64,000 bases of DNA, taken from a virus. Where the stretch lies: the IMG/VR virus record IMGVR_UViG_3300042197_004918, positions 109,818 through 173,817 of that record. One strand, written 5' to 3'. The notes beneath the pieces were generated by a model that was not told the DNA's origin, made no database searches, and was given only the letters and a program-made list of their open reading frames with translations. Of the stretch, positions 1 through 64,000 are shown piece after piece (within the stretch, counting starts at the first letter, position 1; each line of letters starts with the position of its first letter). The position numbers and the translations under genes were made by a program.

Positions 1-174
1 GCTTCCATCGGGCATCATTCCTCTCACACAAATTCCCCATCCCAGGTCGTCTTCTTCCCATTTTTCCAAAGTGATATGTTTCTTTAATTCGTATTCCTCA
101 TTATAGTCATACACTTGGGTCCCTGACCTAAACCACGAAGAAGGTTCTTTTACTGTAAGTTTTACGTATTTCAT
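1..174 (-). CDS. hypothetical protein, cut by window edge
   Basis: Reading frame open from ATG at 174 leftwards off the window (58 residues seen, starting MKYVKLTVKEPSSWF). Its start overlaps the stop of the GIY-YIG gene (ATGA), so it belongs to the same minus-strand operon. Rich in Trp and acidic residues; no family recognised and the C-terminus is not in the window. Confidence 0.6.
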   Translation of the reverse strand, partial: MKYVKLTVKEPSSWFRSGTQVYDYNEEYELKKHITLEKWEEDDLGWGICVRGMMPDGS

Positions 175-428
175 ATCAATATCAATGCCAACTTTTCTTT
201 TCTCGAAAGTTTCTTTATTTGGTGTTCACGCTTTAATGCTTCGGATTTGGTTTTTAACTCTTCTGAATACACTAATGTCACCGGTGTTCTTCGTCGAGTA
301 TATTTAGCGCCCTTCCCACGATTATGAGTCTTTACTCGTTTTTCCAAATCATCGGTGTAGCCACAATATAATGTGTTATCTACACATCTCAGTAGGTATA
401 CAAAGTAAACTTTTGTGATATTATTCAT
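171..428 (-). CDS. GIY-YIG domain nuclease (YhbQ/UPF0213-like)
   Basis: An 85-residue single-domain protein. The GIY-YIG core is visible as YFVYLLRC (residues 8-15) followed by LYCGYTDDLEK (20-30), then the conserved Arg/His helix with VKTHNRGKGAKYTRRR. This length and layout match the small UPF0213/YhbQ family, related to GIY-YIG DNA nucleases; no DNA-recognition domain is attached, so it need not be a homing enzyme. Start overlaps the upstream gene's stop by 8 nt (ATGAATAA), implying coupled translation in the thyA operon. Confidence 0.85.
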   Translation of the reverse strand: MNNITKVYFVYLLRCVDNTLYCGYTDDLEKRVKTHNRGKGAKYTRRRTPVTLVYSEELKTKSEALKREHQIKKLSRKEKLALILI

Positions 429-621
429 TTATTCCTGCGAACTCTTCCGCTCCAGAACTTACATCGGAATAAAAAAACCTTGTGTTTCCGTGGACATTAA
501 GTTCCAAATTTCTTTCTAAATCCATCCTTGAACAATTCTCAAGGGTTGAATAAATTTGGTCAGTTGACTTCTGAAACAGTCGAATAGTGGTATCTCTGAC
601 GATTGATATGTTATTCCCCAT
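421..621 (-). CDS. hypothetical protein
   Basis: 66 residues from ATG at 621 (an in-frame ATG three codons upstream at 630 is possible). Both ends overlap neighbouring genes, as is usual in this operon. The C-terminal half is acidic and Ser-rich. No family recognised. Confidence 0.55.
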   Translation of the reverse strand: MGNNISIVRDTTIRLFQKSTDQIYSTLENCSRMDLERNLELNVHGNTRFFYSDVSSGAEEFAGINE

Positions 622-817
622 ATAAAGCATAAACTAGGTTTAAATCTGATATTGTCCGAACGGCACTTTCGATTGGAATTGAAATAGATTGTGCTTCTAT
701 TCTATCCATTGTTTCTTTTGAAATTTCGTATAAGCATCTATTTGTCGAATTATGGTCTACCGAGTGGCTAAATTTTTCAAATACCCTATCAATTCGTCTG
801 TTTGCTGACAGTTTCAT
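611..817 (-). CDS. hypothetical protein
   Basis: I chose ATG at 817 rather than the longer frame from 853, because it forms an exact ATGA overlap with the stop of the upstream gene. The 68-residue product (MKLSANRRIDRVFEKFSHSV...) is basic at the N-terminus and mixed helical after that. Unknown function. Confidence 0.6.
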   Translation of the reverse strand: MKLSANRRIDRVFEKFSHSVDHNSTNRCLYEISKETMDRIEAQSISIPIESAVRTISDLNLVYALYGE

Positions 818-1107
818 TTCATGTCTATGTAATGGAACACTAGCCCTGCCCATTCATCTTGAAGAAAATCGACTTCATCCGAATTTAATCTCGAAGAAAT
901 GGTTTTTGGCATATCAAGATAATCGGGGTAATCAAACGAACAAGCAAGGTCATCACTTAACGACTCACATTCACGTTTGGTTAACAACCTCATGCCATGT
1001 TCTGTAGCATATTCCTTTATTATTCGTTTTCCATTTCGATTAAACCACTCAACTGCCTTTTTGAGAGTTTTAGTGACTCGGCCGTAAGGATAGTCGGATG
1101 ATTTCAT
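814..1107 (-). CDS. hypothetical protein
   Basis: 97 residues lying directly downstream of thyA with an ATGA overlap at 1104-1107. N-terminal half basic and helical (KTLKKAVEWFNRNGKRIIKEY), C-terminal half acidic. No motif recognised. Confidence 0.65.
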   Translation of the reverse strand: MKSSDYPYGRVTKTLKKAVEWFNRNGKRIIKEYATEHGMRLLTKRECESLSDDLACSFDYPDYLDMPKTISSRLNSDEVDFLQDEWAGLVFHYIDMK

Positions 1108-2222
1108 ACAGCCACCGCCGCTTTAATTGCATCCTGCGGATGGTATCCGGTCAATTCTATGTCTTCAAATTTTATATCAAATATGGATTTGCCCGGAGTC
1201 TTAATCGTCACTCTTGGAAGTTCTCCGGGATGTCTTCCCAGTTGAGTCTTGGACTGTTCGACATGATTCTCATACAAGTGTAGGTCAGCTATACTTGCTA
1301 CCAACGTTCCTACCACCATGTTTAGTTGATTTGCTACCAGATGGGTTAATAGGGCGTAGAATGCGTCATTATAAGGCTTTCCTAAGAAAATATCGTTTGA
1401 CCTCATCGAATAGTAACAATTCAATCGCCTGGTAGGAATGTTATGATACTTTCTTTCTCCCTCCGAACCGTTTCCGGTGAAAGGTTTATCTTTTGGCCAA
1501 CACTTTTCGTGAAGCAATCTGTTTTGTTCATCCAACGTCAGCTCTTCCGTCCCAAATTGAATATAGTTGTGACAGGCAGGAAGAACCGCATCTTCCTTTC
1601 GGTTACTGTGGAACGGGTGCCATGCTGAAATGATTATCCTACGACTGTCTGGGTTTGTTTTTAAATCGTTTAAGGCGGTTGACAACTGGTCGATTTCGAT
1701 ACTGTCTTCTTCATACGACATATCCGCGCCTGCCTGCCACGTTCTAGCCGGAAATCTCCGCCACAGACCACCGTAAGCAAACTTTCCCACGCTACCGAAT
1801 CGAAATGCAAAGATTTCGTTGTCAACAATCCGTTGTTCAAATTCTTTTTGTGTAAACGGTCGGTTACTTCTAGCACCAATATCCATGCCATAAAATGTTC
1901 CTCCCTCGGTGCAAATTGCCATACCGTTTTCTTCATAATGTTTGAGATATGACTGATACGGCCACTCCGTCCAGAAAGTCACTCCGTTTTGAAGCAAATA
2001 ACGGATGTTTGTGTCTCCGTGAATCATCCACAAAAGTTCGTGAACCACACTTTTCCAATACATCTTCTTTGTGGTCATCAAAGGAAATCCCTGATTCAGG
2101 TCAATGTGTGTCTGCCGGCCCCATACCTTACGGGTATCAATTCCTGTTCTGTTTGAGGATTTTCTACCGTTTGAAAATACATCGAATAACAATGCAAAGT
2201 AATCTGATTCGTATTTATTCAT
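1104..2222 (-). CDS. thyA: thymidylate synthase (ThyA type)
   Basis: Converts dUMP to dTMP using methylenetetrahydrofolate. Seen in the sequence: RTG near residue 25 (folate/phosphate arginine), SRRIIISAWHP at 193-203, catalytic Cys217 in LPACHNYIQF, SNDIFLGKPYND and ADLHLYENH near the C-terminus. The Asn in PYND corresponds to the residue that selects dUMP; dCMP hydroxymethylases carry Asp there, so ThyA is the better call. At 372 residues it is longer than the ~264-residue bacterial enzyme because of insertions between the N-terminal core and the Cys region. ATG at 2222 is chosen since it gives an 8-nt overlap with the gene upstream. Encoded in one operon with DHFR and dCMP deaminase, making a complete dCMP-to-dTMP route with folate recycling. 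Confidence 0.96.
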   Translation of the reverse strand: MNKYESDYFALLFDVFSNGRKSSNRTGIDTRKVWGRQTHIDLNQGFPLMTTKKMYWKSVVHELLWMIHGDTNIRYLLQNGVTFWTEWPYQSYLKHYEENGMAICTEGGTFYGMDIGARSNRPFTQKEFEQRIVDNEIFAFRFGSVGKFAYGGLWRRFPARTWQAGADMSYEEDSIEIDQLSTALNDLKTNPDSRRIIISAWHPFHSNRKEDAVLPACHNYIQFGTEELTLDEQNRLLHEKCWPKDKPFTGNGSEGERKYHNIPTRRLNCYYSMRSNDIFLGKPYNDAFYALLTHLVANQLNMVVGTLVASIADLHLYENHVEQSKTQLGRHPGELPRVTIKTPGKSIFDIKFEDIELTGYHPQDAIKAAVAV

Positions 2223-2409
2223 ATTCTTCTTTAATAATCTCCAAAAGACTTTGTAGTTCGTCTTTATCAATGCCACCGTTCATATAGGCCACGAACGGAT
2301 AGTAACCTTTTTTAATCTCAACTGTGGCAGCACTGTTCTCATATACATCAGTTTTCTCTATGAGACTCCACTGATGGCCGCCGATATACTCCCATTTTCT
2401 GTTTTTCAT
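2215..2409 (-). CDS. hypothetical protein
   Basis: 64 residues between thyA and another small gene, overlapping both (8 nt and ATGA). Aromatic N-terminus (KWEYIGGHQWSLIE) and an acidic C-terminal helix. No family recognised. Confidence 0.6.
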   Translation of the reverse strand: MKNRKWEYIGGHQWSLIEKTDVYENSAATVEIKKGYYPFVAYMNGGIDKDELQSLLEIIKEEYE

Positions 2410-2600
2410 AAAATCGGATTAACGTCACGATTTAATTGGACTATAAACGCAACATCAGCTGTATAGGCAGCTTTGGATAATGGGTCTATGAACAGCATAT
2501 ATGGAGAATTGAGTTCCCAACCTGCTTTTGCTAAAAATTCGTTGATATACTCGACGGCTTCTTTCCCAGCTTCCACTCGTTCACTCGTTCTCATATTCAT
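2406..2600 (-). CDS. hypothetical protein
   Basis: 64 residues; start at ATG 2600, or ATG 2594 two codons in. N-terminal helix with acidic and basic residues, then a hydrophobic stretch around YMLFIDPLSKAAYTADVAFIV. Unknown function. Confidence 0.55.
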   Translation of the reverse strand: MNMRTSERVEAGKEAVEYINEFLAKAGWELNSPYMLFIDPLSKAAYTADVAFIVQLNRDVNPIL

Positions 2601-2610
2601 AAATCAACGG

Positions 2611-2859
2611 TTATCTTTTAACAAATTTACTAAATTTTCGGTATTCATTCGCGTGGTCGTAAGAGTCGAACGACATACGTTTGTCACAATCAAGACATCT
2701 TACCACCACCCAATATTTATCATCCATAGGATCAAAATTTCCCGTATTTGAATCATAATGTGCATCAACACTCTCATGTGAACATTCGGCTTGAAGATTT
2801 CTCAACTGAACATTGAGTTTATCAATTTTCTTGATGACGGATTCAATTTTCGTATTCAT
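2611..2859 (-). CDS. small protein with possible zinc site
   Basis: 82 residues. N-terminal coiled-coil-like helix (KIESVIKKIDKLNVQLRNLQ) followed by CSHES and, 30 residues on, RCLDCDK; the two Cys/His groups could bind one zinc ion. Many small phage proteins have this helix plus zinc-finger layout. Function unknown. Confidence 0.6.
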   Translation of the reverse strand: MNTKIESVIKKIDKLNVQLRNLQAECSHESVDAHYDSNTGNFDPMDDKYWVVVRCLDCDKRMSFDSYDHANEYRKFSKFVKR

Positions 2860-3142
2860 AAATCATCTTTTCCACTTTTGCCCACTCTTCGTTGGACTTT
2901 TTAGCAACAGCAAGTTCTACAGCCATGTGGCCTGCGGCCACTTCTATCTGAGCTTCCACGGAATTCATCTTTTCGGTGAATCCAAGGGAGAACCTTTCGT
3001 CCGATTTTTCCATCCTATCCTTTAATTCCATCAATCTGTCAAATTCTGCAATCCAGAAGTTGGCGGAGGATTTAATCATGGTGTCGGATTCGCCTTGGTC
3101 TATTAACCTCTCACGGGATTTCTTTGTAAGTGTCTTTTTCAT
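2843..3142 (-). CDS. hypothetical helical protein
   Basis: 99 residues, almost entirely charged amphipathic helix (LMELKDRMEKSDERF, KMNSVEAQIEVAAGH, EEWAKVEKMIYEYEN). It overlaps the downstream gene by 17 nt and the upstream one by 4 nt. Probably forms a coiled coil; partner unknown. Confidence 0.6.
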   Translation of the reverse strand: MKKTLTKKSRERLIDQGESDTMIKSSANFWIAEFDRLMELKDRMEKSDERFSLGFTEKMNSVEAQIEVAAGHMAVELAVAKKSNEEWAKVEKMIYEYEN

Positions 3143-3612
3143 TCGGTGAAGTATTCTCTGACGGTGTTTTCTAGTATTTTTCTGAGCTGTGGTGGGATGT
3201 TGTATTTTTGAGAGTTGATTTCGATGGATTTTCTTATATTTCCATCTTTATTCCGCATCGTAGCAGCTTTCCAGTCGGCCAACATTTCCAATACGTCAAC
3301 CAACGTCATGTCTTCTACACCATTCGGCCAGTGTTCAGGGTGATGACGGTTCTTTGAATAATGGTGGGTTATGGCCGGGCGGACTTCATCCAACAATTTC
3401 TTATATTCATCGCTTCCATAAACAGTTTCACCTAATTTGTGAGTGTTAGCTGCGAAGATTTCAAGTTCCGGTTCTTCAAACTTGGAATTATCGTGGTTTT
3501 CTCCACGGATGATTAAATCGGTAACGAACAGATTGAGGTTTTTCTGAACGGTTCTTACGTGTTTATGAGTCTCGGCCAAACAATGGCTAATCTCATGGTC
3601 TGTAGCTTTCAT
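3139..3612 (-). CDS. DUF5662-like protein (HD-like histidine-rich)
   Basis: 157 residues with His/Asp groups typical of the phage and bacterial DUF5662 family: HVRTVQKNL, GENHDNSKFEEPE (45-57), ITHHYSKNRHHPEHW and MTLVDVLEMLADWKAAT. The spacing (HD, then HH, then H-x2-D-like) resembles a metal-binding HD-type phosphohydrolase core, but activity for this family is not established. Sits between the DHFR gene (1 nt apart) and small helical genes in the nucleotide-metabolism operon, so a role in nucleotide turnover is possible but only inferred. Confidence 0.75.
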   Translation of the reverse strand: MKATDHEISHCLAETHKHVRTVQKNLNLFVTDLIIRGENHDNSKFEEPELEIFAANTHKLGETVYGSDEYKKLLDEVRPAITHHYSKNRHHPEHWPNGVEDMTLVDVLEMLADWKAATMRNKDGNIRKSIEINSQKYNIPPQLRKILENTVREYFTE

Positions 3613-3613
3613 A

Positions 3614-4084
3614 TCACCGACTATATTTCACAACACGATGTCCGTCAAATTCTTTTACCACCGACTGTGTAGGCAATAAATGTTCAAACGGAGGCATGAA
3701 TGTGTCGCCTTCATATTTCCCCGCGACGTGTGTGACGTAAAACTCGGTGATTCTATGTAAGAACTGTTCGTAAATCTTGGCGCCGCCACAGATTATAACA
3801 TCTTCCGGTGCTTCGTCGGCAACTATTTTACCACAACTTACAATAAACCACTCTTCAATCGTGGTGTCGCCCTTCATCCAATTCTCCGTATTGGATGCTA
3901 CTACAATATGTCTCTTCGGGAGGTATCCCCTACCAAAAGATTCGTAGGTTTTTCTCCCAACCAAAATGGTTTTATCCATAGTGATTGATTTGAACCATTT
4001 AAAATCCTCTTGGATTGACGGCCAAGGAAGCCTTCCGTTTAACCCCAAGACTCTCCCCTCTGACATGGCAGCAACAGCAATCAT
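3614..4084 (-). CDS. folA: dihydrofolate reductase
   Basis: Reduces dihydrofolate produced by thymidylate synthase. 156 residues, the usual size. Visible motifs: IAVAAMSEGRVLGLNGRLPWP (N-terminal strand and Met20-type loop), Asp27 in QEDFKWFK as the proton donor, VGRKTYESFG for NADPH binding, IICGGAKIYEQFL, YVTHVAGKYEGDTFMP. Start ATG at 4084 overlaps the stop of a 51-residue gene just upstream (ATGA). Confidence 0.95.
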   Translation of the reverse strand: MIAVAAMSEGRVLGLNGRLPWPSIQEDFKWFKSITMDKTILVGRKTYESFGRGYLPKRHIVVASNTENWMKGDTTIEEWFIVSCGKIVADEAPEDVIICGGAKIYEQFLHRITEFYVTHVAGKYEGDTFMPPFEHLLPTQSVVKEFDGHRVVKYSR

Positions 4085-4236
4085 TCGAGTGCGACCATTT
4101 TCTTAGATACACCGTTGGTGTTATAGGCGTAGTTAATCGTTTCCACATCCTTCTTGGAAAGAAGGTATTCAACGTTATCCACTCTGTCACCTGTGACTGA
4201 ATCTACAAGTTTGTATTTTTCGTAGTTTTTTTCCAT
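4081..4236 (-). CDS. small hypothetical protein
   Basis: 51 residues (MEKNYEKYKLVDSVTGDRVD... ending in SKKMVALE), with an exact ATGA overlap with the DHFR start, which supports it as a real gene. Charged, soluble, no family recognised. Confidence 0.6.
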   Translation of the reverse strand: MEKNYEKYKLVDSVTGDRVDNVEYLLSKKDVETINYAYNTNGVSKKMVALE

Positions 4237-4239
4237 ATC

Positions 4240-4638
4240 TTATGTAGTTTTAATTGTCATTACTCTATACACCGACTCAAACCCATTGACGTCAGCAATC
4301 TTAATCACCAAATCTTTTTCCGTTGAGAAATAGTGAGTCACAAACTTAAATTTTGAAGACTTATCTTTGAATCCCTTCTCAAGAGCCTTCTGTAAGAACT
4401 CCGTGAACTCTGCTTCAGATAATTCGGTTTTCTTTGCTTTATCTACAGCCGGTTCTTCTGACTCGATACCAGATAAAAACGCATCAACCTTCTTGTCGTC
4501 GTGAAACACTCTATCTCTTAAAATAGATACTAATGCTTCTCTACTCTCCGACTGGTCAATTTTTTCAAGAGTCGGATCCTTAGAAATTTCTTTGGTGAGT
4601 TTGAGTTTTACTTTGGTTGCGAGGGTTTTCAATTCCAT
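4240..4638 (-). CDS. hypothetical protein with own promoter
   Basis: 132 residues from ATG 4638 (MELKTLATKVKLKLTKE). The longer frame to 4665 would run through the promoter and is rejected. Mostly charged helix with an acidic central linker (SEEPAVDKAKKTELSEAEF), then a C-terminal beta-like half. The promoter TTGACT-N16-TATCAT ends 6 nt before the ATG, so the transcript should start at or next to the start codon. Function unknown. Confidence 0.65.
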   Translation of the reverse strand: MELKTLATKVKLKLTKEISKDPTLEKIDQSESREALVSILRDRVFHDDKKVDAFLSGIESEEPAVDKAKKTELSEAEFTEFLQKALEKGFKDKSSKFKFVTHYFSTEKDLVIKIADVNGFESVYRVMTIKTT

Positions 4639-4644
4639 AGAAAC

Positions 4645-4672
4645 ATGATAGTAGATTTCTGCCAAAAGTCAA
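4645..4672 (-). promoter_or_regulatory. sigma70-type promoter, leaderless configuration
   Basis: On the minus strand TTGACT (4672-4667), 16-nt spacer, TATCAT (4650-4645), then 6 nt to the ATG at 4638. Expected start of transcription is at the start codon. Confidence 0.7.
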
Positions 4673-4685
4673 TTCCGTAATTACT

Positions 4686-5288
4686 TCAATCCCAAAGGTT
4701 TCTGAAGTATTTTCCGAAAAGTTCAAATCCCTCGTCAACTCTTTTTTCGTGATTGAAAACAGGTGACCAATCAATAGGGCGTTCATCCGCTGCTTTGAAT
4801 GTAGTTCCTCTTTCCTCAACCGAAACCACAATTTGACGTTTATCGTATCCGGGTGGATAAATTGGGTCAACGTCATCCCCATGATGTTCCATAGACCAGA
4901 TGATTTTGTCTAAAATAGCTTCCCACTTTTCGTGAGCAGTGGGCGTCACGGTGACATCCTTAATAAAGTCGAAATAAAGCTGCTGAGTTGCATTCAAGTC
5001 GTCAGCCTCAGTGCAAAAATACACAGGATGTCCACTTAGATTGTCTCTAAGCTGTTTAAGTCTCGGTAAAGACCACTTTGAACAGTGAGAATAGAAGTCA
5101 AAAGACTCTTCGGACGGAAATCCATCACGAATCGACTGCCCCTTTTTTCTAAACCAATATGAAATGTCATTCCACCACCATTTCGGTGTGTATTGGATCC
5201 GTTCCCACCACTTTAGCGGAGTAAAATCAAACCCAAATGCTGAAACATAATCTCCGACTTTTAATTCTTTTCGTTTAGCCATAACCAT
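4686..5288 (-). CDS. conserved-looking phage hypothetical, Trp-rich
   Basis: 200 residues. Starts MVMAKRKELKVGDYV; ATG 5282 is an alternative start. The N-terminal third is rich in Trp (KWWERIQYTPKWWWNDISYWF), the middle holds WSLPRLKQLRDNL, and the C-terminal half has a helix WEAILDKIIWSMEHH. A Trp-containing helix of this last kind recurs in large-phage proteins of unknown function. No catalytic motif seen. Confidence 0.65.
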   Translation of the reverse strand: MVMAKRKELKVGDYVSAFGFDFTPLKWWERIQYTPKWWWNDISYWFRKKGQSIRDGFPSEESFDFYSHCSKWSLPRLKQLRDNLSGHPVYFCTEADDLNATQQLYFDFIKDVTVTPTAHEKWEAILDKIIWSMEHHGDDVDPIYPPGYDKRQIVVSVEERGTTFKAADERPIDWSPVFNHEKRVDEGFELFGKYFRNLWD

Positions 5289-5293
5289 TTATA

Positions 5294-5593
5294 CTACGAC
5301 TCATCCTCAATGTCAATACCTTCGTTATAATATGAATATTCACAACACGGATACTCTCTACCAAGTTCATCGGTGTGGACCCATACCATGCCTTCTTTTA
5401 TCCACTTGAACTCCTTTTCTGGAGGATTTTGTCCCACATTTAATCCGTCATAAGTAGCATCCGGGTTCTCCGGCGTAAGTTCTCGGTTACAGCTACATCC
5501 ACGAGAAACACAGTTTTCACAAAAATCTCCGTTTCCTGGCATATAAGACCACACAGCCATTTCCTTTGCACACGTATCACACAGTTTTTTCAT
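5294..5593 (-). CDS. zinc-ribbon-like small protein
   Basis: 99 residues. N-terminal CDTCAKE and, after 18 residues, CENCVSRGCSC provide two CxxC pairs plus extra cysteines, fitting a zinc ribbon or related metal site (residues 5-35). The acidic C-terminal part is unrelated. Function unknown. Confidence 0.65.
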   Translation of the reverse strand: MKKLCDTCAKEMAVWSYMPGNGDFCENCVSRGCSCNRELTPENPDATYDGLNVGQNPPEKEFKWIKEGMVWVHTDELGREYPCCEYSYYNEGIDIEDES

Positions 5594-5594
5594 T

Positions 5595-6077
5595 TTAAGT
5601 TAAACGTATGTATTTTATCTCTTCCGACGAAAGCTTTTGTTTAACAGATTCCCAAATTTTTGACTTCTTTTCTTTAAGAGCATCTCTCTTCTGTTTTAAC
5701 GTCAACTTCTTCTGTTCTACGACTGACTTATGTTTGGATACCTCTCTATCAAATTCTTTTTTAAAATCCGCTTCCCATAACCATCTAGTAGGAAACGAGT
5801 TATCGCAACCGTAAGGTTCTGGTAAAGATGCATAATCCCCACCTACGGTTATTTCCGTCTTATACTCGACTATATCAAAATCTCCGTCGTGGCCGTCTTC
5901 TCCATATCCACAGTTTCCGTAGTCAATCCAACCTTTTTTGTTGATATTCGGAAGCATGACGTTAACAATTTCATAAAATCGGTCATTTATTTTCGATATT
6001 ATCTCATCATATCTTTGACAAGTTATCTTTGGATTATACAACGACTCGAAATCTTTTTTTGTTATCGTATTATTCAT
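5595..6077 (-). CDS. hypothetical protein, C-terminal coiled coil
   Basis: 160 residues from ATG 6077, which overlaps the upstream stop by 8 nt (ATGAATAA, as at 421-428). The middle holds a Gly/Asp-rich patch (YGNCGYGEDGHDGDFD); the last 50 residues are a Lys/Glu-rich coiled coil. A similar pairing of coiled coil with an 'NDGD'-type patch occurs in the proteins at 50276 and 54061, in reversed order, so they may be distant relatives. Confidence 0.6.
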   Translation of the reverse strand: MNNTITKKDFESLYNPKITCQRYDEIISKINDRFYEIVNVMLPNINKKGWIDYGNCGYGEDGHDGDFDIVEYKTEITVGGDYASLPEPYGCDNSFPTRWLWEADFKKEFDREVSKHKSVVEQKKLTLKQKRDALKEKKSKIWESVKQKLSSEEIKYIRLT

Positions 6078-6447
6078 ATGTTTCTTCAAAGTGAGTGTAT
6101 CCGGCCTTTTTTAACTTCTCAAGTCCCTCGTTTAAGTCAGCGGTATATTCATAGGTGCTTTCCATAGACTCGTGAAATCCATTCGGAATAAATCTACCAA
6201 AATTCTTCAAACCCGAGTTGTAATAGAAATCTTTGAACTCACCTTTCTTGATTATCCCCAAAATATATTGAGGTGGCCCACCGTATGCGGCCCTGAGATA
6301 TTGAACTGCAAGGGTCAATTTTTTAGACTTCGCTTCGGCTTTTATCGAATTGTTACTCAGTGACTCTTCATACTCAGCAACATCCTTATGTCGGCGCCTC
6401 ACTTCGGCAAGCAAATCTCCGATTGGTATTTTTGATAAATCTTTCAT
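6070..6447 (-). CDS. hypothetical protein
   Basis: 125 residues with an N-terminal charged helix (DLLAEVRRRHKDVAEYEESL), then GPPQYILGIIKKGEFKDFYYN. Overlaps the dCMP deaminase stop by 4 nt. No family recognised. Confidence 0.6.
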   Translation of the reverse strand: MKDLSKIPIGDLLAEVRRRHKDVAEYEESLSNNSIKAEAKSKKLTLAVQYLRAAYGGPPQYILGIIKKGEFKDFYYNSGLKNFGRFIPNGFHESMESTYEYTADLNEGLEKLKKAGYTHFEETYE

Positions 6448-6998
6448 ATTTCGTAAATCTTTCCATCTAACATAGTCTTGACCCCCAACTTAGCACTCAC
6501 AACTCTGACTTTGATGTGGGATTCATAAATCATCAAGTCGCTTCTTGCTCCACTAGCCGCCCACTTCTCTCGTGCAGCCTCTAATGAAAGCCCATGTTCC
6601 CACTCCTCGTGCAAAACTATCTCTGAAATTCCTGATTGGATTATGGCCCGAGTGCAATCGCTACACGGAAGTCCCTGTGTGTATAGAGTTGTTCCTAAAG
6701 TAGATATACCATTTCTGGCACAGTGGTAGATGCTGTTCCTCTCCGCGTGTTCTGCCCAAAAATACTTTTCGGGTCTTTCGTGTCGTTCGGGGAAAGTGTC
6801 TATAACTCCTCGACAAAATCCGTTATATCCCTCACTTATTACCGCATTGTTTCTTACAATTACCGCACCAATCTTTGTCATCTTATCCTTGCTTTTTGAA
6901 GCAATAAGATATACGTGTCTCAAAAACAATTCATCCCAATTTGGGATTTTCCAATCAGAATGGTCCACTATATCCCTCCATAATGTCCTGTCCAGCAT
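6444..6998 (-). CDS. dCMP deaminase family protein
   Basis: Deaminates dCMP to dUMP, the substrate of the thymidylate synthase downstream in the same operon. Zinc ligands are clear: HAE at 84-86 and PCSDC at 111-115; GYNGFCRG at 58-65 is the typical nucleotide-binding segment. 184 residues from ATG 6998 (preceded by GGGAG). A GTG at 6968, preceded by a strong GGAGG at good spacing, is a credible alternative start and would shorten the 44-nt overlap with the gene upstream. The C-terminal extension beyond the core is of unknown use. Confidence 0.92.
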   Translation of the reverse strand: MLDRTLWRDIVDHSDWKIPNWDELFLRHVYLIASKSKDKMTKIGAVIVRNNAVISEGYNGFCRGVIDTFPERHERPEKYFWAEHAERNSIYHCARNGISTLGTTLYTQGLPCSDCTRAIIQSGISEIVLHEEWEHGLSLEAAREKWAASGARSDLMIYESHIKVRVVSAKLGVKTMLDGKIYEI

Positions 6999-7167
6999 GA
7001 AACGTCTCCCACCATTCTGAATATTGTTGAACTTGATTCTCGTGGATAAGGTCATTCAAAGCACATTTTAAAGCCTCTACGTTGGCTACATCTTCGGTTG
7101 TGAATCCATGACTATCCACGAGGTCAATGATTTCTTCGACGAGCTGATATGGTGATTTCTCTGTCAT
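6955..7167 (-). CDS. small acidic hypothetical protein
   Basis: 70 residues, acidic N-terminal half (EKSPYQLVEEIIDLVDSHG). First gene after a leaderless-type promoter; it overlaps the start of the dCMP deaminase gene by up to 44 nt, so translation of the two may be linked. Confidence 0.6.
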   Translation of the reverse strand: MTEKSPYQLVEEIIDLVDSHGFTTEDVANVEALKCALNDLIHENQVQQYSEWWETFHAGQDIMEGYSGPF

Positions 7168-7173
7168 AAAGGT

Positions 7174-7201
7174 ATCTTACATCCGAACAATGCTCGGTCA
7201 A
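7174..7201 (-). promoter_or_regulatory. sigma70-type promoter, leaderless configuration
   Basis: TTGACC (7201-7196), 16-nt spacer, TAAGAT (7179-7174), then 6 nt to ATG 7167. It overlaps the stop end of the metallophosphoesterase gene and probably drives dCMP deaminase and downstream genes. Confidence 0.65.
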
Positions 7202-7860
7202 CTTTTTTCATTAACATGGTGGTCAACTTCTTTGATTTTTTTCTTGGACATTACACTCTTAATGTCATCGAAGGAATATGGTCCGAGATTTCCATCCCAT
7301 CCGATGTCCAGTATCAACCCTTCCTTAGCGTCTGCCCTGGTAGCAGGAAAGCTATAGTGACTGTGTCCACAAAGCATGAATGCACCTTCCTTCATAAAGT
7401 TCCACACAGAAAGAGGGTAGTGCATCATAATCAAAATCTGTCCATCAAGAAGAAGTTCTTGATAGTCTCCAAGAAAAATTACGTTCTTATAACGAAACGG
7501 CGTGACCTTAATATCCTCTCCATACTTCGCGAAAACTTCCCTCCGATAGACAGATTCCACCGGATTGTTATGGTTCCCCCACAACATATAGATGTTCTGG
7601 CAATTAATCCGTGAAAGATACCCCTCAAATTGAGACTCTTTTGTGTTTAAACAAAAATCTCCGATGAAGAACAACTTATCTTCTGGCTTAACCTTCTCGT
7701 TCAGTGTTGAGATGATATAATCTGTGCATTCATCTACGTTTTTGTGACCCCTCTTCTCCCAAACAAACGGTTTGTTATGTCCGAGGTGAAAGTCGCTACT
7801 AAACCAGACCTTAGAATTTTCTTCGGTCTTCATCTTCATCATGTGTGATATGTTTGACAT
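7198..7860 (-). CDS. metallophosphoesterase
   Basis: Calcineurin-like phosphoesterase; all metal-binding blocks are present: SDFHLGH (22-28), GDF, GNHN, MHYPL and CGHSH. Substrate is not evident; phage members of this family include nucleic acid and cyclic-nucleotide hydrolases. 220 residues from ATG 7860; a TTG further up at 7899 is rejected because it is the -35 box of the promoter. A second, different enzyme of this family lies at 29518. Confidence 0.9.
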   Translation of the reverse strand: MSNISHMMKMKTEENSKVWFSSDFHLGHNKPFVWEKRGHKNVDECTDYIISTLNEKVKPEDKLFFIGDFCLNTKESQFEGYLSRINCQNIYMLWGNHNNPVESVYRREVFAKYGEDIKVTPFRYKNVIFLGDYQELLLDGQILIMMHYPLSVWNFMKEGAFMLCGHSHYSFPATRADAKEGLILDIGWDGNLGPYSFDDIKSVMSKKKIKEVDHHVNEKS

Positions 7861-7870
7861 TGTTTCTTCT

Positions 7871-7899
7871 AATGTAACACTCCGTTTGTAAATAGTCAA
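7871..7899 (-). promoter_or_regulatory. sigma70-type promoter
   Basis: TTGACT (7899-7894), 17-nt spacer, TACATT (7876-7871). The metallophosphoesterase ATG lies 10 nt past the -10 box, giving a leader of only a few bases. Confidence 0.65.
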
Positions 7900-7944
7900 C
7901 GATATTAAATCGACAATCTTTCAGTGAATGTGTAATGTGTTGAT

Positions 7945-8382
7945 ATGGATACAGTCCCACCACCAAGTTTTGTAAAAAACCGATACAAACCGGTTACTCA
8001 ACGATTTGATGGGTCGTTTCATAAATTTGGGCCAGAGATGACTAAGCTGTTATCCGCCTATCCGTCGGAAAATCCTATTTGGTATGTGATTGGAGAAGAA
8101 TTCATAACCTCATACAAGTTAGTTAGAAGCGACGCACAACTTCTCGACCCCTGGAATCGTCCGTTTCCTGATGAAATGATTTCTAAGATGGTCACAGTGG
8201 AACTTCCCGAAAAACACGTAAAAATTCCAACCACTGTCAGTGGAACACTGTATATGTGCAATGTTTATGTGCGGGATTTAAATCAATTGGAGATCGACTG
8301 TAACGATTGTATAGGCAGAAACGAGTGTATAGAATGTAATAAAACTCGTCGGAAAATTGTCGTATTTCCAAAAATGAATTGA
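7945..8382 (+). CDS. hypothetical protein with Cys cluster
   Basis: 145 residues, first gene of the plus-strand block and divergent from the metallophosphoesterase (45-nt shared upstream region). The C-terminus holds CNDCIGRNECIECNK, a CxxC-x5-CxxC zinc-finger-like cluster. Rest has no recognisable motif. Confidence 0.65.
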   Translation: MDTVPPPSFVKNRYKPVTQRFDGSFHKFGPEMTKLLSAYPSENPIWYVIGEEFITSYKLVRSDAQLLDPWNRPFPDEMISKMVTVELPEKHVKIPTTVSGTLYMCNVYVRDLNQLEIDCNDCIGRNECIECNKTRRKIVVFPKMN

Positions 8383-8383
8383 A

Positions 8384-8390
8384 TATTTAT
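8384..8390 (+). promoter_or_regulatory. TATTTAT box, 4 nt before start codon
   Basis: Candidate phage late -10-type element preceding ATG 8395. No -35 box is visible. Confidence 0.45.
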
Positions 8391-8394
8391 TGGC

Positions 8395-8769
8395 ATGAAC
8401 GAACTTTTGAAGAGTATCTTTATCGTGTCGATTTCCGTGGCATTATCAATGCAATGGTGTCATTCTCATTTTGATAAACGGCTGCCACCAGCTAGAACTG
8501 ACTCGCCAGCGCCAAAAAACATCCCTGCGTCAAAAATGATGACAGTGACAAACTACCTTACCATCACGAATTACGTCACGGTAACGAATATCGTCGAAAG
8601 TGTGCCAGCGGAGAAGAAATCAATCCTTTCTCCAGGAATACCGCTTCAGCAAGACACCCAATCGGTTTCATCCGTTGACATTCAACCACCGATTGAAAAC
8701 GAAACTCGTCTCCGTAAGATAGCCAAAGAGTTGACAGACATCTTAGATGAGGTTAAGATAAAGAAATGA
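8395..8769 (+). CDS. membrane-anchored or secreted small protein
   Basis: 124 residues. Residues 1-20 (MNELLKSIFIVSISVALSMQ) form a signal peptide or single membrane anchor. A short repeat follows in the middle (VTNYLTITNYVTVTNIV), then a charged C-terminal helix. One anchor plus periplasmic helix is also how inner-membrane spanins look, but there is no adjacent lipoprotein, so this is only a possibility. Ends in an ATGA overlap with the NTase gene. Confidence 0.6.
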   Translation: MNELLKSIFIVSISVALSMQWCHSHFDKRLPPARTDSPAPKNIPASKMMTVTNYLTITNYVTVTNIVESVPAEKKSILSPGIPLQQDTQSVSSVDIQPPIENETRLRKIAKELTDILDEVKIKK

Positions 8770-9785
8770 TAAAGTTAAAACCTATCGCGGAATCTATTAT
8801 TAAGGAGGGAGGAAAGCTCTTTGGAGCCAGAGCTCAACGTGTTTCCACGGCTGAAATGAACGCGGTTTTCAATGAAATTCAACAGGTCCTAAAACCCAAC
8901 TTTCAGAGAATGGAACTTTCCCGTGCGCTGAAGACAAAAGCAGACCACGGTGACATCGACATCGTGATTTTAAATCGAGACAAACTACTGATGATGGACG
9001 TTCTAAAGAAAGCGTTCGGAGACAGAATAGAAGACCTCAGTAGAAATGGAAACATATACAGCATCCTTTATAGATCTCCAGCAATAGGAAAAACCGTCCA
9101 CATTGATTTTCTGACCGCAGCCTCACCGGAGGCTTTCGATTCACAATGGGAATATCTAAGCTATAACGATTTCAGCGGAATCTTAGGAGTCTTCGCTCGT
9201 AGAATGAAGTTCATTTACGGGACACATGGTTTTTTTAAAATCTACATAGACAAAAAAGGAACGCACCATCACGTTTTTATAACAAATGATTTGAGAAAGG
9301 GGCTCAAGATATTGGGTTACACTGATATTAAGAAATATGACGACATAAGTTCGGTGGATGACATAGTTTCCTTCATAATAGACTCTCCGCTGTTCGCCAG
9401 CGAGGATTATGTGGGTCAAACCATGAATCACAGTGATAGAAAGAGAGTCCGTTCGGGTAGACCAACGGCCGATTACATCCGTAATAAGTTGATTTCTCTT
9501 AACATCCCTCGGAAGATAACCGACGAAGACTACTTCTTCAAGAAGCTTTATCCCGATGATTATACCAAATATTTAAAGAAGTGTGAGGAGATAGAATCGA
9601 CCGTCATACCAAAGAGTAAATATAACGGAGGATGGTTGATGGCTAATTTTCCAGAAATAAAGCCCGGTCCGTTTGTAGGGAAGGTTATTAAATTCTGGTT
9701 CGACACCTTTGGGGATAAACTGGATGATGTGGATGAAAGTGAACTTAAAAGAATTACGGCTGAATTCTTGAAGAAGAATACGTGA
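8766..9785 (+). CDS. nucleotidyltransferase-fold protein with packaged-protein-like leader
   Basis: 339 residues. LSRALKTKADHGDIDIVIL (51-69) carries the D63-x-D65 metal pair of the pol-beta NTase superfamily, and VHIDFLTA supplies a likely third acidic residue. It resembles phage and bacterial proteins of unknown substrate with this fold. The N-terminus MIKLKPIAESIIKEGGKLF looks like a capsid-targeting leader: amphipathic with [ILV]-x-E sites (IAE, IKE) as recognised by T4-type prohead proteases. Overlaps the gene upstream by 4 nt. Confidence 0.75.
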   Translation: MIKLKPIAESIIKEGGKLFGARAQRVSTAEMNAVFNEIQQVLKPNFQRMELSRALKTKADHGDIDIVILNRDKLLMMDVLKKAFGDRIEDLSRNGNIYSILYRSPAIGKTVHIDFLTAASPEAFDSQWEYLSYNDFSGILGVFARRMKFIYGTHGFFKIYIDKKGTHHHVFITNDLRKGLKILGYTDIKKYDDISSVDDIVSFIIDSPLFASEDYVGQTMNHSDRKRVRSGRPTADYIRNKLISLNIPRKITDEDYFFKKLYPDDYTKYLKKCEEIESTVIPKSKYNGGWLMANFPEIKPGPFVGKVIKFWFDTFGDKLDDVDESELKRITAEFLKKNT

Positions 9786-9816
9786 ATAAATAACGTCGGC
9801 AATCCGTGGTAGACTA

Positions 9817-9823
9817 TATTTAT
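9817..9823 (+). promoter_or_regulatory. TATTTAT box before tail/decoration gene
   Basis: Lies 14 nt before ATG 9838, unusually far for this motif; between them is GGGAG, one of the few good ribosome binding sites in the window. Confidence 0.45.
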
Positions 9824-9837
9824 AGGGAGATATAGAT

Positions 9838-12516
9838 ATGGCAAACGTAAAAATCTCCAATTTATCCGCCACCTGGACATCCTCAGCTGAGCTGACGGCT
9901 ATTAAGATGGACGTGACCGACACGGCTTCGTCAGGTTCAAGCAAACTCATGGACCTACAGTTAGGTTCGGTGAGCAAGTTTTCCGTCAGAAAAGACAGCG
10001 TAGTTACTGCTACATCATTTGTCGGTGGTCATACCGGGTCATTAGTAGGAACCTCCAGTTTTGCGGTAAGTTCAAGCACCGCTCAGTATAGTTCGACTGC
10101 GAGCTATGCTTCATCGGGCATCAGTGCGAGTTTTGCACAACAAAGCAATCAATCAGTGACGTCAAGCCACTCTGTAAGTGGTCTTAGCTCAAGTTATTCT
10201 TCATATAGTGGTCAGAGTAATACTTCGTTGAGTTCAAGTCAATCCAACTGGTCAAACACCGCAAGTTATGCTCTGAATGCGGGCAGCAGCGCAGGAACAA
10301 CTTTGAACAGCGGTAGCTCCTATAATATCACAGCATCTTGGTCAGTTTCATCGAGTTATGCGTTAAATTCTTCGGTAGGAACTACACTTGAAAGCGGAAG
10401 TTCTTACAATATAACCTCGTCGAGATCGATTTCTGCAAGCTTCGCTCACTCCGCTAGTTCGGCTATGACAGCAAGTTTTGCTTTAAGTGCAATTGCATCT
10501 CTTTCTTCGGGGAGTTCTTACAATATAACTGCCAGCCGTGCGGTCACTGCGAGTTATGTTCTGTCTTCCAGTTATGCTATCACAGCAAGCTTCGCTGAAC
10601 GGTATGCACCATACTGGCCTTCAAATGTAGAAATTTCTGGTGCCGGCCTAACTCCATCACTTAACAATGTGGTGAATTATGTGGCAACAAGTGGGTCATT
10701 TAGTTTATTCGCGAGTGCTCTAGGGAACACCCCTCAGTATTTTAAATGGTATATCAACTCCTCTTCATTATTACAACAGGGAACAGCGAGTGCATACAAT
10801 GTCACTTCTTCTATGAAGAATCCCAACAGCGGCATTTATACGTGCCAGGTGACCAACAGTTATGGCTCAGCGACTTCACAAAACTTTCAAGTTCAAGTCC
10901 TCGATCCTGTGGAGTTAGTGTCAGAAACTGCTCCAACTCCAACTCCCTCGGTCAACTCAATGGTCTATTTCATCGTGAGTGCGACTGGAGACCTTATCCG
11001 TTACAGGTGGAAGAAACGTGGAACAACGCCGGCTTTAGACACCTATGTTGTAGACGGTGTGCCTAGTATTCTTAATGAGGGTTATGCATCTTCAACGTTA
11101 ACCATCCAAGCCATAAGTCCAGAATCCGAGGGGTCTTATTTCTGTGAAATATCAAACAGCGTCAGTAACACATCTTCCTCAAATATGTTGATTTATGTTA
11201 CAGCACCTACAATCGTGACACAACCGGAAGATTTGGATACATTTGGAATGGCCACGGTATTGGCAACCGGCTCGGCCATCAGTTATTCGTGGCAATATAA
11301 TGGCATTGATATAGTCGAACAGACCGCAGCGACTTTGAATTTATCCACTGCTGTCAACGCTAATTATTTTACTCAGCCGATGATGGATCAATTATACTCC
11401 TTACGGTGTAAGGTCTATAACGGAGTCGGATACAACCTTAGCGATTCTATTCAAGTCAAACCGTTTAAGAAGGCCGGTGTCGCACTATCAGGTCACGCTG
11501 GGTCTGCCACGAGAACCGATCACTTTGTCGTCGCAATAGATGCTGCCTCTCAAATCATAGCCCCAGTGGGAACAACGTATGCAGTCGTTAAAAACAACGT
11601 TAACGTGGGTTCCGATGTCACTGCTTTGGGAGAGTCTACGCCAAAACTTACTCTCCATAACGTCCAATCGTCGGACGCGGGAACATATGCTGTAAGTGCC
11701 AGTTTCAATGGACTTAGTGTTACAAGTGACGCGATATCTCTGACCATTGCCGAGAATGCTAGTTATCATAACGCGTTTCCTTTGATCAGGTATGTTTTTG
11801 ACGATGAAACTCATACATTAGTCGCGGACTATGGAATGTCGCTTGGAACCACATATAACGGCCCCAACGGCACACCTCCAGGAACTTATTACATAGGTCG
11901 CGCCATCCGCCAGTCTCAGAACTTCACTGCATACGACCAGGCCGATTTGAATGGAAGTGTTTCATGTCCCGATCACGCGCCGTTTCCGACCACGTTGGGT
12001 TTTCCAACTTCCACGGTCACAATTACTGGCCGAAACATATCCGGCTCGTCTTCCTCGGGTTCTACAAGCATATTTTACCAATACGCTTACTCATACACGT
12101 TCGCCTCTTGCCCAACCAACTCTGTTAGCACTCCTAATCCGTGGCCGTGCGTCCACCCTGACACGTTGGCAGACACCTGCTCGGGTGGACAAACAGCCAC
12201 GTCGGCTGCCAATCTAATGACCGTCACCGTAATGAGTTTTGGTAATCTTGGAATTACCGTCCATCCGACTGGTAGCCAGTCAAAAGCCACCGGAAGCGCC
12301 GTGGTGCTTAGAACCGTCGGAACTGCCGGTGGCGCAGACCTACACTACAGATGGTATAGGAACGGTGTAAGAATCCCTGACTCTGATTCAAGCCTCTATT
12401 CTATATCCAGCGTTGCACTGAGCGACTCGGGCTCTTATTATTGTATTGTCGGTGCTAAATCCACACTGTCTTATAGAACGATGCAGTCGTCTGCATCTAT
12501 ACTTAACGTGGTGTAA
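9838..12516 (+). CDS. Ser-rich, Ig-like multidomain virion protein
   Basis: 892 residues. Residues ~1-260 are Ser/Ala/Thr-rich with degenerate repeats of the type (S/T)ASYAL, SGSSYNIT and ASFA, which form beta-helical or fibrous rods in phage tail proteins. Then come about five Ig-like (I-set) domains, recognised by the pairs F/YxW ... GxYxC: YFKWYINSS/SGIYTCQV, RYRWKKRG/EGSYFCEI, SYSWQYNG/YSLRCKV, a Cys-less copy with DAGTYAVSA, and HYRWYRNG/SGSYYCIV at the C-terminus. Before the last one is a Cys-containing insert without known fold. Such Ig domains in Hoc-like decoration and tail-fibre proteins are known to bind carbohydrates on cells or mucus. Strong SD (GGGAG) fits a highly expressed structural gene. 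Confidence 0.85.
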   Translation: MANVKISNLSATWTSSAELTAIKMDVTDTASSGSSKLMDLQLGSVSKFSVRKDSVVTATSFVGGHTGSLVGTSSFAVSSSTAQYSSTASYASSGISASFAQQSNQSVTSSHSVSGLSSSYSSYSGQSNTSLSSSQSNWSNTASYALNAGSSAGTTLNSGSSYNITASWSVSSSYALNSSVGTTLESGSSYNITSSRSISASFAHSASSAMTASFALSAIASLSSGSSYNITASRAVTASYVLSSSYAITASFAERYAPYWPSNVEISGAGLTPSLNNVVNYVATSGSFSLFASALGNTPQYFKWYINSSSLLQQGTASAYNVTSSMKNPNSGIYTCQVTNSYGSATSQNFQVQVLDPVELVSETAPTPTPSVNSMVYFIVSATGDLIRYRWKKRGTTPALDTYVVDGVPSILNEGYASSTLTIQAISPESEGSYFCEISNSVSNTSSSNMLIYVTAPTIVTQPEDLDTFGMATVLATGSAISYSWQYNGIDIVEQTAATLNLSTAVNANYFTQPMMDQLYSLRCKVYNGVGYNLSDSIQVKPFKKAGVALSGHAGSATRTDHFVVAIDAASQIIAPVGTTYAVVKNNVNVGSDVTALGESTPKLTLHNVQSSDAGTYAVSASFNGLSVTSDAISLTIAENASYHNAFPLIRYVFDDETHTLVADYGMSLGTTYNGPNGTPPGTYYIGRAIRQSQNFTAYDQADLNGSVSCPDHAPFPTTLGFPTSTVTITGRNISGSSSSGSTSIFYQYAYSYTFASCPTNSVSTPNPWPCVHPDTLADTCSGGQTATSAANLMTVTVMSFGNLGITVHPTGSQSKATGSAVVLRTVGTAGGADLHYRWYRNGVRIPDSDSSLYSISSVALSDSGSYYCIVGAKSTLSYRTMQSSASILNVV

Positions 12517-12548
12517 TTTTATAAAGTCCGTTCAACTATATATTGAAT

Positions 12549-12719
12549 ATGAGATATTTCACAGGCATGGTACCACTCCAACCAATCGGAGGACTCGTCA
12601 CAAACAACCCAGCTACGACCGTTCAGGAACAAGCTGATAAACAGAAGCAAGAAGCGGCCATCAAAGAGGCCATGAGGCAGACACAGTTGGAAAAGGAAGA
12701 GAAGAAGAAAGCCAGATAA
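12549..12719 (+). CDS. small structural-type protein
   Basis: 56 residues (MRYFTGMVPLQPIGGLVTNN...), Pro/Gly N-terminus and a Lys/Glu/Gln coiled-coil C-terminus. Begins 32 nt after the Ig-like gene and ends 5 nt before the next gene. No clear family. Confidence 0.6.
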   Translation: MRYFTGMVPLQPIGGLVTNNPATTVQEQADKQKQEAAIKEAMRQTQLEKEEKKKAR

Positions 12720-12724
12720 AGCGT

Positions 12725-13234
12725 ATGGACGAAGATGTGAGAGAATACGGTTGTTTAATGGCGTATATCGAACCGGCTTCTGCGAATAAAGTGGTGGAGC
12801 TTGGAAAAAAGATTATACCTCAATCAATTCTCTACGAGGTTCCTGGTGAAGAATATGGTAGAGAGACAGAACCTCACGTCACCATAAAGTATGGTTTCAC
12901 CCGAGATTTGACCGACGAAGAAGTAAAGAAAATCATCGGAAAAACAAAATCATTCTCCGTAGTCGCTGAAGGCCTAAGCACGTTTGATGGTAAAGAATTT
13001 CAAGTTGTAAAATTTGATATTCGCAGGGATGGGGTATTGTTATCCATGCGTAAGCTATGTGACGCATTTCCAAATAAAGACTCGCACCCCGACTTCCATC
13101 CTCACATGACATTGGCATACACAAAGCTAAAGTCATTCCCACACAAAAAGACCGGTCTATCTCTATCCTTTCGAGTAAACAAATTTGTCTACTCTCCTAT
13201 AACTGGAAAAAAGAGAGACTATAACCTATCTTAA
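12725..13234 (+). CDS. 2H phosphoesterase (LigT/2'-5' RNA ligase-like)
   Basis: 169 residues with the two catalytic signatures H51-V-T53 (in EPHVTIKYG) and H127-M-T129 (in HPHMTLAYTK). The 2H family hydrolyses 2'-5' and 2',3'-cyclic phosphodiester bonds. Phage members include the anti-CBASS enzyme Acb1, which destroys cyclic oligonucleotide signals, and others that act on RNA ends. Substrate cannot be told from the motifs. It sits among structural genes rather than with the RNA-repair genes; the hairpin just downstream may end its transcript. Confidence 0.88.
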   Translation: MDEDVREYGCLMAYIEPASANKVVELGKKIIPQSILYEVPGEEYGRETEPHVTIKYGFTRDLTDEEVKKIIGKTKSFSVVAEGLSTFDGKEFQVVKFDIRRDGVLLSMRKLCDAFPNKDSHPDFHPHMTLAYTKLKSFPHKKTGLSLSFRVNKFVYSPITGKKRDYNLS

Positions 13235-13236
13235 TG

Positions 13237-13260
13237 TGATGCCCAAATATATGGGCATCA
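13237..13260 (+). terminator. perfect 9-bp hairpin after the 2H gene
   Basis: TGATGCCCA - AATATA - TGGGCATCA. Fully paired but not followed by a run of T, so it could be a weak terminator, an attenuator or a 3'-end stabiliser. Confidence 0.5.
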
Positions 13261-13298
13261 ATGAGATAAAAACTTTACTTTAAGCAGGCATGAGTTAG

Positions 13299-13305
13299 TA
13301 TTTAT
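13299..13305 (+). promoter_or_regulatory. TATTTAT box, 5 nt before start codon
   Basis: Precedes ATG 13311, directly after the hairpin that closes the 2H phosphoesterase gene. Confidence 0.45.
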
Positions 13306-13310
13306 TCAAA

Positions 13311-13862
13311 ATGAGTAACGATACCACAAAGTTTTATGTAGAGAGTGGGAACTGGAGAGGTTGCATCTCTTTGCCGGTGAAGAGGTCTGAGGTATCTAAC
13401 TATGATTATATTGAAGCTGCCACCAGAGCAATGGAAGCGGTGTTCGATGAACGAAAAGAGATAGGCAAAGAGTTTGAAATTATAAGTCTGCTCGATAAAT
13501 CAGGAAAAGATTACTTCGACTCAGAGTTCACCGGACAGTTGAGTGATGTTCCTGAATGTCTCTTCGGATTGCTTACTGCCTGCTTCCTTGAAAAAGATGT
13601 AAACAATCAGGAAAATTGGTGGTATTTCCTATCAAGTAAGATTTTCGCCAATGCTGGACAACATAGAAACGTTTCCCTTGCTACTGCGGTAGAGAAACAG
13701 TATTCCAAAGAGGTAAATGAGTTTAAAGCCAGAGAGGAAGAGCTCATAGATTTAGACAAGCGGGGAGAAATGGATGCCCGGATAGCGGAAGCGAAAAAGA
13801 AGATGAAGAAAAAATCTCCTCCCAAAAAGGACTCCGGAAATGAATCTGATAATCAGTTGTGA
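13311..13862 (+). CDS. hypothetical, possible virion-associated protein
   Basis: 183 residues. Globular acidic N-terminal two thirds (NWRGCISLPVKRSEVSNYDY...), C-terminal basic tail with KKKMKKKSPPKK. Preceded by a TATTTAT box like the structural gene at 9838, so late expression is inferred. No family recognised. Confidence 0.6.
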   Translation: MSNDTTKFYVESGNWRGCISLPVKRSEVSNYDYIEAATRAMEAVFDERKEIGKEFEIISLLDKSGKDYFDSEFTGQLSDVPECLFGLLTACFLEKDVNNQENWWYFLSSKIFANAGQHRNVSLATAVEKQYSKEVNEFKAREEELIDLDKRGEMDARIAEAKKKMKKKSPPKKDSGNESDNQL

Positions 13863-14133
13863 ATTGACTGCCCCTCCCAGTGAGATTGGAGCCTTCCGAA
13901 ATCTCACTCTTTATGCGACGATTTTCAAAAAAATGGATTGTCTCATAGAAGCCGAACCAGATGAAGTTGATTTTTACTACAACTGGCTGAAACGAAATTA
14001 TGCCTACGATTTCGTCAAACAGTTTGTGAAGAAACGTGAAGTCACGGGAATAAGATTGAATTACGATAGAATCCAACGTCTCACATTCAACAACTTAAAT
14101 GATATGATATTCGTAGTGAGTATGGCAAAATGA
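13840..14133 (+). CDS. hypothetical protein
   Basis: 97 residues, overlapping the preceding gene by 23 nt. Mixed alpha/beta, with a basic stretch FVKKREVTGIRLNYDRIQR. Unknown function. Confidence 0.55.
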   Translation: MNLIISCELTAPPSEIGAFRNLTLYATIFKKMDCLIEAEPDEVDFYYNWLKRNYAYDFVKQFVKKREVTGIRLNYDRIQRLTFNNLNDMIFVVSMAK

Positions 14134-14134
14134 C

Positions 14135-14163
14135 TTGACAAAAAAACGGACTGTTTGTATATT
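14135..14163 (+). promoter_or_regulatory. sigma70-type promoter, leaderless configuration
   Basis: TTGACA (14135-14140), 17-nt spacer, TATATT (14158-14163), 6 nt to ATG 14170. One of the best consensus matches in the window. Confidence 0.75.
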
Positions 14164-14169
14164 GCTGTA

Positions 14170-14340
14170 ATGGATAATGCCCGCCTTAAAGAAATCGTCC
14201 TCAAGTTGATGGATGATAAGCAGAAATCTACTTTGGTATGTGACCACGGAGATTATAAAGTGATGTTCCCATACTGTATTATGCAGCATCTAAACGAATT
14301 GGAGGATCTTTATGCAGATGAAACTTCGCAAGAAAGTTAA
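14170..14340 (+). CDS. small hypothetical protein
   Basis: 56 residues from ATG 14170 (MDNARLKEIVLKLMDDK...); the frame is open from 14155 but that would lie inside the promoter. Charged and helical; the C-terminus overlaps the zinc-ribbon gene by 23 nt. Confidence 0.6.
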   Translation: MDNARLKEIVLKLMDDKQKSTLVCDHGDYKVMFPYCIMQHLNELEDLYADETSQES

Positions 14341-14518
14341 ACTTTACAATATCAAGGAACGTCCCGACGGAAACTGGAAACTATGTCCACTTTGCGACTC
14401 GGAATTGGATTCTTGCCATATCGGAGTATTTTGTTCAAGTAAAAAATGTCGTTATGTAGATGGTATCGCTTTTTTGACCAAAGGCGAATACAAAAAATTT
14501 AAAGATAAAATCGAATAA
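14318..14518 (+). CDS. zinc-ribbon small protein
   Basis: 66 residues from ATG 14318 (another ATG two codons up). Basic N-terminus (MKLRKKVKLYN), then CPLCDSE ... CSSKKC, a CxxC...CxxxxC zinc ribbon suited to nucleic acid binding. Unknown function. Confidence 0.65.
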   Translation: MKLRKKVKLYNIKERPDGNWKLCPLCDSELDSCHIGVFCSSKKCRYVDGIAFLTKGEYKKFKDKIE

Positions 14519-14556
14519 TTTAGCGGTTTTCAAAATTTCGTAATATGTATTGGATA

Positions 14557-14643
14557 ATGAACGTAGAATCGTATTTACCGTCACTGTCTGTGTGGGCACC
14601 AGTTGCCCTCGGGAGTGCTGTATTGTCAGCCCCTCTCGGGTAA
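14557..14643 (+). CDS. possible 28-residue hydrophobic peptide
   Basis: MNVESYLPSLSVWAPVALGSAV... ending in PLG. Hydrophobic and just before the terminator at 14674. No coupling to a neighbour, so this may be chance. Confidence 0.25.
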   Translation: MNVESYLPSLSVWAPVALGSAVLSAPLG

Positions 14644-14673
14644 CCTTTCTAACGGCATATCTTTACATAAGGA

Positions 14674-14700
14674 CCGTTGGAAAAACTTCCAACGGTTTTT
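14674..14700 (+). terminator. strong rho-independent terminator
   Basis: CCGTTGGAA - AAAC - TTCCAACGG followed by TTTTT. Ends the first plus-strand block ahead of the tRNA island. Confidence 0.9.
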
Positions 14701-14729
14701 GACGTTTTTGGGATGGTTGAAGAAAGTAG

Positions 14730-14757
14730 TTGACGGATTTGAAAAGAAGTGTAAGAT
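14730..14757 (+). promoter_or_regulatory. promoter of the tRNA island
   Basis: TTGACG (14730-14735), 16-nt spacer, TAAGAT (14752-14757). It lies between the terminator at 14674 and the first tRNA at 14901, with no CDS following, so it probably drives the stable-RNA operon. Confidence 0.6.
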
Positions 14758-14809
14758 AGTAACAGTTGAATTTGAAACAAGACGTTCGGTTGAAACTCCG
14801 AACCGTAGA

Positions 14810-14870
14810 GGCAGAGTCTAAAAGACAGAGCCGGTCGGGCTAGTCCCGGTCACCACACGATAGGTCTGCC
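14810..14870 (+). ncRNA. structured leader of the tRNA operon
   Basis: An outer stem GGCAGA/TCTGCC encloses two hairpins (GTC-TAAAA-GAC and CGGG-CTAGT-CCCG), a three-way junction about the size of a reduced tRNA. No anticodon or T-arm can be assigned. It could be an RNA processing signal or an independent small RNA. Confidence 0.35.
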
Positions 14871-14900
14871 GACTAACCCCCGGAAAATAAAAGGGTCAAC

Positions 14901-14974
14901 GCGGGTATGATGTAATGGTAGCCTATAACTTTGCCAAAGTTGATGCGAGGGTTCGATTCCCTTTACCCGCTCCA
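14901..14974 (+). tRNA. tRNA-Gly(GCC)
   Basis: Acceptor GCGGGTA/TACCCGC, anticodon loop TTGCCAA, T-arm GAGGG-TTCGATT-CCCTT, CCA encoded. Confidence 0.92.
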
Positions 14975-14981
14975 GTAAATT

Positions 14982-15055
14982 GTTGTGTAAGTGGATTTAA
15001 CCACCTTGACAACGGATATAAACCCCTTAACTGGGTTTTCCAATGTAGTCACAAC
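14982..15055 (+). ncRNA. three-way-junction spacer RNA
   Basis: GTTGTG pairs with CACAAC, enclosing hairpins GTGG-ATTTAA-CCAC and AAACCC-CTTAACT-GGGTTT; the latter has a 7-nt loop. Looks like a tRNA reduced to two arms. Could be a decayed tRNA or a processing element. Confidence 0.35.
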
Positions 15056-15070
15056 GATTTATCAATTAAT

Positions 15071-15144
15071 GCGGAATTGTTGTAATGGTAGCGATTCTGA
15101 TTTACACTCAGACAGAGGGGGTTCAATTCCCTCATTCCGTACCA
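15071..15144 (+). tRNA. tRNA-Val(TAC)
   Basis: Acceptor GCGGAAT/ATTCCGT, anticodon stem TCTGA/TCAGA with loop TTTACAC, T-loop TTCAATT, CCA encoded. Confidence 0.9.
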
Positions 15145-15235
15145 ATTAATTTGTTAACAAAGAAAGCCGAAACCCTTCTGGTATGGGAGCGTTTTTATCG
15201 GGGGTAAAAGTCCCAACTATCACCGCATTTTCAAT
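15145..15235 (+). other. tRNA spacer, no gene seen
   Basis: 91 nt between tRNA-Val and tRNA-Glu. No tRNA or ORF recognised; contains G-rich and C-rich segments that could pair (GGGGGTAAAAGTCCC). Confidence 0.5.
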
Positions 15236-15312
15236 GGCCCCGTCGTCTAAGGTGGGTAGGACTTTTGATTCTCAATCAAAGAAACTCGGTTCGACCCCGA
15301 GCGGGGCTACCA
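15236..15312 (+). tRNA. tRNA-Glu(CTC)
   Basis: Acceptor GGCCCCG/CGGGGCT, TCGTCTAAGG D-arm typical of Glu, anticodon stem TTTGA/TCAAA with loop TTCTCAA, T-loop TTCGACC, CCA encoded. Confidence 0.9.
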
Positions 15313-15477
15313 AATTTAAGGCAAAGCATCCTTTAATCCCAAACCGCACGTAAAGCGGGGATGGAAGCTTGACAGCTGGAGAGAAAGCACCAATTTTAAT
15401 GGTCGGCGTATGACACCTCTACAACGGGTTGCTCTGTTGAACAGTGAATAATTACGAGGATCCCCGGCCGCCAACTT
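15313..15477 (+). other. structured spacer
   Basis: No ORF or tRNA. Hairpins can be read: CATCC...GGATG enclosing CCGC-ACGTAAA-GCGG, and AGCT-TGAC-AGCT. Part of the transcribed stable-RNA island. Confidence 0.4.
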
Positions 15478-15559
15478 AAATCACGGAAGTTAGGGTTCGA
15501 GGTCCTTGGGTCTTCTTGTAGGGAGGACACTTAATGTAAGTGGAAGCATACCGTGATTT
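15478..15559 (+). ncRNA. 82-nt RNA closed by perfect 9-bp stem
   Basis: AAATCACGG (15478-15486) is exactly complementary to CCGTGATTT (15551-15559). Inside is GGTTCGAGGTCC, a T-arm-like hairpin, but no anticodon arm can be assigned. tRNA-sized, tRNA-like or decayed tRNA. Confidence 0.4.
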
Positions 15560-15569
15560 GAAGTTTTTT

Positions 15570-15644
15570 GGGGGATTAGTGATAATGGTAGCACGACTGA
15601 TTTGCACTCAGTAGGTACTGGTTCGATTCCTGTATCCTCCACCA
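15570..15644 (+). tRNA. tRNA-Ala(TGC)
   Basis: Acceptor GGGGGAT/ATCCTCC, anticodon stem ACTGA/TCAGT with loop TTTGCAC, T-loop TTCGATT, CCA encoded. Confidence 0.9.
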
Positions 15645-15645
15645 A

Positions 15646-15718
15646 CCGTTCGTAGGATAATGGCTATTCCGCCTGCTTTGGGAGCAGGATATTGTGAGTT
15701 CGAGTCTCACCGAGCGGA
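15646..15718 (+). tRNA. tRNA-Pro(TGG), CCA not encoded
   Basis: Acceptor CCGTTCG/CGAGCGG with the C1-G72 pair usual for Pro, anticodon stem CCTGC/GCAGG and loop TTTGGGA. A73 is followed by CAG rather than CCA. Confidence 0.9.
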
Positions 15719-15726
15719 CAGCGTAG

Positions 15727-15778
15727 CGCCGGGTTGGGTATTGCTCCAACGGTAATGTGTTAGTGTTAACGCCCGGCG
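15727..15778 (+). ncRNA. 52-nt tRNA-like hairpin
   Basis: CGCCGGG pairs with CCCGGCG over 7 bp, but only 38 nt lie between, too few for a tRNA. Possibly a decayed tRNA. Confidence 0.35.
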
Positions 15779-15787
15779 GTCACGTAT

Positions 15788-15861
15788 GCTCAAGTGATGT
15801 AATTGGAAAACATCTTTGTCTCAAAAACAGAGTTTTGTGGGTTCAACTCCCACCTTGAGCA
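15788..15861 (+). tRNA. tRNA-Leu(CAA), copy 1
   Basis: Acceptor GCTCAAG/CTTGAGC, anticodon stem TTTGT/ACAGA with loop CTCAAAA, T-arm GTGGG-TTCAACT-CCCAC. Only A-CC is encoded before the first base of the next tRNA (15864). The variable region is short for Leu. Near-identical D-arm to the copy at 19808. Confidence 0.75.
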
Positions 15862-15863
15862 CC

Positions 15864-15943
15864 GTTCAGTTGATGAAAATCGTAGGGAAACATCTGGGAC
15901 GAAAATCTCGGTTTTGTAGGTTCGACTCCTACACTGAACACCA
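15864..15943 (+). tRNA. atypical tRNA, anticodon uncertain
   Basis: Acceptor GTTCAGT/ACTGAAC, good T-arm (TTCGACT) and CCA. The anticodon stem CTGGG/CTCGG leaves an 8-nt loop ACGAAAAT (or 6 nt if A-T pairs), so the decoding triplet could be GAA or CGA. No U33 is placed normally. Confidence 0.6.
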
Positions 15944-15947
15944 TAAT

Positions 15948-16022
15948 GGTCACGTAGCCCAATTGGCAGGAGGCGCAACGTCGAGAACGTTGACAGTGTG
16001 AGTTCAAATCTCACCGTGACTA
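15948..16022 (+). tRNA. tRNA-Leu(GAG) with C33
   Basis: Acceptor GGTCACG/CGTGACT, anticodon stem CAACG/CGTTG with loop TCGAGAA, placing C instead of T at position 33. Same D-arm type (GTAGCCCAATTGG) as the TAA and TAG Leu tRNAs. Tail A-CC-G, CCA incomplete. Confidence 0.75.
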
Positions 16023-16031
16023 CCGTATTTT

Positions 16032-16119
16032 GGGCAAGTATCCAAATGGTGAAGGAGACTGACTGTAAATCAGTTGCCATGTGCTAAACTTACAGGTTCG
16101 AGTCCTGTCTTGCCCACCA
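16032..16119 (+). tRNA. tRNA-Tyr(GTA), copy 1
   Basis: Acceptor GGGCAAG/CTTGCCC, anticodon stem ACTGA/TCAGT with loop CTGTAAA, long variable arm as expected for bacterial Tyr, CCA encoded. Confidence 0.93.
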
Positions 16120-16324
16120 AACATCAAGCTCCCTTGAATTACACAACCTATGCATGGGTCAACGAAATGGTGTATTAACCGATTGGCTCGGTCGGCCTCT
16201 GATGTCTTTGATTTAAACAGACTAGCGTTTTCGGCTAGCCTGGCAGAGTGAGATAGATACCGTAGTAGGGCACGAGGCGGAGAACATCAGTGAAATCCTC
16301 ACAAAACCATTTCGTAAGTATAAT
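16120..16324 (+). other. structured spacer
   Basis: 205 nt without tRNA or ORF. ACATCA/TGATGT and TACAC/GTGTA nest around inner helices, and CTAGC-GTTTTCG-GCTAG forms a separate hairpin. Probably transcribed with the tRNAs. Confidence 0.4.
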
Positions 16325-16402
16325 GGCTACGTAGCCCAATTGGAAGGAGGCGTCTCATTTAAAACGAGAACAGTGCAGGTTCGAGTCCTGTCGTAGCTAC
16401 CA
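16325..16402 (+). tRNA. tRNA-Leu(TAA)
   Basis: Acceptor GGCTACG/CGTAGCT, anticodon loop TTTAAAA on stem TCTCA/CGAGA (one A-C mismatch next to the loop), T-arm GCAGG-TTCGAGT-CCTGT, CCA encoded. Confidence 0.85.
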
Positions 16403-16606
16403 TTTTTGATTTCGGGTGTATATGACACAACGAATTACGTATATTTGTGTCAAAATGTGGAATGGATTGGGCACGAAACTCCGAATTGCACTGACCAATC
16501 ACACTCGAATTTTGAATCTATGTTGGGGCACGGTAGGCTCCGATGTAAGTAGAGGTCGCGGGTGGTGCCCTCGGATGGGTTCAAGTCCCAGACCACCAAA
16601 TTTCAT
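16403..16606 (+). other. spacer with tRNA-like acceptor/T-arm fragment
   Basis: No ORF. At 16561-16597 GGTGGT pairs with ACCACC around GGG-TTCAAGT-CCC, i.e. an acceptor stem joined straight to a T-arm; GGGGCAC/GTGCCCT (16525-16571) is an alternative 7-bp pairing. Likely tRNA remnant. Confidence 0.4.
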
Positions 16607-16681
16607 AGGGATATAGCTCAATGGCGGAGCAACACAATGACATTGTGAAGGTTGCTGGTTCAAGTCCAGTTATCCCTACCA
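16607..16681 (+). tRNA. tRNA-Val(GAC)
   Basis: Acceptor AGGGATA/TATCCCT, TAGCTCAATGG D-arm, anticodon loop ATGACAT, T-loop TTCAAGT, CCA encoded. Confidence 0.85.
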
Positions 16682-16933
16682 GATTGAAGAAAATTGTGCT
16701 AGATTTAAGCGGTAAACGTAACCGGCTCTCCTAAAGGAAGGGAAATTTTAAATCACTTCAACATTTTGTAGATGAGCGGTGGAGAAGTGCCACTAGAACA
16801 TGAGTAGTGCGTAAATAGGTGTGTGATGTCCCGACAGTGGAATAAACGGAAACGGCCGTAACAACGGTGTAGCCGCCACGACGTAGAAAATACGCCATGA
16901 AGATTAAATTCTTTCCATCTACAATCCCTTTAT
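16682..16933 (+). other. structured spacer
   Basis: 252 nt without ORF or tRNA. Several GC-rich inverted repeats can be read (for example ACGG...CCGT around 16850). Nothing recognisable by family. Confidence 0.4.
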
Positions 16934-17010
16934 GGTCACGTAGCCCAACGGCAGGAGGCGGGAGTCTTAGAAGCTCTACAGTGGGGGTTCAAATCCCTCC
17001 GTGACCACCA
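16934..17010 (+). tRNA. tRNA-Leu(TAG)
   Basis: Acceptor GGTCACG/CGTGACC, anticodon stem GGAGT/GCTCT with loop CTTAGAA, CCA encoded. Its 3' half also encodes, on the other strand, the C-terminus of the HNH protein. Confidence 0.88.
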
Positions 17011-17431
17011 TTTTGTTTTTTCTTCTCCAGTTTGGTGTTATGGAATGGCAATTAGGACATAGAAGTTTTAAGTTTTGGTTTTGATTATTTTTCTTGTTTC
17101 CATCCACATGATGAACCTCAAGCGTTATTGGTTCTCCCAACCAATCCGCAGTCGAGCATCGTTCGCATTTTAATCCTCTCTCTTTAATGAGACAGTTTCT
17201 ACGAGCGGTTGCGGAAGAATAATCTTCTAAAGATTTCAAAGATTTACCCTTATTCCACAGTTGATGTGAAAAATGACTTATATCAAGATTCAATCGTTCA
17301 ATATGAAGTTTAACGGACCCCTGAGTCCCGCCGGCTTGAACTAATCCAAGATTTTTCAAAACTTGACTATAAGCACGACTTTTGGAAACAGCAACTTTTA
17401 ATTCTTCGTCTGAGTATGTTCTTTTTTTCAT
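16976..17431 (-). CDS. HNH homing endonuclease, antisense, ending inside tRNA-Leu
   Basis: 151 residues from ATG 17431, which follows a TATTTAT box by 4 nt. CERCSTADW, then LEVHHVDGNKKNNQNQNLKLLCPNCHS gives a complete HNH motif with the second zinc CxxC. The N-terminal part (YSDEELKVAVSKSRAYSQVLKNLGL) is a helix-turn-helix-like DNA-binding segment. The final residues (VTEGFEPPL) are the antisense translation of the tRNA-Leu(TAG) T-arm and anticodon region, and the stop codon lies in the tRNA. Freestanding endonuclease of the kind that drives gene mobility. Confidence 0.88.
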   Translation of the reverse strand: MKKRTYSDEELKVAVSKSRAYSQVLKNLGLVQAGGTQGSVKLHIERLNLDISHFSHQLWNKGKSLKSLEDYSSATARRNCLIKERGLKCERCSTADWLGEPITLEVHHVDGNKKNNQNQNLKLLCPNCHSITPNWRRKNKMVVTEGFEPPL

Positions 17432-17435
17432 ATCA

Positions 17436-17442
17436 ATAAATA
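17436..17442 (-). promoter_or_regulatory. TATTTAT box of the HNH gene
   Basis: Minus-strand TATTTAT, 4 nt before ATG 17431. Confidence 0.45.
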
Positions 17443-17487
17443 TGAAACGGTAGACGAATAACACAATATTTATGTGTCAACCATTTT

Positions 17488-17731
17488 GAAAACGTGAGCG
17501 TGATAAAACGCAATGGGAACTAGACCACAACGAACCGGGAAGAAATGAAAGGTCGATAAACTATAGTTCTCATGTCGATTGAGGCGGTGCGATAATCCGA
17601 TGGCGAGCGGACGCTCGTTGTGATTGGAAACAATCATACTATGGGGAACTAAGCGGTGATATATCACAAGGCACCCATAGCGCAGGGCCAGTCTTAGACA
17701 CATACGGGTCCGAACCCCGTCGTTTTCACCA
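17488..17731 (+). tRNA. interrupted tRNA with ~150-nt insert in anticodon loop
   Basis: 5' acceptor GAAAACG (17488-17494), D-stem GCG/CGC and anticodon stem ATGGG (17513-17517). 3' anticodon stem CCCAT (17674-17678), a 25-nt variable region, T-arm ACGGG-TCCGAAC-CCCGT, acceptor CGTTTTC, A73 and CCA at 17729-17731. Spacing of T-arm, acceptor and CCA is exactly canonical. The ~150-nt insert between the two anticodon half-stems carries helix GAACTA/TAGTTC, as a group I-type intron core would, but I could not trace a full P3-P9 core. Amino acid cannot be assigned. Confidence 0.5.
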
Positions 17732-17740
17732 TTTTGAAGT

Positions 17741-17785
17741 AGTAGGCTTAGAAGCAGCCATCTTTAATCAGCGAATCGAAACGCT
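17741..17785 (+). ncRNA. 23S rRNA GTPase-centre-like element, copy 1
   Basis: 17745-17762 reads GGCTTAGAAGCAGCCATC, identical to the universally conserved helix 43 segment of 23S rRNA (E. coli ~1062-1079, thiostrepton loop with A1067). It is followed by TTTAA and a hairpin CAGCG-AATCGAAA-CGCTG where helix 44 would be. The rest of the rRNA is absent. Confidence 0.6.
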
Positions 17786-17969
17786 GGCGACGACGCCTCC
17801 GTGCAACACCGACATTACGATTGGATGTTGTGAACGAGGTGATACATAAGAAGATATAGAGAGATAATAGTCTTGTGTATTGCCGTCCAGTATCTCCGCA
17901 GAAAGTAAACGGATACTCCGTAACTGGTAAGGTCCAATTATTCCTTGGCGTAAAAGCAGACTTCAATAT
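17786..17969 (+). other. spacer RNA downstream of GTPase-centre-like copy 1
   Basis: About 180 nt without ORF or tRNA between the 23S-like element and tRNA-Pro; hairpins such as GGATACT-CCGTAACT can be drawn but no family is recognised. Confidence 0.35.
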
Positions 17970-18044
17970 CCATCCGTCGCCTAACTTGGTATGGCATCTC
18001 ATTTGGGGTGAGAAATAATCTCGGTTCAAATCCGGGCGGGTGGA
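17970..18044 (+). tRNA. tRNA-Pro(TGG), copy 2
   Basis: Acceptor CCATCCG/CGGGTGG, anticodon stem TCTCA/TGAGA with loop TTTGGGG, T-arm CTCGG-TTCAAAT-CCGGG. Tail A-CC-T, CCA incomplete. Confidence 0.85.
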
Positions 18045-18058
18045 CCTGATTAGAAGAA

Positions 18059-18100
18059 AGTAGGCTTAGAAGCAGCCATCTTTTAAAAAGTGACGAGTGG
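18059..18100 (+). ncRNA. 23S rRNA GTPase-centre-like element, copy 2
   Basis: The first 25 nt (18059-18083) are identical to copy 1 at 17741, including the 18-nt helix 43 match; sequence then diverges (TTTTAAAAAGTGACG). A CGTAAC stretch occurs 50 nt on (18131), where a helix-44-like loop might be. Confidence 0.55.
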
Positions 18101-18320
18101 AAAAAGTATCTGTTGCAACAGAGAAATAAGCGTAACGGGTTTGTCAAGTCCCCGACGTATAACCACAGGGAATATAAATCCAAAAAACGATGTAAATAGT
18201 TACGGTGGGACAAGCAAGGTTGACCAACTAATGTAGAATAACGAGTGTCTAAGGGGTTCTACAAATGACTATTTTACCCTTTAACAGTCTTTGGCGTCAT
18301 AGCATACTTCTAATCTTTAT
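18101..18320 (+). other. spacer RNA
   Basis: 220 nt between the second 23S-like element and tRNA-Trp. TCTGTTGCAACAGA is a perfect hairpin; no tRNA, ORF or family recognised otherwise. Confidence 0.35.
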
Positions 18321-18391
18321 AGCGTGGCTACTGGGTAGTGCGGAAACTCCAAATCTCTGCTTCGTCGGTTCGATTCCGACTCACGCTGCCA
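18321..18391 (+). tRNA. tRNA-Trp(CCA)
   Basis: Acceptor AGCGTGG/TCACGCT with G73 as in Trp tRNAs, anticodon loop CTCCAAA on stem GGAAA/TCTCT (one mismatch), T-arm GTCGG-TTCGATT-CCGAC, CCA encoded. Confidence 0.8.
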
Positions 18392-18422
18392 GTGGTGTCA
18401 GTAACACAAAACTATTGATTAT

Positions 18423-18536
18423 CGCAGTTAGGGCAAAGATACGAGCCGCCACGGTATGGACTGTGGAGGGGTGTGTGAGACGAGATTTGACGCTGGAATC
18501 TATCACTGTTAACAGGTTAAAGTCCTGTAGCTGCGA
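18423..18536 (+). tRNA. tRNA-like gene with 45-nt variable region
   Basis: CGCAGTT/AGCTGCG acceptor, D-stem GGC/GCC, anticodon stem CCACG/TGTGG with an 8-nt loop GTATGGAC, then ~45 nt before a canonical T-arm ACAGG-TTAAAGT-CCTGT and A73; tail CC-T. Either a degenerate tRNA or one with an expanded loop and inserted variable domain. Anticodon not assignable. Confidence 0.4.
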
Positions 18537-18546
18537 CCTTAATTTT

Positions 18547-18619
18547 CGGGATGTAATGTCAGTGGCAGACGGCCGAGCCTGGAACTCGGAGGTCGCAGGT
18601 TCGAGTCCTGTCATCCCGA
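18547..18619 (+). tRNA. tRNA, probably Pro(TGG), with C33
   Basis: Acceptor CGGGATG/CATCCCG, anticodon stem CCGAG/CTCGG with loop CCTGGAA; centred triplet is TGG, preceded by C at 33. C1-G72 and A73 fit Pro. T-loop TTCGAGT; tail A-CC-G. Confidence 0.65.
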
Positions 18620-18686
18620 CCGTGTGAGTGTGCATACAGAACTAATCGGGACAAATGCCGAAAAGTAATCCGAGTTCACATATAAT

Positions 18687-18758
18687 GGTCTGTTCGTCTA
18701 TCGGCTAGGACGATGCCCTTTCAAGGCGTAAAGATGGGTTCGATTCCCATACGGACTA
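18687..18758 (+). tRNA. tRNA-Glu(TTC), CCA not encoded
   Basis: Acceptor GGTCTGT/ACGGACT, TTCGTCTATCGG D-arm typical of Glu, anticodon loop CTTTCAA, T-arm ATGGG-TTCGATT-CCCAT. A73 followed by CAG. Confidence 0.92.
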
Positions 18759-19018
18759 CAGTTTAACACGGTCGATCTATAGCGGGTGTAGAAATACATC
18801 TGAGGAAGTTCGCGCCACTAAAGCAGTTGATTGGGAGAATCGGCCGAGAGCAGAAATGCCGGTCGCAAAGACAGCCGATTCGTTAATACCACACAATAAG
18901 TGCAAGCCAAACAGAGCCGAGGGTAGTGCTTCCCGTTATGGTAGGCTCGGGTTGGTGCATAGTCAAATTATAGAATAAAACAGAAGCGCGGCTACATGAT
19001 ATGTTAAACCATTTTTGA
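18759..19018 (+). other. structured spacer
   Basis: 260 nt without ORF or tRNA. GCCGAGGGTAG...GTAGGCTCGGG and GATTGGGAGAATC-type inverted repeats suggest folded RNA. No family recognised. Confidence 0.4.
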
Positions 19019-19047
19019 TTGACTTGTCGTTTGAGATGTCCTATCAT
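19019..19047 (+). promoter_or_regulatory. sigma70-type promoter, leaderless configuration
   Basis: TTGACT (19019-19024), 17-nt spacer, TATCAT (19042-19047), 6 nt to ATG 19054. Confidence 0.75.
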
Positions 19048-19053
19048 TTTATT

Positions 19054-19293
19054 ATGAATACTTCATCTATTGCAGAAACTTGTTCTTTTTGTAAAAACCC
19101 GGCTGCAGGATACAATATCATGGGAGATTTTTGCAGTGGACATAAAGAACTGTTTGTCAGAGATTGGACAAAACAGACTTTGTATGACCTATTACTTGAA
19201 TACCCGAATGAACGGGTGGATGGTTTGGTGAAGTTGTTCAATGGATATAAAAACTTCACAACACGCTGGCCCGATGGTAATATCGTTGGATGA
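19054..19293 (+). CDS. hypothetical protein with zinc-like site
   Basis: 79 residues from ATG 19054. CSFCKNP ... DFCSGH gives a CxxC/CxxH metal site near the N-terminus. Overlaps the next gene by 4 nt. It interrupts the tRNA array together with the following gene. Confidence 0.65.
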   Translation: MNTSSIAETCSFCKNPAAGYNIMGDFCSGHKELFVRDWTKQTLYDLLLEYPNERVDGLVKLFNGYKNFTTRWPDGNIVG

Positions 19294-19802
19294 AGAAATA
19301 TCAAATGTATCTCAACGTAGGGGATTGGTCTGGTGATGGTCACGAAAAACACGACCGAGTTTTGGTTGAATCCAACCTTCCGGTTGCCGACGTCCAACAG
19401 GCATACAAGGATTCTTGTAAGTTGACCGGAGTTCAACTCAACGGTAATGAAGATTATACCGGTATTAAACGCGATTGGATGGCCGCTAGAGAAGTCCAGC
19501 TTCTCACCGAGTATGAGGAATCAAAAATTACTCCAAAACAATTTGAAGTGTTACAAAAACACGGATTGAAGTCGAAAATGATAGCCAAGTGGAACGGAGA
19601 AGATGATGCCGAAGAAACTGCTGAAGGTGGATATTATATCTACGGTGTCGATGCGTATGTCAAATTTTGGATATGGTTCACATCACTCTCCAACAAAAAA
19701 CTAAAAATTACCGAAATTCCTGACGATGAAAACATCCCCAATATCAACGGATACTGGGATAAAAATCTCAACGCGGGATTTGGATATGGAATTTATTCTT
19801 AA
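19290..19802 (+). CDS. hypothetical protein
   Basis: 170 residues, soluble alpha/beta. MKKYQMYLNVGDWSGDGH and a central segment TEYEESKITPKQFEVLQKHG can be noted; no family recognised. Ends 5 nt before tRNA-Leu(CAA) copy 2. Confidence 0.6.
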   Translation: MKKYQMYLNVGDWSGDGHEKHDRVLVESNLPVADVQQAYKDSCKLTGVQLNGNEDYTGIKRDWMAAREVQLLTEYEESKITPKQFEVLQKHGLKSKMIAKWNGEDDAEETAEGGYYIYGVDAYVKFWIWFTSLSNKKLKITEIPDDENIPNINGYWDKNLNAGFGYGIYS

Positions 19803-19807
19803 CTAAT

Positions 19808-19884
19808 GGTCAAGTGATGTAATTGGAAAACATCGTTTACTCAAAATAAACGTTTTGTGGGTTCAACTCCCATCTTGACTACCA
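19808..19884 (+). tRNA. tRNA-Leu(CAA), copy 2
   Basis: Acceptor GGTCAAG/CTTGACT, anticodon stem GTTTA/TAAAC with loop CTCAAAA, CCA encoded. D-arm identical to copy 1 at 15788 (TGATGTAATTGG). Confidence 0.82.
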
Positions 19885-20503
19885 ATTTCTTTGCTCGTCG
19901 GTAGTTTCGTCCGTTCTCAAGTCCGACCTTTTTAAGAGCTTGGTGGATATTTTCCGAAGATTTTAACGATTCAATCAACTCTTCATCAGAAACATTTCTT
20001 TTGATTTTATTTCTTCCACCATAAGTGGGTGTTATGGAATGACAGTTCGGACACAACAATCTTAGATTTTCACGAGTATTGTTTCTTCTGTCTCCGTTAA
20101 TATGGTCTAATTGAAGAGACAGTTTAACCCCATTCCAACTATCAATTCCACACAAACATTTGTCGGATTGTTCAGATGAAATCAAAGATTTGATAACGTT
20201 TTTACTTAAAAGTTCAAATGGAGTTTTGGAAATTCTATCGTCTAAAGATTTCCGAGAAGCTATAACCGCCTTAATTCTATCATCGTTTGTAAAAACTTTT
20301 CGTCTTGAGTCAAACCCCGAAACGAATCCTCTGCCGGGGGATGATTTACCTGTCAAGGTTTTAGACACCTTTTCGTTTATCTCCTTTCTCTTATTTTTGG
20401 TTGCAAACGACCTAGAACATTTAATAGAACAGAATCGTCCGCTTCCAATAATAATTGAAAAGTCGGAATTACAATTTTCACAAGATTTTATCACAGAGTT
20501 CAT
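19841..20503 (-). CDS. HNH homing endonuclease, antisense, ending inside tRNA-Leu
   Basis: 220 residues from ATG 20503, 6 nt after a TATTTAT box. N-terminal zinc finger CENCNSDF ... CSIKC, then NUMOD-like basic helices, an HNH core LQLDHINGDRRNNTRENLRLLCPNCHS and a C-terminal helix-turn-helix segment (SDEELIESLKSSENIHQALKKVGL) like the one at the N-terminus of the 16976 protein. The last ~14 residues (VVKMGVEPTKRLF) are read from the antisense of tRNA-Leu(CAA). A nuclease cutting tRNA-Leu alleles that lack the insert is the natural guess. Confidence 0.88.
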   Translation of the reverse strand: MNSVIKSCENCNSDFSIIIGSGRFCSIKCSRSFATKNKRKEINEKVSKTLTGKSSPGRGFVSGFDSRRKVFTNDDRIKAVIASRKSLDDRISKTPFELLSKNVIKSLISSEQSDKCLCGIDSWNGVKLSLQLDHINGDRRNNTRENLRLLCPNCHSITPTYGGRNKIKRNVSDEELIESLKSSENIHQALKKVGLENGRNYRRAKKLVVKMGVEPTKRLF

Positions 20504-20509
20504 ATAGAC

Positions 20510-20516
20510 ATAAATA
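20510..20516 (-). promoter_or_regulatory. TATTTAT box of the second HNH gene
   Basis: Minus-strand TATTTAT, 6 nt before ATG 20503. Confidence 0.45.
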
Positions 20517-20547
20517 TATCTCTGTAGGTTCAAAAGCAAAAATATTT

Positions 20548-20623
20548 GCGGATGTAGCTCAACTGGCAGAGCGCTTGCCTTCCAAGCAGGCTGTTGTGGG
20601 TTCAACTCCCATCATCCGCTCCA
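20548..20623 (+). tRNA. tRNA-Gly(TCC)
   Basis: Acceptor GCGGATG/CATCCGC, TAGCTCAACTGG D-arm, anticodon stem CTTGC/GCAGG with loop CTTCCAA, CCA encoded; its final A is the A of the next gene's ATG. Confidence 0.93.
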
Positions 20624-20790
20624 TGAATACTAATCAGAAACGAATTAAACACGAGGAGGATTACATAAACTTCCTCGAAAAACGTCTCGGTAGTATGAAT
20701 TTCAAAAGGAATTCTTCTCCGGAAGAAATTGAAAAAACTGAAGCAAAACTCAAGAAAGCAAAGTTGGTTTTGAGAGTTTTGAAGAAGTAA
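20623..20790 (+). CDS. small basic coiled-coil protein starting in tRNA CCA
   Basis: 55 residues (MNTNQKRIKHEEDYINFLEK...). Lys/Glu-rich helix. The ATG overlaps the CCA end of tRNA-Gly (CCATG), so there is no leader of its own. Function unknown. Confidence 0.6.
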   Translation: MNTNQKRIKHEEDYINFLEKRLGSMNFKRNSSPEEIEKTEAKLKKAKLVLRVLKK

Positions 20791-20793
20791 ATT

Positions 20794-20881
20794 GGACGGT
20801 TATCCCGTAGGGGTAGCGGTACGCGCTGTAAACGCGTTGCCTTAACAGGCTCGGGTGGTTCAACTCCATCACCGTCCACCA
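20794..20881 (+). tRNA. tRNA-Tyr(GTA), copy 2
   Basis: Acceptor GGACGGT/ACCGTCC, anticodon stem ACGCG/CGCGT with loop CTGTAAA, long variable arm, CCA encoded and shared with the ATG at 20881. Confidence 0.93.
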
Positions 20882-21018
20882 TGAAAAAAATAAATCGCCT
20901 AAACGAACCTAAGAAAGATAAAACAAAGGTGAGGGTTCCTCAATGGACTCTGGCACTGATGGTTGCTGGTGTGATAAGTAAGGATTCGGTCGTTGAGACA
21001 TTAAAACAATCAAAGTGA
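20881..21018 (+). CDS. small protein starting in tRNA CCA
   Basis: 45 residues (MKKINRLNEPKKDKTKVRV...): basic N-terminus then a hydrophobic helix LALMVAGVISKDSVVETL. Start codon is the last base of tRNA-Tyr plus TG. Unknown. Confidence 0.55.
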   Translation: MKKINRLNEPKKDKTKVRVPQWTLALMVAGVISKDSVVETLKQSK

Positions 21019-21038
21019 GACTTTATCTAAGTAGTGAC

Positions 21039-21045
21039 TATTTAT
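21039..21045 (+). promoter_or_regulatory. TATTTAT box, 4 nt before start codon
   Basis: Precedes the lipoprotein gene at 21050. Confidence 0.45.
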
Positions 21046-21049
21046 AGTT

Positions 21050-21619
21050 ATGAACAGATTCAAGTTTCTTTCGGTATTTCTTTTAACTTCGTTAATCCTC
21101 TTAACGTCGGTATTTTTTACTGGATGTGAGAACGGGTCCGCTCAAACATCGACAAAGTTACCGTCAGCTCCTTCAAAGGTTTATACAGCGGATGAGCTGC
21201 AAAATTTAATGTTTAAAAACGGTATAAACACCGGAACATTCTTACTTGCCGACAAAAACTACGTATTAACTACAAGGGAGTGGATTAGGTCTGACTTTTC
21301 CCGTGGTCTGACAGCATTTCAGTTTCAGATGGGGATAGACAAGTGGGTGGCTGAAACAAATGATTGTGATAAATTCGCCACTGCTGCGACATTTTATGCT
21401 AAGTGGCTGAGTCATTCATCCCCGAACAGAAATGTTAGAGCATCCCTCGCTTTTGGTGAACTGCACTATTCGAGGGAGAGTGACGGACGTGCCCACGCTA
21501 TAAATTTCTTCGTAGTTAATGAAGGGGAACTCAAACTCGTGTTCTATGAACCACAAAATCATAAAATCGTGAATTTGACCAAGGGTGAACAATTTAGTGT
21601 ATTCTTCTGGAGACTATGA
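21050..21619 (+). CDS. lipoprotein with transglutaminase/papain-like core
   Basis: 189 residues. Signal peptide with a run of Leu/Ser/Val and lipobox-like FFTGC (Cys26), so an envelope lipoprotein. The mature part holds ETNDCDKFATAA, GRAHAINFFV and FYEPQN, matching the Cys-His-(Gln/Asn) order of papain/transglutaminase-like folds. A cell-wall or envelope role during infection is inferred. Stop overlaps a second, tiny lipoprotein gene (ATGA). Confidence 0.75.
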   Translation: MNRFKFLSVFLLTSLILLTSVFFTGCENGSAQTSTKLPSAPSKVYTADELQNLMFKNGINTGTFLLADKNYVLTTREWIRSDFSRGLTAFQFQMGIDKWVAETNDCDKFATAATFYAKWLSHSSPNRNVRASLAFGELHYSRESDGRAHAINFFVVNEGELKLVFYEPQNHKIVNLTKGEQFSVFFWRL

Positions 21620-21738
21620 AAAAACTCATTTTAATAATCGTATTTTCGTCAGTATTGATGGCCTGTAAGACGGCCGACGTGTTTCCACCAAGGAACATCC
21701 CAAAGCCCCCTGTAGAGTTCTCTAGTATTGACAAATAA
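21616..21738 (+). CDS. 40-residue Pro-rich lipoprotein, possible outer-membrane spanin
   Basis: MKKLILIIVFSSVLMAC: a lipoprotein signal with lipobox VLMAC, then a mature peptide of 24 residues with four prolines in FPPRNIPKPP. Size, lipobox and Pro content are those of Rz1-type o-spanins. The partner i-spanin is not adjacent, so this remains a suggestion. The stop region contains the next promoter. Confidence 0.6.
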   Translation: MKKLILIIVFSSVLMACKTADVFPPRNIPKPPVEFSSIDK

Positions 21739-21755
21739 TCAATCTACTGTATAGT
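21728..21755 (+). promoter_or_regulatory. sigma70-type promoter, leaderless configuration
   Basis: TTGACA (21728-21733), 16-nt spacer, TATAGT (21750-21755), 6 nt to ATG 21762. The -35 box lies in the last codons of the lipoprotein gene. Confidence 0.75.
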
Positions 21756-21761
21756 GTTCTT

Positions 21762-22124
21762 ATGGATGAGAACGAAGTATTGAACGAGATTTTTGGTCAG
21801 ACGCCCTTGTGGAAGGGTAAATATAAAATCAAGTGGTGTGAACTGTGTCGGACTTCCATCATCGTGTGTGAAGAGTGTAAGAACAGTTCTTGTAACGGCG
21901 GCGGATGTAAGGAGTGTGACGAAGCATTTTCGTCCTTCGCTAAGGCCAAGACAACCATTGAAGAATATCTCACCGAAGAAGAAATATACGCATACCACAA
22001 AGCGATGTATTTGAAGGAGTTTATACAAACGTCACTCGGTAAGGGTGAAAATGAAATTGACTTTGAACGGATGAATAGAGACGGTGAACTTTCCGAAGTA
22101 ACGCGAAAGATGTTTTTGAAGTAA
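21762..22124 (+). CDS. Cys-cluster protein
   Basis: 120 residues. CELC ... CEECKNSSCNGGGCKEC (26-54) holds eight cysteines, enough for two zinc ions in a treble-clef or RING-like arrangement; the C-terminal half is helical and acidic. Unknown function. Followed by tRNA-Arg 6 nt after the stop. Confidence 0.65.
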   Translation: MDENEVLNEIFGQTPLWKGKYKIKWCELCRTSIIVCEECKNSSCNGGGCKECDEAFSSFAKAKTTIEEYLTEEEIYAYHKAMYLKEFIQTSLGKGENEIDFERMNRDGELSEVTRKMFLK

Positions 22125-22130
22125 TTTAAT

Positions 22131-22203
22131 GGGTCTATGGTGAAATTGGACATCATAGGAGTTTCCTAAACTTTTGTTTCCGGTTCGAGTCCGGATAGAC
22201 CTA
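22131..22203 (+). tRNA. tRNA-Arg(CCT)
   Basis: Acceptor GGGTCTA/TAGACCT, anticodon stem GGAGT/ACTTT with loop TTCCTAA, T-arm TCCGG-TTCGAGT-CCGGA. Tail A-CC-G. Confidence 0.85.
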
Positions 22204-22210
22204 CCGCGCG

Positions 22211-22294
22211 GGTTTCGGTTGGGTGCCCCAAAGGACGGGATTAACTCCGTCAGAGGCCCATGTGGTCGAGGGAGTTGATTGAAACCAACTCCAA
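22211..22294 (+). ncRNA. tRNA-like structured RNA
   Basis: GGTTTCG can pair with TGAAACC (22279-22285); inside are GACGG-GATTAACT-CCGTC (8-nt loop) and, partly exclusive, GGAGTTG-ATTGAAAC-CAACTCC. No T-arm. Possibly a decayed tRNA. Confidence 0.3.
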
Positions 22295-22308
22295 ACCGTT
22301 TTAATTTT

Positions 22309-22506
22309 ATGAACATGGATCGTATGTTAGATGAAGGTGGTTACACCTTAGACGAAGAGTTATTTATAGCAAATCACTCTTCCATAGAAATATGCGAACT
22401 GTGTGGTGACTATTTTGCTATTCATCCCGACTACTGTTATGTCGGACGCAATAATTTCGTAGAATTGACCTTTGGAGGACGATTCTACTGTCAGAAGTGT
22501 AAGTAA
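22309..22506 (+). CDS. small zinc-ribbon protein
   Basis: 65 residues (MNMDRMLDEGGYTLDEELF...). CELCGDYF ... FYCQKCK forms a CxxC/CxxC zinc site separated by ~30 residues. Sits between tRNA-Arg and tRNA-Ser. Unknown. Confidence 0.6.
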   Translation: MNMDRMLDEGGYTLDEELFIANHSSIEICELCGDYFAIHPDYCYVGRNNFVELTFGGRFYCQKCK

Positions 22507-22508
22507 TT

Positions 22509-22599
22509 GGATGGTAAACCCGAAAGGTTTGGGAACTGCCTCGAAAACAGATTGCTGGGCTTAAAACCCAGTGGGCTTCGATTGCTCTGCCATCCGCCA
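22509..22599 (+). tRNA. tRNA-Ser(CGA)
   Basis: Acceptor GGATGGT/GCCATCC with G73, anticodon loop CTCGAAA, variable-arm hairpin CTGGG-CTTAAAA-CCCAG typical of Ser, CCA encoded. The anticodon stem is imperfect. Confidence 0.85.
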
Positions 22600-22602
22600 G
22601 AT

Positions 22603-22869
22603 ATGGAAACAATAAGATTGTGTGCTCGAGTAGTGGACAACGGCGATAAATCCGTTAATTTAGTTGACTTGCTCGTTGGGTCAAAATTGACAAAGAGCAA
22701 ACGAGAGGCGAGAGATTTAATCTCTTCGGGTGGAGCTTACATAAACGGCGTCCGAACCACTGAAAATAGAGATATATCTACGGATGATTTGATTGGTGAT
22801 GAAATAGTTCTCCGTAAAGGTAAAAAAACACATTTTGTTCTAAAGTTCTTAAATATAAGAGGTAAGTAA
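22603..22869 (+). CDS. stand-alone S4 RNA-binding domain (TyrRS C-terminus-like)
   Basis: 88 residues from ATG 22603; upstream in-frame sequence is tRNA-Ser. VNLVDLLVGSKLTKSKREARDLISSGGAYINGVRT is the S4 fold with the KSKREARDLI helix, followed by ILRKGKKTHFVLKF-like C-terminal strands as in bacterial tyrosyl-tRNA synthetases. Only the tRNA-binding domain is present, no catalytic core. Two tRNA-Tyr genes occur in the same island, so binding to phage or host tRNA-Tyr is a reasonable inference; S4 domains also bind rRNA. Confidence 0.85.
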   Translation: METIRLCARVVDNGDKSVNLVDLLVGSKLTKSKREARDLISSGGAYINGVRTTENRDISTDDLIGDEIVLRKGKKTHFVLKFLNIRGK

Positions 22870-22889
22870 AACCGATAGGTTTGGTCATT

Positions 22890-22977
22890 GGAATGCAAAA
22901 CCTCAAGGCGAGGTCGGTGATTGGAAATCACCTGGACGCCCTAAACCAGCGTTGAGATTCGAGTTCTCTACATTCCG
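22890..22977 (+). tRNA. tRNA-Ser(GGA), CCA not encoded
   Basis: Acceptor GGAATG/CATTCC, anticodon stem GGTGA/TCACC with loop TTGGAAA, long variable arm, G73 as in Ser, then CAG. Most of it overlaps an antisense endonuclease gene. Confidence 0.85.
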
Positions 22978-23637
22978 CAGTATTATTTCCAGATATTTTT
23001 CTGAAGTTCTGTCGTTGAAGTGTTTTTGGTCAGAAATATCTATGACTACTAACTTGATGCTGTTTTCCAAACAAGATTTAACTTTCTTTTTATCATTCTT
23101 GACGGTGGAAACCAGTTTATCTTTTCCAAAAATCGGTTTATAATGAAAAATACCGTTCAATTCAAAAGCCAATCTCAAAGAGGGAATATAAATATCCAAC
23201 TCGGAGTTTATGTCTTTTCTCTGATTAAATCTAATCTCTAATGTTGGAAAAGTTTTTTTAAGTTTCTCTTCCAAATATTTTTCAAGTTTAGATCTCCTAC
23301 AACCACACGATTTTCTAACAAAATGTTCATTATTATACTTTGCTGCACAAGAATTTGAACAGAATTGATTTCCGGTTTTTGACCTCTTAATGAGAGAATT
23401 CTTTCTATAAAAAGAAAGGTCACACACTTTACACTTCACGATTTTTCCTTTATTTAGAGCAACATTTCTACAATCCGTTCCACAGTATTTTAAAATTTTC
23501 CTATATCCACATTTCTCCGACCATTTGATGTCGTTTTTCTTTCCGTAAAATTGGGCATGGCAATTTTCACATTCCAACTTTAATTTTTCCGTGGATTTGG
23601 CAGAAGAAAATTCCTCATCCGTGTAAAGCTTAATCAT
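22903..23637 (-). CDS. EDxHD/Vsr-like homing endonuclease, antisense to tRNA-Ser
   Basis: 244 residues from ATG 23637. N-terminal zinc fingers (CENCHAQF, KYCGTDC, CKVCDLSF, CSNSC) for DNA binding; the nuclease core ELDIYIPSLRLAFELNGIFHY ... IKLVVIDISD matches the PD-(D/E)xK/EDxHD family related to Vsr and I-Bth0305I. The C-terminal ~25 residues (for example LGRPGDFQSPTSP) and the stop lie within tRNA-Ser(GGA). TATTTAT box 4 nt before the start. Confidence 0.82.
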   Translation of the reverse strand: MIKLYTDEEFSSAKSTEKLKLECENCHAQFYGKKNDIKWSEKCGYRKILKYCGTDCRNVALNKGKIVKCKVCDLSFYRKNSLIKRSKTGNQFCSNSCAAKYNNEHFVRKSCGCRRSKLEKYLEEKLKKTFPTLEIRFNQRKDINSELDIYIPSLRLAFELNGIFHYKPIFGKDKLVSTVKNDKKKVKSCLENSIKLVVIDISDQKHFNDRTSEKYLEIILRNVENSNLNAGLGRPGDFQSPTSP

Positions 23638-23641
23638 GTTA

Positions 23642-23648
23642 ATAAATA
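23642..23648 (-). promoter_or_regulatory. TATTTAT box of the EDxHD gene
   Basis: Minus-strand TATTTAT, 4 nt before ATG 23637. Confidence 0.45.
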
Positions 23649-23683
23649 TCAAGGAATTTTCCGAAAACACGGCTTACCGCCTG

Positions 23684-23902
23684 CTACTTCATTATGGAAA
23701 CCATGTAGTCGCCAGTCAAAGATGGGGTGTAATAACTATTCGTATTTCCACGTTTCTCATATAATGGAATGAAAGTGTTTCCGTCTTTATCAGTGTAACC
23801 TTTCCTTACAAGTCTGTAATATTCTTTATTGACTTGGACGTTGTATGGGTCTGAACATGAGACAAACAATAGGGTGGTGAGGACCAAAAAAATCTTTTTC
23901 AT
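23684..23902 (-). CDS. small lipoprotein
   Basis: 72 residues. MKKIFLVLTTLLFVSC is a classic lipoprotein signal with lipobox LFVSC (Cys16). The mature part is polar and Tyr-rich with no recognised domain. Envelope-located; could act in superinfection exclusion or lysis, which is only inferred. Confidence 0.75.
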   Translation of the reverse strand: MKKIFLVLTTLLFVSCSDPYNVQVNKEYYRLVRKGYTDKDGNTFIPLYEKRGNTNSYYTPSLTGDYMVSIMK

Positions 23903-23907
23903 CAAAA

Positions 23908-23914
23908 ATAAATA
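23908..23914 (-). promoter_or_regulatory. TATTTAT box of the lipoprotein gene
   Basis: Minus-strand TATTTAT, 5 nt before ATG 23902; lies back to back with the box at 23936. Confidence 0.45.
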
Positions 23915-23935
23915 TCTCGTTATGATTCTAACACA

Positions 23936-23942
23936 TATTTAT
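23936..23942 (+). promoter_or_regulatory. TATTTAT box, 4 nt before GTG
   Basis: Precedes GTG 23947; divergent from the minus-strand box at 23908. Confidence 0.45.
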
Positions 23943-23946
23943 AAAC

Positions 23947-24198
23947 GTGGAAGATAAAGACATCAAACAATTAGGTGTATATCTCGACTTGTGTGGAGAA
24001 CGTGAGTTTTTATTAAGTGCGGTCTGGTTATCTTTCAGATACAAGGAAATTCATCCAGAGTGGAACGTCAATCAGTGTTTTGAACAAGCAATTTGGGATG
24101 TTATGGTGAGTGAAGCCAAGCGTGAAACTAAACTCGATTTAAGGTCAACTGTGGAGAAGATAAACCAAATCCAAAGCTTGTGTTCCACCAAAAAGTAG
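23947..24198 (+). CDS. hypothetical protein
   Basis: 83 residues, GTG start fixed by the TATTTAT box. Helical and acidic (GEREFLLSAVWLSFRYKEIHPEWN). No family recognised. Confidence 0.6.
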   Translation: MEDKDIKQLGVYLDLCGEREFLLSAVWLSFRYKEIHPEWNVNQCFEQAIWDVMVSEAKRETKLDLRSTVEKINQIQSLCSTKK

Positions 24199-24199
24199 G

Positions 24200-24228
24200 T
24201 TGACAAGTATTATAATTACACGTATGAT
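24200..24228 (+). promoter_or_regulatory. sigma70-type promoter, leaderless configuration
   Basis: TTGACA (24200-24205), 17-nt spacer, TATGAT (24223-24228), 6 nt to GTG 24235. The position of the promoter fixes the GTG start. Confidence 0.75.
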
Positions 24229-24234
24229 CTCTAC

Positions 24235-24741
24235 GTGCAGACATTTCTACCATACTCGGATTTTTCAAAATCAGCAAATTGTTTAGATGACCGCCGGCTT
24301 GGAAAGCAGAGAGTAGAGGGTTATCAAATTCTAAAATCTCTAAGCATCGGCCCGTATCAACGTTTCCACAAAGATGCTTGGGTAGCTTGTGACGAGAGAA
24401 CGTATAATTCGTTAAAATCATTGAAAGTCAAGAAGTTGGTTAGAAAAACTCCTTGGTATAATCATCCAGCCACAAAAATGTGGGCGGGGTCTGAGGGTTC
24501 TCTAAAAGAATACACAGTTACCGTATGTTCAGTTTGGACCAGCCGTGGATTCAAGGATACGATTACCGATAAACTCAATAGTGTCCCGAATTCTTCTATA
24601 AAGAGTAAAACTCCAAGTTGGATTGGCGATGAGTCGTTCCACGCTGCCCATCGTTCTAATTTGTTAAGAAAAAACAAAGTATGGTATTCTAAGTTTAATT
24701 GGAAAGAATCGGACGATTTACCTTATGTCTGGCCAAAGTAA
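24235..24741 (+). CDS. pyrimidine dimer DNA glycosylase/endonuclease V-like
   Basis: 168 residues. MQTFLPYSDFSKSANCLDDRRLGKQRVEG at the N-terminus, HPATKMW and a C-terminal PSWIGDESFHAAHRSNLLRK fit the Pyr_excise (T4 endonuclease V-related, MSMEG_6728-like) family, with the N-terminal residue and Arg/Glu groups as catalytic site. Members remove UV-induced dimers, though this larger subfamily is poorly tested. GTG start. Confidence 0.8.
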   Translation: MQTFLPYSDFSKSANCLDDRRLGKQRVEGYQILKSLSIGPYQRFHKDAWVACDERTYNSLKSLKVKKLVRKTPWYNHPATKMWAGSEGSLKEYTVTVCSVWTSRGFKDTITDKLNSVPNSSIKSKTPSWIGDESFHAAHRSNLLRKNKVWYSKFNWKESDDLPYVWPK

Positions 24742-24814
24742 GATTCTGAAAGAAAAGGCTAGACGAAACGGATTTCAGTGGTATAGTTATTTTGTAGTGA
24801 GAATGGTTCCGTAG
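24725..24814 (+). CDS. possible 29-residue peptide
   Basis: MSGQSKILKEKARRNGFQWY and nine more residues; overlaps the preceding gene's end and ends inside tRNA-Cys. Basic; may be chance. Confidence 0.25.
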   Translation: MSGQSKILKEKARRNGFQWYSYFVVRMVP

Positions 24815-24884
24815 CCAAGATGAAATAAGGCGTCTGTTCCGCAAGGACAGAAAATCGGTGGTTTAATTCCATCCGGGACCTCCA
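24805..24884 (+). tRNA. tRNA-Cys(GCA) with C33
   Basis: Acceptor GGTTCCG/CGGGACC, U73 (T) as in Cys tRNAs, CCA encoded. Anticodon stem CTGTT/GACAG with loop CCGCAAG puts GCA at 34-36 and C at 33. If the stem is extended the loop becomes CGCAA. Confidence 0.65.
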
Positions 24885-24887
24885 GTC

Positions 24888-24962
24888 GGGCAGGTCGTCT
24901 AGTGCTTAGGATATTCCCCTTCGCGGGGAAAGACGAAGGTTCAAATCCTTCCCTGCCCACCA
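24888..24962 (+). tRNA. tRNA, probable Arg(TCG)
   Basis: Acceptor GGGCAGG/CCTGCCC, anticodon stem TTCCC/GGGAA with loop CTTCGCG, T-arm GAAGG-TTCAAAT-CCTTC, CCA encoded. The D-arm GTCGTCTAG looks Glu-like, so identity is less certain than the fold. Confidence 0.75.
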
Positions 24963-24999
24963 GTATATGAAAACAAAACTGTAGAATTGTAAAGAAGTC

Positions 25000-25224
25000 G
25001 TGTTTCACTTCAACAAGGGTCACCTGGCCAATCCAGAGATTCCTATGTGGGTGTTAAAAACAAAAGGCGAAAGCTACTATGTGAATCACGTCACCGCGAG
25101 TTGTTCTTGGACAACCAAGGAAACTCCCGACAATCCTACAACCAAAGGTTCTTTGAAGTTTAAGAACGTGGATGTGGAAATCAGTGAAGATAGAGAAGCG
25201 ACAATTTTTGCGTCTGTAGTTTAA
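25000..25224 (+). CDS. conserved-looking small phage protein
   Basis: 74 residues, GTG start. Segments NPEIPMWVLKTKGESYYVNHV and TTKGSLKFKNVDVEI look beta-rich and conserved-type. The stop lies inside the next tRNA. Function unknown. Confidence 0.65.
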   Translation: MFHFNKGHLANPEIPMWVLKTKGESYYVNHVTASCSWTTKETPDNPTTKGSLKFKNVDVEISEDREATIFASVV

Positions 25225-25284
25225 TGGTCAGAACTGGCGCCTCTAAAACGCCGTGTGTGGGTTCGACTCCCATTGGACGCACCA
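25210..25284 (+). tRNA. candidate amber suppressor tRNA (CTA)
   Basis: Acceptor GCGTCTG/TGGACGC, D-arm GTTT-AATGGTCAG-AAC, anticodon stem GGCGC/ACGCC (C-A mismatch at the loop) with loop CTCTAAA, T-arm GTGGG-TTCGACT-CCCAT, CCA encoded. With T33 the anticodon reads CTA, which decodes UAG. If the loop is shifted by one it would read TCT (Arg), but that breaks the stem. Confidence 0.65.
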
Positions 25285-25526
25285 TGTTTGAAAAAATTAA
25301 CGAACTGTTTAGTGCTTTGGAGAAAGAGTTCCCATATTCAACTATGGGAGTAGATTTTAAGGGACGCCATGCCATAACGAGGGAGAGAGATGGAGTATTA
25401 GTTGTCTCTGTTTGGTCCAAGGGTTCAGTCTATCCAATAGGCGTTGACCCTAAAGATTTTGAAGATATTAACAAGTTTGTGGCCGATTCGAGAGTGATAG
25501 TGGATGGATGGAAGAAATCTGGTTGA
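25284..25526 (+). CDS. hypothetical protein starting in tRNA CCA
   Basis: 80 residues (MFEKINELFSALEKEFPYST...). The A of its ATG is the last base of the CCA of the CTA tRNA. Beta-rich middle (HAITRERDGVLVVSVWSKG). No family recognised; the stop overlaps the promoter of the large RNA. Confidence 0.65.
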   Translation: MFEKINELFSALEKEFPYSTMGVDFKGRHAITRERDGVLVVSVWSKGSVYPIGVDPKDFEDINKFVADSRVIVDGWKKSG

Positions 25527-25550
25527 CGGAATCGGAAAGTCTGATATAGT
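25523..25550 (+). promoter_or_regulatory. promoter of the large ncRNA
   Basis: TTGACG (25523-25528), 16-nt spacer, TATAGT (25545-25550). No start codon follows; transcription from ~25557 would run through the ~1-kb structured RNA. Confidence 0.7.
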
Positions 25551-25556
25551 TATTTC

Positions 25557-26540
25557 AAGGTTAGTTGAGTGAACACGAAAGACCTTAGATTAAAAACTCA
25601 ACTGTATGATTGATACACAAATTAATCCGTTTACTGGTGACGATAGTGCGGTAAGACCGATGTGGGGTTGATTTAATCCACGTAGTTTTGAGGTGACTTA
25701 TCATCCTCACGTTTTGTTGATTGTTCTTTGTAAGTAGAATTTGGGAGGCCTGACTCCCTTCAAGATAAACCGTCGTAAGACGGCTAAAGCAGAAACCCCC
25801 TAACGGGACTGCGCCACAGTAATGTGGACACTCAGGCAACTGACGAATCAGTGTCTTTCACTCAAAAGGTGGAAGTATGTCTGAAGCTGGATTGGTAAAT
25901 GGTGATTGAGGGTAACACTGTAAATCATCTACTAACGGTACCGCCGAGCACTACTAATTCCTAACGGAACAGCCAAGAATAAGATTCAAGTCAAACGTAT
26001 AGATACAAGTCCGCAAGCAAGTGTTTATATGTAGAATGATAGAGAGTGGCCCAGGGTAACCGAGGACATAATCTTGAAATTCGGTGAAGTATCCGCAAGA
26101 GAAACACAAATGGTGTGTGGTATATTGGTTCCCAAAAGGAATTGATGTCACAAGCAACGCACGTCATTGTTAGGTGCATATTATATCATTGTTAGATAAA
26201 CTATATACAAAAAAGCCAAGTCGTTGCTTGTGTTCGTCGAAAAGAACGTAACTCTGAGGCCGTAAGGTAACTCAGACAACGAAGCGCTCGCAAGGTGTTA
26301 GTTGTTGATCCGAGTTTGGACGTGGTCCGCAAGACCTAATTGCTCGCAAGGCAACCGTTTGAATAGAGGTTGATTAGATGGACATTAAAGATGAAAAGCC
26401 GCATCTCTAAAAAGGCCGTTCTGTCAAATACAGACATAAACCGTAAGGTTGTGGATGTGGATACGTTGGGAAAGCAGCCCGCAAGGTTGTAATAATCCAA
26501 TCAAAGGTTGACACGAAACACTGTAGTCTCAGGTTTCATT
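25557..26540 (+). ncRNA. giant ornate RNA (GOLLD/ROOL-like candidate)
   Basis: About 980 nt with no ORF of note, own promoter, between tRNAs. Many helices can be read directly: AGTTGAGT/ACTCAACT at the 5' end, CCGTC-GTAA-GACGG, CCAC-AGTAAT-GTGG, an 11-bp perfect helix CACAAGCAACG/CGTTGCTTGTG (26149 and 26222), GGTC-CGCAA-GACC, AACC-GTAA-GGTT and several more capped by GCAA or GTAA. Size, ornate folding and place in a phage tRNA array are the known features of the GOLLD and ROOL RNA classes, which form large RNA multimers; class membership is not shown here. Confidence 0.6.
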
Positions 26541-26542
26541 TT

Positions 26543-26631
26543 GGATGGGTGGCGGAGCCCGGTTTATCGCGCTAGTCTTGAAAACTAGAGAGGCCTAAAA
26601 ACCTCCGTAGGTTCAAATCCTACCTCATCCG
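26543..26631 (+). tRNA. tRNA-Ser(TGA), CCA not encoded
   Basis: Acceptor GGATGGG/CTCATCC, anticodon stem CTAGT/ACTAG with loop CTTGAAA, long variable arm, G73, then CAG. Confidence 0.92.
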
Positions 26632-26636
26632 CAGTT

Positions 26637-26728
26637 GGAAGTTAGCCAAATATTGGTTTGTTGGAGCTGTTTGCTAAACAGTGCCGGTGTAAAAGCCGGT
26701 GAGGGTTCGATTCCCTTGACTTCCGCCA
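26637..26728 (+). tRNA. tRNA-Ser(GCT)
   Basis: Acceptor GGAAGTT/GACTTCC, anticodon stem GCTGT/ACAGT with loop TTGCTAA, variable arm GCCGG...CCGGT, G73, CCA encoded. Last tRNA of the array. Confidence 0.92.
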
Positions 26729-26744
26729 TCCCGCAGTAGGCATT

Positions 26745-26777
26745 CTCCGATGACGTAATTGTTGTCGGAGGATTTTT
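26745..26777 (+). terminator. rho-independent terminator of the tRNA/ncRNA island
   Basis: CTCCGATGAC - GTAATT - GTTGTCGGAG (10 pairs, two G-T) followed by GATTTTT. Confidence 0.88.
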
Positions 26778-26812
26778 CATGTCCAAATTGGACGTAATCT
26801 TAGTTGTTGTGA

Positions 26813-26819
26813 TATTTAT
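26813..26819 (+). promoter_or_regulatory. TATTTAT box, 5 nt before start codon
   Basis: Precedes the metallopeptidase gene at 26825, after the island terminator. Confidence 0.45.
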
Positions 26820-26824
26820 TCTGT

Positions 26825-27193
26825 ATGGAAACCGACTTAAAGGGAATTGTAAAAGAATTTGGTGTATTTATAGTCAAGAAATTGTCTATCACCAAACCGT
26901 TTAAGATAGAGTTGACGAACAACCGGGAAGGTCTTAAAACCTATGCTTATTACGACCCAAAGACCGGATTGGTTAGGGTGTATAAAGGAAATCGTTCCAA
27001 AGCAGATATTCTCCGTTCCATTGCACACGAGATGGTTCACCACCAACAGAACCAAAATGGTAAGCTCACACAAGACCCCAAAAATCCTATTCCCGACATC
27101 GGCGGCGAAATCGAAGACGAGGCCAATGCAGTTGCTGGTCAGTTAATCAAAGAATTCAGTTACGCTCACGAAGATTTCAAGTTGTATGATTAA
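26825..27193 (+). CDS. small zincin metallopeptidase
   Basis: 122 residues. SIAHEMVHHQQ (67-77) is a full HExxH zinc site, and EIEDEANAVAGQLIKEF downstream supplies the third acidic ligand; the layout is like SprT/IrrE-type or phage virion zincins. The N-terminus (METDLKGIVKEFGVFIV) has an [ILV]-x-E leader pattern like the packaged-protein candidates. Overlaps the next gene by 8 nt and shares its TATTTAT promoter, so the two may be co-packaged or act together. Confidence 0.8.
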   Translation: METDLKGIVKEFGVFIVKKLSITKPFKIELTNNREGLKTYAYYDPKTGLVRVYKGNRSKADILRSIAHEMVHHQQNQNGKLTQDPKNPIPDIGGEIEDEANAVAGQLIKEFSYAHEDFKLYD

Positions 27194-28232
27194 GCTGGTA
27201 GAACAACTTCTATCAGAGTCCTTGTTGACCGAGATTAGTGAGAACACCTCTCTCTATCACCGGAGCTATAAGAAAATGGAGCCGGGCGAGATAATCAAAC
27301 CACACATAGCGGATGGAGGACTCTCATATAAATTCTCCGAATTAGCTTTGGAAGAAGAACGAAAACTTACCGCACCTAATGCACCTAGTAGACTCAACTG
27401 TGTTTTCAGTAGTTTAATACCGAGAAGTCGATTTGTTGACAAGGGGTATCTATACCGAATTAAACCGATTGGGAAAATATTCCTAGCAGACAGCACTCTG
27501 ATAGACGTTATCACCGAAAAATTTGAACGTGAGTATTACGACCGCATTGGTAGATATGACCAACAAGAACGTAAGCACTATGAAGAAGATTTCAAGAAAA
27601 AACCATCAATGCTTCTACAGTTCCTTCCATACGATGCGAATTATTATTGGAAGGGTTACGTTCCTGAATTTTCAAAACACGGAAAACAAGCTCTAAGGGA
27701 TATTGAAGTTTTGAGCGACAGTGCCAAGGTTTTAGAAGTTGTCCAAGAATCCGAGAAATCTACACCTTTTGTGGTCGGAGATATTGTGGAAGTTACCGAA
27801 CCAAAAAAGATTCGTGCGTCGTTGACGATTTACTTCAACTCGAAATATGAAAAAAAGGACGAACCGAAGGCCAATCTATCCACCGACGAAATGGCAGATT
27901 TGTTGCATAAAATAAAGAACCAAGTTTTTGACGGGGTTGACCCAGAACCATCGAAGTATTCCGACAGCACCTACGATTTCTTAGGTCATCTTAAAAAAGG
28001 AGCCCGTCTAAGGGTAATCAATTTAGCCAGCAGCATTAGAGGCGGCGACGGACGGTCGCAGATAAATACGGGAAGAAAATATGAGTCTCTAATGTTCGAC
28101 TTCTTTTTGGATGGTAAAGAAATTCATCGGGGTGCTAAGAAGAACGATAAAAACATAACCCACAGATTTCAAATGTATAGACTCAACAATGAATCTGTTC
28201 CCGATGTAAGCAAATATCTAAAGAAGGTCTGA
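27186..28232 (+). CDS. ADP-ribosyltransferase-like protein with capsid-targeting-like leader
   Basis: 348 residues. Leader MIKLVEQLLSESLLTEISEN has two [L]-x-E sites. Then LYHRSYKKMEPGEII (23-37), VFSSLIPRSRF and YLYRIKPIGKIFLAD, which resemble the H-Y and STS-like strands of ART folds; the catalytic Glu is not obvious. The C-terminal half is unrelated and basic. In T4, head-packaged Alt/ModA-type ARTs modify host RNA polymerase; the same idea is inferred here. Could be another fold. Confidence 0.55.
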   Translation: MIKLVEQLLSESLLTEISENTSLYHRSYKKMEPGEIIKPHIADGGLSYKFSELALEEERKLTAPNAPSRLNCVFSSLIPRSRFVDKGYLYRIKPIGKIFLADSTLIDVITEKFEREYYDRIGRYDQQERKHYEEDFKKKPSMLLQFLPYDANYYWKGYVPEFSKHGKQALRDIEVLSDSAKVLEVVQESEKSTPFVVGDIVEVTEPKKIRASLTIYFNSKYEKKDEPKANLSTDEMADLLHKIKNQVFDGVDPEPSKYSDSTYDFLGHLKKGARLRVINLASSIRGGDGRSQINTGRKYESLMFDFFLDGKEIHRGAKKNDKNITHRFQMYRLNNESVPDVSKYLKKV

Positions 28233-28235
28233 CAG

Positions 28236-28424
28236 TCAGATATTTCTTCTAATCTCGACCCGCGATGATTCTTTGAGATATTTCCACGCTTGGGATTTTA
28301 ATTGTCTATCCGACAAATCATCGTTCTTGTCAAGAATTCTCACATAAACTGGCTTGTCGTTAATTTCAAAACAAACTTCGTGAGTGGTGAGTCTTCTAGG
28401 GTAATCGTATTCTGAGTATGTCAT
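28236..28424 (-). CDS. small antisense-oriented hypothetical protein
   Basis: 62 residues, the only minus-strand gene between 24 and 45 kb. Has its own promoter. Sequence MTYSEYDYPRRLTTHEVCFE... with charged C-terminus; no family recognised. Confidence 0.6.
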   Translation of the reverse strand: MTYSEYDYPRRLTTHEVCFEINDKPVYVRILDKNDDLSDRQLKSQAWKYLKESSRVEIRRNI

Positions 28425-28432
28425 AAACTCTG

Positions 28433-28460
28433 ACTATACCTCTGAGTTTTTGTTTGTCAA
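28433..28460 (-). promoter_or_regulatory. sigma70-type promoter, minus strand
   Basis: TTGACA (28460-28455), 16-nt spacer, TATAGT (28438-28433), 8 nt to ATG 28424. Confidence 0.75.
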
Positions 28461-28465
28461 TCTAC

Positions 28466-28493
28466 TTGACAGATTCACGATTTGATTTATGAT
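28466..28493 (+). promoter_or_regulatory. sigma70-type promoter, leaderless configuration
   Basis: TTGACA (28466-28471), 16-nt spacer, TATGAT (28488-28493), 6 nt to ATG 28500. Its -35 box is only 5 nt from the -35 box of the divergent minus-strand promoter. Confidence 0.75.
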
Positions 28494-28499
28494 TCAACC

Positions 28500-29027
28500 A
28501 TGCGAATCGAACCTTCTAAAATTTCAAACTGGTCCAAAGCCACGAAAACCAAGCCCGTCAAGGCAAAACCCCTTATCAGTCTCCTCGTTGATAAATCCAT
28601 CACAAGTAAATTTCTGGTAGATACCCTTGAGGGAAACGAACCCCTTGGTGCAGGGGTTGTGATTTGTGTAGGTGAAGCCGGCGATGTTTGGCAACAATCT
28701 CCTAAAAAACTTCTCCAAAAATACAACGTAACCAGTATTGACGACGAAGGGTGGTTGCTTTGTGAACCTAAGCCGGAAAATTTAGTTGATTGTATCAAGG
28801 TTCAGAACTTTTCCGACCTCCCGTTCGCGGTTGCTCCTCCTAGCGATGAAATGTATAAAGCCTACGATTTCTATGTGATAGGTTTGTGGGGTGCCACTGT
28901 CGATGGGTTTGGAAAATGTGTCCAATGGGGGGATAGTGGAGATTATCTATGTCGAAATCAAACCGACCACTCCGACGTATGGATTGTAAAGAAAAAAATC
29001 TTCGATAATACGTATTCAATTCTATGA
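28500..29027 (+). CDS. hypothetical, PGDYG-like C-terminus
   Basis: 175 residues from ATG 28500, fixed by the promoter. C-terminal WGDSGDYLCRNQTDHSDVWIV ... FDNTYSIL resembles the PGDYG domain (found near nucleotide- or sugar-modifying phage genes); the first half is basic then beta-rich. Coupled by ATGA to the deoxyribosyltransferase-like gene. Confidence 0.55.
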   Translation: MRIEPSKISNWSKATKTKPVKAKPLISLLVDKSITSKFLVDTLEGNEPLGAGVVICVGEAGDVWQQSPKKLLQKYNVTSIDDEGWLLCEPKPENLVDCIKVQNFSDLPFAVAPPSDEMYKAYDFYVIGLWGATVDGFGKCVQWGDSGDYLCRNQTDHSDVWIVKKKIFDNTYSIL

Positions 29028-29521
29028 ATGTAGTTTATTCTGACCAACCTATTGCCGCGTTGGCATTGATTAGTCCATCGGTGTTTCTGGCAGGCCCCAC
29101 TCCCAGAGACGCAGAGACTAAATCCTGGAGGCCTGATGCTCTTGATTTGTTTTCAAAACACCCTCTTGCCAGAGACATAAGCATTTTTATCCCAGAGAGA
29201 AGTTCTAAGGAATATCAGGATAATTATTATGACCAGGTGGAATGGGAAAAGCGGGGGTTGACTTATGCGAGTATAATTTTGTTTTGGGTTCCTAGAAAGA
29301 TTGACAAGATGCCTGCATTTACAACGAACGTAGAATTCGGTTTTTACTTGGGCACCAGAACCAACGATGTTTTATATGGTAGACCCGATGATTCCGAGAA
29401 AAACAAGTATTTGGATTGGTTATATACATCGGAAACTAAACGGAATCCAATCAATACATTGGACGTTCTCATTTCAACTACAATGGAAGAACTAATTAAA
29501 CGATACAAACACAACACATGA
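29024..29521 (+). CDS. nucleoside 2-deoxyribosyltransferase-like
   Basis: 165 residues. SVFLAGPTPR (19-28), SWRPDALDLF, SIFIPERSS, DQVEWEKRGLTYASIILFWVPR and TNVEFGFYLG make up the Nuc_deoxyrib_tr fold, in which the Glu of VEFG is the usual nucleophile. Such enzymes exchange bases between deoxynucleosides and fit nucleotide salvage; related folds cleave NAD-like N-glycosidic bonds. Overlaps both neighbours by 4 nt. Confidence 0.8.
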   Translation: MNVVYSDQPIAALALISPSVFLAGPTPRDAETKSWRPDALDLFSKHPLARDISIFIPERSSKEYQDNYYDQVEWEKRGLTYASIILFWVPRKIDKMPAFTTNVEFGFYLGTRTNDVLYGRPDDSEKNKYLDWLYTSETKRNPINTLDVLISTTMEELIKRYKHNT

Positions 29522-30123
29522 ATAAATGGATTACTGCCGATTGGCACCTTGGAGAGACGCGGTTTGACATCATGCAACGTCCATTTAACGACGTTAATGT
29601 CCATTGTGAGACTATCATAAAAAACCACAATGCAGTCGTGGCTAAGGACGATATTGTGTATGTAGTGGGCGACGTTATTTACCAAAAGTCGGACCCGGAG
29701 GTTTATCTTCCAATGGTTTCCAAGATGAACGGCGTCAAGACTCTGATTAGAGGGAATCACGACGCTCCTTTCAGCGAAGAACAGTTTAAGCCCCATTTCA
29801 AAGGTGGAATAATCGGTGACGGTGACGGGGTTCCGCTTCTTATAGATGGCGTCAAGTGTTACGCGACTCATTATCCGTCCGCCGGCAAGTCAGACGCTTT
29901 CAATCTAGTCGGACACATTCACGGTGCATGGAAGGTTCAGTTAAATTGTCTTAATGTAGGGATCGACGTTCACCACTTCTATCCCGTCCCATTCAGCAAC
30001 ATATCCTTCTACGTCAATGCCATTACTAAATTTTACGATAATGACGTATTCGCTGCATATCTCGATGTAAATTCGACATTCAGAGAAGCCCGTGGTAAAA
30101 AATCATCATACTTGAAAAGATAA
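29518..30123 (+). CDS. metallophosphoesterase
   Basis: 201 residues. ADWHLGE (7-13), GDVIYQKSDPE, RGNHD, ATHYPS and VGHIHG supply the metal ligands. Short phage type; substrate unknown. Distinct in sequence from the enzyme at 7198. Operon position after a deoxyribosyltransferase-like gene hints at nucleotide hydrolysis. Confidence 0.9.
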   Translation: MNKWITADWHLGETRFDIMQRPFNDVNVHCETIIKNHNAVVAKDDIVYVVGDVIYQKSDPEVYLPMVSKMNGVKTLIRGNHDAPFSEEQFKPHFKGGIIGDGDGVPLLIDGVKCYATHYPSAGKSDAFNLVGHIHGAWKVQLNCLNVGIDVHHFYPVPFSNISFYVNAITKFYDNDVFAAYLDVNSTFREARGKKSSYLKR

Positions 30124-30126
30124 TTT

Positions 30127-30330
30127 ATGAAAAGTGAATCCTCGTGGGAAGACCACAAGCCAGAAGGAAGAAATTTCAAAAACAAAGACGTAGATGTGCG
30201 TGGATATTCCCCTAAATACGACGCATACTATAATGTGAAGACGGGAGAATGGTTTGAAGAAAATTGTGGACACGAAGACTGTGAGTTTTGTAAAGATAGG
30301 CCGGAAAAACACATAAGGCCAAAGGCTTGA
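30127..30330 (+). CDS. small Cys/His protein
   Basis: 67 residues, hydrophilic. CGHEDCEFCK near the C-terminus may bind zinc. The stop codon TGA lies within the next promoter's -35 box. Unknown function. Confidence 0.6.
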   Translation: MKSESSWEDHKPEGRNFKNKDVDVRGYSPKYDAYYNVKTGEWFEENCGHEDCEFCKDRPEKHIRPKA

Positions 30331-30355
30331 CACTTTTGGACTTTTGTCCTATAGT
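30327..30355 (+). promoter_or_regulatory. promoter of the NAD+ synthesis operon
   Basis: TTGACA (30327-30332), 17-nt spacer, TATAGT (30350-30355): near-consensus. Unlike the other promoters it leaves a ~67-nt leader. Confidence 0.8.
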
Positions 30356-30368
30356 TATTCTCAGACAG

Positions 30369-30394
30369 TAAATCCTGATTTTGATAAGGGTTTA
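30369..30394 (+). promoter_or_regulatory. leader hairpin upstream of NMNAT-Nudix
   Basis: TAAATCC - TGATTTTGATAA - GGGTTTA. The apical part CC-TGATTT-T-GAT...GGG recurs in the leader of nadV at 31430. Confidence 0.5.
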
Positions 30395-30428
30395 GCAGTC
30401 AGAAAACATAACAGATTAAGATACGATT

Positions 30429-31400
30429 ATGAAAGAAAAACAAGCAGATGTTACAGCGTGCGGCGTAATAGTCGCCAGATTCCAACTCCACGAACTCCAC
30501 GATGCTCATCGTGATTTAATCCAAAGCGTCATTGATAGACACGAACGGGTTATTATCTTCTTGGGACTTTCGCCCCTAAAAAATACCGTCAACAATCCCC
30601 TTGAATTCAAACAACGCAAGGCGATGATTGAAGAAGAATTTAAGGGTTGCACCAAAAACATCGAAATTCACTACGTTGACGATAATCGTGACGACCACGT
30701 TTGGTCGAAGAATCTCGACAAACAATTGGCCAAGTGGTTGAACCCCGGACAGAAGGCAACTCTTTATGGCAGTCGGGACAGTTTTCTAAAGTGCTACCAC
30801 GGAAAGTATCCGGTCTGTGAACTCGAATCGGATTATTTCGTTTCGGCCACTGACATTCGGAAGAAAATCATCAACAATTATCCGCCAACGAAGGATTTTC
30901 GTGCTGGTCTGATTGCTGCTACCGGGTTGAAATACCCGACAGCATTTCAAACAGTGGACGTGGCCGTGGTGAACGATAAAGGTGAAATTCTCCTCGTCAA
31001 AAAGCCCGGAGAAGCGCAATGGAGATTCATTGGTGGATTCAGCGACCCCCGTAGTTTGAGTTTGGAAGAGGATGCTCGCCGAGAGATTCACGAAGAAACG
31101 GGAGTTGCTACTGGAGACCCGATTTATCTCGGAAGCACTCTCATTGATGACTGGAGATATAGACGGGAAACGGACAAAATTAAGACCGCTTTCTTTGTCA
31201 CAAAATATCTCTATGGGGCACCTCAAGGCGCTGATGATGTTGAGGTTGCTGGGTGGGTTAATCTCGCTGACCTCGTTAAAAACCAGAACATTGTTCCGGA
31301 ACACACGGTTTTGCTCAAAATGTTAATTGATAAATATTTGGGCAACGTTGAACTGTATAAGAAATTCAACGAACGTATGGCCGACGGATTAATGCCTTGA
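30429..31400 (+). CDS. bifunctional NMN adenylyltransferase / Nudix hydrolase
   Basis: 323 residues. N-terminal NMNAT: VIVARFQLHELHDAH (13-27) with the HxxH site, and VSATDIRKK (138-146) as the ISSxxxR motif; makes NAD+ from NMN and ATP. C-terminal Nudix domain: box from Gly203 to Gly225 with REIHEETG, expected to hydrolyse ADP-ribose or similar. The same fusion is known from cyanobacteria and from Vibrio phage KVP40 (NatV). Together with NadV it forms the nicotinamide-to-NAD+ route described as NARP2, used by phages to restore NAD+ emptied by host defences. Confidence 0.95.
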   Translation: MKEKQADVTACGVIVARFQLHELHDAHRDLIQSVIDRHERVIIFLGLSPLKNTVNNPLEFKQRKAMIEEEFKGCTKNIEIHYVDDNRDDHVWSKNLDKQLAKWLNPGQKATLYGSRDSFLKCYHGKYPVCELESDYFVSATDIRKKIINNYPPTKDFRAGLIAATGLKYPTAFQTVDVAVVNDKGEILLVKKPGEAQWRFIGGFSDPRSLSLEEDARREIHEETGVATGDPIYLGSTLIDDWRYRRETDKIKTAFFVTKYLYGAPQGADDVEVAGWVNLADLVKNQNIVPEHTVLLKMLIDKYLGNVELYKKFNERMADGLMP

Positions 31401-31425
31401 CTTTCGGTGATGGCGGTGATAACAT
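31397..31425 (+). promoter_or_regulatory. possible promoter of nadV
   Basis: TTGACT (31397-31402), 17-nt spacer, TAACAT (31420-31425). The -35 box overlaps the stop of the NMNAT-Nudix gene. Confidence 0.5.
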
Positions 31426-31429
31426 AAAT

Positions 31430-31452
31430 GTGACCTGATTTAGATGGGTCAC
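31430..31452 (+). promoter_or_regulatory. leader hairpin upstream of nadV
   Basis: GTGACC - TGATTTAGATG - GGTCAC. Stem differs from the 30369 hairpin but the closing CC, loop TGATTTwGAT and following GGG are kept. Confidence 0.5.
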
Positions 31453-31484
31453 GGAAACTAAAATAGAAAGATAAAGATAACTCT

Positions 31485-32918
31485 ATGAATGCTAACGAAA
31501 ATATTATCCTTTTAACGGATAGCTACAAAGTCGGACACCACAATATGTATCCGACAGGCACACAGAATGTTTACAGCTACTTTGAGAGCCGTAAAGGTGC
31601 CAAATTCAACGAAACCGTCTTCTTCGGGCTCCAAGCATACTTGAAAAAGTATTTTGCTGGAGTCGTCGTGACTCAGACCGACATTGACAAGGCGGACGAG
31701 TTTTGCAAAGAACACTTCCTTGGAATGAATTTCTTTAATCGTGCCATGTGGCAACGTATTGTTGACGTTCACAATGGAAAACTTCCTCTCCGGATTATGG
31801 CTGTCAAAGAAGGAACTCCCGTTCCGGTCGGCAACGTCTTGATGACGGTTGAGGCCACGGACGAGACGATTAACCCTGAGACTGGTAACGCTTATTTCGC
31901 TCCTCTTACAAATGTGTTTGAAACCATCTTGACTCACGTTTGGCACCCAAGCAATGTCGCCACTATCAGTCGGGACATCAAGAAACACTTGAAGGCTGGT
32001 TTCGATAAAACGGTTCCCGACGAATTGGGTTGGTTACTTGACTATATGCTCCACGATTTCGGTTTCCGTGGAGTAAGCTCGGTTGAATCGGCTGGAATGG
32101 GTGGTGCAGGACATTTGGTTAATTTCAAGGGAACAGATACCCTCGTCGCAATCACTTATGCCCGGCGTTATTACAACACAACTGAAATGGTGGCTCACAG
32201 CGTTGCTGCCACGGAACACAGTGTTATGACCGCAGAAGGGCCTGCTGGCGAGTTTAAGGTGGTTGAGAAGTTGATTAAAGACTATCCCGCCGGCATCCTT
32301 TCGGTTGTCAGCGACAGTTACGACATTGAGAACGCCATCAGACAGTATGGAACTACATACAAAGAGGCTATCCTTGGACGAAATGACGGTGCTAAGTTTG
32401 TTATTCGTCCGGACAGCCCTCGGTTTGAGGACGATACGCCGGCAGCACAAATTCTATGGATTGCTCAGGAGCTTGAGAAGTATTTCGGTGCTACGGTGAA
32501 CGGTAAAGGATACAAGATGCTTCACCCGAAAGTTGGTATCATCTACGGAGATGGACTCAGCCGAGATGAAATCATCGAAGCAATCGACACGCTTATTGTG
32601 AATGGATACGCCGCAAGCACTTGTGTCTTCGGTATGGGTGGTGGATTGTTACAGAAACACAATCGGGACACTCAACGAAACGCTTTCAAGTGTTCGGCTC
32701 AGAAGCGTGGAGACAAGTGGGTTGAAATCTTCAAAGACCCAAAGGACAAGACCAAGGCATCGAAACGTGGTCGTCTCGCACTTGTCTTGGAAAACGGCCA
32801 GTATAAGACCGTGTTGGAGAGTGAAGCGAAAGACAATCTCTTGGAAGTCGTTTTTGAGAACGGTGTTTTGACCCGAGATATGACGTGGAACGAAGTTCGT
32901 AACAACGCAAAAGTATGA
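31485..32918 (+). CDS. nadV: nicotinamide phosphoribosyltransferase
   Basis: 477 residues, full length for NAMPT/NadV. LLTDSYKVGHHNMYP at the N-terminus, DFGFRGVSS, GTDTLVAITYARRYY, TEHSVMTAEG, VVSDSYDIENA, VIRPDSP and YGDGLSRDEI are the hallmark blocks for nicotinamide, PRPP and phosphate binding. Makes NMN from nicotinamide and PRPP, the step before the NMNAT encoded just upstream; the PRPP synthetase at 34907 can supply PRPP. Stop overlaps the next start by 4 nt. Confidence 0.97.
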   Translation: MNANENIILLTDSYKVGHHNMYPTGTQNVYSYFESRKGAKFNETVFFGLQAYLKKYFAGVVVTQTDIDKADEFCKEHFLGMNFFNRAMWQRIVDVHNGKLPLRIMAVKEGTPVPVGNVLMTVEATDETINPETGNAYFAPLTNVFETILTHVWHPSNVATISRDIKKHLKAGFDKTVPDELGWLLDYMLHDFGFRGVSSVESAGMGGAGHLVNFKGTDTLVAITYARRYYNTTEMVAHSVAATEHSVMTAEGPAGEFKVVEKLIKDYPAGILSVVSDSYDIENAIRQYGTTYKEAILGRNDGAKFVIRPDSPRFEDDTPAAQILWIAQELEKYFGATVNGKGYKMLHPKVGIIYGDGLSRDEIIEAIDTLIVNGYAASTCVFGMGGGLLQKHNRDTQRNAFKCSAQKRGDKWVEIFKDPKDKTKASKRGRLALVLENGQYKTVLESEAKDNLLEVVFENGVLTRDMTWNEVRNNAKV

Positions 32919-33193
32919 AACCAATTACTGCTGAAGAAGCGAGAAAGTTGTCTATGACTTCCAAAGAGTCTTTGGCTTCAAAGTTTATCATTGACATTTA
33001 CGCTTCAATTGCTTGTAAAGCTGAACTTGGTCATAATCAATTGTCGTATCCGATAAATAATACAAAAATCGACGAAGTTATCCTAAGTATAGTCATTTCA
33101 AAGTTAAAAGAACTTGGATATAAAGCAGAACACAGTTCTGGAAGTGATTGCCGTGACGGCGATTCTTGGAACAACCTTAACATCTCTTGGTGA
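32915..33193 (+). CDS. hypothetical protein
   Basis: 92 residues, coupled to nadV by ATGA. Alpha/beta with ILSIVISKLKELGYKAEHSSG and a C-terminal DSWNNLNISW typical of many small phage proteins that end in an IxW strand. Unknown. Confidence 0.65.
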   Translation: MKPITAEEARKLSMTSKESLASKFIIDIYASIACKAELGHNQLSYPINNTKIDEVILSIVISKLKELGYKAEHSSGSDCRDGDSWNNLNISW

Positions 33194-33196
33194 ATT

Positions 33197-34153
33197 ATGA
33201 CTAAACATTGGAATCAAACTAAAATAATCAATTCTTCCGACGAGAACGTGAGGAAGTATGTATTTACAAACGTCAATGCTGTGGCCGAGGCGGTTCTATA
33301 CAAATACCCCACGTATGTAGAGAGAACGGTAATCTGCTGTTCCACTCAATCTGGATGTCCCGTTGGATGTAGGTTCTGTGGTGCAGGAGATAATTTTGTC
33401 AGGTCGTTAACGACAGACGAGATTGTGAGTCAGCCGGAACAACTGTTGAGGGATACCGGTGTGGACGTATCTTCGATTGACCGTCTTCAAATCATGTTTA
33501 TGAGCATGGGAGAACCTATGTTAAATTGGAAGAATTTGAAGCCCGCATTGTATGAGTTGTATAAGAAGTTTCCAAAAGCACGACTTCTTATCAGCACATC
33601 CGCTCCGAGGGTTTTTGAAAACTTCGAGGATCTCTGTAAAGTTTCAATTGACATCCCTACGATTGGTTTACAGTTTTCGGTTCACGAAAGCACGGACGCG
33701 GCTCGTAAAAAGCTCATCCCAAGCGCCACTCAGACATTGGATGAAATTGCCATGAGCGGAGAAGATTGGTCTATTGCCACTCAACGCCGTCCGTTTTTCA
33801 ATTATTGTGTTCACCCCAACAATAATACTCAGGAAGACGTGAATCGTTTGACGAAACTTTTCCTTCCTAGTATCTGGGAAGCAACTCTCTCTGTAATTTG
33901 CGAACGAGACGAACACGTAGCGGCGGCTAATGAACGTCAGAGGAAACTTGCTCAGGACTTCTCCGAGAAGATGTTAAAATCGGGTTACAATGTCAGAGTA
34001 TTCAATCCTGCCGGGCAGGATGATATTGGAGGAGGTTGTGGACAATTATGGTTTGTCCAAGACTGGATGAAAAAACATCCGGAATTGACCAAACATACGG
34101 CTGGTTACGGTCTTGATAAGGTCCACACACCGAAATCAGTTGACTTTGTATAA
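33197..34153 (+). CDS. RlmN/Cfr-family radical SAM protein, short form
   Basis: 318 residues. [4Fe-4S] motif C54-x3-C58-x2-C61 in SGCPVGCRFCG, MSMGEPMLN, FSVHESTDAARKKLIP and the C-terminal CGQL with Cys281 (the methyl-carrying cysteine) are all as in RlmN, which methylates A2503 of 23S rRNA and A37 of some tRNAs. It lacks the ~70-residue N-terminal domain of E. coli RlmN. Whether it acts on rRNA, tRNA or both is unknown; the nearby tRNA repertoire makes tRNA a candidate. Lies inside the NAD operon. Confidence 0.9.
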   Translation: MTKHWNQTKIINSSDENVRKYVFTNVNAVAEAVLYKYPTYVERTVICCSTQSGCPVGCRFCGAGDNFVRSLTTDEIVSQPEQLLRDTGVDVSSIDRLQIMFMSMGEPMLNWKNLKPALYELYKKFPKARLLISTSAPRVFENFEDLCKVSIDIPTIGLQFSVHESTDAARKKLIPSATQTLDEIAMSGEDWSIATQRRPFFNYCVHPNNNTQEDVNRLTKLFLPSIWEATLSVICERDEHVAAANERQRKLAQDFSEKMLKSGYNVRVFNPAGQDDIGGGCGQLWFVQDWMKKHPELTKHTAGYGLDKVHTPKSVDFV

Positions 34154-34167
34154 AACCGATATACACT
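34140..34167 (+). promoter_or_regulatory. sigma70-type promoter, leaderless configuration
   Basis: TTGACT (34140-34145), 16-nt spacer, TACACT (34162-34167), 6 nt to ATG 34174. Confidence 0.7.
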
Positions 34168-34173
34168 GATAGT

Positions 34174-34434
34174 ATGTTACACTTTCACGGCCAATTCAAA
34201 GAATCCAGATTCGCGTGGGAACTCTGTATGTTCCATAAACTACGAGAATTTTCAGATGGATTGACTCTGGTGGATTTCGACGTTAATTACGATAAATACG
34301 TCGGCGACCACACGCCGAAATTTGAGGTTCTTCTCGTGTTGTTCAACTATGTGATTGTCGATTTCTCAATCTATAACATTTATCATGCAGACCATGAGGC
34401 CTATCAGAGCAATCATCGACCGGGCGGTTTTTAA
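34174..34434 (+). CDS. hypothetical protein
   Basis: 86 residues; aromatic-rich (HGQFKESRFAWELCMFHKL), with a hydrophobic stretch LLVLFNYVIVDFSIYNIY. Not clearly a membrane protein. Unknown. Confidence 0.55.
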   Translation: MLHFHGQFKESRFAWELCMFHKLREFSDGLTLVDFDVNYDKYVGDHTPKFEVLLVLFNYVIVDFSIYNIYHADHEAYQSNHRPGGF

Positions 34435-34567
34435 TTCCGTCTCAGACGCAGTTAATGAATATGAGGCCGACGAAGACGATATATGGTTCACCTTTATGTC
34501 CATTGATGACATTTATGACGACGCTTTGTTGATTCCACACTTTTACGTGAAGGACTTAAATTCCTAA
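34394..34567 (+). CDS. small acidic protein, duplicate pair member A
   Basis: 57 residues (MRPIRAIIDRAVFNSVSDA...). Start ATG 34394 aligns with the start of the next gene; ATG 34385 is an alternative. Shares R-x-IID-x-VF-x5-AVNEYE-x5-WFTF with the gene at 34580. Confidence 0.6.
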   Translation: MRPIRAIIDRAVFNSVSDAVNEYEADEDDIWFTFMSIDDIYDDALLIPHFYVKDLNS

Positions 34568-34579
34568 GTAACACTTATT

Positions 34580-34759
34580 ATGGCTGTCAGAACAATAATT
34601 GATGAAGTAGTTTTTTCTCCCGTCGCAAATGCAGTCAATGAATATGAGGGATGTGAGCATGAGGTGTGGTTCACATTTTTGTTAAACGACGAAGCGGATG
34701 AGAATTTTACAGATTTGCTGAATCTGATTCAACACATTTATGCAAATTCCAACGGCTGA
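34580..34759 (+). CDS. small acidic protein, duplicate pair member B
   Basis: 59 residues (MAVRTIIDEVVFSPVANAVN...). Clear paralogue of the preceding gene, in tandem. Function unknown. Confidence 0.65.
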   Translation: MAVRTIIDEVVFSPVANAVNEYEGCEHEVWFTFLLNDEADENFTDLLNLIQHIYANSNG

Positions 34760-34910
34760 ACGAGCGGTCGAAAGAATGGTTTTAGACAACTATTCTTTAG
34801 ACGATTACGATTTTATCGCAGATGAAAGAGATGACTTGAAAAGAATCGTCTCCGATGGTAGTCTTGAAGCAGTGATATTGACAGCGGTGAGTGACTTTTT
34901 ATACACATGA
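34740..34910 (+). CDS. small acidic protein
   Basis: 56 residues (MQIPTAERAVERMVLDNYSL...). Overlaps the preceding gene by 20 nt and the prs start by 4 nt (ATGA). Acidic helix. Unknown. Confidence 0.6.
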   Translation: MQIPTAERAVERMVLDNYSLDDYDFIADERDDLKRIVSDGSLEAVILTAVSDFLYT

Positions 34911-35875
34911 ACACATTAAAAATATTCAGTGGAACCTCTAATCTACCCTTGGCTAAATCTATTGCTGAGAACTTGTCTTTGAAGTTAGGAGACATTTATC
35001 ATCACAATTTTCCAAGTGGAGAGAGTTATTGTCAATTCAAAGAAAGCATTCGTGGAAACGATGTATTTCTGATTCAGGGCATAACCAATCCGGCGAACGA
35101 GAGTCTGATGCAATTGCTTGTCATGGCAGATGCGGCTAGACGTTCAAGTGCTTCACGTATCACCGCAGTTGTTCCTTATTTTGGGTATGCTAGACAAGAC
35201 CGTAAGGACAAAAATCGTGTTCCTATCAGTGCGAAGTTAGTGTTGGATTTAATCGAGGCTGCCGGTATTAACCGAGTGTTGACTATGGACCTCCACAGTC
35301 CTCAAATCTGTGGCTTCACAAATCTGCCGTTTGACCATCTGACGTTTGAACCGGTCCTTTCCAATCACATCAAATTGTGTTTTCCTAACAGAACAAATCT
35401 CGTCATTATGGCTCCCGACGTTGGGGCGGTGAAACGGGCTGAAAAATACGCAGAAACTCTTGGGTGTGAATTCGGATTCATAAGTAAAAAACGTCTCGGT
35501 GATGAATCGGTTGAATTTCAGAGTATTGTCGGCAACGTGTCTGGAAAATCTGTGGTTATCATTGATGATATGACGGAAAGCGCCGGCACTCTGATTCAAG
35601 CCGCTCAAGCGTGTAGGGCAAACGGAGCAGTTGAGATAATTTGCGCCGTGTCACATGGCTGTTTCACGGATGTTGGTCGGCAAAGACTGTGTGAGGCTAT
35701 GCCGCCGGCTGGGCCAGGATTAATTGACGGGTTTATCCACAGCGACTCCGCTGACGTTGTGTGGAAGGAAAAATGCAAGCCATTGGAAATTCAATCTTTA
35801 AGCGTTGACAAGTTATTCGCTTCGGCTATCAACAACATCCATAACAATGAAAGCGTAAGTGAGTTATTCGTATGA
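34907..35875 (+). CDS. prs: ribose-phosphate pyrophosphokinase (PRPP synthetase)
   Basis: 322 residues. FSGTSNLPLAKSIAENL, FPSGESYCQF, QGITNPANESLMQLLVMADAARR, VPYFGYARQDRKD, MDLHSPQICGFT, and the PRPP loop VVIIDDMTESAGTL are all present. Makes PRPP from ribose 5-phosphate and ATP, the co-substrate of NadV, so phage NAD+ synthesis is not limited by the host PRPP pool. Slightly shorter flexible loop than E. coli Prs but catalytic residues kept. Confidence 0.96.
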   Translation: MNTLKIFSGTSNLPLAKSIAENLSLKLGDIYHHNFPSGESYCQFKESIRGNDVFLIQGITNPANESLMQLLVMADAARRSSASRITAVVPYFGYARQDRKDKNRVPISAKLVLDLIEAAGINRVLTMDLHSPQICGFTNLPFDHLTFEPVLSNHIKLCFPNRTNLVIMAPDVGAVKRAEKYAETLGCEFGFISKKRLGDESVEFQSIVGNVSGKSVVIIDDMTESAGTLIQAAQACRANGAVEIICAVSHGCFTDVGRQRLCEAMPPAGPGLIDGFIHSDSADVVWKEKCKPLEIQSLSVDKLFASAINNIHNNESVSELFV

Positions 35876-36093
35876 AATACGTATTTTTATACCGTATTGC
35901 CAGGAAAACCCGCGACATATATGGGACGGTTTCTGTTTTTAAGGAAATTGTGGACGGCGACGACATTTTTAGTCGAATGCAAGAAGTGATTGACGAACAC
36001 AACAAAAACACCTTCAATGGGACGTTCGGAGGACTTCCAAAAAAAGCACAATTCTTTCCTATTAAAAGATACGAACCATCATACTGTATATGA
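35872..36093 (+). CDS. hypothetical protein
   Basis: 73 residues, coupled by ATGA to prs and to the RNA ligase gene. Basic N-terminus MKYVFLYRIARKTRD. Unknown function. Confidence 0.65.
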   Translation: MKYVFLYRIARKTRDIYGTVSVFKEIVDGDDIFSRMQEVIDEHNKNTFNGTFGGLPKKAQFFPIKRYEPSYCI

Positions 36094-36719
36094 TAGAATA
36101 CCCCTCCATAATCAATTCAAGTAAAGCTCCCCGAGAACACTGCGTCGCATTCGACAAGTTGGACGGTTCCAACATCCGTGCCAAGTGGACGCAGAAGCAT
36201 GGCTTTTCTTTATTTGGAACCAGAACACAGCTCATAGACGAAAAGACGGCTTTTTGGGGAGAAGCGGTTACGTTGTTTAAGAGTCATCAATCCGAACCTC
36301 TGGATAAAATCTTTCGTTCCGACAAAGCATATCGTAACGAACGTGAAATCATTGTCTTTGGAGAGTTTGTCGGGGAAAACTCTTTTGCTGGACACCATGA
36401 AACAGAACCTCATAAGGTGGTGGTTTTTGATATATTGGTTGGACATAAAAATCAATCATTTGTCAAACCCCGTCAATTTTTAGATTTTGGTTCAATTGTT
36501 GAGATTCCAAAGGTCATCTATGAGGGAAACCTCAACGAAGACTTGATTGCATCGGTTAGACGCAACGATTTCGGTCTTAAAGAGGGGGTAATTTGCAAAG
36601 GTTCCACCACGCGAGGTGCATATCGTGGAAAAATTTGGATGTGCAAGATTAAGACACAAGAATACCTTGACAAGTTAAAAGGCCGTTTTGGAAAAGATTG
36701 GGAAAAATACGGCGAATAG
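36090..36719 (+). CDS. RNA ligase family protein
   Basis: 209 residues. Nucleotidyl-lysine motif K23-L-D-G in AFDKLDGSNIR, then IVFGEFVGENSFAG (motif III region), EGVICKG (motif IV) and MCKIKT (motif V). This is the adenylyltransferase core of Rnl2-like RNA ligases with no C-terminal domain. Expected to seal nicked RNA, for example tRNAs cut by host anticodon nucleases; it may also act on another nucleic acid. Confidence 0.85.
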   Translation: MIEYPSIINSSKAPREHCVAFDKLDGSNIRAKWTQKHGFSLFGTRTQLIDEKTAFWGEAVTLFKSHQSEPLDKIFRSDKAYRNEREIIVFGEFVGENSFAGHHETEPHKVVVFDILVGHKNQSFVKPRQFLDFGSIVEIPKVIYEGNLNEDLIASVRRNDFGLKEGVICKGSTTRGAYRGKIWMCKIKTQEYLDKLKGRFGKDWEKYGE

Positions 36720-36720
36720 A

Positions 36721-36727
36721 TATTTAT
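36721..36727 (+). promoter_or_regulatory. TATTTAT box, 7 nt before start codon
   Basis: Precedes ATG 36735. The ATG at 36726 overlaps the box itself and is therefore not preferred. Confidence 0.4.
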
Positions 36728-36734
36728 GATAAGA

Positions 36735-36989
36735 ATGAGATACCTTCTCTATCTTACGGTGGCCGTCCACTTCATCGCCGTGGTGGGAAACCTCGCTTCA
36801 GTTGTTTATTTACTAATCTACAGCCCGTGGTATATATGCTTTCCAGCAATAACCTTCATAGTTGACCTCGGAGTTAATAATTGGAAGTGTCCACTGACCA
36901 TGTTGGAAAATTCAATTCGTATAAAACTCGGTATGCCCGTCATACGTGGGTTTATTGGACATTACTTCTTACCTAAAAAAGACGGTTGA
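36735..36989 (+). CDS. DUF2784-like membrane protein
   Basis: 84 residues. Two hydrophobic helices (LLYLTVAVHFIAVVGNLA and VVYLLIYSPWYICFPAITF), then WKCPLTMLENSIRIKLGMP ... FIGHYFL, the pattern CPLTxxEN...FIxHYL of DUF2784. Function of that family is unknown. The preceding TATTTAT box suggests late expression. Confidence 0.7.
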   Translation: MRYLLYLTVAVHFIAVVGNLASVVYLLIYSPWYICFPAITFIVDLGVNNWKCPLTMLENSIRIKLGMPVIRGFIGHYFLPKKDG

Positions 36990-37013
36990 CATTGTTATAC
37001 TATGTGTTAGACT
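36986..37013 (+). promoter_or_regulatory. sigma70-type promoter, leaderless configuration
   Basis: TTGACA (36986-36991), 16-nt spacer, TAGACT (37008-37013), 6 nt to GTG 37020. The stop of the membrane protein gene is part of the -35 box. Confidence 0.75.
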
Positions 37014-37019
37014 ATTAAG

Positions 37020-37214
37020 GTGAGTTTGAAACGTTACGATGTAAAGTCTCTTTACAGAGACAAGAACCTTAGACGATACCTTTTATGCGAAGGGACTCGT
37101 GTGTGTATGTTGAGAGAAGACATCGTAGTTTCGATTGAAGTAATTTATCAAATGTATGATAGATTTCAATCAAAAGGATTAAAACTCCCAGACGGATATT
37201 GTTATGAACATTGA
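37020..37214 (+). CDS. hypothetical protein
   Basis: 64 residues with GTG start, basic N-terminal half (MSLKRYDVKSLYRDKNLRRY). Unknown. Confidence 0.6.
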   Translation: MSLKRYDVKSLYRDKNLRRYLLCEGTRVCMLREDIVVSIEVIYQMYDRFQSKGLKLPDGYCYEH

Positions 37215-37500
37215 ATTTCTTAAAGACAGCGTTGAACTCGCCACGTTCGTAGAATCGTGTAGAAAGATTGACGACGTGAATCACGAAAACGAAGAAGACA
37301 GACATTTCTTCGACAGAATCTACCAGGCTCCCGACGGAAAGACTTATTCCGTTGAATGTGTTCTTAGAAAAGGAATTAAGACAAAATCGGAGTTTCGTTC
37401 CCACCGAAGAGATTTCAAACACACCGAACCATATATCGTGTTATTCCATGAGGTTGTGCCAGTTGAAGTAACAGAAACCGTTTGGGAATGTGTAGATTGA
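37204..37500 (+). CDS. hypothetical protein
   Basis: 98 residues; overlaps the preceding gene by 11 nt and the next start by one base (TGATG). Charged, beta-rich C-terminus ending PYIVLFHEVVPVEVTETVWE. Unknown. Confidence 0.6.
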   Translation: MNIEFLKDSVELATFVESCRKIDDVNHENEEDRHFFDRIYQAPDGKTYSVECVLRKGIKTKSEFRSHRRDFKHTEPYIVLFHEVVPVEVTETVWECVD

Positions 37501-37706
37501 TGAAAAATTACAAACAGACATTGCCAGTGAAGATTTGTGAGGATGATAGAACTCCTCTATGTCAGCATTTGGATGAAATCACCGGGGAGTCCTGTGACAA
37601 ACTTTCGGTTGTGGAGAATTTTATCTCAGAAGGAGAAGAAACCAACCGAATTCACATAATTTTCCTTTGTAATAAACACGCAGACCTTAGACACAAAAAC
37701 TTATGA
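37500..37706 (+). CDS. small Cys/His protein
   Basis: 68 residues from ATG 37500. CQHLDEITGESCDK and FLCNKHAD could form a treble-clef-like zinc site. Coupled by ATGA to the Pth2 gene. Confidence 0.6.
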   Translation: MKNYKQTLPVKICEDDRTPLCQHLDEITGESCDKLSVVENFISEGEETNRIHIIFLCNKHADLRHKNL

Positions 37707-38158
37707 AAACAGACTTAGCTTTATACATCTTGATGAGAAACGACTTGGCCAGCATGAATGCAGGCCGTTGTATGGCACAGGCCTCTCATGCTTCAAACGC
37801 ATTTATTCACAGATTCGGAAAAAACTCCACCGTGAAGGAGTGGCAGAAACAGACCAATCAGGGATTCGGCACCGCGATTGTTTTGTCGGCTGACGAATTT
37901 CAGATTCGGTTGACCAACCAAAAACTTTTCGAGGCTGGTTTCGCGATTCGAGACTATTTGATTGACCCCGAATACTCTTACATTGTTCAAGATGAATTCA
38001 TTGAACTTATTGCTGAAGATAAACACGTTCTGGAACCAGTCCGCAAGGATGATGGAACGTGGATTGCATGGAGAAAAGAGATGACCTGTTTCTACGCATT
38101 TGGTGACAGAAACAATCCCGTGTTCAAGGAACAATTCTCTGGATTAAAACTCTTTTAG
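37703..38158 (+). CDS. peptidyl-tRNA hydrolase, Pth2 family
   Basis: 151 residues. LYILMRNDLASMNAGRCMAQASHASNAF (7-34) matches the N-terminal signature of Pth2 (DL-x-M-x2-GK-x-AAQxxHA), with variable C-terminal strands. Pth2 frees tRNAs trapped as peptidyl-tRNA, useful in a phage that supplies its own tRNAs. The conserved Lys of the GK pair is Arg here. Archaeal/eukaryotic-type Pth2 is uncommon in bacteria but known in large phages. Confidence 0.8.
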   Translation: MKTDLALYILMRNDLASMNAGRCMAQASHASNAFIHRFGKNSTVKEWQKQTNQGFGTAIVLSADEFQIRLTNQKLFEAGFAIRDYLIDPEYSYIVQDEFIELIAEDKHVLEPVRKDDGTWIAWRKEMTCFYAFGDRNNPVFKEQFSGLKLF

Positions 38159-38162
38159 AACC

Positions 38163-38852
38163 ATGCACCCTCAAAGAATATTTTTGATAAGACATGGTGA
38201 AAGCGTCGGCAACGCCAATAAGGAGATTTACAAGACCGTTCCTGATTACGCGGTGAGATTGACCGACCGAGGTATAAACCAAGCCACCGTCGTAGGAAAA
38301 AAACTCTCAGAGATGTTATCGGATCCGTGTGCGGTTTATTACAGCCCGTTTCTTAGAACCATCGAAACCACCAATCACATTCTGGGGGAATTGAAGAAAT
38401 CCTCTCTGGTAGATAAGGAATTTGTTCGAGAAGATGCACGACTAAGAGAACAAGAATGGCACTCGGTTCTTCCTCTATCTGAACATAAAATTCAATACGA
38501 GAAAGACAGGATTTCTTTCGGAGTGTTTCATTATCGGTTCCCGAATGGAGAGAGTCCTGCCGACGTTTATGACCGTGCCGGGTCTTTTGTAGAAAATATG
38601 TATAGGGATTTTGAGGATCCATATTTCCCACAAAATGTGTTGGTTGTCACACATGGTATGACCATGCGGATACTGTTAATGAAACTGTTCAATAAAACCG
38701 TTGAAGAGGTGGATTCTTGGGTAAACCCACCTAACTGCACAGTGTGGGGAATAGACTACGACGAACAGACAGAACGGTTAAATTTTGACTTTTCGACAAT
38801 CAGACGTCGTGAAATAAAACATAGCTACAGACTAAAATTAATTGATTTATGA
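38163..38852 (+). CDS. histidine phosphatase family protein
   Basis: 229 residues. LIRHGESVGNAN (8-19) with the catalytic His, LTDRGINQA, YYSPFLRTIET, REQEWHSV and VVTHGMTMRILLM complete the phosphoglycerate-mutase-like site. Broad family of phosphomonoesterases; substrate unknown. Coupled to a HAD-like phosphatase by ATGA. Confidence 0.9.
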   Translation: MHPQRIFLIRHGESVGNANKEIYKTVPDYAVRLTDRGINQATVVGKKLSEMLSDPCAVYYSPFLRTIETTNHILGELKKSSLVDKEFVREDARLREQEWHSVLPLSEHKIQYEKDRISFGVFHYRFPNGESPADVYDRAGSFVENMYRDFEDPYFPQNVLVVTHGMTMRILLMKLFNKTVEEVDSWVNPPNCTVWGIDYDEQTERLNFDFSTIRRREIKHSYRLKLIDL

Positions 38853-39265
38853 AAAACTGGACACAGATGATTTATGACCTACGGGTTCAAAAAGAGATCC
38901 GAGGGTGGGAAAAGCTCTATTGGGCGATTGACCTTCACGATACGGTCATAACCGGAAAATATAACAAGTTTAACCACGGAGCCACCTTATTTCCTGGTGC
39001 AAAGAAAACCTTGGATTATCTCTACAATAGGAAAGACCATGCGACGATTCTATGGACGTCCAGTTATAGTGAAGCTGCAAACGATGCGCTTTCTCTGTTC
39101 AACCTGAAGTTCAATTATTTCAACGAAAATCCAGAGTGTCCGAACTCGGATTTGTGTGATTTCAACCGGAAATTCTACTTCAATTTCCTATTGGATGACA
39201 AAGCTGGTTTCGACCCACACTCAGATTGGGAAGAGATATACACAGCACTTCTAAAAAATCCTTGA
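38849..39265 (+). CDS. HAD-like hydrolase
   Basis: 138 residues. AIDLHDTVI (26-34) as motif I (Asp-x-x-Asp variant), LWTSS as motif II and FLLDDKAGFDP as motif IV; the size is small, without a cap domain. Probably a phosphatase acting on a nucleotide or nucleic acid end; phage HAD phosphatases often work in RNA 3' repair. Confidence 0.8.
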   Translation: MKNWTQMIYDLRVQKEIRGWEKLYWAIDLHDTVITGKYNKFNHGATLFPGAKKTLDYLYNRKDHATILWTSSYSEAANDALSLFNLKFNYFNENPECPNSDLCDFNRKFYFNFLLDDKAGFDPHSDWEEIYTALLKNP

Positions 39266-39283
39266 TTTACCCCAAGTGTGGTC

Positions 39284-39290
39284 TATTTAT
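39284..39290 (+). promoter_or_regulatory. TATTTAT box before the packaged-protein cluster
   Basis: 8 nt before ATG 39299. A weak -35-like TTGATT lies 16 nt upstream of TATTTA. Confidence 0.45.
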
Positions 39291-39298
39291 ATGGATAG

Positions 39299-40534
39299 AT
39301 GACTACACTAGAAGAAATCCTATTAAGCGAGGGCATTACCTACAAGCCCGGTGACATAATTGTGGGTATGACTAAACGTGACACTTTCAAATCCGTTCAC
39401 TCGGATGCCGTCGAAGGGCATCAACAATTAGTAGATAAACACAGGACTTTTAATACCCGCGATCTCGCTTGGAGATACAATAAAATAACCAAAGAGTTGT
39501 TTTTCTGGGACGCTAACGTGATGTTGAATCTTAAAGAAGCCGTCAAACAATACATTAACGACTTAGGATTCCAAATCTCCGGAGTCAAAAACATTTATAG
39601 TTACGATAGGGATTCTTACGAATTTAAGAAGGCGGGTTATCACTCTCATGGAGGAAGTCATTCGTTTTATGACCCGGATGCCGAGGCTATCGCTGAGGCA
39701 CCAATGGATACGTTTCAGACCATTGGAGACTTTGAAAAAGGCGCATCTTTCCGAGATAGACGTGACAGAGACATCATCAAACATCCCGTTACACTCACCA
39801 AGGTCAAGGATTTCTTCAAAAACACGTCCGTCGATTTCGATTTCTATTTCGTTAACCTGCCCGGTCGCAGACAGTTTGCTGAAAAGGGTTTGGTAAAACA
39901 AGAATTTTTATTTGAACCATATCCGAAGGGATTGGGTATAACTCCGGAACAGTTGAGGAATGGTTCAATTAACGATAATAACATAACAGTGTTCTTCGTC
40001 GGCAACAGTGCTGGTGAAAAGGTTCCAATGACCGCGTGGACGATGGCTCACCGGTTCGGTCACGCAATAAGACGTGAATACGCATTCGTTCAGCTGACTA
40101 ACTGGTTGGAAGGACAATTCGAGGAAGTTCTCAGAGAGTATAATCTCGATAAAGGGAAAACGTCCGGTGGTTATGATTACCGAAACTATGATAGAGACGG
40201 AGGCCCTTCACGTTTACCAGATATTCATAGACTCGTCAAAGCCAGTCTCTTCAACCAAATCGGAACAATGAGAAGTGCCCGTGAAGGAAAAATATCCCGA
40301 TATTTCGAGTTTTACTACGAACTGTTTGCACAGTATCTCAAGGACGGTAAAATCACTCTTAATAGACTCAAACCTCACATACGAAAGAAGTATGGTGCGT
40401 ATGGGAGAGAAGAAATGGCTTACACTAAGCACGTTGAACACGTAAACGAAAGAATACATAGTATAGAACGAGATTTCGGTTACTATGCAGAAGATGCGTT
40501 GGGAGAGCTTGTGGGCAAAGTGTTCATAATGTAA
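39299..40534 (+). CDS. putative head-packaged protein A with zincin-like HRFGH
   Basis: 411 residues. Leader MTTLEEILLSEG has LSE, a typical prohead-protease site. Residues ~20-135 form a module shared with the protein at 41658 (WRYNKITKELFFW, YHSHG, FYDPDAEAIAE). The C-terminal half holds MTAWTMAHRFGHAIRRE (244-260), which looks like a zinc peptidase helix (HExxH) in which Glu is replaced by Arg, followed by FEFYYELFAQYL as possible third ligand. Likely catalytically altered or a binding fold. First of four genes with such leaders. Confidence 0.6.
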   Translation: MTTLEEILLSEGITYKPGDIIVGMTKRDTFKSVHSDAVEGHQQLVDKHRTFNTRDLAWRYNKITKELFFWDANVMLNLKEAVKQYINDLGFQISGVKNIYSYDRDSYEFKKAGYHSHGGSHSFYDPDAEAIAEAPMDTFQTIGDFEKGASFRDRRDRDIIKHPVTLTKVKDFFKNTSVDFDFYFVNLPGRRQFAEKGLVKQEFLFEPYPKGLGITPEQLRNGSINDNNITVFFVGNSAGEKVPMTAWTMAHRFGHAIRREYAFVQLTNWLEGQFEEVLREYNLDKGKTSGGYDYRNYDRDGGPSRLPDIHRLVKASLFNQIGTMRSAREGKISRYFEFYYELFAQYLKDGKITLNRLKPHIRKKYGAYGREEMAYTKHVEHVNERIHSIERDFGYYAEDALGELVGKVFIM

Positions 40535-41661
40535 TGAAGAGTTTCAAACAAATTATTTTTGAGAATATGCCTGTGGCGAAGATAAAACATCTTTACGGAG
40601 CAGTTCCGCTGGATAAATTGATTTCAAAGAAAGCGAAGGAGTTGGTTAATGAGTCAATCCATCCTGCTGATAGATGGGTTGGAGTGGTGGACCATAACGG
40701 TTCGGTTATACTCCCGCCCAATCAAGATGGAGATAGGCAACACTATCATTACGGACTCGAAGGACATTTATATAGATTTTCATACTGGCCACATAAAAAG
40801 GAAGTGAGTTGGTGGAATTTTCCATCCGATGAGGAAGAACTTGCTGTGAAGGTAGAGGATTATCTGATAAGAAAAGGATACCCGGTTGACAGACACGTTG
40901 ACTATACTGGAAGAAAAATACGAGACACGTTGAATGAATCAATGTTTCCCAAAGACTTCGATAGACACTCTCTCGGAAGTTGTATGGCCGCTGCTGCCAT
41001 GGCTACTGACTATCTGTTATCAAAAGGCCGTTCCGATTTCAAAGTAGTTGAGGGTTGGGTTTCTTTGGATCCTAATCAAGAGGAAGAGGATTTCTCCCCT
41101 CACACATGGATACAATTCAATAACGGCAAAATCTTTGACCCAACGAAGAAACAATGGGCCGCGTGGGGATTTGACCCAAATGAAGTCCGGTTTGAAAGTA
41201 TCAAAAAGACCTACACACCAGAAGAATACCAATCGGTTTGCCAACGTCAGCCCGATGATGTCTCCGAGTTTAAGAAAATGGCTGAAGCGACTATGATTAA
41301 CGATGAGATTCCTGAGAAGGTGTATCATGCCACCTATCGTGCTCTGCTCGACGAAATACTTGATGGAGGTATAGTTCCTGGAGGTAAAGACATCCAGAAT
41401 TTCGATTGGTCAGGGAAGTATGTATATCTCGCTGAGACTCCTGAGAATGCAATATCGTTCGTTGAAAATGCCGAGAATGAGAGTATTCCGGAAGAATGGT
41501 TGGATGATATTGTCGTATTGGAAGTGGATATGTCTAAACTAGATTTGACGAATATGGCTCCGGATGAAAACTGGAATCCATCCATTGAAGACGGCGAAGA
41601 GGGATACCGTTCTTTTCAATATAATGGCATTGTGCCACCGGAGGCTATAAGGGTGTTATGA
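40534..41661 (+). CDS. putative head-packaged protein B: papain-like plus ART-like
   Basis: 375 residues. Leader MKSFKQIIFENM (IFE site). Residues 49-120 are a shorter copy of the shared module (YRFSYWPHKKEVSWWN, VEDYLIRKGYPV). Residues ~146-205: GSCMAAAAMATDYLL with C150, SPHTWIQF with H190 and DPT with D202, the order of a transglutaminase/papain-like protease. C-terminal ART-like domain: YHATYRALLDEILDGGIVPGG (264-284), VYLAETPENA, VVLEVDMSKL, GIVPPEAI. Would combine cleavage or deamidation with ADP-ribosyl transfer or removal; activities are inferred. Confidence 0.65.
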   Translation: MKSFKQIIFENMPVAKIKHLYGAVPLDKLISKKAKELVNESIHPADRWVGVVDHNGSVILPPNQDGDRQHYHYGLEGHLYRFSYWPHKKEVSWWNFPSDEEELAVKVEDYLIRKGYPVDRHVDYTGRKIRDTLNESMFPKDFDRHSLGSCMAAAAMATDYLLSKGRSDFKVVEGWVSLDPNQEEEDFSPHTWIQFNNGKIFDPTKKQWAAWGFDPNEVRFESIKKTYTPEEYQSVCQRQPDDVSEFKKMAEATMINDEIPEKVYHATYRALLDEILDGGIVPGGKDIQNFDWSGKYVYLAETPENAISFVENAENESIPEEWLDDIVVLEVDMSKLDLTNMAPDENWNPSIEDGEEGYRSFQYNGIVPPEAIRVL

Positions 41662-43598
41662 TAAAACTCAAAGACATTGTATCTGAATTAGACTATCCGT
41701 TAGCAGGAAAGGAAGACCTTCAATCCTACGGTGGTATGGCCGGATGGAAAGGTAAGATTGTCTATATGTCTCCTGACAAATTTCTTAGACTTGCTGCTCC
41801 TCTCCCCGATTGGGCAATCAACAAGGAAGGTCTAAAGAAGATAGAAGATAGAATGAAAGGTCAACTTCCTCTGGACTTCTGTGTATTGGAAGTCAATATG
41901 AAGACGAGAACGGTGACTGGTCACGAGGGCCGTCATCGTTGTATGGCAGCAAAGAAATTGGGAATTGAAAAGGTTCCTGTGTTGATTTACACCGGAAGCA
42001 GTTTTGACCGCGTTCCGCAGTGGGACCAATCTACTCACGATGATGTAGATAAGGCTGAGTTTAAACCACAATTAAAGGAGTCTACTGATGGAAACCTTAT
42101 CGTTGGTTCAATATCTAAAGATGGGGAGAATAGAATCATATCTTCCGATAAAGTCAAAATGCATCTGGATTTATACAAGTTACATCCGGAATTTGATAGA
42201 AAGAATTGTGAAAGTTGGAGGTATAATAAAGAATTGAAATCGCTGTTTTTCTGGCACAAATTCGTTGAAACAAAGTATTCAGAACCCGTGAAGGAATACT
42301 TGAAAGGTAAGGGGTTTGAAGTGAATAAAGTTACGTCAATAAACGCTTTACCTGATGCTGGTATGAGACCGGGATACGATAAACAAAAGGCCTTATATCA
42401 ATCTCATGGAGCTGTCAGCAAGTTTTATCGGGACCCAGATGGAGAACCAATCGCTGAGTCTGTAGATTCCACATTTAAGATGTATCACGGAGGTTCTCGG
42501 TGGTCATATCTCCCAGACGAAATACAGCCTGGTAAAAAGAATCACTATGAAGCTGGTGTAGGCATCTATTTTACAAATTCATACAACACGGCTAGAAGGT
42601 ATGCTAAGGGCGGTAAGGTGGTTCACTTGGTTGAGATTGACAAACAATTTAAAGATATTGACGATGTAACTGTTCCGGTGGGTAAACTCACAGAGTTTGT
42701 TAAAAATGTCCCGCAACTGACATCGAAGAATGATATTATACGTGACATCAACGCATATGCAACTCGTGTTGGGAAAACCGAGATTCCGTTATCCATATTA
42801 AACAACCTCGTGGTCAATTATCAGGCGGCAAGAGGAAAATCGGGAGTTTACATTGCCAAGTTCTTTTCAGAAAACGGTGCTGATGGACACGTTCAAGAAC
42901 AGAGTGGTGGTGAAATTTGGTTGGTGGTGTTTAATCCAAAGATTCTAAAGTCAGTGAAGGTTGTGAATCCAAAAGAAATCAATTCCGACTCACAGTTTAT
43001 GCTACCCGGCAGTTTAACGGAAGAACGTGATTTAGATTATGACGTCGCTGAGGATTTCATGCGGAGAAGAGATGAAGAATTGATGTATCTATGTCGTGCT
43101 CTCAAAAACAGCGGCGGTAAGGGTAGAGTGACGTGGAAAACTATTCCGGCGACCCTACTGAAACGAGTCTGGCTTCAGTTTGGAAAATACAATAGGATAA
43201 ATTCCAACGATTTAGATAAGATAGCTGACCAAATACTCACCAATATAGCCAGATTGAGAGCTTCCACTGAAATGATGGGCCATGCTCAAATCGGTAAAGA
43301 AGATATTGAGGATGAAACCGGATATGAATTTACAGAGGAAGAGTGGGACGACTGGATGACTTCTTATTTTACAGATTTGAACGGAAGTTGGTTGTTGAGT
43401 GATTATGGATTGCCCAAACTTGAGTCAATCTACCCATTGATTTTTAATGCGAAGACGGATGAGGAAAAATTGTATGCGTGTGATAAGGCGTTAAACGTGA
43501 TTCACCAACGAAACGACTTGGCTTCGATGTTTGTCGAGGGTGGAAGCAAAACCTTGTTGGATGTGGCCCGCCAAGGTGGTTACACAAGTGATACTTGA
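41658..43598 (+). CDS. putative head-packaged protein C: ParB-like plus ART-like
   Basis: 646 residues. Leader MIKLKDIVSELDY (VSE site). Residues ~35-112: ParB/Srx-like domain with VTGHEGRHRCMAAKKLGIEKVPVL. Residues ~147-268: the module shared with protein A (SWRYNKELKSLFFW, YQSHG, FYRDPDGEPIAES). Residues ~272-430: ART-like domain with MYHGGSRWSYLP, GVGIYFTNSYNTARRYA and a C-terminal GEIWLVVFNP. The last 200 residues are helical and unknown. Resembles 'polyvalent' proteins that phages and plasmids deliver into cells. Overlaps protein B by 4 nt. Confidence 0.7.
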   Translation: MIKLKDIVSELDYPLAGKEDLQSYGGMAGWKGKIVYMSPDKFLRLAAPLPDWAINKEGLKKIEDRMKGQLPLDFCVLEVNMKTRTVTGHEGRHRCMAAKKLGIEKVPVLIYTGSSFDRVPQWDQSTHDDVDKAEFKPQLKESTDGNLIVGSISKDGENRIISSDKVKMHLDLYKLHPEFDRKNCESWRYNKELKSLFFWHKFVETKYSEPVKEYLKGKGFEVNKVTSINALPDAGMRPGYDKQKALYQSHGAVSKFYRDPDGEPIAESVDSTFKMYHGGSRWSYLPDEIQPGKKNHYEAGVGIYFTNSYNTARRYAKGGKVVHLVEIDKQFKDIDDVTVPVGKLTEFVKNVPQLTSKNDIIRDINAYATRVGKTEIPLSILNNLVVNYQAARGKSGVYIAKFFSENGADGHVQEQSGGEIWLVVFNPKILKSVKVVNPKEINSDSQFMLPGSLTEERDLDYDVAEDFMRRRDEELMYLCRALKNSGGKGRVTWKTIPATLLKRVWLQFGKYNRINSNDLDKIADQILTNIARLRASTEMMGHAQIGKEDIEDETGYEFTEEEWDDWMTSYFTDLNGSWLLSDYGLPKLESIYPLIFNAKTDEEKLYACDKALNVIHQRNDLASMFVEGGSKTLLDVARQGGYTSDT

Positions 43599-43622
43599 CT
43601 TCTAGGAAATTTTTAGTAAACT
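43595..43622 (+). promoter_or_regulatory. sigma70-type promoter of the CCA-enzyme gene
   Basis: TTGACT (43595-43600), 16-nt spacer, TAAACT (43617-43622), 10 nt to ATG 43633. The stop TGA of protein C is part of the -35 box. Confidence 0.6.
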
Positions 43623-43632
43623 CTTATAGATT

Positions 43633-45063
43633 ATGTTAATGAAAGATTTATTGTTGGAAGGTATAAAGGAAACCGCTGCGTTGGATTATCTGACGCAGTT
43701 GGTTAAATCTGGCCCATTTAAGGGCAGGGTGTTCCTCGCGGGCGGAGCTGTCCGAGACATGGAACTCGGCAAAGACCCAAAGGATTTAGATGTAGTTGTC
43801 ACCGGAGGAATTGAAGCTGGGATGGAGTTTGCACGATGGGCGACTCGTCAGATGGGGAACTATAAAACGGATTCAAATCCCGTCGTCTTTCCACAATACG
43901 GAACCGCGAAGTTCACTTTACAGGGAATTACCCACAACGGAATTGATTTGAGTGATATAGACATCGAAGCTGTTGCTACCAGAAAAGAAAAATACTCTGA
44001 TGGCAGTCGTAAACCGGAGGTGACTTCTGGCGACTTGGCCGATGACGTAAATCGTAGAGATTTCACGGTCAACAGTCTATTGAAAGACTTGACCACGGGT
44101 GAAATTCTGGATTTGACCGGCAAGGGTAAAGACGACATCCGTAAGGGTATAGTTCAGACTCCCCTTAATCCAGACATAATCTTCACGGAAGACCCGCTTA
44201 GGATTTTGAGGGCCGCTAGATTTGCTATCAAATACGATTGGGATTTGCCATTGTTCATGGTGAGGGCCATGAAACGCAATTCCGCGAAGCTGAAAAACAT
44301 CAGTTTTGAAAGAATCAGAGACGAACTTGATAAGATGTTGCTGACCGGTTCTCCACACCGAGCCATCAAACTTTTGAAAATTACAGGTGTCTTGGAATAC
44401 GTTGTTCCTGAATTTAAGGCAGCCTACAAGATGACCCAAAACATACACCATAAGCACGACGTGTTTGCACATTCTATGGATGTATTAAGTAAAACCAAGC
44501 CTGTTCTTGTTCAACGGTTGATGGGACTTTTCCACGACATCGGTAAAACGGTGACTCGTAGCGTAACTCCTACGGGTGTTCATTTCTATGGCCACGAATA
44601 CGAGGGTGCCAAGATGGTTGCTGAGATAATGAAGAGGATGAAATACCCAAATGAGCTTATTAAGCAAGTTGTCCTTGGAGTCAACAGCCACATGAGGCTC
44701 AAATCTGGTGGACCGGATTCCTTTAAGTTAAGCGATAAGGCTTTGAGAAAGTTCAAGGTTGAGATGGGTGACGAAATAGAGAACATTTTGGATGTTATCC
44801 ACGCCGACAATATCAGTCACAGTGAGGCATCTAGTATGCCGGCTCAAATAGATAATATCAGAGAAAGGTTGTCTAACCTGTCAATCACAGCTGAGAAGCC
44901 AAAACTTCCGATAACCGGTGAGGATTTAAAACTAGCAGGAATTAAGCCAGGACCAATTTACTCTGAAATAATGAGTGCGGTCTTGGAGAAGTGGTATGAG
45001 AATCCGTCTATATCCAAAGAGGAGGCTTTGAACATCGCTAGAGAACTTTCCAAGAAAGTTTAA
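43633..45063 (+). CDS. CCA-adding enzyme / poly(A) polymerase family, with HD domain
   Basis: 476 residues. LAGGAVRDMELGKDPKDLDVVVTG (35-58) with D51-x-D53 metal pair, RRDFTVNSL, EDPLRILRAARFAIKY and SFERIRDELDKML are the head and neck motifs of class II CCA enzymes. HHKHDVFAHSMDVL ... LFHDIGK is a C-terminal HD phosphohydrolase domain as in E. coli-type enzymes. Completes or repairs tRNA 3' CCA ends; about nine tRNAs in the window lack a full encoded CCA. The start MLMKDLLLEGIKE carries an LLE site like the packaged-protein leaders, so the enzyme might even be injected. Confidence 0.92.
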   Translation: MLMKDLLLEGIKETAALDYLTQLVKSGPFKGRVFLAGGAVRDMELGKDPKDLDVVVTGGIEAGMEFARWATRQMGNYKTDSNPVVFPQYGTAKFTLQGITHNGIDLSDIDIEAVATRKEKYSDGSRKPEVTSGDLADDVNRRDFTVNSLLKDLTTGEILDLTGKGKDDIRKGIVQTPLNPDIIFTEDPLRILRAARFAIKYDWDLPLFMVRAMKRNSAKLKNISFERIRDELDKMLLTGSPHRAIKLLKITGVLEYVVPEFKAAYKMTQNIHHKHDVFAHSMDVLSKTKPVLVQRLMGLFHDIGKTVTRSVTPTGVHFYGHEYEGAKMVAEIMKRMKYPNELIKQVVLGVNSHMRLKSGGPDSFKLSDKALRKFKVEMGDEIENILDVIHADNISHSEASSMPAQIDNIRERLSNLSITAEKPKLPITGEDLKLAGIKPGPIYSEIMSAVLEKWYENPSISKEEALNIARELSKKV

Positions 45064-45212
45064 TAGTGAATGTCTGGAGTATCTGATGGTTTGGGTGAAG
45101 ACGACTTGGATTCAAAATACATCCAAAGTATTCCTACGGAGTATATGATTCCGAAGAATACAGTCAATCCCATACACACGGATAACATAGCTAAAAGTCT
45201 TAGAGCGTTCAT
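45060..45212 (-). CDS. small membrane protein
   Basis: 50 residues (MNALRLLAMLSVCMGLTVFF...): one long hydrophobic helix, then a Ser/Pro-rich polar tail. Last gene of a three-gene minus-strand operon; its stop overlaps the end of the CCA-enzyme gene tail to tail. Confidence 0.6.
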   Translation of the reverse strand: MNALRLLAMLSVCMGLTVFFGIIYSVGILWMYFESKSSSPKPSDTPDIHY

Positions 45213-45213
45213 T

Positions 45214-45429
45214 TTAAGGTTCTTCGTTTAACTCCTTCAACTCTTCTTCTGTAAGAGTGGATTCTAACGCACGACGTTTGTTAACCAGTCGCCGATGTTC
45301 CATTTTCAGGCACAGCAATTTGATTTCAAGGTAGATTCCATAAAGAAACATTGAAAGTCCAGACACGGCAATACAGAGGATTATTGCCCATAGCATCCAA
45401 CCAAACCAGTATGCGGATGGTAAATTCAT
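45214..45429 (-). CDS. small membrane protein
   Basis: 71 residues with one membrane helix (WFGWMLWAIILCIAVSGLSMF) and a charged cytoplasmic C-terminal helix ending EEELKELNEEP. Overlaps the upstream gene by 4 nt. Unknown; a holin-like or exclusion role is conceivable. Confidence 0.6.
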   Translation of the reverse strand: MNLPSAYWFGWMLWAIILCIAVSGLSMFLYGIYLEIKLLCLKMEHRRLVNKRRALESTLTEEELKELNEEP

Positions 45430-45641
45430 TTCGGATTTTCAGCAGGGCTGATAATCTCCACTCGCATCTTTTTCTTTTCAATGAAGGCTTCGTCAATAAG
45501 GTATTGGACTAGGCTATCGGCGGTGGATTTGAAATCGTAAAAAGGGACATTGGCGTTATTGTATATCTCCAGCTTGTCTTCGTGAATGTTGATTCTGTGA
45601 CCGAACAATACAATTTCCTCTACGGTTTTTTCTTTTTTCAT
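45426..45641 (-). CDS. hypothetical soluble protein
   Basis: 71 residues, first gene of the minus-strand trio. Charged, alpha/beta (VLFGHRINIHEDKLEIYNNANV). Unknown. Confidence 0.6.
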   Translation of the reverse strand: MKKEKTVEEIVLFGHRINIHEDKLEIYNNANVPFYDFKSTADSLVQYLIDEAFIEKKKMRVEIISPAENPK

Positions 45642-45652
45642 AAGATTCTATG

Positions 45653-45680
45653 AGTATAAGATGTTCCTCTGATTAGTCAA
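45653..45680 (-). promoter_or_regulatory. sigma70-type promoter, minus strand
   Basis: TTGACT (45680-45675), 16-nt spacer, TATACT (45658-45653), 11 nt to ATG 45641. Confidence 0.7.
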
Positions 45681-45763
45681 GTCGATTCGACTACTGCAAT
45701 AAATATTGACTCACATATCGAATACATTGACAATACGGATATTTCTTTGTAAGCTTTATCAAA

Positions 45764-46111
45764 ATGAGATTAGCAATAATAGGTTCACGCAGTTTTACAA
45801 ATATTGATTTGGCCGAACAGGTTTTTGTTTCATTTTTCCCAAAAGGAAAAGTTTCTTTAATTGTTTCCGGTGGCGCCAAAGGTGCGGATTTGATTGGAAG
45901 AGAAATTTCCAAAAGACATTCAATCGAACTTCTTGAGTTTATACCAGATTGGGAAAATTTAGGAAAGTCCGCCGGATTTATAAGAAATCGGCAAATAGTA
46001 GAATCATCCGACATGGTGCTTGCGTTCCACGATGGAATCAGCCGAGGAACACAAAACTCTCTGGACGTTTCCAGACAATTAAAGAAACCATCATTAATTT
46101 GGTTTTTCTAG
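45764..46111 (+). CDS. SLOG-domain protein (YspA-type)
   Basis: 115 residues: RLAIIGSRSF (2-11), VSGGAKGADLIGREISKRH (33-51), AGFIRNRQIVESSDMVLAFHDG and SRGTQNSLDVSRQ make a complete Rossmann-like SLOG fold related to DprA/YspA. SLOG proteins bind nucleotides or NAD-derived ligands and act as sensors or nucleosidases. TTGACA at 45728 lies upstream with a weak -10. Confidence 0.85.
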   Translation: MRLAIIGSRSFTNIDLAEQVFVSFFPKGKVSLIVSGGAKGADLIGREISKRHSIELLEFIPDWENLGKSAGFIRNRQIVESSDMVLAFHDGISRGTQNSLDVSRQLKKPSLIWFF

Positions 46112-46112
46112 G

Positions 46113-46140
46113 TTGACTTTTTTTCCGTCGGTGTTAATAT
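46113..46140 (+). promoter_or_regulatory. sigma70-type promoter, leaderless configuration
   Basis: TTGACT (46113-46118), 16-nt spacer, TAATAT (46135-46140), 6 nt to GTG 46147. Confidence 0.75.
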
Positions 46141-46146
46141 CATTCT

Positions 46147-46722
46147 GTGAGTAAGAAATTTTATTCGTGGATGAAGAATGGGTCGAACGTGAGGAAGGTT
46201 AAATCTCTTTACACGTTGAGGCCATACCACAATTGGAAACATATTGAGAAGTGCCTCTCGTTTTTCGATAAACGATTGCAACCTCATGCGACCGATGAAT
46301 TGTTGTTTGCTGTAGTTTATCACGACGCGATATACAATCCAGGATCGAATACCAATGAGGAGGATAGCGTGTCACTGGCAAAATTGGACCTGTCTGGTCT
46401 TGAGTTAAATCTGAACAAAATCTCAGACCTCATTATTTCAACTAAGCACCGCTATCATACATCTTTCGCTGATGACGATGAGACACAGTGTATGCTTGAT
46501 GTAGATTTGTCCATACTGGGTTCTCCGAGAGACGAGTATATCGAATACGCTCAGTCAATACGTGAGGAGTATTTGTTTGTAAATTATCCCACGTTCTCAA
46601 AGGCGAGAATAGATTTCTTACAAAAGATGCTTTCGAGAAAAGTGATTTTCAACAAACTCACGGAATTGGAATCCGTAGCGAGAACAAACTTATATGATGA
46701 AATCGTGCATCTATCCCGGTAG
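46147..46722 (+). CDS. HD-domain phosphohydrolase
   Basis: 191 residues, GTG start set by the promoter. YHNWKHIEKCL, VVYHDAIYNPGSNTNEEDSV, IISTKHRYHT and MLDVDLSILG are the metal-binding HD blocks of the predicted HD family seen in phages and bacteria. Substrate probably a nucleotide. Overlaps the CoA synthase gene by 26 nt. Confidence 0.88.
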   Translation: MSKKFYSWMKNGSNVRKVKSLYTLRPYHNWKHIEKCLSFFDKRLQPHATDELLFAVVYHDAIYNPGSNTNEEDSVSLAKLDLSGLELNLNKISDLIISTKHRYHTSFADDDETQCMLDVDLSILGSPRDEYIEYAQSIREEYLFVNYPTFSKARIDFLQKMLSRKVIFNKLTELESVARTNLYDEIVHLSR

Positions 46723-47821
46723 TTTTGACCCACTCACTCTAGGACACCTTGACATAATCTCTCGTGCAGCCAATATGTTCGAGACTGTTTATGTTGCAGT
46801 GGGCATCAATAAATCAAAAACGGGAGCATTTACCGTAGATGAAAGAACGTCTCTCATAACCGAGGCCACCAAACGAATTCCGAACGTCAAAGTGGTTCAA
46901 TTCAGTGGATTATTGGCAGATTATTGTTATGAATTGGGTTGCAAAGTTGTGATAAAGGGAGTCCGAAATTTTCAAGACTTTGACTATGAACGGTTGTTGA
47001 ATGATGTCGGGCATACACAACAACGGGGAATCGAAACGATTACACTTTTCGCTAAGACAGAACTATCCCATGTCAGTTCTTCCGCTGTGAAGGAGTTGGT
47101 TAAATACAATGGGTTGATAGATGGATACGTCTCACTTAATGTAAAAGAAGCACTTGAGGCCCGTTGTATGAGTCAGTATGTGCTGGGTGTCACAGGAGAA
47201 ATAGGGATGGGGAAATCCTTCTTTTCTAAAAAAATGGTGGAGATTGGAAATACGTCGTTTCATTCCATGACCAAAGAAATCGACCTGGATAAGATAGGCC
47301 ACGATATTCTTCACGTTAGAACCGAACCGGTTTATCTTGAACTCCGAGAAAACATCATTAAAGAGTTTTCCCTCGGCGGCGACGTTATTGACCGAAAACT
47401 CTTAGGTTCAATCGTGTTCAACGATTCGTCTGCGCTTGATAAATTGAATGCTATGATGAGGATTCCAATGTTGACCCGTATAAGGAAAGAAATGGGCACA
47501 TGGAAAGGATTGTTAATTTTAAATGGTGCTTTATTGGTCGAATCCAACCTGTTGTCCCTCTGTAATAACAATGTGGTCTTGGTATCTTCCAGTGAAGAAA
47601 ATCAATTGAAGGTATTGAAGAACAGAGGGATGTCGGACGAACAGATTTCACGGAGAATTCGGAGTCAGCTCACCAATTCTAAGAAACTGGAGAAGATTAA
47701 GGAGTCGATAAACATTTCCGGCCACGGTGAGGTTGTGGTGATAACGGATATTTACGACAATGACTCGGTTTCCAATGTAATTAATCACATTTCCACGAAC
47801 GCGCTCAGGAAAATCCCTTGA
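46697..47821 (+). CDS. fused CoA synthase: CoaD-CoaE (PPAT plus dephospho-CoA kinase)
   Basis: 374 residues from ATG 46697. N-terminal ~150: CIYPGSFDPLTLGHLDII (4-21), GLLADYCYEL, IKGVRNFQDFDYE and HVSSSAVKELV are PPAT (CoaD) motifs, joining ATP to 4'-phosphopantetheine. C-terminal ~210: LGVTGEIGMGKS with P-loop 167-174, DLDKIGHDIL, and LLILNGALLVESNLLS ... VLVSSSEENQLKVLKNRGMSDEQISRRI are CoaE motifs, phosphorylating dephospho-CoA. The two last steps of CoA synthesis are fused as in animal COASY, here in a bare two-domain form. The reading frame is continuous. Phage use is unknown; it may sustain CoA or alter CoA/NAD pools. Confidence 0.9.
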   Translation: MKSCIYPGSFDPLTLGHLDIISRAANMFETVYVAVGINKSKTGAFTVDERTSLITEATKRIPNVKVVQFSGLLADYCYELGCKVVIKGVRNFQDFDYERLLNDVGHTQQRGIETITLFAKTELSHVSSSAVKELVKYNGLIDGYVSLNVKEALEARCMSQYVLGVTGEIGMGKSFFSKKMVEIGNTSFHSMTKEIDLDKIGHDILHVRTEPVYLELRENIIKEFSLGGDVIDRKLLGSIVFNDSSALDKLNAMMRIPMLTRIRKEMGTWKGLLILNGALLVESNLLSLCNNNVVLVSSSEENQLKVLKNRGMSDEQISRRIRSQLTNSKKLEKIKESINISGHGEVVVITDIYDNDSVSNVINHISTNALRKIP

Positions 47822-47845
47822 CAATCGGAGTAAGATGTATAGAAT
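47818..47845 (+). promoter_or_regulatory. sigma70-type promoter, leaderless configuration
   Basis: TTGACA (47818-47823), 16-nt spacer, TAGAAT (47840-47845), 6 nt to ATG 47852. The CoA synthase stop lies in the -35 box. Confidence 0.75.
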
Positions 47846-47851
47846 GTATGT

Positions 47852-48409
47852 ATGTCTAAAACAGTTATTACATTCCTATCCATCGGAGCAGTTTTGCTCG
47901 TCACCGCAATCGTGTTGGTTCTGAGCGGCGTCTCAATCTACAACGACGCAGCATCAGTAAAGAACACCTATGAAATGAAGGTTAAGTCGAACGAAGCAGA
48001 GTTCGATAATATGTGGAAAAAGATTCAGCAAGTCGCTCAAGTCCCTGACGCACAGAAGGAAGCATTCAAGGAAGTCTATTCCTCTTACGCAAGTTCACGG
48101 ACGTCTCCGAATCAAGGTCAGATGATGGCGTGGATAAAGGAATCCGTTCCAAATTACAACGGAGAGATTTATACACAATTGATGAATGTTATCACGGGGT
48201 CAAGAGACGGATGGACCATGAGACAGAACGAACTTGTGGACGTGGCCCGGCAGTATAACGCCAATCTTGTGGTTTTCCCAAAGAACATCTTATTGAAAAT
48301 GTTTGGCTTTGAGAAGATTGAACCAAAGGTAATCACGTCTTCAAAGACAGAACAATCGTTCAAGACCGGTAAGGACGACGACGTGGAACTCTTTAACAAG
48401 AAGAAGTAA
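47852..48409 (+). CDS. LemA-like membrane protein
   Basis: 185 residues. N-terminal membrane helix (VITFLSIGAVLLVTAIVLVL), then SIYNDAASVKNTYEMKVKSNEAEFDNMWKKIQQVA, a long helical bundle like LemA family proteins. C-terminal tail polar and charged. Followed by two further membrane proteins without a break, probably one membrane complex. Confidence 0.7.
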   Translation: MSKTVITFLSIGAVLLVTAIVLVLSGVSIYNDAASVKNTYEMKVKSNEAEFDNMWKKIQQVAQVPDAQKEAFKEVYSSYASSRTSPNQGQMMAWIKESVPNYNGEIYTQLMNVITGSRDGWTMRQNELVDVARQYNANLVVFPKNILLKMFGFEKIEPKVITSSKTEQSFKTGKDDDVELFNKKK

Positions 48410-48442
48410 ACTAAACTAACTAAACTAAACTAACTAAACTAA
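48407..48442 (+). repeat. 14-bp tandem repeat, 2.6 copies
   Basis: Unit TAAACTAAACTAAC. It contains the stop codon of the LemA-like gene and ends exactly at the next ATG. Stops occur in all three frames. A related ACTAACTAAACTAAA stretch is at 50287, inside the start of another gene. Confidence 0.85.
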
Positions 48443-48892
48443 ATGAATATCATCAACTTTATCAGAGGCATGGATACCGAGTCTCGTGTATTGTCAGTCA
48501 CCGTTGCTGTGTTTTTGTTTTGGGTGCTGTGTCTCAACCACACGGAACCATTTAACGTCGCCGTGACATATAATTCTCTCAATGGAAATATCGGATTTCA
48601 AACAAACGGTGGGTGGCATCTAACGTCTCCGTTTGTCAGAACATCAGAAATTCCATGCCGTCCAGGCCGAGTTTCTCTAAACTCTCATCGACCTGGGTCA
48701 TCCGTAATAGACGACAAGATTGTTAAATTCATCTTAACTCCCGATGCGTTGACCGAGTTTGTGAAACTGGAGGGGTTTAGATACTCCTACACGCATAACT
48801 CACTCACGGCTTACGCGTTTTCTGGAAAGAAGTTTCCGTTCTTTGAGATAGTGGATGAATACAAGTCATCGGAAAAAACTCCTAAACAGTAA
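48443..48892 (+). CDS. membrane-anchored protein, SPFH-like start
   Basis: 149 residues. One hydrophobic helix (VLSVTVAVFLFWVLCL), then VAVTYNSLNGNIGFQTNGGWHLTSPFVR, similar in pattern to the N-terminus of SPFH/prohibitin proteins (G-W-H-x-x-x-P). Too short for a full SPFH domain. Partner of its membrane neighbours. Confidence 0.55.
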   Translation: MNIINFIRGMDTESRVLSVTVAVFLFWVLCLNHTEPFNVAVTYNSLNGNIGFQTNGGWHLTSPFVRTSEIPCRPGRVSLNSHRPGSSVIDDKIVKFILTPDALTEFVKLEGFRYSYTHNSLTAYAFSGKKFPFFEIVDEYKSSEKTPKQ

Positions 48893-48897
48893 TCCTC

Positions 48898-50082
48898 ATG
48901 TATCTGTTTTACATATTTTCGCTCATCCCTCTCATAATTGGATTAGTGTTCTGGCTCCGGTCAGATAAAATAATCTGGCAAGAGTGGGTAGGTGCATCGG
49001 TTCTCGCATTCGCAATCTCTGGTGTGACACACCTAGTTGCTGCAAAAGGAATGACCGATGACAGAGAGACGTGGAGCGGACAGGTTTCTGCTGTTCAATA
49101 TATTCCTCGTTGGAAAGAGTATTACGAAGAAGCGATATACAGAACAGAATATTATTCCGAAAACGAAACCAGAACTAGAACGGTTGGTTCGGGAAAAAAT
49201 TCAAGAACGGAAACCTACACCGTCAGCGTCCAAAAAAGTCGGAGAGTGTTCGACCACTGGGAATCCCGGCGTAGGTGGCATGAAGCTAAGTGGCACTGTG
49301 AAACCGACTTAAATCAATCATTTTCTATCTCGGAGGGAGATTACAATAGAATCGTGTCGAGGTTCGGGAAGACTGAACCGAAGCCGGGCAGAAGGAGAAC
49401 GGGTGAACATGCATCCCGTATGTTGGAAGGCGACCCGAATGACCATTGGAGTGTCAACGTAAATCGTTGGTGTGAACCCGTCACTGACAGCAGAACATTT
49501 GAAAATCGAATCAAAGCGGCTCCAAGCGTATTCTCCTTTGTCAAGGTTCCAACTAACATAAACGTGTTCCCATACCCAAACAACAAGGATGTTTTTCATT
49601 CCGACCGACTATTGGGCGAAGCGAGAAAGATTGACTGGCTGAAGTTCGACCAACTCAATAGTTTCCTGGGTGCTAGAAAAAAGGTAAACCTGATAATGGT
49701 TGGATTTAAGGATGCGGATTCAATGATAGCTGAATATCAGAAAGCTGCGTGGATTGGTGGGAAGAAGAACGACATAGTTCTAATGTATAATTTGAACTCC
49801 GGGTCTACTAAACCATCTTGGACAAGAGTGTTCGGTTGGAGTGAGTCGGAACTGTGTAAGCGAAACTTGGAGACAATTCTTCTTTCTAATCCAATTGATG
49901 ACACAATCCTTGAACGTATTAACAAAGAGGTGAGCACCAACTACACCATCAAGGATTGGTCCAAATTTGATTATTTGACCATCGAACCGAGAACGTCTCA
50001 CTTTGTTTGGTTCTTCGCGATTCTCATCTTGACTCAGACGGGGTTGTATGTATACTTCCATCGTAACGAATTCTCAAAATGA
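48898..50082 (+). CDS. large membrane protein with soluble central domain
   Basis: 394 residues. Two N-terminal membrane helices (FYIFSLIPLIIGLVFWL; VGASVLAFAISGVTHLV), a ~300-residue soluble domain with Arg/Trp-rich segments (RRVFDHWESRRRWHEAKWHC), and a C-terminal helix (FVWFFAILILTQTGLYVYF). No known domain. The trio 47852-50082 probably forms an inner-membrane assembly. Confidence 0.65.
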   Translation: MYLFYIFSLIPLIIGLVFWLRSDKIIWQEWVGASVLAFAISGVTHLVAAKGMTDDRETWSGQVSAVQYIPRWKEYYEEAIYRTEYYSENETRTRTVGSGKNSRTETYTVSVQKSRRVFDHWESRRRWHEAKWHCETDLNQSFSISEGDYNRIVSRFGKTEPKPGRRRTGEHASRMLEGDPNDHWSVNVNRWCEPVTDSRTFENRIKAAPSVFSFVKVPTNINVFPYPNNKDVFHSDRLLGEARKIDWLKFDQLNSFLGARKKVNLIMVGFKDADSMIAEYQKAAWIGGKKNDIVLMYNLNSGSTKPSWTRVFGWSESELCKRNLETILLSNPIDDTILERINKEVSTNYTIKDWSKFDYLTIEPRTSHFVWFFAILILTQTGLYVYFHRNEFSK

Positions 50083-50279
50083 GAGTAGTCCTAAGAAAAA
50101 ACAAAAAGATAGACGGTGTGGACTACATCAAGCATGAAGAGTTTATACTCAAGGGGTTTCACTGGACGGATGTGGTTGGAAGCGATATGTATTATGTCGA
50201 ATCCAAATCAGGCAAATTCCACACGGTAGAACCGAACCTTTTCGATTTCGATTGTAGAGATTTAAAACCAAAACTATGA
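50079..50279 (+). CDS. small hypothetical protein
   Basis: 66 residues, ATGA-coupled at both ends. Basic N-terminus MRVVLRKNKKIDG, beta-rich. Unknown. Confidence 0.6.
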   Translation: MRVVLRKNKKIDGVDYIKHEEFILKGFHWTDVVGSDMYYVESKSGKFHTVEPNLFDFDCRDLKPKL

Positions 50280-50701
50280 ACAACACAGAACTAACTAAAC
50301 TAAAAAAGACCCTCGCTAAGAAGGCTGAACAATTCAAGAAAGCTCAATCCGAATCGTTCAGAGAAATGTCATCCGTGATTTTTGATGCGTTTCCGGAAGT
50401 AAAAAGTTTTGGATTCCGTGGATATACTCCCGGATTCAATGATGGTGATGAATGTCTGTTCACCTGCGACTTGAGTTATCCAATCGTAAACGGGTATGAC
50501 TCTAATATGTGTGACTGGGTTGACGACACGGAACGGACGGAGAAAGAAACCAGTGCTGCAAACGAGCTTGCAGATGAAGTCGGAAAAGTGTTGTCCGAGA
50601 TTCCGAAGGATTTGATTGCTGGCGTGTTTGGTTCAAGTGGATTCACCGCCACGATTACGAGGGATAAAATCACAGTAGAAGATTACGACTGTGGGTATTA
50701 A
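50276..50701 (+). CDS. coiled-coil plus 'NDGD' domain protein
   Basis: 141 residues. N-terminal Lys-rich coiled coil (KLKKTLAKKAEQFKKAQ), then FPEVKSFGFRGYTPGFNDGDECLF. The same order, coil then FNDGD, occurs at 54061. Unknown. Confidence 0.6.
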   Translation: MNNTELTKLKKTLAKKAEQFKKAQSESFREMSSVIFDAFPEVKSFGFRGYTPGFNDGDECLFTCDLSYPIVNGYDSNMCDWVDDTERTEKETSAANELADEVGKVLSEIPKDLIAGVFGSSGFTATITRDKITVEDYDCGY

Positions 50702-50706
50702 GTTAT

Positions 50707-51063
50707 ATGCGACTTCCAACATTCAATAACGAATCGTTTACTAAAGATTTTCCTGTTCACCCAGGACGATATATTCGGCGGTTTGGGCATTTCCCACATG
50801 AGGAACTTATGACCGTGGTTAAAAAGGGTCCATTGGATTTGGTTTACATATTAGGAAGAACGGAACAAGACGAAGACTACCTTCGACGCCAGGACGCATC
50901 CTGCGGTGCGTCTTACTGTAAATTTGTTCCAGCGAAAGTGACTGAGGTTTGTTATGCAGAGGGATGGCATGCTGCACAGTATGCTGCTCAAAAACTGTTG
51001 GGTTCTTATTTTCCGTCATATTGGAATGATGACACGGTTTCAAAGGAGTTAGCGGAAAAATGA
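50707..51063 (+). CDS. hypothetical protein
   Basis: 118 residues, His/Tyr-rich N-terminal half (FPVHPGRYIRRFGHFPHEEL), ending in WHAAQYAAQKLLGSYFPSYW. No family recognised. Confidence 0.6.
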   Translation: MRLPTFNNESFTKDFPVHPGRYIRRFGHFPHEELMTVVKKGPLDLVYILGRTEQDEDYLRRQDASCGASYCKFVPAKVTEVCYAEGWHAAQYAAQKLLGSYFPSYWNDDTVSKELAEK

Positions 51064-51072
51064 AACTCCTAG

Positions 51073-51101
51073 TTGACATCTATAATATCCAGATGTAAGA
51101 T
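51073..51101 (+). promoter_or_regulatory. sigma70-type promoter, leaderless configuration
   Basis: TTGACA (51073-51078), 17-nt spacer, TAAGAT (51096-51101), 6 nt to ATG 51108. Confidence 0.75.
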
Positions 51102-51107
51102 TCTAAT

Positions 51108-51617
51108 ATGTCTAAGCCATACATTCATTCACAGAGCTCGGCCCGTAAATACGGTGGGGTTCCCGAAGATTATCTTGAGATTCATGCTTTTATGGATTGT
51201 TCAAAGGGATCGATGGCCGATAACAGACACAGAGCTTTGACGCATAACTCTTGGTTCCTCTCTAACATCTTGGAACGTATCAACTTTTCCAACTCTAATC
51301 CGATGTTGCCGAACGGAACATTTCCGACTATTACAAACAGTGAAGGAAAGGTCGTCTCCGTTAGAGATATTGGCGAGCAACACATTCTTGAGGATTATGC
51401 AGGCCGTTTTATCCCTTCGGCTCAAGACTTTCTCTGTGAAATGGAATATAAACCTTGGATGCAAAATGGGAAGGGTACCCCTCCCAGCTTTGAAAAGATT
51501 GAGAAACATCGGAAGGTGAGAGTCCTTGATGAACTCGGGAAAGACCATCCATTTAACAAACCGTTGGTTATTGAAGAACAGCCAAAAATTAGCGTCAGAG
51601 GAACACTTTTAGATTAA
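51108..51617 (+). CDS. DUF6915-like protein
   Basis: 169 residues. IHAFMDCSKGSMADNRHRALTHNSWFLSNILERI and VRDIGEQHILEDYAGRFIPSAQDFL form a His/Asp-rich core seen in many phages and annotated as a domain of unknown function (DUF6915, from memory). The conserved His and Asp suggest metal binding. First gene after its own promoter. Confidence 0.7.
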   Translation: MSKPYIHSQSSARKYGGVPEDYLEIHAFMDCSKGSMADNRHRALTHNSWFLSNILERINFSNSNPMLPNGTFPTITNSEGKVVSVRDIGEQHILEDYAGRFIPSAQDFLCEMEYKPWMQNGKGTPPSFEKIEKHRKVRVLDELGKDHPFNKPLVIEEQPKISVRGTLLD

Positions 51618-51623
51618 AACATT

Positions 51624-52028
51624 ATGAAAAACTCATTACCACCAATATATTCGGGAGGATTCAAATTATTGACCCAAAAAGACCTTGAGACTTTGGGGAT
51701 CAAAGCTCAATTTGATAAACAAGCGTCTGATTCTTACAACCGTTACAGAGATTTCGTTAGAACCTATTATCCGCATAATGCCGCTTTGGCCGAGGTAATG
51801 GTTGATAGCGAATACAACGACAACACTTACGATAACCAAATTCAGATGTTGGTCGTTTATGATGAAAATGGCGACGAACTCGTTCCAAATAAAGATACTG
51901 CCAGGAAGTGCAGAGAAGAAATGAGAATGTTGGGGATGCCAGGTGGAAGATACGATTCGAGTGAACCAGAGGAATCATTCTTTGTTCAAATGGATCCAAA
52001 GTTTCCCGACCTCTACGTTAAGGTTTAA
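51624..52028 (+). CDS. hypothetical protein
   Basis: 134 residues, alpha/beta, acidic (YNDNTYDNQIQMLVVYDENGDELV). Its stop overlaps the ATP-grasp start by one base. Unknown. Confidence 0.65.
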   Translation: MKNSLPPIYSGGFKLLTQKDLETLGIKAQFDKQASDSYNRYRDFVRTYYPHNAALAEVMVDSEYNDNTYDNQIQMLVVYDENGDELVPNKDTARKCREEMRMLGMPGGRYDSSEPEESFFVQMDPKFPDLYVKV

Positions 52029-52876
52029 TGAAAGTCCGCTGGATAGTCGAAAACTTCACCGATTCTGAAGATTATCGCAATCTAATTCAATCGGTAAGAG
52101 ACTCTGGCCGTGACTGTTTTGTAATCGGTCGGCACAACCACTTTGACTTCGACCCAACCTCATTTAAATCAAATGAGTGCATCATGTTCTTGGGGTCCAT
52201 TCAGATGACTAAGAACGTCACCGATAGGCTTCCTTCCGGGTGTTTCCCGATTTCCTATAATACGTGGAAGAACTACTTGTGTTCATCCTACTACCCACCG
52301 TTGAAGAATCATCTCTTTAACGATAACTTTGAATTCACCACAATCGGTGAGTTTAGGGCAAATTTCTTTGAATTTTATAGAAAGTTTGGAAAAGAAGCAA
52401 TGGTATTCATCCGACCGGATACCGGAGAGAAATCGTTTCAAGGCCAACTCCTAGACATTCAAGACTTTGATAAATTTTGGGGAAGTTCACAGATTCAATC
52501 GGACGACCCGACTGAAAAGATGATAGTGTCTTCACCGAAGAATATAAACGGTGAGTGGCGGTTTGTGTGTTCAAAGTATAATGGTGGAGAAATCATTGCA
52601 CAGTCCACGTATCAGTATCAAAAGAAAAGAACACTTATACCGTCTGCTCCTGTTGGGGCGACCAATAAATGTTTGGAAGTTCTCAAAGAGGGATATTATC
52701 CAGATTCAGTGTTCTGCGTGGACATCTGTGAGGACAATGATGGAAATTTCTGGTTGCTTGAACTGACCTCGTTTTCTTCCGCTGGTTTGTATGCCACTGA
52801 TAAACAGAAGGTTGTGAACCGCGTCAACGAAATTGTTGAAATGGAATATAAAAATCACGTTGACATTTTGGTTTAA
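52028..52876 (+). CDS. ATP-grasp domain protein
   Basis: 282 residues. FIRPDTGEKSFQGQLLD, IVSSPKNINGEWRFVC, GEIIAQSTYQYQ and FCVDICEDNDGNFWLLELTSFSS build the ATP-grasp carboxylate-amine ligase fold (metal-binding DxxE...E/N near the C-terminus), like the DUF4343 type in phages. Acceptor unknown; could modify a protein or peptide. Confidence 0.82.
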   Translation: MKVRWIVENFTDSEDYRNLIQSVRDSGRDCFVIGRHNHFDFDPTSFKSNECIMFLGSIQMTKNVTDRLPSGCFPISYNTWKNYLCSSYYPPLKNHLFNDNFEFTTIGEFRANFFEFYRKFGKEAMVFIRPDTGEKSFQGQLLDIQDFDKFWGSSQIQSDDPTEKMIVSSPKNINGEWRFVCSKYNGGEIIAQSTYQYQKKRTLIPSAPVGATNKCLEVLKEGYYPDSVFCVDICEDNDGNFWLLELTSFSSAGLYATDKQKVVNRVNEIVEMEYKNHVDILV

Positions 52877-52894
52877 GGTGATAGGATTATCTCA

Positions 52895-54052
52895 ATGAAC
52901 AAACTCTACGACACGCTCTACACGATTGATTCCACCGGTAAGACCCGTGTGTGGAGACAGGAACAACAGGGAAACAAGTATCGAACCATCGCTGGGGTGA
53001 AGGGTTCGGATAACATGGTCACGAGCGAATGGACTTTGTGTGAGGGTAAAAACGTGGGTAAGGCTAACGCCACGTCGGGTGAGAGTCAAGCCGAGGCCGA
53101 AGTTTTGGCTAAATATAAGAAACAACTCAAGACGGGGTATGCTAAGTCTGAAAAGGATGCTTCAAAGGGAACTTCTTACGTTGAACCGATGTTGGCAAAG
53201 GAACTGAATGATTACATCACAAAGATTGACTTCTCAAAGGGTGTGTTGGTTCAAAACAAATACAACGGCGCTCGTTGTGTCGCCACGTTGGAAGATGGTA
53301 AGGTGGTGCTGAAGTCTCGTAAAGGAGAACTGTGGGTCAGCGTCCCACATATCAATAAAGACCTTGAGAAATTCTTTAAGAACTATCCAAATGCGGTTCT
53401 TGACGGAGAACTCTACAATTATGACCTTCGCGAAAAATTGAATGAATTGATGAAGTTGGTCAGAAAAACAAAGGACATCACAGCGGAAGAACTTCGCAAG
53501 AGTGAACAGATGGTTAGGTTCTACGTTTACGACGGTTATGGAACCGACGTTAAGACGCTCAATCAAGAGGTTGATTACGTTATCCGTAAAGCGTGGATTG
53601 ATGAAGTTTTGCCCGATTACTCTACCTATTACCGTCAGGTCAAGACAACACTTGTTCGCTCCATGAAGGAGGTTGACAAACTTTATGGAACCTTCTTGGC
53701 AGACGGTGAGGAAGGTGCAATCATCCGTATGCCGCACTCTCCATACGAGAACAAACGCAGTAAATTCCTTTTGAAGTATAAGCCCGTGGACGATGACGAA
53801 GCGGTTATCGTGGAATTAATTGAAGGAACAGGGAACTGGTCCAAGACGGCCAAGACTGCTACTTTGAAGTGGAAGGGAATGACGTTTGACGCAACCTTCC
53901 TCAAGAGCTACGAACTCGGCGTTGAACGCCTCAAAAATAAGAAGGATTGGGTTGGTAAGACGGTCACGTTCCTTTACACTGGACTGACGGGATTGGGAAC
54001 GCCCAATTACGCCAGAATTGACCCGGAGAATTGCTTTAAAAACGACAGATAA
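52895..54052 (+). CDS. WGR-domain ATP-dependent DNA ligase
   Basis: 385 residues. N-terminal WGR-like domain (1-82): YDTLYTIDSTGKTRVW ... EWTLCEGKNVGKANATS. Ligase core: nucleophile K122 in KYNGAR (K-x-N-G instead of K-x-D-G), LDGELYNYD, EEGAIIRMP, FLLKYKP, then an OB-fold with WVGKTVTFLYTGLTGLGTP. Seals DNA nicks; the WGR domain, best known from PARPs, may bind DNA ends. The Asp-to-Asn change in motif I is unusual though G and R are kept. Confidence 0.92.
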   Translation: MNKLYDTLYTIDSTGKTRVWRQEQQGNKYRTIAGVKGSDNMVTSEWTLCEGKNVGKANATSGESQAEAEVLAKYKKQLKTGYAKSEKDASKGTSYVEPMLAKELNDYITKIDFSKGVLVQNKYNGARCVATLEDGKVVLKSRKGELWVSVPHINKDLEKFFKNYPNAVLDGELYNYDLREKLNELMKLVRKTKDITAEELRKSEQMVRFYVYDGYGTDVKTLNQEVDYVIRKAWIDEVLPDYSTYYRQVKTTLVRSMKEVDKLYGTFLADGEEGAIIRMPHSPYENKRSKFLLKYKPVDDDEAVIVELIEGTGNWSKTAKTATLKWKGMTFDATFLKSYELGVERLKNKKDWVGKTVTFLYTGLTGLGTPNYARIDPENCFKNDR

Positions 54053-54060
54053 ACAAAACC

Positions 54061-54462
54061 ATGAGAGACATTAACACAATAAAAACCGAACTGGCTCAAC
54101 TCAACCTTCAGATTCAAAATCTCACGGAGAGAACCAAGGTAAATTTCAAATCCGACCTAAAGGATTTACTTGAGGAATACAAGGGGAAGTTCGACCGGTT
54201 GGATATTGGTCTAAACAACCACGAATTCAACGACGGTGACGCCACGTATTTCGGCCTTCATTACGAAGACATGACGTTGGTTTATTCCGATGAACTTGGA
54301 AATGAAAGTGAACAGTCATCTTACGGAGATAAAGACAACCCAGACATGGAAGCAATTCGTATGAAGTTCGTTGAATTGTTTAAAGCATACGACCTCGGCG
54401 ACCTCTACGAATCTCTCTACGGTGATGACTACGAATCCGTCACAATCGAAGCTCTGAGATAA
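54061..54462 (+). CDS. coiled-coil plus 'NDGD' domain protein
   Basis: 133 residues. Coil TIKTELAQLNLQIQNLTER, then IGLNNHEFNDGDATYFGLHYED. Probable distant relative of the 50276 protein. Unknown. Confidence 0.6.
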   Translation: MRDINTIKTELAQLNLQIQNLTERTKVNFKSDLKDLLEEYKGKFDRLDIGLNNHEFNDGDATYFGLHYEDMTLVYSDELGNESEQSSYGDKDNPDMEAIRMKFVELFKAYDLGDLYESLYGDDYESVTIEALR

Positions 54463-54463
54463 T

Positions 54464-54721
54464 ATGTTTGAACATCTAAAAAAATACACGGATGCGGAAG
54501 ATATACTAAGAAATTCCGTGGCCTTCGATGTCTCGGACGTTTTTCTGAAATCCGCCTTGACCATTGAACGGAAAAATGTAGGAAAAATAAACGAGAAGAC
54601 CATAGTTGTTCTCCCTTACAACGAAACTGGACTGGAAGAATATCCTGAGTTCAACTTCAAGATTAGCCGTGAACAACACGATGACCTAGTGGAACGATTC
54701 AGAGTTATTCAGGAAATATGA
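54464..54721 (+). CDS. hypothetical protein
   Basis: 85 residues, alpha/beta; ATGA-coupled to the next gene. Unknown. Confidence 0.6.
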   Translation: MFEHLKKYTDAEDILRNSVAFDVSDVFLKSALTIERKNVGKINEKTIVVLPYNETGLEEYPEFNFKISREQHDDLVERFRVIQEI

Positions 54722-54957
54722 ATAACACTGAAACGGAGTGTTTGGCGTTGTCGAAAATTCCAAAGGATTTCCTTGATAGAGTAGATTGGGGATTATACGG
54801 TGGAAGGGTCCAATTTTACATAAAAGGCGTAGATGGAACTCTTGCTCAACTTGGGTCAGAACTCCCCGATGAGGTCAGTCTTCGGAAAGTAATAGCTTAT
54901 GCCGATGTGGAACATAAACGGCTTGTTAAAAGACATGAAAAAAGTAAACAGTGGTAA
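54718..54957 (+). CDS. hypothetical protein
   Basis: 79 residues, with beta strand GLYGGRVQFYIKGVDG and a basic C-terminal helix. Unknown. Confidence 0.55.
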   Translation: MNNTETECLALSKIPKDFLDRVDWGLYGGRVQFYIKGVDGTLAQLGSELPDEVSLRKVIAYADVEHKRLVKRHEKSKQW

Positions 54958-55393
54958 CGATACTCCCCGGACTGATGAAGAATGTTTCTCTGGACCTTAT
55001 GGTTCGGAGGTTTTCGTCCCGGCAAATTTCGCTAGACAGCTTGAACGAGAACTAATTATCGCTCTCTCAAAACTCAAAGAGTGTGAACGACAAATAGTTC
55101 AGTTGGAGACTGAGAATATGAGAATCAACGAAGATAAACTTAGGTTGGATTGGCTTCAATACGGTCACGGAGTAGTCGCATTGTCGAAATCCGCTGGAAA
55201 AATAGTATTCTCTGCTAATTTTGAAGAACAAGACTGGGACGAACATGAAGATGTTCGGAAAGCAATAGACGTTGTTAAAAACACGAGTCCTAAATGCCCC
55301 AAGTGTGGAAGTCACACCCAACTCTGGGTGAATCAAGACACTAAGAAGTTGACTTGTCATAGGTGGGGATGTAATAATGTAGAACTTGAATGA
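54935..55393 (+). CDS. coiled-coil zinc-ribbon protein
   Basis: 152 residues from ATG 54935. A central coiled coil (LERELIIALSKLKECERQIVQ) and a C-terminal zinc ribbon CPKCGSHTQLWV ... CHRWGC. This layout is common in phage proteins of unknown role. Confidence 0.65.
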   Translation: MKKVNSGNDTPRTDEECFSGPYGSEVFVPANFARQLERELIIALSKLKECERQIVQLETENMRINEDKLRLDWLQYGHGVVALSKSAGKIVFSANFEEQDWDEHEDVRKAIDVVKNTSPKCPKCGSHTQLWVNQDTKKLTCHRWGCNNVELE

Positions 55394-55932
55394 GTGACCT
55401 TATGTTTAACGAGGTTCCCATCGTTGGGAATGAATACTCCAAAGGAGACTGGCAGAAAATTGCAGTTCACGATACCAATGTCATCAAAGGTTTCTTTGGC
55501 GACTATAGATTTCTTTCCAACTTCTACGATTCGCCGGTCTATTACGAGGGGTTGTTATATCGTTCATCGGAGTGTGCATATCAAGCAGCAAAACTTCTTC
55601 CACATTATCGTTCAGCTTTACAGTCGGTGTCAGCAGCAACTTCTAAGAAGATTTGGAAAAGTTTCGGTGAGGATTCTTTATACGACAATTGTGCTGAAGA
55701 GTGGGATGAACGAAAATATGATGTAATGTCTTCCATCGTGTTTGAAAAATTTTTGAGGAATAAAGTTCTTCGTCATAAACTTAGTTCGACAGGAGATAGA
55801 CATTTAGAAGAAACAAATTGGTGGAAGGATGTTTGCTGGGGAGTGGATATTAACCTCGGCGGTAAAAACTGGTTGGGAATCATACTGATGAATACCAGAT
55901 ATTTCTGGGAAAATAGACCGAAGGAATTGTAA
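55390..55932 (+). CDS. NADAR (YbiA-like) ADP-ribose N-glycosidase
   Basis: 180 residues. FFGDYRFLSNFYDSPVYYEG (35-54), SSECAYQAAK, KIWKSFG, WDERKYDVM, KFLRNKVLRHKLLSTGD-type block and WWKDVCWGVD ... NWLGIILMNTR are the NADAR signature. NADAR proteins cleave N-glycosidic bonds, and members remove ADP-ribose from guanine bases, which would undo DNA ADP-ribosylation by DarT-type defence toxins; others act on riboflavin intermediates. Fits the ADP-ribose theme of the genome. ATGA overlap upstream. Confidence 0.9.
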   Translation: MSDLMFNEVPIVGNEYSKGDWQKIAVHDTNVIKGFFGDYRFLSNFYDSPVYYEGLLYRSSECAYQAAKLLPHYRSALQSVSAATSKKIWKSFGEDSLYDNCAEEWDERKYDVMSSIVFEKFLRNKVLRHKLSSTGDRHLEETNWWKDVCWGVDINLGGKNWLGIILMNTRYFWENRPKEL

Positions 55933-55933
55933 T

Positions 55934-56152
55934 ATGAAAGCGTATAAAATAGAGTTACTCGTCGTTGATTTTGATGAATTAGGTAAAGATGGTATAATTC
56001 GAGAAATTGAGAACGCCAATTATCCAAACGACTGTCTCTCGCCGAGGGTAAAATCGGTGACTGAGAGGGATATTGGAGCGTGGCACGACGACCATCCGCT
56101 CAACAAATTTGCCACGATGGATAATGCATATAAGGAGATTTTCGACAAATGA
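55934..56152 (+). CDS. conserved-looking small phage protein
   Basis: 72 residues. YKIELLVVDFDELGKDGI, NANYPNDCLSP and IGAWHDDHPLN look like a compact conserved domain; I have no function for it. ATGA-coupled to the next gene. Confidence 0.65.
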   Translation: MKAYKIELLVVDFDELGKDGIIREIENANYPNDCLSPRVKSVTERDIGAWHDDHPLNKFATMDNAYKEIFDK

Positions 56153-56655
56153 AACTAATAGATTTGATAAAGTCGGTTGATTTGGAGAAGGTATATCTAT
56201 ACATATCCAAGATGGATGAGGATGGAACGGAGTCTGATATAAAGGATGTCCGTAGGTGTTACGGAAAGACCGTCGAAGAGATGTTGTCCAATACCACCGT
56301 GGCGACAACCGACGTAATTCTTGTCAAAAATGAAGTCGATTGGTATTACGACTACTTGATTGAAAATCCCGAAGAAACAAAAAAGACTACGGATGTAAAA
56401 TATCTTCCGGATGGAACACTGGACAAAAACCATTACACATACATAAACATCAACTTGAAGGATTCGTCGGGAGAGGAAACCGGAATCGGGAACCAGCCGT
56501 GGGCAGAATTGATTTCTATGGAAATAGAAAACACTGTCGGGCTTTCTAACGAGGCATTGCTTGGAGAAATTTTGTGGGAAATCACCTTCCACGGATTTTC
56601 TGAAATTAAGGTCAAGAATTTCTGGGAAGACCTTTCGAGAAACGTTCCTCAATAA
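56149..56655 (+). CDS. hypothetical, DUF6557-like
   Basis: 168 residues. The C-terminal WAELISMEIENTVGLSNEA and EILWEITFHGFS resemble a phage/plasmid domain of unknown function (DUF6557, from memory). No catalytic motif evident. Confidence 0.6.
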   Translation: MKLIDLIKSVDLEKVYLYISKMDEDGTESDIKDVRRCYGKTVEEMLSNTTVATTDVILVKNEVDWYYDYLIENPEETKKTTDVKYLPDGTLDKNHYTYININLKDSSGEETGIGNQPWAELISMEIENTVGLSNEALLGEILWEITFHGFSEIKVKNFWEDLSRNVPQ

Positions 56656-56664
56656 AACAAGTCA

Positions 56665-56692
56665 TTGACATTCACGGTATCCATGATAGAGT
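56665..56692 (+). promoter_or_regulatory. sigma70-type promoter, leaderless configuration
   Basis: TTGACA (56665-56670), 16-nt spacer, TAGAGT (56687-56692), 6 nt to ATG 56699. Confidence 0.75.
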
Positions 56693-56698
56693 GGTTAC

Positions 56699-57103
56699 AT
56701 GGACCGTATCATACAAAACGCAGTTAAGATAACCGAAGACGGTGTAGTGACTTACTTGATTTCTGCCAACAGACATCATTACGATAAATACACCTTCAAG
56801 GATGGTTCTTATATAGCTGTTGATGGGGGAAACGATTATATCCGACGGGGTTTTGGTGGTGACACCGAATCAAAGGACATTGAAGATTACAACTTGTCCG
56901 ATACATCCACAAAACAGGAAGTTCTTGACAAACTTTTGTGGGGAACTTTGGGGGAAAACCGAAAGGGGCCGCTCCGTTACGTTCCCATATCAACGCTTAC
57001 ACAACAGCACCTTAGAAACATTCTACGGGATGACCTTTACGGGAAATTTTCGTATCCTCTCTCCGCGATTCACAAAACGGCAATTCAATCCTTAATACAA
57101 TGA
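56699..57103 (+). CDS. hypothetical protein
   Basis: 134 residues. RIIQNAVKITEDGVVTYLIS and DGGNDYIRRGF near the N-terminus are beta-rich; the middle is acidic. Phage-type conserved hypothetical. ATGA-coupled to the cupin-like gene. Confidence 0.65.
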   Translation: MDRIIQNAVKITEDGVVTYLISANRHHYDKYTFKDGSYIAVDGGNDYIRRGFGGDTESKDIEDYNLSDTSTKQEVLDKLLWGTLGENRKGPLRYVPISTLTQQHLRNILRDDLYGKFSYPLSAIHKTAIQSLIQ

Positions 57104-57573
57104 AATTCTTTTCAAAAGCCAAAGAGATACGGTCTAGGACAGGAGAACTCCATTTCGAGAGATTTGCTGTGGTGGAACTTCCGTTCTTCGCCATCTATAT
57201 TCACAGAATTCATAAAGCGGATAAAGATCCGCACCTTCACAGTCATCCGTGGAATTTCGCTACAGTCACATTGAAGGGAAGGTATCTTGAGAAATACCTA
57301 AGCACCGACCTCTTTTGTGAAAATCAGGAGGTTGAACGATTGAAACGTCCCGGTTCATTTGCAACTGCGAACAGAAACTATTTCCACAAGATTGAAGAAA
57401 TTTTAGATGGGCCGGTTCACACTTTGTTTGTGACGTGGGGGTTTTCTAAAAATTGGCACTATCTTGTAAATGACAGTAGGATCGAATCCTCGACCTACAG
57501 GCACCTAAAACATTCAGCAATACCGAACGACGTTAATACCGCCGTAAGTGGAAGCAATTATTCTATAAAATGA
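57100..57573 (+). CDS. cupin-like protein
   Basis: 157 residues. IYIHRIHKADKDPHLHSHPWNFATVTLKGRYLEKY (45-79) has the HxHxHPW and G(X)Y of a cupin metal site; a second His group is in NYFHKIEE and VHTLFVTWG. Could be a small-molecule or nucleotide-modifying cupin; substrate unknown. Confidence 0.75.
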   Translation: MKFFSKAKEIRSRTGELHFERFAVVELPFFAIYIHRIHKADKDPHLHSHPWNFATVTLKGRYLEKYLSTDLFCENQEVERLKRPGSFATANRNYFHKIEEILDGPVHTLFVTWGFSKNWHYLVNDSRIESSTYRHLKHSAIPNDVNTAVSGSNYSIK

Positions 57574-58358
57574 AAACAATTCGACAGAACGCATTTGAAA
57601 CGAACAGCAGTTCAACCCACAGTATCACCATAAATGATAAGTCTGGTGTGTTTGAAAGTATTTCTCCCGACTACGACGGAGTGATCCGTCTTACGGGTGG
57701 AGAGTTTGGTTGGGGGTGGTCTAAACACGACGATGCTGTAACCAAGGCCAATTACTGTGCCGTGGTCGCTTTGGACGATGAATTCAAGACTCAACTCTTG
57801 ATTGATACGATTAAGAATCACACTGGTGCTAAATCCGTGGAGATTATCTGTAGTTCCGATTGGGATGACGATAACCGTTCTTATATTGACCATCAGAGTC
57901 ATGGTCGTGCAGAACTTGCGTTCTCGAATGAAGATACTCTCAAGAACTTTATTTTCGACAGGAAGAGCGTATTGTTCCTCGGTAACGATAATGGTGGAGA
58001 ACCGCCTAATTTCTACGATATGGATGTTGATAAGATGTCTCACGTTGTAGAGCTTGAGGGTTCTTCTGGGAAATACTACATGCATCCAGAAAATATAACT
58101 GACAGAACTAAGGTGTGGGATGCGGTTATGTCTGTTTATGAACAGGGAAGCGCCTATTCCGGTGAAAGGTTTGGTTCCGAAGGACGTTCTTGGGAAGTAG
58201 ATTGGCGTAGGGGAATTGATATGGATTCCAAGACACTTAAATTACACAAAACTAAGCCCGTGTATTCCGATGGTGACGACCGCCGATGGTTGAGAACCGA
58301 AGTTCTCGACGAAATGTATTTGAGGTTCACAATCAGAAACCGATTTCAGAAAAAATAA
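57570..58358 (+). CDS. conserved hypothetical (RQNxFETNSSSTHS family)
   Basis: 262 residues. The N-terminal IRQNAFETNSSSTHSITI is a sharply conserved signature found at the start of many phage and bacterial proteins of unknown role; its exposed Ser/Thr-His cluster looks catalytic or modified. The remainder is acidic alpha/beta. Confidence 0.7.
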   Translation: MKTIRQNAFETNSSSTHSITINDKSGVFESISPDYDGVIRLTGGEFGWGWSKHDDAVTKANYCAVVALDDEFKTQLLIDTIKNHTGAKSVEIICSSDWDDDNRSYIDHQSHGRAELAFSNEDTLKNFIFDRKSVLFLGNDNGGEPPNFYDMDVDKMSHVVELEGSSGKYYMHPENITDRTKVWDAVMSVYEQGSAYSGERFGSEGRSWEVDWRRGIDMDSKTLKLHKTKPVYSDGDDRRWLRTEVLDEMYLRFTIRNRFQKK

Positions 58359-58362
58359 AGTT

Positions 58363-58740
58363 ATGGCACTATACGGAAGAGGAAAATATCCATTTATCGA
58401 CTTAATCAACAAATTCGTTGGTAAGCCGCATGTTCAGGCATATCTCGTATACAAGAGAAATAAGTGGTTTGACGAAGACTTGTTCGACAAACCCAAAAAG
58501 TGTTGCGTCGAACAATGGTTGTATAACGAAGGCGCGAACGAAATCAGCAGAGAACTTAGTGGGTTTGTCGCCGGCATGACTTTTAATGAAAAACCTTACC
58601 CAGATGTGGACCAAGTTATAGCTCAACAAGAGTTGTTTACAGAAATTTGTAAAATTTGGAATGATATGGAGACGAGTGGCGCATGGGATAAAGACGAAGA
58701 ATGGGCACATAAATCCGATATGGTCAGTAGTCGAATATGA
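58363..58740 (+). CDS. hypothetical protein
   Basis: 125 residues, helical, with KKCCVEQWLYNEGANEISREL. ATGA-coupled to the next gene. Unknown. Confidence 0.6.
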   Translation: MALYGRGKYPFIDLINKFVGKPHVQAYLVYKRNKWFDEDLFDKPKKCCVEQWLYNEGANEISRELSGFVAGMTFNEKPYPDVDQVIAQQELFTEICKIWNDMETSGAWDKDEEWAHKSDMVSSRI

Positions 58741-58979
58741 AACCTATGTTAAACATAGTAGAAGTTGATAAACAGATTCAAACCGTAAACGCCAGGTATG
58801 CCAAGGGTTACGAGGGCACACTTGACTTTAACTTCGGATATATTACCGCACTAAAAACCCACAATCTAATCTCTGAAAGGGATTATGAAAATTTACTATT
58901 GGTTCACGCCAGTCCTAAAAACGCAGATTGTAGATACAGCATTTCTAAATCGGGGAAATTAATAGACTACGAAAGTTAG
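58737..58979 (+). CDS. hypothetical protein
   Basis: 80 residues. LDFNFGYITALKTHNLISERDYENLL looks like a small helical domain. Stop is just ahead of a leaderless-type promoter. Unknown. Confidence 0.6.
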   Translation: MKPMLNIVEVDKQIQTVNARYAKGYEGTLDFNFGYITALKTHNLISERDYENLLLVHASPKNADCRYSISKSGKLIDYES

Positions 58980-58982
58980 GTG

Positions 58983-59011
58983 TTGACTTTATTTAATCCT
59001 CCAGATACAGT
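58983..59011 (+). promoter_or_regulatory. sigma70-type promoter, leaderless configuration
   Basis: TTGACT (58983-58988), 17-nt spacer, TACAGT (59006-59011), 7 nt to GTG 59019. Confidence 0.65.
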
Positions 59012-59018
59012 GTTATCT

Positions 59019-59183
59019 GTGAGTGAAAACCATATAGGTCAGAAAGCTTGGAACCGATTAAGTCGGAAGCAGAAACTCGCCATCGTGAAGAACCGAGACT
59101 CTGGGAGAAAATTGTTTGAATCCTTCTCCAAAGAAAGGTTTGCCCGTCTCTACCCAAATTCAAAGAAAAATGGAACTCCTTAA
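59019..59183 (+). CDS. small basic protein, GTG start
   Basis: 54 residues from GTG 59019 (SENHIGQKAWNRLSRKQKLA...). The frame is open from 58980, but that part contains the promoter. Very basic; may bind nucleic acid. Overlaps the radical SAM start by 14 nt. Confidence 0.55.
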   Translation: MSENHIGQKAWNRLSRKQKLAIVKNRDSGRKLFESFSKERFARLYPNSKKNGTP

Positions 59184-60084
59184 CAAATACAAAAACGGCA
59201 ATTACACCGTCAGCATCTTTGATGATGGAACAAAGGAACGAGAGTTTGAGGAAACTCCGAATCCAGTTTGGCCAGAGTCTATGGATGTTAAAGTGACGGA
59301 TTACTGTGATGCTGGATGTAAATTTTGCCATGAAATGTCCACTACGTCGGGCAAAGAAGGCAACTTGAACGTCGGGTTGAATCTATTTCGAGATTTACCC
59401 GCAGGAACAGAAATCGCAATTGGCGGTGGAAACCCTCTCTCTTGGGGAGGATTGGATAGATTTGTTTCCACGATGTCGGATCGTGGTGTTATATGCAACA
59501 TGACCGTGAACAGCGTTCATGTTAAACGATATGATTCACGAATCGGATGGTTCACCGATGGACAAAAGGGATTTAATAAGGGCAAAATTCACGGATTAGG
59601 TTTGAGTTATTTTAAACCACTTTTCAAGGATTGCCTCGAAATCACTAAAGTCGTTCCACACGTCGTTTTCCACCTTATTATGGGAATTCATACGCTCGAG
59701 GATTTAGACCTCATTGCGTCACGGGTTAGTAACCCCAAGGTTTTGTTGCTTGGATATAAACAGTATGGTCGGGGAGAGAACTTTTATTCAAAGGCAGTGT
59801 CCGATAACATCCAACAGTGGTATTACCGGTTACACGAGTTTTTCCGTAAAGACGGATTAACTATCAGCTTCGATAACCTTGGGATTAAACAAATGAATCT
59901 CAAACGGTTCTTTAACAAGGAAGAATGGGAAAAGTTTTACATGGGTGATGATGGGAAGTTCACTTGTTACGTTGACTTGGTGAAGAAACAGTATGCGACT
60001 TCATCAACGTCGAAGGAACGATTTGATATTCTACCGGAAGATACCACACAGTCTATATTTAAACGAATTCGTAATGAACAATAA
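59170..60084 (+). CDS. radical SAM protein of unknown reaction
   Basis: 304 residues from ATG 59170. VTDYCDAGCKFCHEM holds C46-x3-C50-x2-C53 for the [4Fe-4S] cluster; IAIGGGNPLSWGG is the SAM-binding GGNP-type motif. No SPASM cluster; only the last Cys in FTCYVD is left. The family is not RlmN, viperin or QueE by motif spacing. Followed within 11 nt overlap by a zinc-ribbon protein that could be a partner. Confidence 0.85.
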   Translation: MELLNKYKNGNYTVSIFDDGTKEREFEETPNPVWPESMDVKVTDYCDAGCKFCHEMSTTSGKEGNLNVGLNLFRDLPAGTEIAIGGGNPLSWGGLDRFVSTMSDRGVICNMTVNSVHVKRYDSRIGWFTDGQKGFNKGKIHGLGLSYFKPLFKDCLEITKVVPHVVFHLIMGIHTLEDLDLIASRVSNPKVLLLGYKQYGRGENFYSKAVSDNIQQWYYRLHEFFRKDGLTISFDNLGIKQMNLKRFFNKEEWEKFYMGDDGKFTCYVDLVKKQYATSSTSKERFDILPEDTTQSIFKRIRNEQ

Positions 60085-60268
60085 CATAATCCATTGTTGC
60101 ACCTGCGGTAAGCAAGTCATTAGTTGGTGTAAACCTTCGAGATTCGATAAGGAAGTCACAACTATGGAAGGTGCTAAAGCAGCTTTCAATCGAAACGAAG
60201 TGTTTTGTGGATATTGTGCAGAGGAATTGGATGAAAATGGGTTGTTTCCAGATGAAAGATGTGAATAA
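60074..60268 (+). CDS. zinc-ribbon protein
   Basis: 64 residues from ATG 60074: CCTCGKQVISWC ... FCGYCAEEL, two CxxC pairs. Overlaps the radical SAM gene. Similar small RNA polymerase RPB10-like zinc ribbons exist, but the similarity is only in general shape. Confidence 0.65.
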   Translation: MNNNIIHCCTCGKQVISWCKPSRFDKEVTTMEGAKAAFNRNEVFCGYCAEELDENGLFPDERCE

Positions 60269-60575
60269 ACCGATTGACTTTCTTGGAAGGTGTAATAGAA
60301 TCTTAGATATGAGTAAACAACCGAGAGATAAAGTATTGACCACCCACACGTTTGTATTCAATGACCGTGATAATAGCGGCGAGGGGCTTTCCATTGATAC
60401 CTCCTTTCTGGATAATGGTGACGATAAAGATAATATCTATTTGAATCAACGGATTACTCTCCAAAGTTACTGTAACTCAGCGTCTTTCGAGCTGTTCGGT
60501 GCGTGTCTCACTTCCGAAAAACTTCGTAAGTTGGCCGATGAGTTGGATTCGCAAAAAGCAAAACTAACACGTTAA
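60252..60575 (+). CDS. hypothetical protein
   Basis: 107 residues from ATG 60252 (MKDVNKPIDFLGRCNRILDM). Acidic middle, then beta strand and C-terminal helix LTSEKLRKLADELDSQKAKL. Unknown. Confidence 0.6.
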   Translation: MKDVNKPIDFLGRCNRILDMSKQPRDKVLTTHTFVFNDRDNSGEGLSIDTSFLDNGDDKDNIYLNQRITLQSYCNSASFELFGACLTSEKLRKLADELDSQKAKLTR

Positions 60576-60576
60576 T

Positions 60577-60825
60577 ATGAATATATCAGACAGTATTAAG
60601 GCGTCGTGGCCGGCACACCAATTTTTCATCCGGCGTGAAATCTGGGAACAGTTGGTTGTAAATCCAGAGCAACTCAAGTATCCATGGCGTATTACCTTAC
60701 TGTCAGATTATGTCGTTGACCGATGTGGGAAATTAGTGAAATCCAGAACATCGAAACTAAAAAAGAGATTTACTGCAAAAGATATTCGCAATTTCGATGG
60801 CGTCATAATCAACAACATCAATTAA
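60577..60825 (+). CDS. hypothetical protein
   Basis: 82 residues, basic C-terminal half (KSRTSKLKKRFTAKDIRNF). Directly upstream of the Thg1 gene. Unknown. Confidence 0.6.
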   Translation: MNISDSIKASWPAHQFFIRREIWEQLVVNPEQLKYPWRITLLSDYVVDRCGKLVKSRTSKLKKRFTAKDIRNFDGVIINNIN

Positions 60826-60826
60826 T

Positions 60827-61666
60827 ATGGACAAATTCTCAAAAGACCCGCTGGGCGAAAGAATGAAAGGACAGTATGAAGTCCGTTCAAGACAGCTTCT
60901 TCCTCGACGGACATATACCATCATTAGATTAGATGGTAAGGCTTTCCACACTTATACCCGTGGTTTGAACAAACCATTTGATAGGGATTTAATTGATGAC
61001 ATGGACGCAGCCGTGGTAAAGATTTTACCGGAAATCCAAGGTGCTCAGTTCGCATACGTTCAGAGTGATGAAATCAGTATTCTTTTGACCGACTTTGCTA
61101 AGGAGAACACCGACGCTTGGTTCGATGGAAATGTGCAGAAGATGGTGAGTGTGTCAGCGTCTCTGATGACGGCTTATTTTAACAGAGAAAGATATTTGAG
61201 ATGTGGAAACGGTCACAGTGCAGCTCAACCGACTGCTGACTTGGATACCATCGAAGATATGCCGTTGGCCACATTCGATTCTCGGGTGTTCACAATCCCA
61301 GATAGGATTGAGGTTATGAATTACTTCATCTGGAGAAACAATGATGCTGCCCGTAATTCTATTTCAATGGTCGCACAGAGTCTTTACAGTCACAAAGAAC
61401 TCCACGGTAAATCTTCTTCTGACAAACAGGAGATGATTTTCAGAAAAGGAATCAATTGGAGTGAATATGATAAGTCTCTCAAAAACGGACGACTGATTGT
61501 CCGAGAGGAATATCGGATAGATAATCCGTGTTGTGAGATAAATTTATCAGACGGAAAACCATCCGAACCGATGATGAGAACGAAGTGGTCAGTTAAATCC
61601 GCAGAAAAATTCACCCAATCAAAAGATTCGTTGTTAAGCATGATACCTACTTATGAGAATTCCTAA
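60827..61666 (+). CDS. Thg1-like 3'-5' tRNA polymerase
   Basis: 279 residues. IIRLDGKAFHTYTRGL (32-47) with the first metal Asp36, YVQSDEISILL (78-88) with the second acidic pair D81-E82, and WFDGNVQKMVSVSAS are core Thg1 motifs. Eukaryotic Thg1 adds G-1 to tRNA-His; bacterial and phage Thg1-like proteins repair truncated tRNA 5' ends by templated 3'-5' addition. With the CCA enzyme and RNA ligase this gives the phage enzymes for both tRNA ends and internal breaks. Confidence 0.92.
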   Translation: MDKFSKDPLGERMKGQYEVRSRQLLPRRTYTIIRLDGKAFHTYTRGLNKPFDRDLIDDMDAAVVKILPEIQGAQFAYVQSDEISILLTDFAKENTDAWFDGNVQKMVSVSASLMTAYFNRERYLRCGNGHSAAQPTADLDTIEDMPLATFDSRVFTIPDRIEVMNYFIWRNNDAARNSISMVAQSLYSHKELHGKSSSDKQEMIFRKGINWSEYDKSLKNGRLIVREEYRIDNPCCEINLSDGKPSEPMMRTKWSVKSAEKFTQSKDSLLSMIPTYENS

Positions 61667-61787
61667 ACAAAAATACTTCGTCACGTTCGACCCAAAAGAA
61701 CTTATTATATGGGGAGTTGGGTTGTCTGTAAGTGGATCTATGTCAGACGCGGCAGTAAATCTCTCAGACCAGGGGTTGATTTGCTGA
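61653..61787 (+). CDS. short ORF overlapping Thg1 stop
   Basis: 44 residues (MRIPKQKYFVTFDPKELIIW...). Either a small gene or the front part of the gene in the next frame (61781-61972), which it overlaps. Confidence 0.4.
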   Translation: MRIPKQKYFVTFDPKELIIWGVGLSVSGSMSDAAVNLSDQGLIC

Positions 61788-61972
61788 AAACTAAAACCAT
61801 CCAGTGTGGTAAGGATTTCTTTACAACCGTATATGAAGACGGTCACTGTAAAGACATGACATGGGCAATAGTGAACGGCACACCATCCTTTATCCACGAA
61901 GACCTTTTTATCGGAAATATTCAATCGACCAAGTTTAGAAAGAAAACCTTTACCATTGAGAGGCCACGATGA
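61781..61972 (+). CDS. hypothetical protein, start uncertain
   Basis: 63 residues if it begins at TTG 61781, which has AGGGG 5 nt upstream; ATG 61709 in the same frame is the alternative. Ends FRKKTFTIERPR and is ATGA-coupled to the first of two paralogous genes. A frameshift joining it to the 61653 ORF is possible. Confidence 0.45.
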   Translation: MLKTKTIQCGKDFFTTVYEDGHCKDMTWAIVNGTPSFIHEDLFIGNIQSTKFRKKTFTIERPR

Positions 61973-62181
61973 AGACAGAATTTAGGATCGTATTTAACGG
62001 ACACATCTTCAAGATTCAAAAAAAAGTAAAAAGTCAATTCTATGTGCCGTTTATTATTGACAAATATCTTTGGATAGACGTAGGACTTCACGGTTATGGA
62101 ACAATCTTTGAGGCCCGTTCGTATTTGGCCTCTCTCGAAAACCACGAAGAGAAATTAACCGATTGGAAGGTGGTAGAATGA
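61969..62181 (+). CDS. tandem paralogue A
   Basis: 70 residues. FRIVFNGHIFKIQKKV at the N-terminus and EEKLTDWKVVE at the C-terminus match the next gene (FRIMTNGIKFKIQRSS ... DRKLTEWTEV). Beta-rich; unknown. Confidence 0.65.
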   Translation: MKTEFRIVFNGHIFKIQKKVKSQFYVPFIIDKYLWIDVGLHGYGTIFEARSYLASLENHEEKLTDWKVVE

Positions 62182-62405
62182 AATTCAGAATAATGACCAA
62201 CGGAATCAAATTTAAGATTCAAAGAAGTTCCGTGGAAGGAATCTTCTTCAAAGAAGAAGTTTGGAACGATTTGGGACGTCCGGTGCTAGGTTGTTCAGCG
62301 ATTTTCACAAAGTATTATGACACGCTGAGTGATGTCAGAGTTGATTTTGATAAATTCGTAGAACATGACCGCAAGTTGACGGAGTGGACGGAGGTAAGCG
62401 TATGA
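62178..62405 (+). CDS. tandem paralogue B
   Basis: 75 residues from ATG 62178, ATGA overlap with paralogue A. Same N- and C-terminal blocks, different middle. Confidence 0.65.
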   Translation: MKFRIMTNGIKFKIQRSSVEGIFFKEEVWNDLGRPVLGCSAIFTKYYDTLSDVRVDFDKFVEHDRKLTEWTEVSV

Positions 62406-62602
62406 TACCCGTCGAAGGAGAAAAACATCTGCCAAAATATCTCGTCAAACACGCGAGAGATTTCTGTGAAAGTATCAATGCCATTGAAATCCATAACATC
62501 GCGGGGCTTGGAGAAGGTGATTACAGAATCATGTATTGGATAATGGAAGGCGAGAAGAGAAAAATGGAAGCAATCATATTGAGAGTTCCACACCAAGACT
62601 AA
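62402..62602 (+). CDS. hypothetical protein
   Basis: 66 residues from ATG 62402 (ATGA overlap). Helical N-terminus KYLVKHARDFCESINAIE. Unknown. Confidence 0.6.
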   Translation: MIPVEGEKHLPKYLVKHARDFCESINAIEIHNIAGLGEGDYRIMYWIMEGEKRKMEAIILRVPHQD

Positions 62603-62605
62603 CCT

Positions 62606-62875
62606 ATGGACGAAATCAAATATAAACACCGCTGGAACGAGATTGACGAGAGATTCAATAAGTGGTTTGTTGGAGACTCTTGGGATAAACAGGTAAAGTT
62701 TCTGTCCACCGAGATTAGCGACGCCTTCGCTCTCTCCAAAAAACAGGTCAAAGACATTTTCGTTACTTTCCACGAAGTTTATAGAGAAAACCGAACTATC
62801 AGTTTTAATTGGAAAGACTATCAATTTCCAACACTGGTAGCTATAACCGCAAATTACGTTAAATTCAAAAAATAA
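62606..62875 (+). CDS. hypothetical protein
   Basis: 89 residues, aromatic and charged (HRWNEIDERFNKWFVGDSW). Unknown. Confidence 0.6.
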   Translation: MDEIKYKHRWNEIDERFNKWFVGDSWDKQVKFLSTEISDAFALSKKQVKDIFVTFHEVYRENRTISFNWKDYQFPTLVAITANYVKFKK

Positions 62876-62882
62876 TACCACT

Positions 62883-63200
62883 ATGCTAATAATAGATGTA
62901 AACACGGAAAGTATGTATCGGTCGTATGTAAATTGTATGACGGATATAATTTGGGACAATACTCGTTCAGGTGGAGTTGTCACAGACGGCACAAATGAAT
63001 TCAAACATATGGTGGAGTGCCTTTGTTATGAAAGATTTGAAGAGATTCGAGAAATGTTTAAAGATGGTTATACCCGTATGTTGATTCCAGAGGTTATGGA
63101 TTGGATTGACAATTCCACCGAAGTTGATATTATGTTAAGAGTGTTCGGAAGGAACGGTGTCCTTTTGGGAGCATTAACAAAGTCACAACTCAGCTATTGA
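62883..63200 (+). CDS. hypothetical protein
   Basis: 105 residues, helical middle (ECLCYERFEEIREMFKDGY). Unknown. Confidence 0.6.
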   Translation: MLIIDVNTESMYRSYVNCMTDIIWDNTRSGGVVTDGTNEFKHMVECLCYERFEEIREMFKDGYTRMLIPEVMDWIDNSTEVDIMLRVFGRNGVLLGALTKSQLSY

Positions 63201-63204
63201 ACAT

Positions 63205-63399
63205 ATGTCAAATGGAAAGGGAGACAGTCCGAGAAACTGTTTCAGCAAAAAATTCAAGGATAACTACGACGCCATTAACTGGGGTAGAGCTAAAACCATT
63301 GATGAATACTGTGGTTCTCCGGAAGGCACTTTCAAGAAGTTTGTTAAAGAGCAATCCGAATTAGAGAAATTTAACCTCAATCGGAACCGAAAGTTATGA
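63205..63399 (+). CDS. conserved phage protein (KGDSPRNCFSKKF type)
   Basis: 64 residues. The N-terminus NGKGDSPRNCFSKKFKDNY is a signature widespread in phages, usually annotated hypothetical. ATGA-coupled to the HNH-like gene. Confidence 0.7.
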   Translation: MSNGKGDSPRNCFSKKFKDNYDAINWGRAKTIDEYCGSPEGTFKKFVKEQSELEKFNLNRNRKL

Positions 63400-63680
63400 A
63401 CTGTGTGTTCTGCAAAAGAGACGTTACCACTCGTGGCCACCACATAGTTCCGAAATGTAAGGGTGGAAAAGAAATCGTGGAAGCGTGTGAATCTTGTGAA
63501 GACTTCATTCACAACACATGGACACACAACGAGTTACGTGACATTTACAATAACGTAGAAACCATAGTGAACAACGAAAAGTTCTCTAAATTTTTGAAGT
63601 GGTTATTGAAACAACCAAAGGATACAGTATTTAAGTCTTCTATATCAAACAATAGAACACGTAAGGGTAAATATACATGA
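63396..63680 (+). CDS. HNH-like protein
   Basis: 94 residues. CVFCKRD, GHHIVPKCKGGKE and ACESCEDFIHNTWTHNEL give a Cys-rich HNH-type motif with paired His. Lacks the usual Asn block in clean form; nuclease or simply a zinc protein. Confidence 0.7.
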   Translation: MNCVFCKRDVTTRGHHIVPKCKGGKEIVEACESCEDFIHNTWTHNELRDIYNNVETIVNNEKFSKFLKWLLKQPKDTVFKSSISNNRTRKGKYT

Positions 63681-64000
63681 CACTAAACGCACTACCAACC
63701 CCCGCAGCTTATACCACAGACGAGGTCCGAGATATGTATCTCAACCACATGAGAGTTCTGGTTGATTATTGGCACAACGAATCTCGGTGTGAGACTGAAC
63801 GTGAACGTATGGAAGGATTAGTGTTCAGTATCCTTGTGATGTTAGACGGTGGTTCAGCTTCGTTGCCCTCGGTTGACCTTTGTTTGTCTCCTCATCCAAC
63901 TGATAAAGAATATTTGACTTCCATTGGAGAAAAACACTTTGAGGCCGGTATGATAATCAACAACTGCCAATTACACGAACTTTGGTTTAAGAAAAAATAA
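63677..64000 (+). CDS. hypothetical protein
   Basis: 107 residues, complete (TAA is the last three bases of the window). RDMYLNHMRVLVDYWHNESRCETERERMEG and LDGGSASLP are phage-typical conserved segments of unknown role. ATGA-coupled to the HNH-like gene. Confidence 0.65.
   Translation: MTLNALPTPAAYTTDEVRDMYLNHMRVLVDYWHNESRCETERERMEGLVFSILVMLDGGSASLPSVDLCLSPHPTDKEYLTSIGEKHFEAGMIINNCQLHELWFKKK

Follow-up and report, generated by a model that had tools for sequence, protein, structure and literature searches.

Nuclease genes in a viral tRNA cluster

The stretch of DNA analysed here (64,000 nucleotides, hereafter termed the window) comes from a large uncultured virus of bacteria and carries a cluster of 24 tRNA genes recognized by ARAGORN between positions 14901 and 26728, which is the kind of location that SegB-type genes occupy. 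Three nuclease ORFs lie on the minus strand (16976-17464, 19841-20605 and 22903-23670), and their stop codons fall inside plus-strand tRNA genes (Table 1). An earlier note on this DNA had described three nuclease genes that are antisense to tRNA-Leu(TAG), tRNA-Leu(CAA) and tRNA-Ser(GGA) and that end within them, and the ORF and tRNA coordinates confirm this arrangement, with overlaps of 35 nt, 44 nt and ~76 nt, respectively. The tRNA-Ser(GGA) gene was called neither by ARAGORN nor by Rfam up to E=1.

Table 1. Nucleases, tRNA genes and repeats at the locus (window positions).
Feature	Position	Strand	Characteristics
tRNA-Leu(CAA), first copy	15788-15863	+	ARAGORN; no nuclease link; same cloverleaf as the linked copy, different acceptor and anticodon stems
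tRNA-Leu(TAG)	16934-17010	+	ARAGORN; Rfam tRNA 55.8 bits; the complement of its final 35 nt encodes the HNH1 tail and stop codon
HNH1 homing endonuclease	16976-17431	-	Likely ATG start at 17431, ORF open to 17464; N-terminal DNA-binding-like module, C-terminal HNH
Direct repeat, left copy	17007-17015	+	9 bp, ACCATTTTG; flanks HNH1, at the 3' end of tRNA-Leu(TAG)
Direct repeat, right copy	17480-17488	+	9 bp, ACCATTTTG; other flank of HNH1; third copy at 17728-17736
tRNA-Leu(CAA), second copy	19808-19884	+	ARAGORN; Rfam 51.6 bits; cloverleaf; final 44 nt form the HNH2 tail and stop
HNH2 homing endonuclease	19841-20503	-	Likely ATG start at 20503, with the frame remaining open to 20605, antisense to tRNA-Gly; HNH, then C-terminal SDEEL..RAKKL module
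tRNA-Ser(GGA)	~22889-22978	+	Complete class II cloverleaf fold (-28.7 kcal/mol, z -2.4); third nuclease ORF covers all except the first ~14 nt
Third nuclease (EDxHD type in the earlier note)	22903-23637	-	Likely ATG start at 23637; zinc-finger-like N-terminus

HNH1 matches the HNH endonuclease family PHROG 10822 (E 5.3e-40) and the Pfam HNH family (22.6 bits, above the cut-off), whereas HNH2 matches PHROG 10822 (E 1e-24) and PHROG 14736 (E 5e-24), with Pfam scores of 21.2 and 23.4 bits that are slightly below the cut-offs. The catalytic motif expected of PHROG 10822/14736 members (HH..N..H with a CPNCH zinc knuckle) is present, and the Pfam and PHROG matches of both proteins are to HNH nuclease families only, with no GIY-YIG domain. 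The three nucleases had been considered to be of unrelated types, but HNH1 and HNH2 are related to each other (41% over 65 aa, E 1.9e-15). Reading TAG as a sense codon was also tried for HNH1, and extends the protein by only three residues.

The third nuclease matches PHROG 559 (HNH endonuclease, E 1e-15) and the homing endonuclease profiles 9084 (E 1.6e-7) and 3339 (E 8.9e-8), with residues 132-239 forming the match to a PHROG homing endonuclease profile. Its structure model is unusable (pLDDT 35), and a sequence search of PDB structures found no credible relative. No tRNA is annotated near four of its five fetched relatives (two of these four are in records that carry no annotation at all), and the fifth has a tRNA ~1.4 kb away. 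Seven records were checked for viral hallmarks: a terminase family was detected in three, one of them over the cut-off, and not in the record of the window; the T4 portal was detected in none, but its control was also without a match, which makes this absence uninformative.

The direct repeat that flanks HNH1 has a length reached in 2 of 1000 shuffles. No direct repeats flank HNH2 or the third nuclease, for which the observed length was reached in 904 and 924 of 1000 shuffles. No intron was found in the window's own tRNAs, and the window itself does not display the arrangement of collaborative homing.

Relatives and their tRNA-derived tails

HNH relatives were retrieved via exact 8-residue seeds in two independent samples of 44 and 43 clusters; the first sample comprises 66 loci, none of which was retrieved by a tRNA-tail peptide. 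A tRNA lies in the locus (±3 kb) in 44/44 and 41/43 clusters, a figure for which the control is shifted positions inside the same loci rather than a random-locus baseline. The nuclease stop falls within ±10 nt of a tRNA edge in 15 of the 44 clusters (1.6 expected) and in 14 of the 43 (1.2 expected), whereas the nuclease 5' end does so in only one and zero clusters. Roughly half of the relatives lie apart from tRNA genes, with 20/44 and 25/43 clusters more than 60 nt from any tRNA edge.

Among the relatives that abut a tRNA (≤10 nt), tRNA-Leu is over-represented (13/23 versus 5.8 expected), and switches between Leu and other isotypes on the HNH tree number 6, versus 12.1 in shuffles (0/500 as low). 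General co-mobility of nuclease and tRNA was not detected: tRNAs are more alike when nuclease-linked for Gln alone (2/2000 shuffles), the corresponding counts being 267 for Leu(TAA), 1202 for Leu(TAG), 1638 for Leu(CAA), 1253 for Met and 1441 for Lys. A second copy with the same anticodon accompanies 2 of 39 linked tRNAs versus 88 of 653 unlinked ones, a scarcity that fits replacement rather than addition but does not amount to proof. The window's tRNA-Leu(CAA) is an exception, in that a second copy is kept.

The antisense layout was examined in viral contigs with a pattern consisting of a T-arm followed by an antisense HNH within 22-52 nt. This pattern retrieved 82 stretches, versus one for a control in which the T-arm letters were complemented, and hence the layout occurs above chance. 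All 82 were used for the counts of overlaps and introns, and 65 of them had a recognized tRNA together with an ORF of ≥90 aa; 80 of the 82 entered the surveys of tail ends and stop positions, with a motif and length filter removing 26 of the 80 in the latter.

The C-termini of the three window nucleases do come from antisense tRNA, as had been suggested, although the tail of the third is longer than the 10 residues first assigned to it. The tails comprise ~11 residues in HNH1 (ending VVTEGFEPPL), ~14 in HNH2 (LVVKMGVEPTKRLF) and ~24 in the third nuclease (RNVENSNLNAGLGRPGDFQSPTSP). That these residues are extra and tRNA-derived is borne out by relatives that stop at the tRNA edge without any tail, ending in RAKRLLEK or NYRGKNK (one comparison drew on 80 of the 82 antisense stretches), and no relative was seen in which such a C-terminus occurs without an adjacent tRNA. 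One could imagine that the nuclease requires a captured C-terminal peptide, given that GFEP, GVEP and GLEP recur in the tails. This recurrence is explained by the T-arm antisense being open in that frame, and the absence of a tail from such close relatives, together with the use of another T-arm frame by the third nuclease, makes a required peptide scarcely credible.

A fixed insertion point relative to the tRNA 3' end, which the earlier note had also proposed, does not hold. The stops of relatives range from a few nt before this end to 99 nt past it, and, in the two unbiased samples, 19 of the 23 abutting relatives (≤10 nt) are in the same orientation as the tRNA and located at its 5' end. 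Only 4/23 are antisense, versus all three nucleases of the window, and this difference could be taken to indicate that the antisense layout is selected, with the nuclease transcript silencing the tRNA or transcription of the tRNA cluster silencing the nuclease. Among the 65 antisense relatives that reach the ORF threshold of 90 aa, 60 overlap the tRNA, which is in keeping with such a function, but the sense orientation of most relatives, the variable tail frame and an overlap that ranges from 1 to 99 nt and frequently involves scarcely more than the stop codon render it very improbable. Transcription of the nuclease would yield RNA antisense to the tRNA, but a functional role for this RNA is not supported. 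The relatives show that the tails are incidental: whichever the orientation, the conserved part of the nuclease stops flush against a tRNA gene, which contributes only the stop codon.

Nuclease-free alleles and intron-bearing tRNA genes

Nuclease-free relatives are available for six HNH loci in other phages, and the nuclease is therefore optional at these sites. All six show a split, replaced or exchanged tRNA at this position, one of them only relative to one of two nuclease-free relatives. In Bop, the HNH gene splits tRNA-Gln at the anticodon arm, and the flanks are 99.7-99.9% identical to those of the nuclease-free relative. HNH genes replace tRNA-Trp in LCK69 and tRNA-Gln in CM8, where a SegB-like gene also replaces tRNA-Pro. 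In Michonne, HNH breaks tRNA-Leu(TAG) ~12 nt into the gene, and a second tRNA-Leu(TAG), 65% identical, comes after the HNH gene. An all-against-all search of flanks yielded 35 candidate pairs, of which L153/L130 alone was followed to base level: L153 carries an antisense HNH, and its tRNA-Gln is 65% identical to that of L130, with flanking Thr and Asn tRNAs at 96% and 87%. Such exchange is not unique to nuclease-linked tRNAs, because others in the same clusters diverge too (Ala, 76% in Michonne; Glu, 74% in L153/L130).

Among the 82 antisense stretches, 30 have an intron-bearing tRNA, with a small intron in a collaborative-homing layout. An Intron_gpI match was obtained in 11 of 16 loci scanned, and in silico excision yields tRNA-Leu(UAA) in 5/5 cases. 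ARAGORN reports odd anticodons (Phe, Lys, Pyl) for several of these intron-bearing genes.

In a neutral account, tRNA clusters would be dispensable, tolerant regions that collect homing genes cutting elsewhere, and loss of non-coding spacer would bring nuclease 3' ends flush with the nearest tRNA. In its favour, a free-standing endonuclease can target an adjacent gene, both orientations are found, the many relatives in tRNA regions that abut no tRNA are readily accommodated, and in PEi26 the HNH gene is inserted between tRNAs that are left intact relative to IME523. Nevertheless, we judge this account unlikely, given that HNH interrupts or substitutes for a tRNA in 4/6 loci with an empty relative, that the tRNA-Leu excess occurs within the same loci, and that the intron-bearing tRNA-Leu(UAA) adjoins one HNH clade.

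Probable homing into tRNA genes

We consider it probable (roughly 70%), on the basis of sequence comparisons, that the window genes are free-standing homing endonucleases with a phage tRNA gene as their homing site. During mixed infection, such a nuclease would cut the nuclease-free tRNA gene of the recipient, and repair from the donor would copy the nuclease gene into the cut locus. The original tRNA would then be split, replaced, swapped for a divergent isoacceptor or shielded by a small group I intron, and any of these outcomes would prevent re-cutting. Because the nuclease would need no 3' UTR, its last codon could lie flush with the adjoining tRNA in either orientation; an ORF whose own stop is absent would run into the antisense tRNA and take the first stop there, acquiring a non-conserved tail. 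We infer tRNA cleavage, its timing, self-protection and the similar action of the window's three genes and their relatives, and the immunity that an intron may confer on the adjacent tRNA is suggested by layout only. Application of this explanation to the third nuclease is an extension beyond the family evidence.

The earlier note had offered the tRNA either as the target or as a sequence captured to complete the ORF. The former is backed by the empty sites in other phages, the intron-bearing tRNA-Leu(UAA) and the tRNA-Leu enrichment; capture as a functional need is not, given that tails are frequently missing and, where present, differ in their length and reading frame. For the window, the homing reading is drawn by homology, as no nuclease-free allele of its phage was found (there was no DNA match in the phage collection). 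Likewise, no viral-contig relative was found for HNH1, the third nuclease or the neighbouring gene at 19290-19802, and an 18-nt scan with the tRNA-Leu(TAG) 3' end returned only two unrelated stretches.

Integrative elements use tRNA genes as attachment sites and resemble the HNH family in their tRNA preference and in boundaries at the tRNA end. However, a restored 3' end is absent from the HNH loci, where the boundaries are variable and loss of the tRNA is common. In cyanophage S-PM2, F-CphI lies beside an intron-bearing psbA gene as an example of collaborative homing, whereas in the HNH family the protected gene would be a tRNA; the window's own tRNAs differ in being intron-free. The annotated relatives of HNH2 are F-TflIV/hegA-type HNH endonucleases of T-even and Enterococcus phages, which are likewise found in tRNA clusters but in the sense orientation, and whose records say HNH endonuclease and state no tRNA target. 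SegB of T-even phages, a free-standing GIY-YIG enzyme, is described in the available text of two reports (PMC2988022; Chihara 2026, PMC13096335) as a homing gene within the phage tRNA cluster that spreads or amplifies tRNA genes. The window genes share this setting, but HNH1 and HNH2 are of the HNH type, empty sites of their family exhibit tRNA splitting and isoacceptor exchange, and their relatives lie flush with tRNAs with a bias for Leu, whereas SegB has no isotype preference according to the available text of the latter report (PMC13096335).

According to the available text of a 2014 review (PMC3984707), group I introns of phages had been observed in protein genes only, a statement on which the intron-bearing tRNA-Leu(UAA) genes that adjoin free-standing HNH genes in viral contigs have a bearing. 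A literature search of partial coverage revealed no subsequent account of introns in the tRNA genes of phages, and none of HNH genes that are located at tRNA-Leu or take the place of tRNAs.

Why phages carry tRNA genes and keep reshuffling them is an open question, for which the usual answers are codon usage or evasion of defences that cut tRNAs. Were tRNA genes themselves homing sites, nuclease-driven conversion would be a third force. This force is directly testable, as it predicts the identity and position of the tRNAs that become split, disappear or give way to a divergent isoacceptor. The relatives found in other viruses point to a spread of such genes through breakage, deletion or exchange of tRNA genes, and this could partly account for the rapid change of viral tRNA sets. 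We raise, tentatively, the possibility that parasites contribute to phage tRNA repertoires by breaking tRNA genes and swapping isoacceptors, such that codon usage or host defence would not be the only influences.

Nuclease genes ending inside tRNA genes

The window forms the final 64 kb of a 173.8-kb record of an uncultured virus, and ARAGORN places 24 plus-strand tRNAs in it between positions 14901 and 26728. Three minus-strand nuclease ORFs each terminate within a plus-strand tRNA gene. This layout, proposed in an earlier note, is borne out by the ORF and tRNA positions and by the fold of tRNA-Ser(GGA), which forms a full class II cloverleaf and was not called by either of two tRNA finders. 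The nucleases had also been described as being of unrelated type, which fails for HNH1 and HNH2, given that their sequences are mutually related. Both are members of PHROG HNH endonuclease families by profile match, and the third nuclease matches PHROG homing endonuclease profiles. On our reading, HNH1 carries an SDEEL..L..LGL module at its N-terminus and HNH2 carries it at its C-terminus (weak match, E 0.59), which looks like a permutation of the DNA-binding part.

Features of the window and of one comparison stretch
Feature	Position (strand)	Observation
HNH1	16976-17431 (-)	ends in tRNA-Leu(TAG) (+)
HNH2	19841-20503 (-)	ends in tRNA-Leu(CAA) (+)
Third nuclease	22903-23637 (-)	ends in tRNA-Ser(GGA) (+)
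Other tRNA-Leu(CAA) copy	15788-15863	fold shared with nuclease-linked copy; acceptor and anticodon stems differ
Stretch resembling a tRNA with an insert	17485-17733 (+)	about 245 nt; complementary ends gaaaacg/cgttttc; T-arm-like 3' end plus CCA
GGCTTAGAAGCAGCCATC, two copies	17745 and 18063 (+)	copy at 18063 91% identical over 33 nt to E. coli 23S rRNA
RNase P RNA-like stretch	18764-19006 (+)	full-length match to archaeal RNase P model; 34 bits, E 2.1e-8 (short search), below gathering score of 84
Class II cloverleaf	22508-22598 (+)	tRNA-Ser(CGA)-like by eye; folds well; missed by ARAGORN; weak tRNA-Sec model match
tRNA with CUA anticodon	25210-25284 (+)	called Pyl
GOLLD RNA	26108-26535 (+)	211 bits; tRNA-Ser genes at 26543 and 26637 follow directly
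Pistol ribozyme in viral stretch L130	8850-8912 (-)	52 bits; same stretch holds a tRNA cluster

The tails of HNH1, HNH2 and the third nuclease contain about 11, 14 and 24 antisense-tRNA codons, respectively. Comparison with homologues, as suggested earlier, indicates that these tails are extra, because HNH2 relatives terminate in ..NNYSRAKRLLEK or similar and HNH1-like relatives in ..NYRGKNK. The T-arm is read as GFEP/GVEP by HNH1 and HNH2 and in another frame by the third nuclease, and tail length differs as well. The most economical explanation is that the conserved nuclease gene would stop at the tRNA edge and that, when it has no stop of its own, the ORF would continue to the first stop within the tRNA.

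Other RNA features were observed in the tRNA cluster. Conserved pieces of the RNase P RNA-like stretch, GAGGAAGUUC and AACAGAAG..GGCUAC, align to the archaeal model; to our knowledge, an RNase P RNA carried by a phage would be unusual. The GGCTTAGAAGCAGCCATC element is possibly an rRNA mimic, since the matched 23S rRNA segment is presumably the GTPase-associated-centre/L11-binding hairpin. The tRNA with the CUA anticodon could be an amber suppressor. ORFs lengthen only modestly when TAG is read as sense, and of the 53 ORFs that reach 150 aa or more, 6 end in TAG, so TAG recoding is unproven. The stretch that looks like a tRNA with an insert gave no noteworthy Rfam match.

HNH relatives at tRNA edges and empty sites

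A search with HNH2 yielded 66 viral loci, which fall into 44 clusters at 85% identity; none of the loci was retrieved via the tRNA-derived tail. The fetched stretches of all 44 clusters contain a tRNA, and in 15 the nuclease stops no more than 10 nt from a tRNA edge, compared with an expectation of 1.6 based on shifting positions inside the same loci. A second sample started from a distant relative of HNH1, in whose own fetched locus no tRNA lies, and gave 64 loci in 43 clusters, with a tRNA in 41 and stops within 10 nt in 14 (1.2 expected on the same basis). Nuclease 5' ends do not abut tRNAs (within 10 nt in 1 and 0, respectively).

With the samples joined and clustered at 70%, 23 of 68 clusters abut a tRNA within 10 nt, 19 in sense and 4 in antisense orientation. 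The abutting tRNA is tRNA-Leu in 13 of these 23, against an expectation of 5.8 based on the same loci (2/20000 draws). Both window HNH genes lie on tRNA-Leu, yet in the antisense orientation that is rarer among relatives. On an HNH tree of the unbiased set (39 rows, few alignment columns), Leu/other switches number 6 versus 12.1 when shuffled (0/500), amino-acid switches 13 versus 14.6 (27/500), and anticodon switches 23 versus 26.1 (13/500); anticodons within Leu give no significant signal on this tree (113/500).

Six HNH loci were compared with empty sites, the alleles of relatives without the nuclease gene. In phage Bop, compared with EFGrNG (flank identity 99.7-99.9%), the gene lies within tRNA-Gln, with both halves kept and the 16-nt anticodon arm missing. 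In LCK69, compared with PAK_P1 and K8, it replaces tRNA-Trp except for the last ~11 nt, and records of several relatives list tRNA-Trp at this position. In CM8, compared with RB14 and Sf23, it takes the place of tRNA-Gln beyond the first 8 nt and stops at the start of a tRNA-Leu, and tRNA-Pro is replaced by a SegB-like gene. In Michonne, compared with Sf15 and skuden, the HNH gene comes after the first ~12 nt of tRNA-Leu(TAG), and 1 nt past its stop begins another tRNA-Leu(TAG), which has 65% identity to the one that was lost; nearby tRNAs are 97-100% (Lys, Thr, Gly, Ser) and 76% (Ala) identical.

Viral stretches L153 and L130 share flanking tRNAs (Thr 96%, Asn 87%), and L153 has an antisense layout like that of the window. 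Between these, the L153 tRNA-Gln, linked to the HNH gene and to a short additional stretch, is 65% identical to its L130 counterpart; other tRNAs are 83% (Ile) and 74% (Glu) identical. Relative to IME523, PEi26 has the gene cleanly inserted between tRNA-Leu and tRNA-CAT, with an 8-bp direct repeat, and relative to KLB31 the adjacent tRNA-CAT is exchanged (55/77) and tRNA-Leu is identical (86/86). Thus, the HNH gene sits in, or in place of, the empty allele's tRNA at four of six loci, and at three of six the tRNA next to it has been exchanged for another isoacceptor, where Michonne counts under both and the PEi26 exchange holds only relative to KLB31.

Antisense layout and intron-bearing tRNA-Leu(UAA)

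Joining a tRNA T-arm to an antisense CPNCH motif at a spacing of 22-52 nt gives a pattern that matches 82 viral stretches, versus 1 for a control with complemented T-arm letters. A tRNA is recognised at the site in 73, of which 65 also have an ORF of 90 aa or more; this ORF and the tRNA share 1 nt or more in 60 and 15 nt or more in 25. The tRNA is intron-interrupted in 30 of the 82 (length about 200 nt in the cases listed). Of 16 loci scanned with Rfam, 11 gave a group I intron call, and intron removal in silico yields tRNA-Leu(UAA) in all five checked.

At intron-bearing loci, the nuclease lies outside the intron, antisense and directly beyond the 3' exon. PMC6083498 describes the same layout as collaborative homing for F-CphI and psbA; here the gene concerned is a tRNA. 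The same nuclease clade has intron-free members (in L130 and L163) that read further into the tRNA. Five viral stretches with an antisense HNH gene beside tRNA-Leu (L088, L108, L117, L126 and L150, all intron-bearing except L126) also carry tmRNA genes that score above the gathering threshold of Rfam.

Proposed homing into tRNA genes

Homing genes such as SegB are already known in phage tRNA clusters. A 2019 survey of such viral clusters suggests that HNH genes there may spread tRNAs (PMC6409571), and Chihara 2026 reports that SegB amplifies a tRNA gene and co-localises with tRNAs with no isotype preference (PMC13096335). Our literature search, based mainly on search listings, found no report of an HNH family docked at tRNA edges with a Leu bias, of tRNA splitting or isoacceptor exchange at HNH insertion sites, or of a phage tRNA-Leu(UAA) that has a group I intron and lies next to a free-standing nuclease.

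Several observations count against homing into tRNA genes. About half of the relatives are located in tRNA regions but abut no tRNA, nuclease-linked tRNAs generally form no co-mobile lineage, other tRNAs also diverge, and a search for a nuclease-free allele of the window phage found none. Four of five fetched relatives of the third nuclease have no annotated tRNA nearby, and two of these four records have no annotation at all. In favour of homing, HNH1 of the window shows a further trace, in that the 9-bp sequence ACCATTTTG stands as a direct repeat with one copy at the 3' end of the tRNA and another shortly upstream of the gene (length reached in 2/1000 shuffles), like the repeat around the PEi26 gene; shuffle-tested searches found no flanking direct repeat for HNH2 or the third nuclease. 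The other tRNA-Leu(CAA) copy would fit a target-resistant copy, but it may be an ordinary duplication.

Together, the docking, the antisense layout and the empty sites fit homing into tRNA genes. From established homing biology and this layout, we infer that the nuclease would cut the tRNA gene, that the break would be repaired from the donor, and that the nuclease-bearing locus would be protected against its own nuclease.

Follow-up and report, generated by a model that had tools for sequence, protein, structure and literature searches.

Free-standing phage RNAs resembling the GTPase-associated centre of 23S rRNA and proposed to bind ribosomal protein uL11

Two elements resembling the GTPase-associated centre (GAC) of bacterial 23S rRNA are located in a viral tRNA array. 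On the basis of its sequence, each of them is a complete h42-h43-h44 three-way junction in which a large domain has been inserted into h44, between U1090 and G1091. Comparison with related elements establishes at the sequence level their architecture, their covariation, their near-restriction to viruses and their coupling to tRNAs. The element is probably a structured phage RNA acting in trans, an L11-binding mimic of the GAC that would either titrate L11 or use it as a handle.

Two GAC-like junctions in a viral tRNA array

The window analysed here is a stretch of 64,000 nucleotides (positions 109,818 to 173,817 of the IMG/VR virus record IMGVR_UViG_3300042197_004918) and corresponds to the last 64 kb of this 173,817-base record, in which exactly two copies of the element are present. 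Their components are the following.

17734-17966 (+): putative GAC-mimic RNA copy 1, whole element (from the sequence, P1 register read by hand; tRNA-Pro starts at 17970)
17734-17740 (+): copy 1, 5' strand of P1 (h42-like), TTGAAGT, pairing with 17960-17966 (read by hand)
17741-17763 (+): copy 1, h43 hairpin (23S 1058-1080; sequence match)
17764-17772 (+): copy 1, junction strand TTAATCAGC (23S 1082-1090 region), C1087 pairing with G1102 (alignment, covariation)
17773-17943 (+): copy 1, inserted domain, with basal stem GAAT/ATTC and the recurrent hairpin ACTCCGTAACTGGTAAGG
17947-17959 (+): copy 1, 3' part of h44, GGCGTAAAAGCAG (23S 1091-1102, preceded by one G; motif scan)
17960-17966 (+): copy 1, 3' strand of P1, ACTTCAA (read by hand)
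17970-18046 (+): tRNA-Pro between the two copies (tRNA call)
18048-18315 (+): putative GAC-mimic RNA copy 2, whole element, lying between tRNA-Pro (gap of 1 nt) and tRNA-Trp at 18321 (gap of 5 nt)
18048-18056 (+): copy 2, 5' strand of P1, GATTAGAAG, pairing with CTTCTAATC at 18307-18315
18058-18082 (+): copy 2, h43 hairpin (23S 1057-1081; sequence match)
18083-18091 (+): copy 2, junction strand TTAAAAAGT (1082-1090), A1087 pairing with U1102
18092-18289 (+): copy 2, inserted domain, with basal stem GAC/GTC
18293-18306 (+): copy 2, 3' part of h44, GGCGTCATAGCATA (23S 1091-1103, preceded by one G; motif scan)
18307-18315 (+): copy 2, 3' strand of P1, CTTCTAATC (complement of the 5' strand)

The sequence AGTAGGCTTAGAAGCAGCCATCTTT is identical over 25 nt at 17741-17765 and 18059-18083, as an earlier sequence-only reading of the window had noticed, and its assignment to the h43 of the GTPase-associated centre is borne out by an alignment of 33 nt of copy 2 with the E. 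coli 23S at 90.9%. The 21-mer GTAGGCTTAGAAGCAGCCATC, which equals E. coli 23S ~1059-1079 with position 1061 differing, occurs exactly twice in the window with up to 3 mismatches allowed, versus 0.00 occurrences expected from 100 shuffles, a similarity beyond chance level.

The same reading considered that no other part of the rRNA was present, and that a hairpin beside copy 1 occupied the position of h44. Neither idea holds: an h44 (GGCGTnnnAGC) and an h42-like closing stem are found about 200 nt downstream of each copy, and the hairpin in question is the start of the inserted domain. On the + strand, the window contains the h44 sequence GGCGTNNNAGC only twice, at 17947 and 18293, located 185 and 213 nt downstream of the h43 of copy 1 and copy 2, respectively. 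In both copies, the strand that comes after the 3' side of h44 can pair with the nucleotides immediately 5' of h43. The combination of h43, distal h44 and closing strand in each copy argues for the whole junction, interrupted between the equivalents of 1090 and 1091 by an insert of 171 nt in copy 1 and 198 nt in copy 2. The proposal that a phage RNA mimics the GAC is in this way strongly supported, for the entire three-way junction rather than for h43 alone. The G1087-C1102 pair, otherwise near-invariant, has undergone different compensatory double changes, to C-G in copy 1 and to A-U in copy 2. Copy 1 is a member of a subclass in which the junction is one nucleotide shorter and lacks the 1082-1086 pair, which accounts for the shift by one of its P1 register relative to copy 2.

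A viral family with covarying stems and conserved loops

A BLAST search of phage records detected the same h43 hairpin outside rRNA in the isolates pf16, UNO-G1W1, GAP32, CBB and XacN1. Placed side by side, these isolates display h43, a long insert, the h44 loop as TTTGGCGTAAYAGCnCAC or a close variant, and a strand complementary to the sequence preceding h43. In all, 146 distinct elements of the same architecture, nearly all of them viral, were collected from IMG/VR contigs and isolates. The two halves of the junction are tightly linked. Scanning IMG/VR with the h44 half returned at least 120 contigs, nearly all with an h43 upstream, and this hairpin lies within 450 nt upstream at 123 of the 132 parsed h44 sites. 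Among the nine other sites, four are too near the edge of the fetched sequence, four form one diverged group whose h43 reads GGGATTAATGGCGTCC (checked in two members) and one (L072) is maybe due to chance. The reciprocal scan of IMG/VR, anchored on h43 and the junction strand only, produced 62 contigs, 60 of them testable, and an h44 was found in all 60: with at most 3 mismatches out of 18 in 58 contigs (the best shuffled values being 5-9) and, by a wider search, at a distance of 21 nt in one of the remaining two and of 1.9 kb in the other.

Host genomes were rejected as the source of the family, since about 85,000 species genomes yielded only 12 matches, of which 9 are real (with h43) and 3 due to chance; the one whose neighbours were read (L139) is surrounded by phage-like genes. 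No Rfam family reached its gathering score on any element tested, the weak LSU rRNA matches at h43 attaining 25-26 bits for a cut-off of 50. No prior description of a phage GAC mimic was found in the open-access papers searched.

The inserts vary from ~20 to 380 nt across members, with one case of 1.9 kb. A recurrent hairpin module, ACCCCGUAACUGGUAAGG, is present in about 30 of the 146 elements at a fixed 28-30 nt before h44, and copy 1 of the window carries it near 17918-17938. The inserts of another subgroup share GUGCGAAAUG...UGAUGUGC, and in L196 the two halves of the GAC element stand 1.9 kb apart, the insert possibly harbouring an intron or a mobile element. Such lengths and modules would suit an RNA whose head, bound to L11, serves for docking only, with the variable domain acting as the effector that recruits, for example, a phage factor or builds a particle; the titration of L11 would then be beside the point. 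This explanation appears improbable: no insert feature is common to all members, and there is no sign of a second partner. Other rRNA pieces were also sought in the inserts. A sarcin-ricin loop, suggested by AGTACGAGAGGA in L127 and by similar strings in two relatives, was rejected because a local stem GTACTAATG/CATTAGTAC explains it. The resemblance of the hairpin ACCCCGUAACUGGUAAGG to 23S ~1686 was of insufficient significance, and the 29 11-mers common to inserts and E. coli rRNAs represent no clear excess over the 11-31 found in shuffles.

The predicted fold was evaluated with a home-made covariation test on 88 non-redundant members (FastTree tree, substitutions re-dropped on the tree, APC-corrected G). 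The 16 top-scoring of all column pairs are predicted pairs (16/16), and the first ten exceed every value in 20 null alignments. The top pairs include P1, 1058-1080, 1057-1081, 1064-1074, the base of the insert and the junction pair 1082-1086, which is specific to the GAC and is UA in 44, CG in 21 and AU in 13 of the 88 members. A separate pair count on 36 members gave 92.8% paired positions, two-sided changes in 18 of 24 pairs, and a covariation score of 0.623, as against 0.148 for shuffled and a maximum of 0.193 for slid versions. Not only the stems of h43 and h44 but also their loops are kept. Positions 1059, 1060, 1066, 1071, 1072, 1077, 1084, 1085 and 1088 are invariant in 88/88; h43 has a UUAGAAGCA-type loop, with both U1060 and A1088 retained throughout. 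The pattern used in the first search predetermined the h44 columns, and the unbiased figures for this helix are those of the 58 members not selected on it, in which 1091-1093, 1098-1100 and 1103 are invariant and the pairs 1092-1099 and 1091-1100 closing the GUAAYA loop are present in 58/58. Position 1067, on the other hand, is A in 68 of the 88 members and G, C or T in the other 20, and 1068 and 1070 are variable too in this set.

These results bear directly on a trivial origin of the elements, whether chance similarity, rRNA contamination or a homing endonuclease target at the DNA level. Although HNH genes are present in the array and true 23S in some phage records, such an origin retains a practically negligible probability, given the covariation with conserved loops over 88 divergent members and the existence of more than 140 distinct elements; it is refuted by both covariation analyses. 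In addition, the true 23S sequences compared (E. coli and six host genomes) show neither the insert nor the TTTGGCGT sequence flanking h44. A true 23S, phage-borne or contaminating, was likewise rejected, the elements having neither the neighbouring 23S sequence nor the 14-nt h43-h44 spacing; L004 is a true case of this kind.

The resemblance to the bacterial GAC (h42-h44, ~1051-1108, the 58-nt L11-binding domain) extends to the h43 and h44 loops, the three-way junction, the 1082-1086 pair and the closing stem, with the same numbering position by position. Unlike the 23S domain, however, the phage element is free-standing, without the rest of 23S or continuity with domain II, and its h44 is interrupted in every member by 20-380 nt between 1090 and 1091. 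It also differs by an A instead of U at 1101, by the lack of conservation of A1067 and by an h42 reduced to a plain stem.

Genomic context and downstream genes

The elements are closely associated with tRNA genes: 68 out of 111 are within 2 kb of tRNAs, all of which (367/367) are on the strand of the element, often separated from it by only 0-12 nt. In the window, the gaps to the flanking tRNA or tRNA-like genes are 3, 1 and 5 nt. Such near-zero distances suggest that the RNA, which would be transcribed together with the tRNA array, is most likely excised by the enzymes that process the neighbouring tRNAs, probably RNase P and the tRNA 3' processing machinery. A promoter and terminator scan of the tRNA array gave no clear signal over shuffles.

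The 86 ORFs located downstream of the elements fall into 77 clusters, which argues against a common target gene in cis; combined with the uniform strand of the tRNAs, these unrelated genes argue for an RNA acting in trans. Ribosomal-protein leader RNAs that mimic rRNA, such as the L10 leader, are cis-acting, bacterial and located upstream of ribosomal-protein genes. The phage element would similarly be a second RNA imitating the rRNA site of a ribosomal protein, and some members, such as those of GAP32 and CBB, directly precede a coding gene, so that a leader sensing free L11 and controlling the next phage gene could be imagined. It is nevertheless very improbable, and regulation in cis was rejected, as many elements lie between tRNA genes and the family has no downstream gene in common. 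The family also differs from such leaders in being viral and located mostly among tRNAs. Moreover, a search for L11 alone found no such gene in 38 phage records, including this one and some that are possibly fragments, and a phage-encoded L11 was discarded as the partner on the same ground.

GOLLD and ROOL are large, structured phage RNAs of unknown function found near tRNA islands (PMC12286853). The GAC elements share with them a location in phage tRNA arrays but are unrelated in sequence and structure and do not match the Rfam model of either. GOLLD is a separate gene of the same window, at 26108-26535 (+) (211 bits), directly followed by two tRNA-Ser genes.

Several other features of these arrays were recorded. 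A tRNA-like RNA without ARAGORN call is located at 17487-17732 (+), directly 5' of copy 1, with acceptor TGAAAACG..CGTTTTCACCA, T-arm ACGGGTCCGAACCCCGT and an insert of ~170 nt. Within the tRNA array, an RNase P RNA-like gene at 18766-19004 (+) matches RNaseP_arch below its gathering score (34 bits, E 3e-8) and retains the conserved segments GAGGAAGUUC and ACAGAAGCGCGGCUAC; this model had no match in 37 other phage records. Together with the genes for a tRNA nucleotidyltransferase of the CCA-adding type at 43633-45063 (+) and a nicotinamide phosphoribosyltransferase at 31485-32918 (+), it suggests a phage tRNA-maturation kit. The window also contains a weak tmRNA-like match at 16459-16598 (+) (13.4 bits, E 0.02), which includes a T-arm and a CCA-like end, a tRNA with the amber anticodon CTA at 25210-25284 (+), labelled Pyl by ARAGORN, and, in antisense orientation to the tRNA array, two genes for HNH endonucleases at 16976-17464 (-) and 19841-20605 (-). 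Elsewhere, GAC elements share their tRNA array with a tmRNA-like match in L042 (4144-4232 (-), 41 bits, E 4e-13) and with a Group I intron in L070 (2941-3164 (+), 70 bits).

A putative uL11 site and its consequences for infection

The element reproduces the L11-binding GAC of 23S, that is the end of h42, h43, h44 and the 1082-1086 pair, with the variable domain of 20-380 nt placed in h44 between 1090 and 1091. We infer that the RNA would be transcribed and processed and that its head, folded like rRNA, would bind the host ribosomal protein uL11, with consequences for the host. The pattern of conservation is more consistent with selection on folding and on L11 recognition than on contacts with factors, tRNA or drugs. 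Among the candidate partners, uL11 appears to fit best, since the GAC core is invariant, while EF-G, RelA and A1067-modifying enzymes, as well as thiopeptides, fit less well with an A1067 replaced in 20/88. The kept positions would presumably be sufficient for the binding of L11, whose contacts with them are presumed here from crystal structures.

In the ribosome, the 58-nt rRNA domain is the L11 site (PMC4409310), and A1067 makes a stacking contact with the tRNA elbow in the RelA complex and is the determinant of resistance to thiostrepton (PMC5829649). Against the uL11 assignment, isolated GAC RNA is also able to bind EF-G (Munishkin & Wool 1997, as cited in PMC5829649). EF-G and A1067 methyltransferases are known to recognise this isolated RNA (PMC5829649, PMC4409310). 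The RNA could then be a decoy for another GAC ligand, such as a defence toxin, an rRNA-modifying enzyme, a thiopeptide antibiotic or a translational GTPase/RelA, absorbing it so that the ribosomes are spared. The preservation of the h43 and h44 loops alongside the stems agrees with a decoy, as do the arrays with tRNAs, which would fit an anti-defence RNA island. This alternative is rather unlikely, however, as A1067, the crucial residue both for thiostrepton and for contact with the elbow of the A-site tRNA in the RelA complex, is not maintained, and 1068 and 1070 vary as well. To our knowledge, no host defence enzyme attacking the GAC site has been described, which also counts against it.

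If uL11 is indeed the ligand, two modes of action may be envisaged. The RNA could titrate free or newly made L11, leading to L11-poor ribosomes unable to activate RelA. As an abundant ribosomal protein would have to be captured, this mode would require an abundant RNA. Starved ribosomes cannot activate RelA without L11 (PMC7058999), and titration of this protein would thus, speculatively, blunt the stringent response. Alternatively, the variable domain could use L11 as its handle. It is conceivable, although the odds are somewhat against it, that this widespread class of phage RNA has a working L11 site and, in the course of infection, removes uL11 from some structure other than the ribosome or delivers it to one. 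RelA-dependent alarmone synthesis would in that case be blunted or phage-specific ribosomes made, so that a ribosomal protein would be hijacked at the level of RNA.

Binding of L11 would offer a concrete and testable route by which phages interfere with the stringent response or with the translation-factor site. It would also constitute a natural experiment, separating the GAC nucleotides needed for folding and L11 binding from those needed for ribosome function. Within the scope of Rfam and the open-access papers searched, from which a virus-encoded mimic of an rRNA domain of this kind is absent, the RNA domain is old and the gene not previously known: a free-standing, virus-encoded mimic of an rRNA domain with an inserted variable domain. 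Its existence points to phage tRNA islands as sites of RNA mimicry in general.
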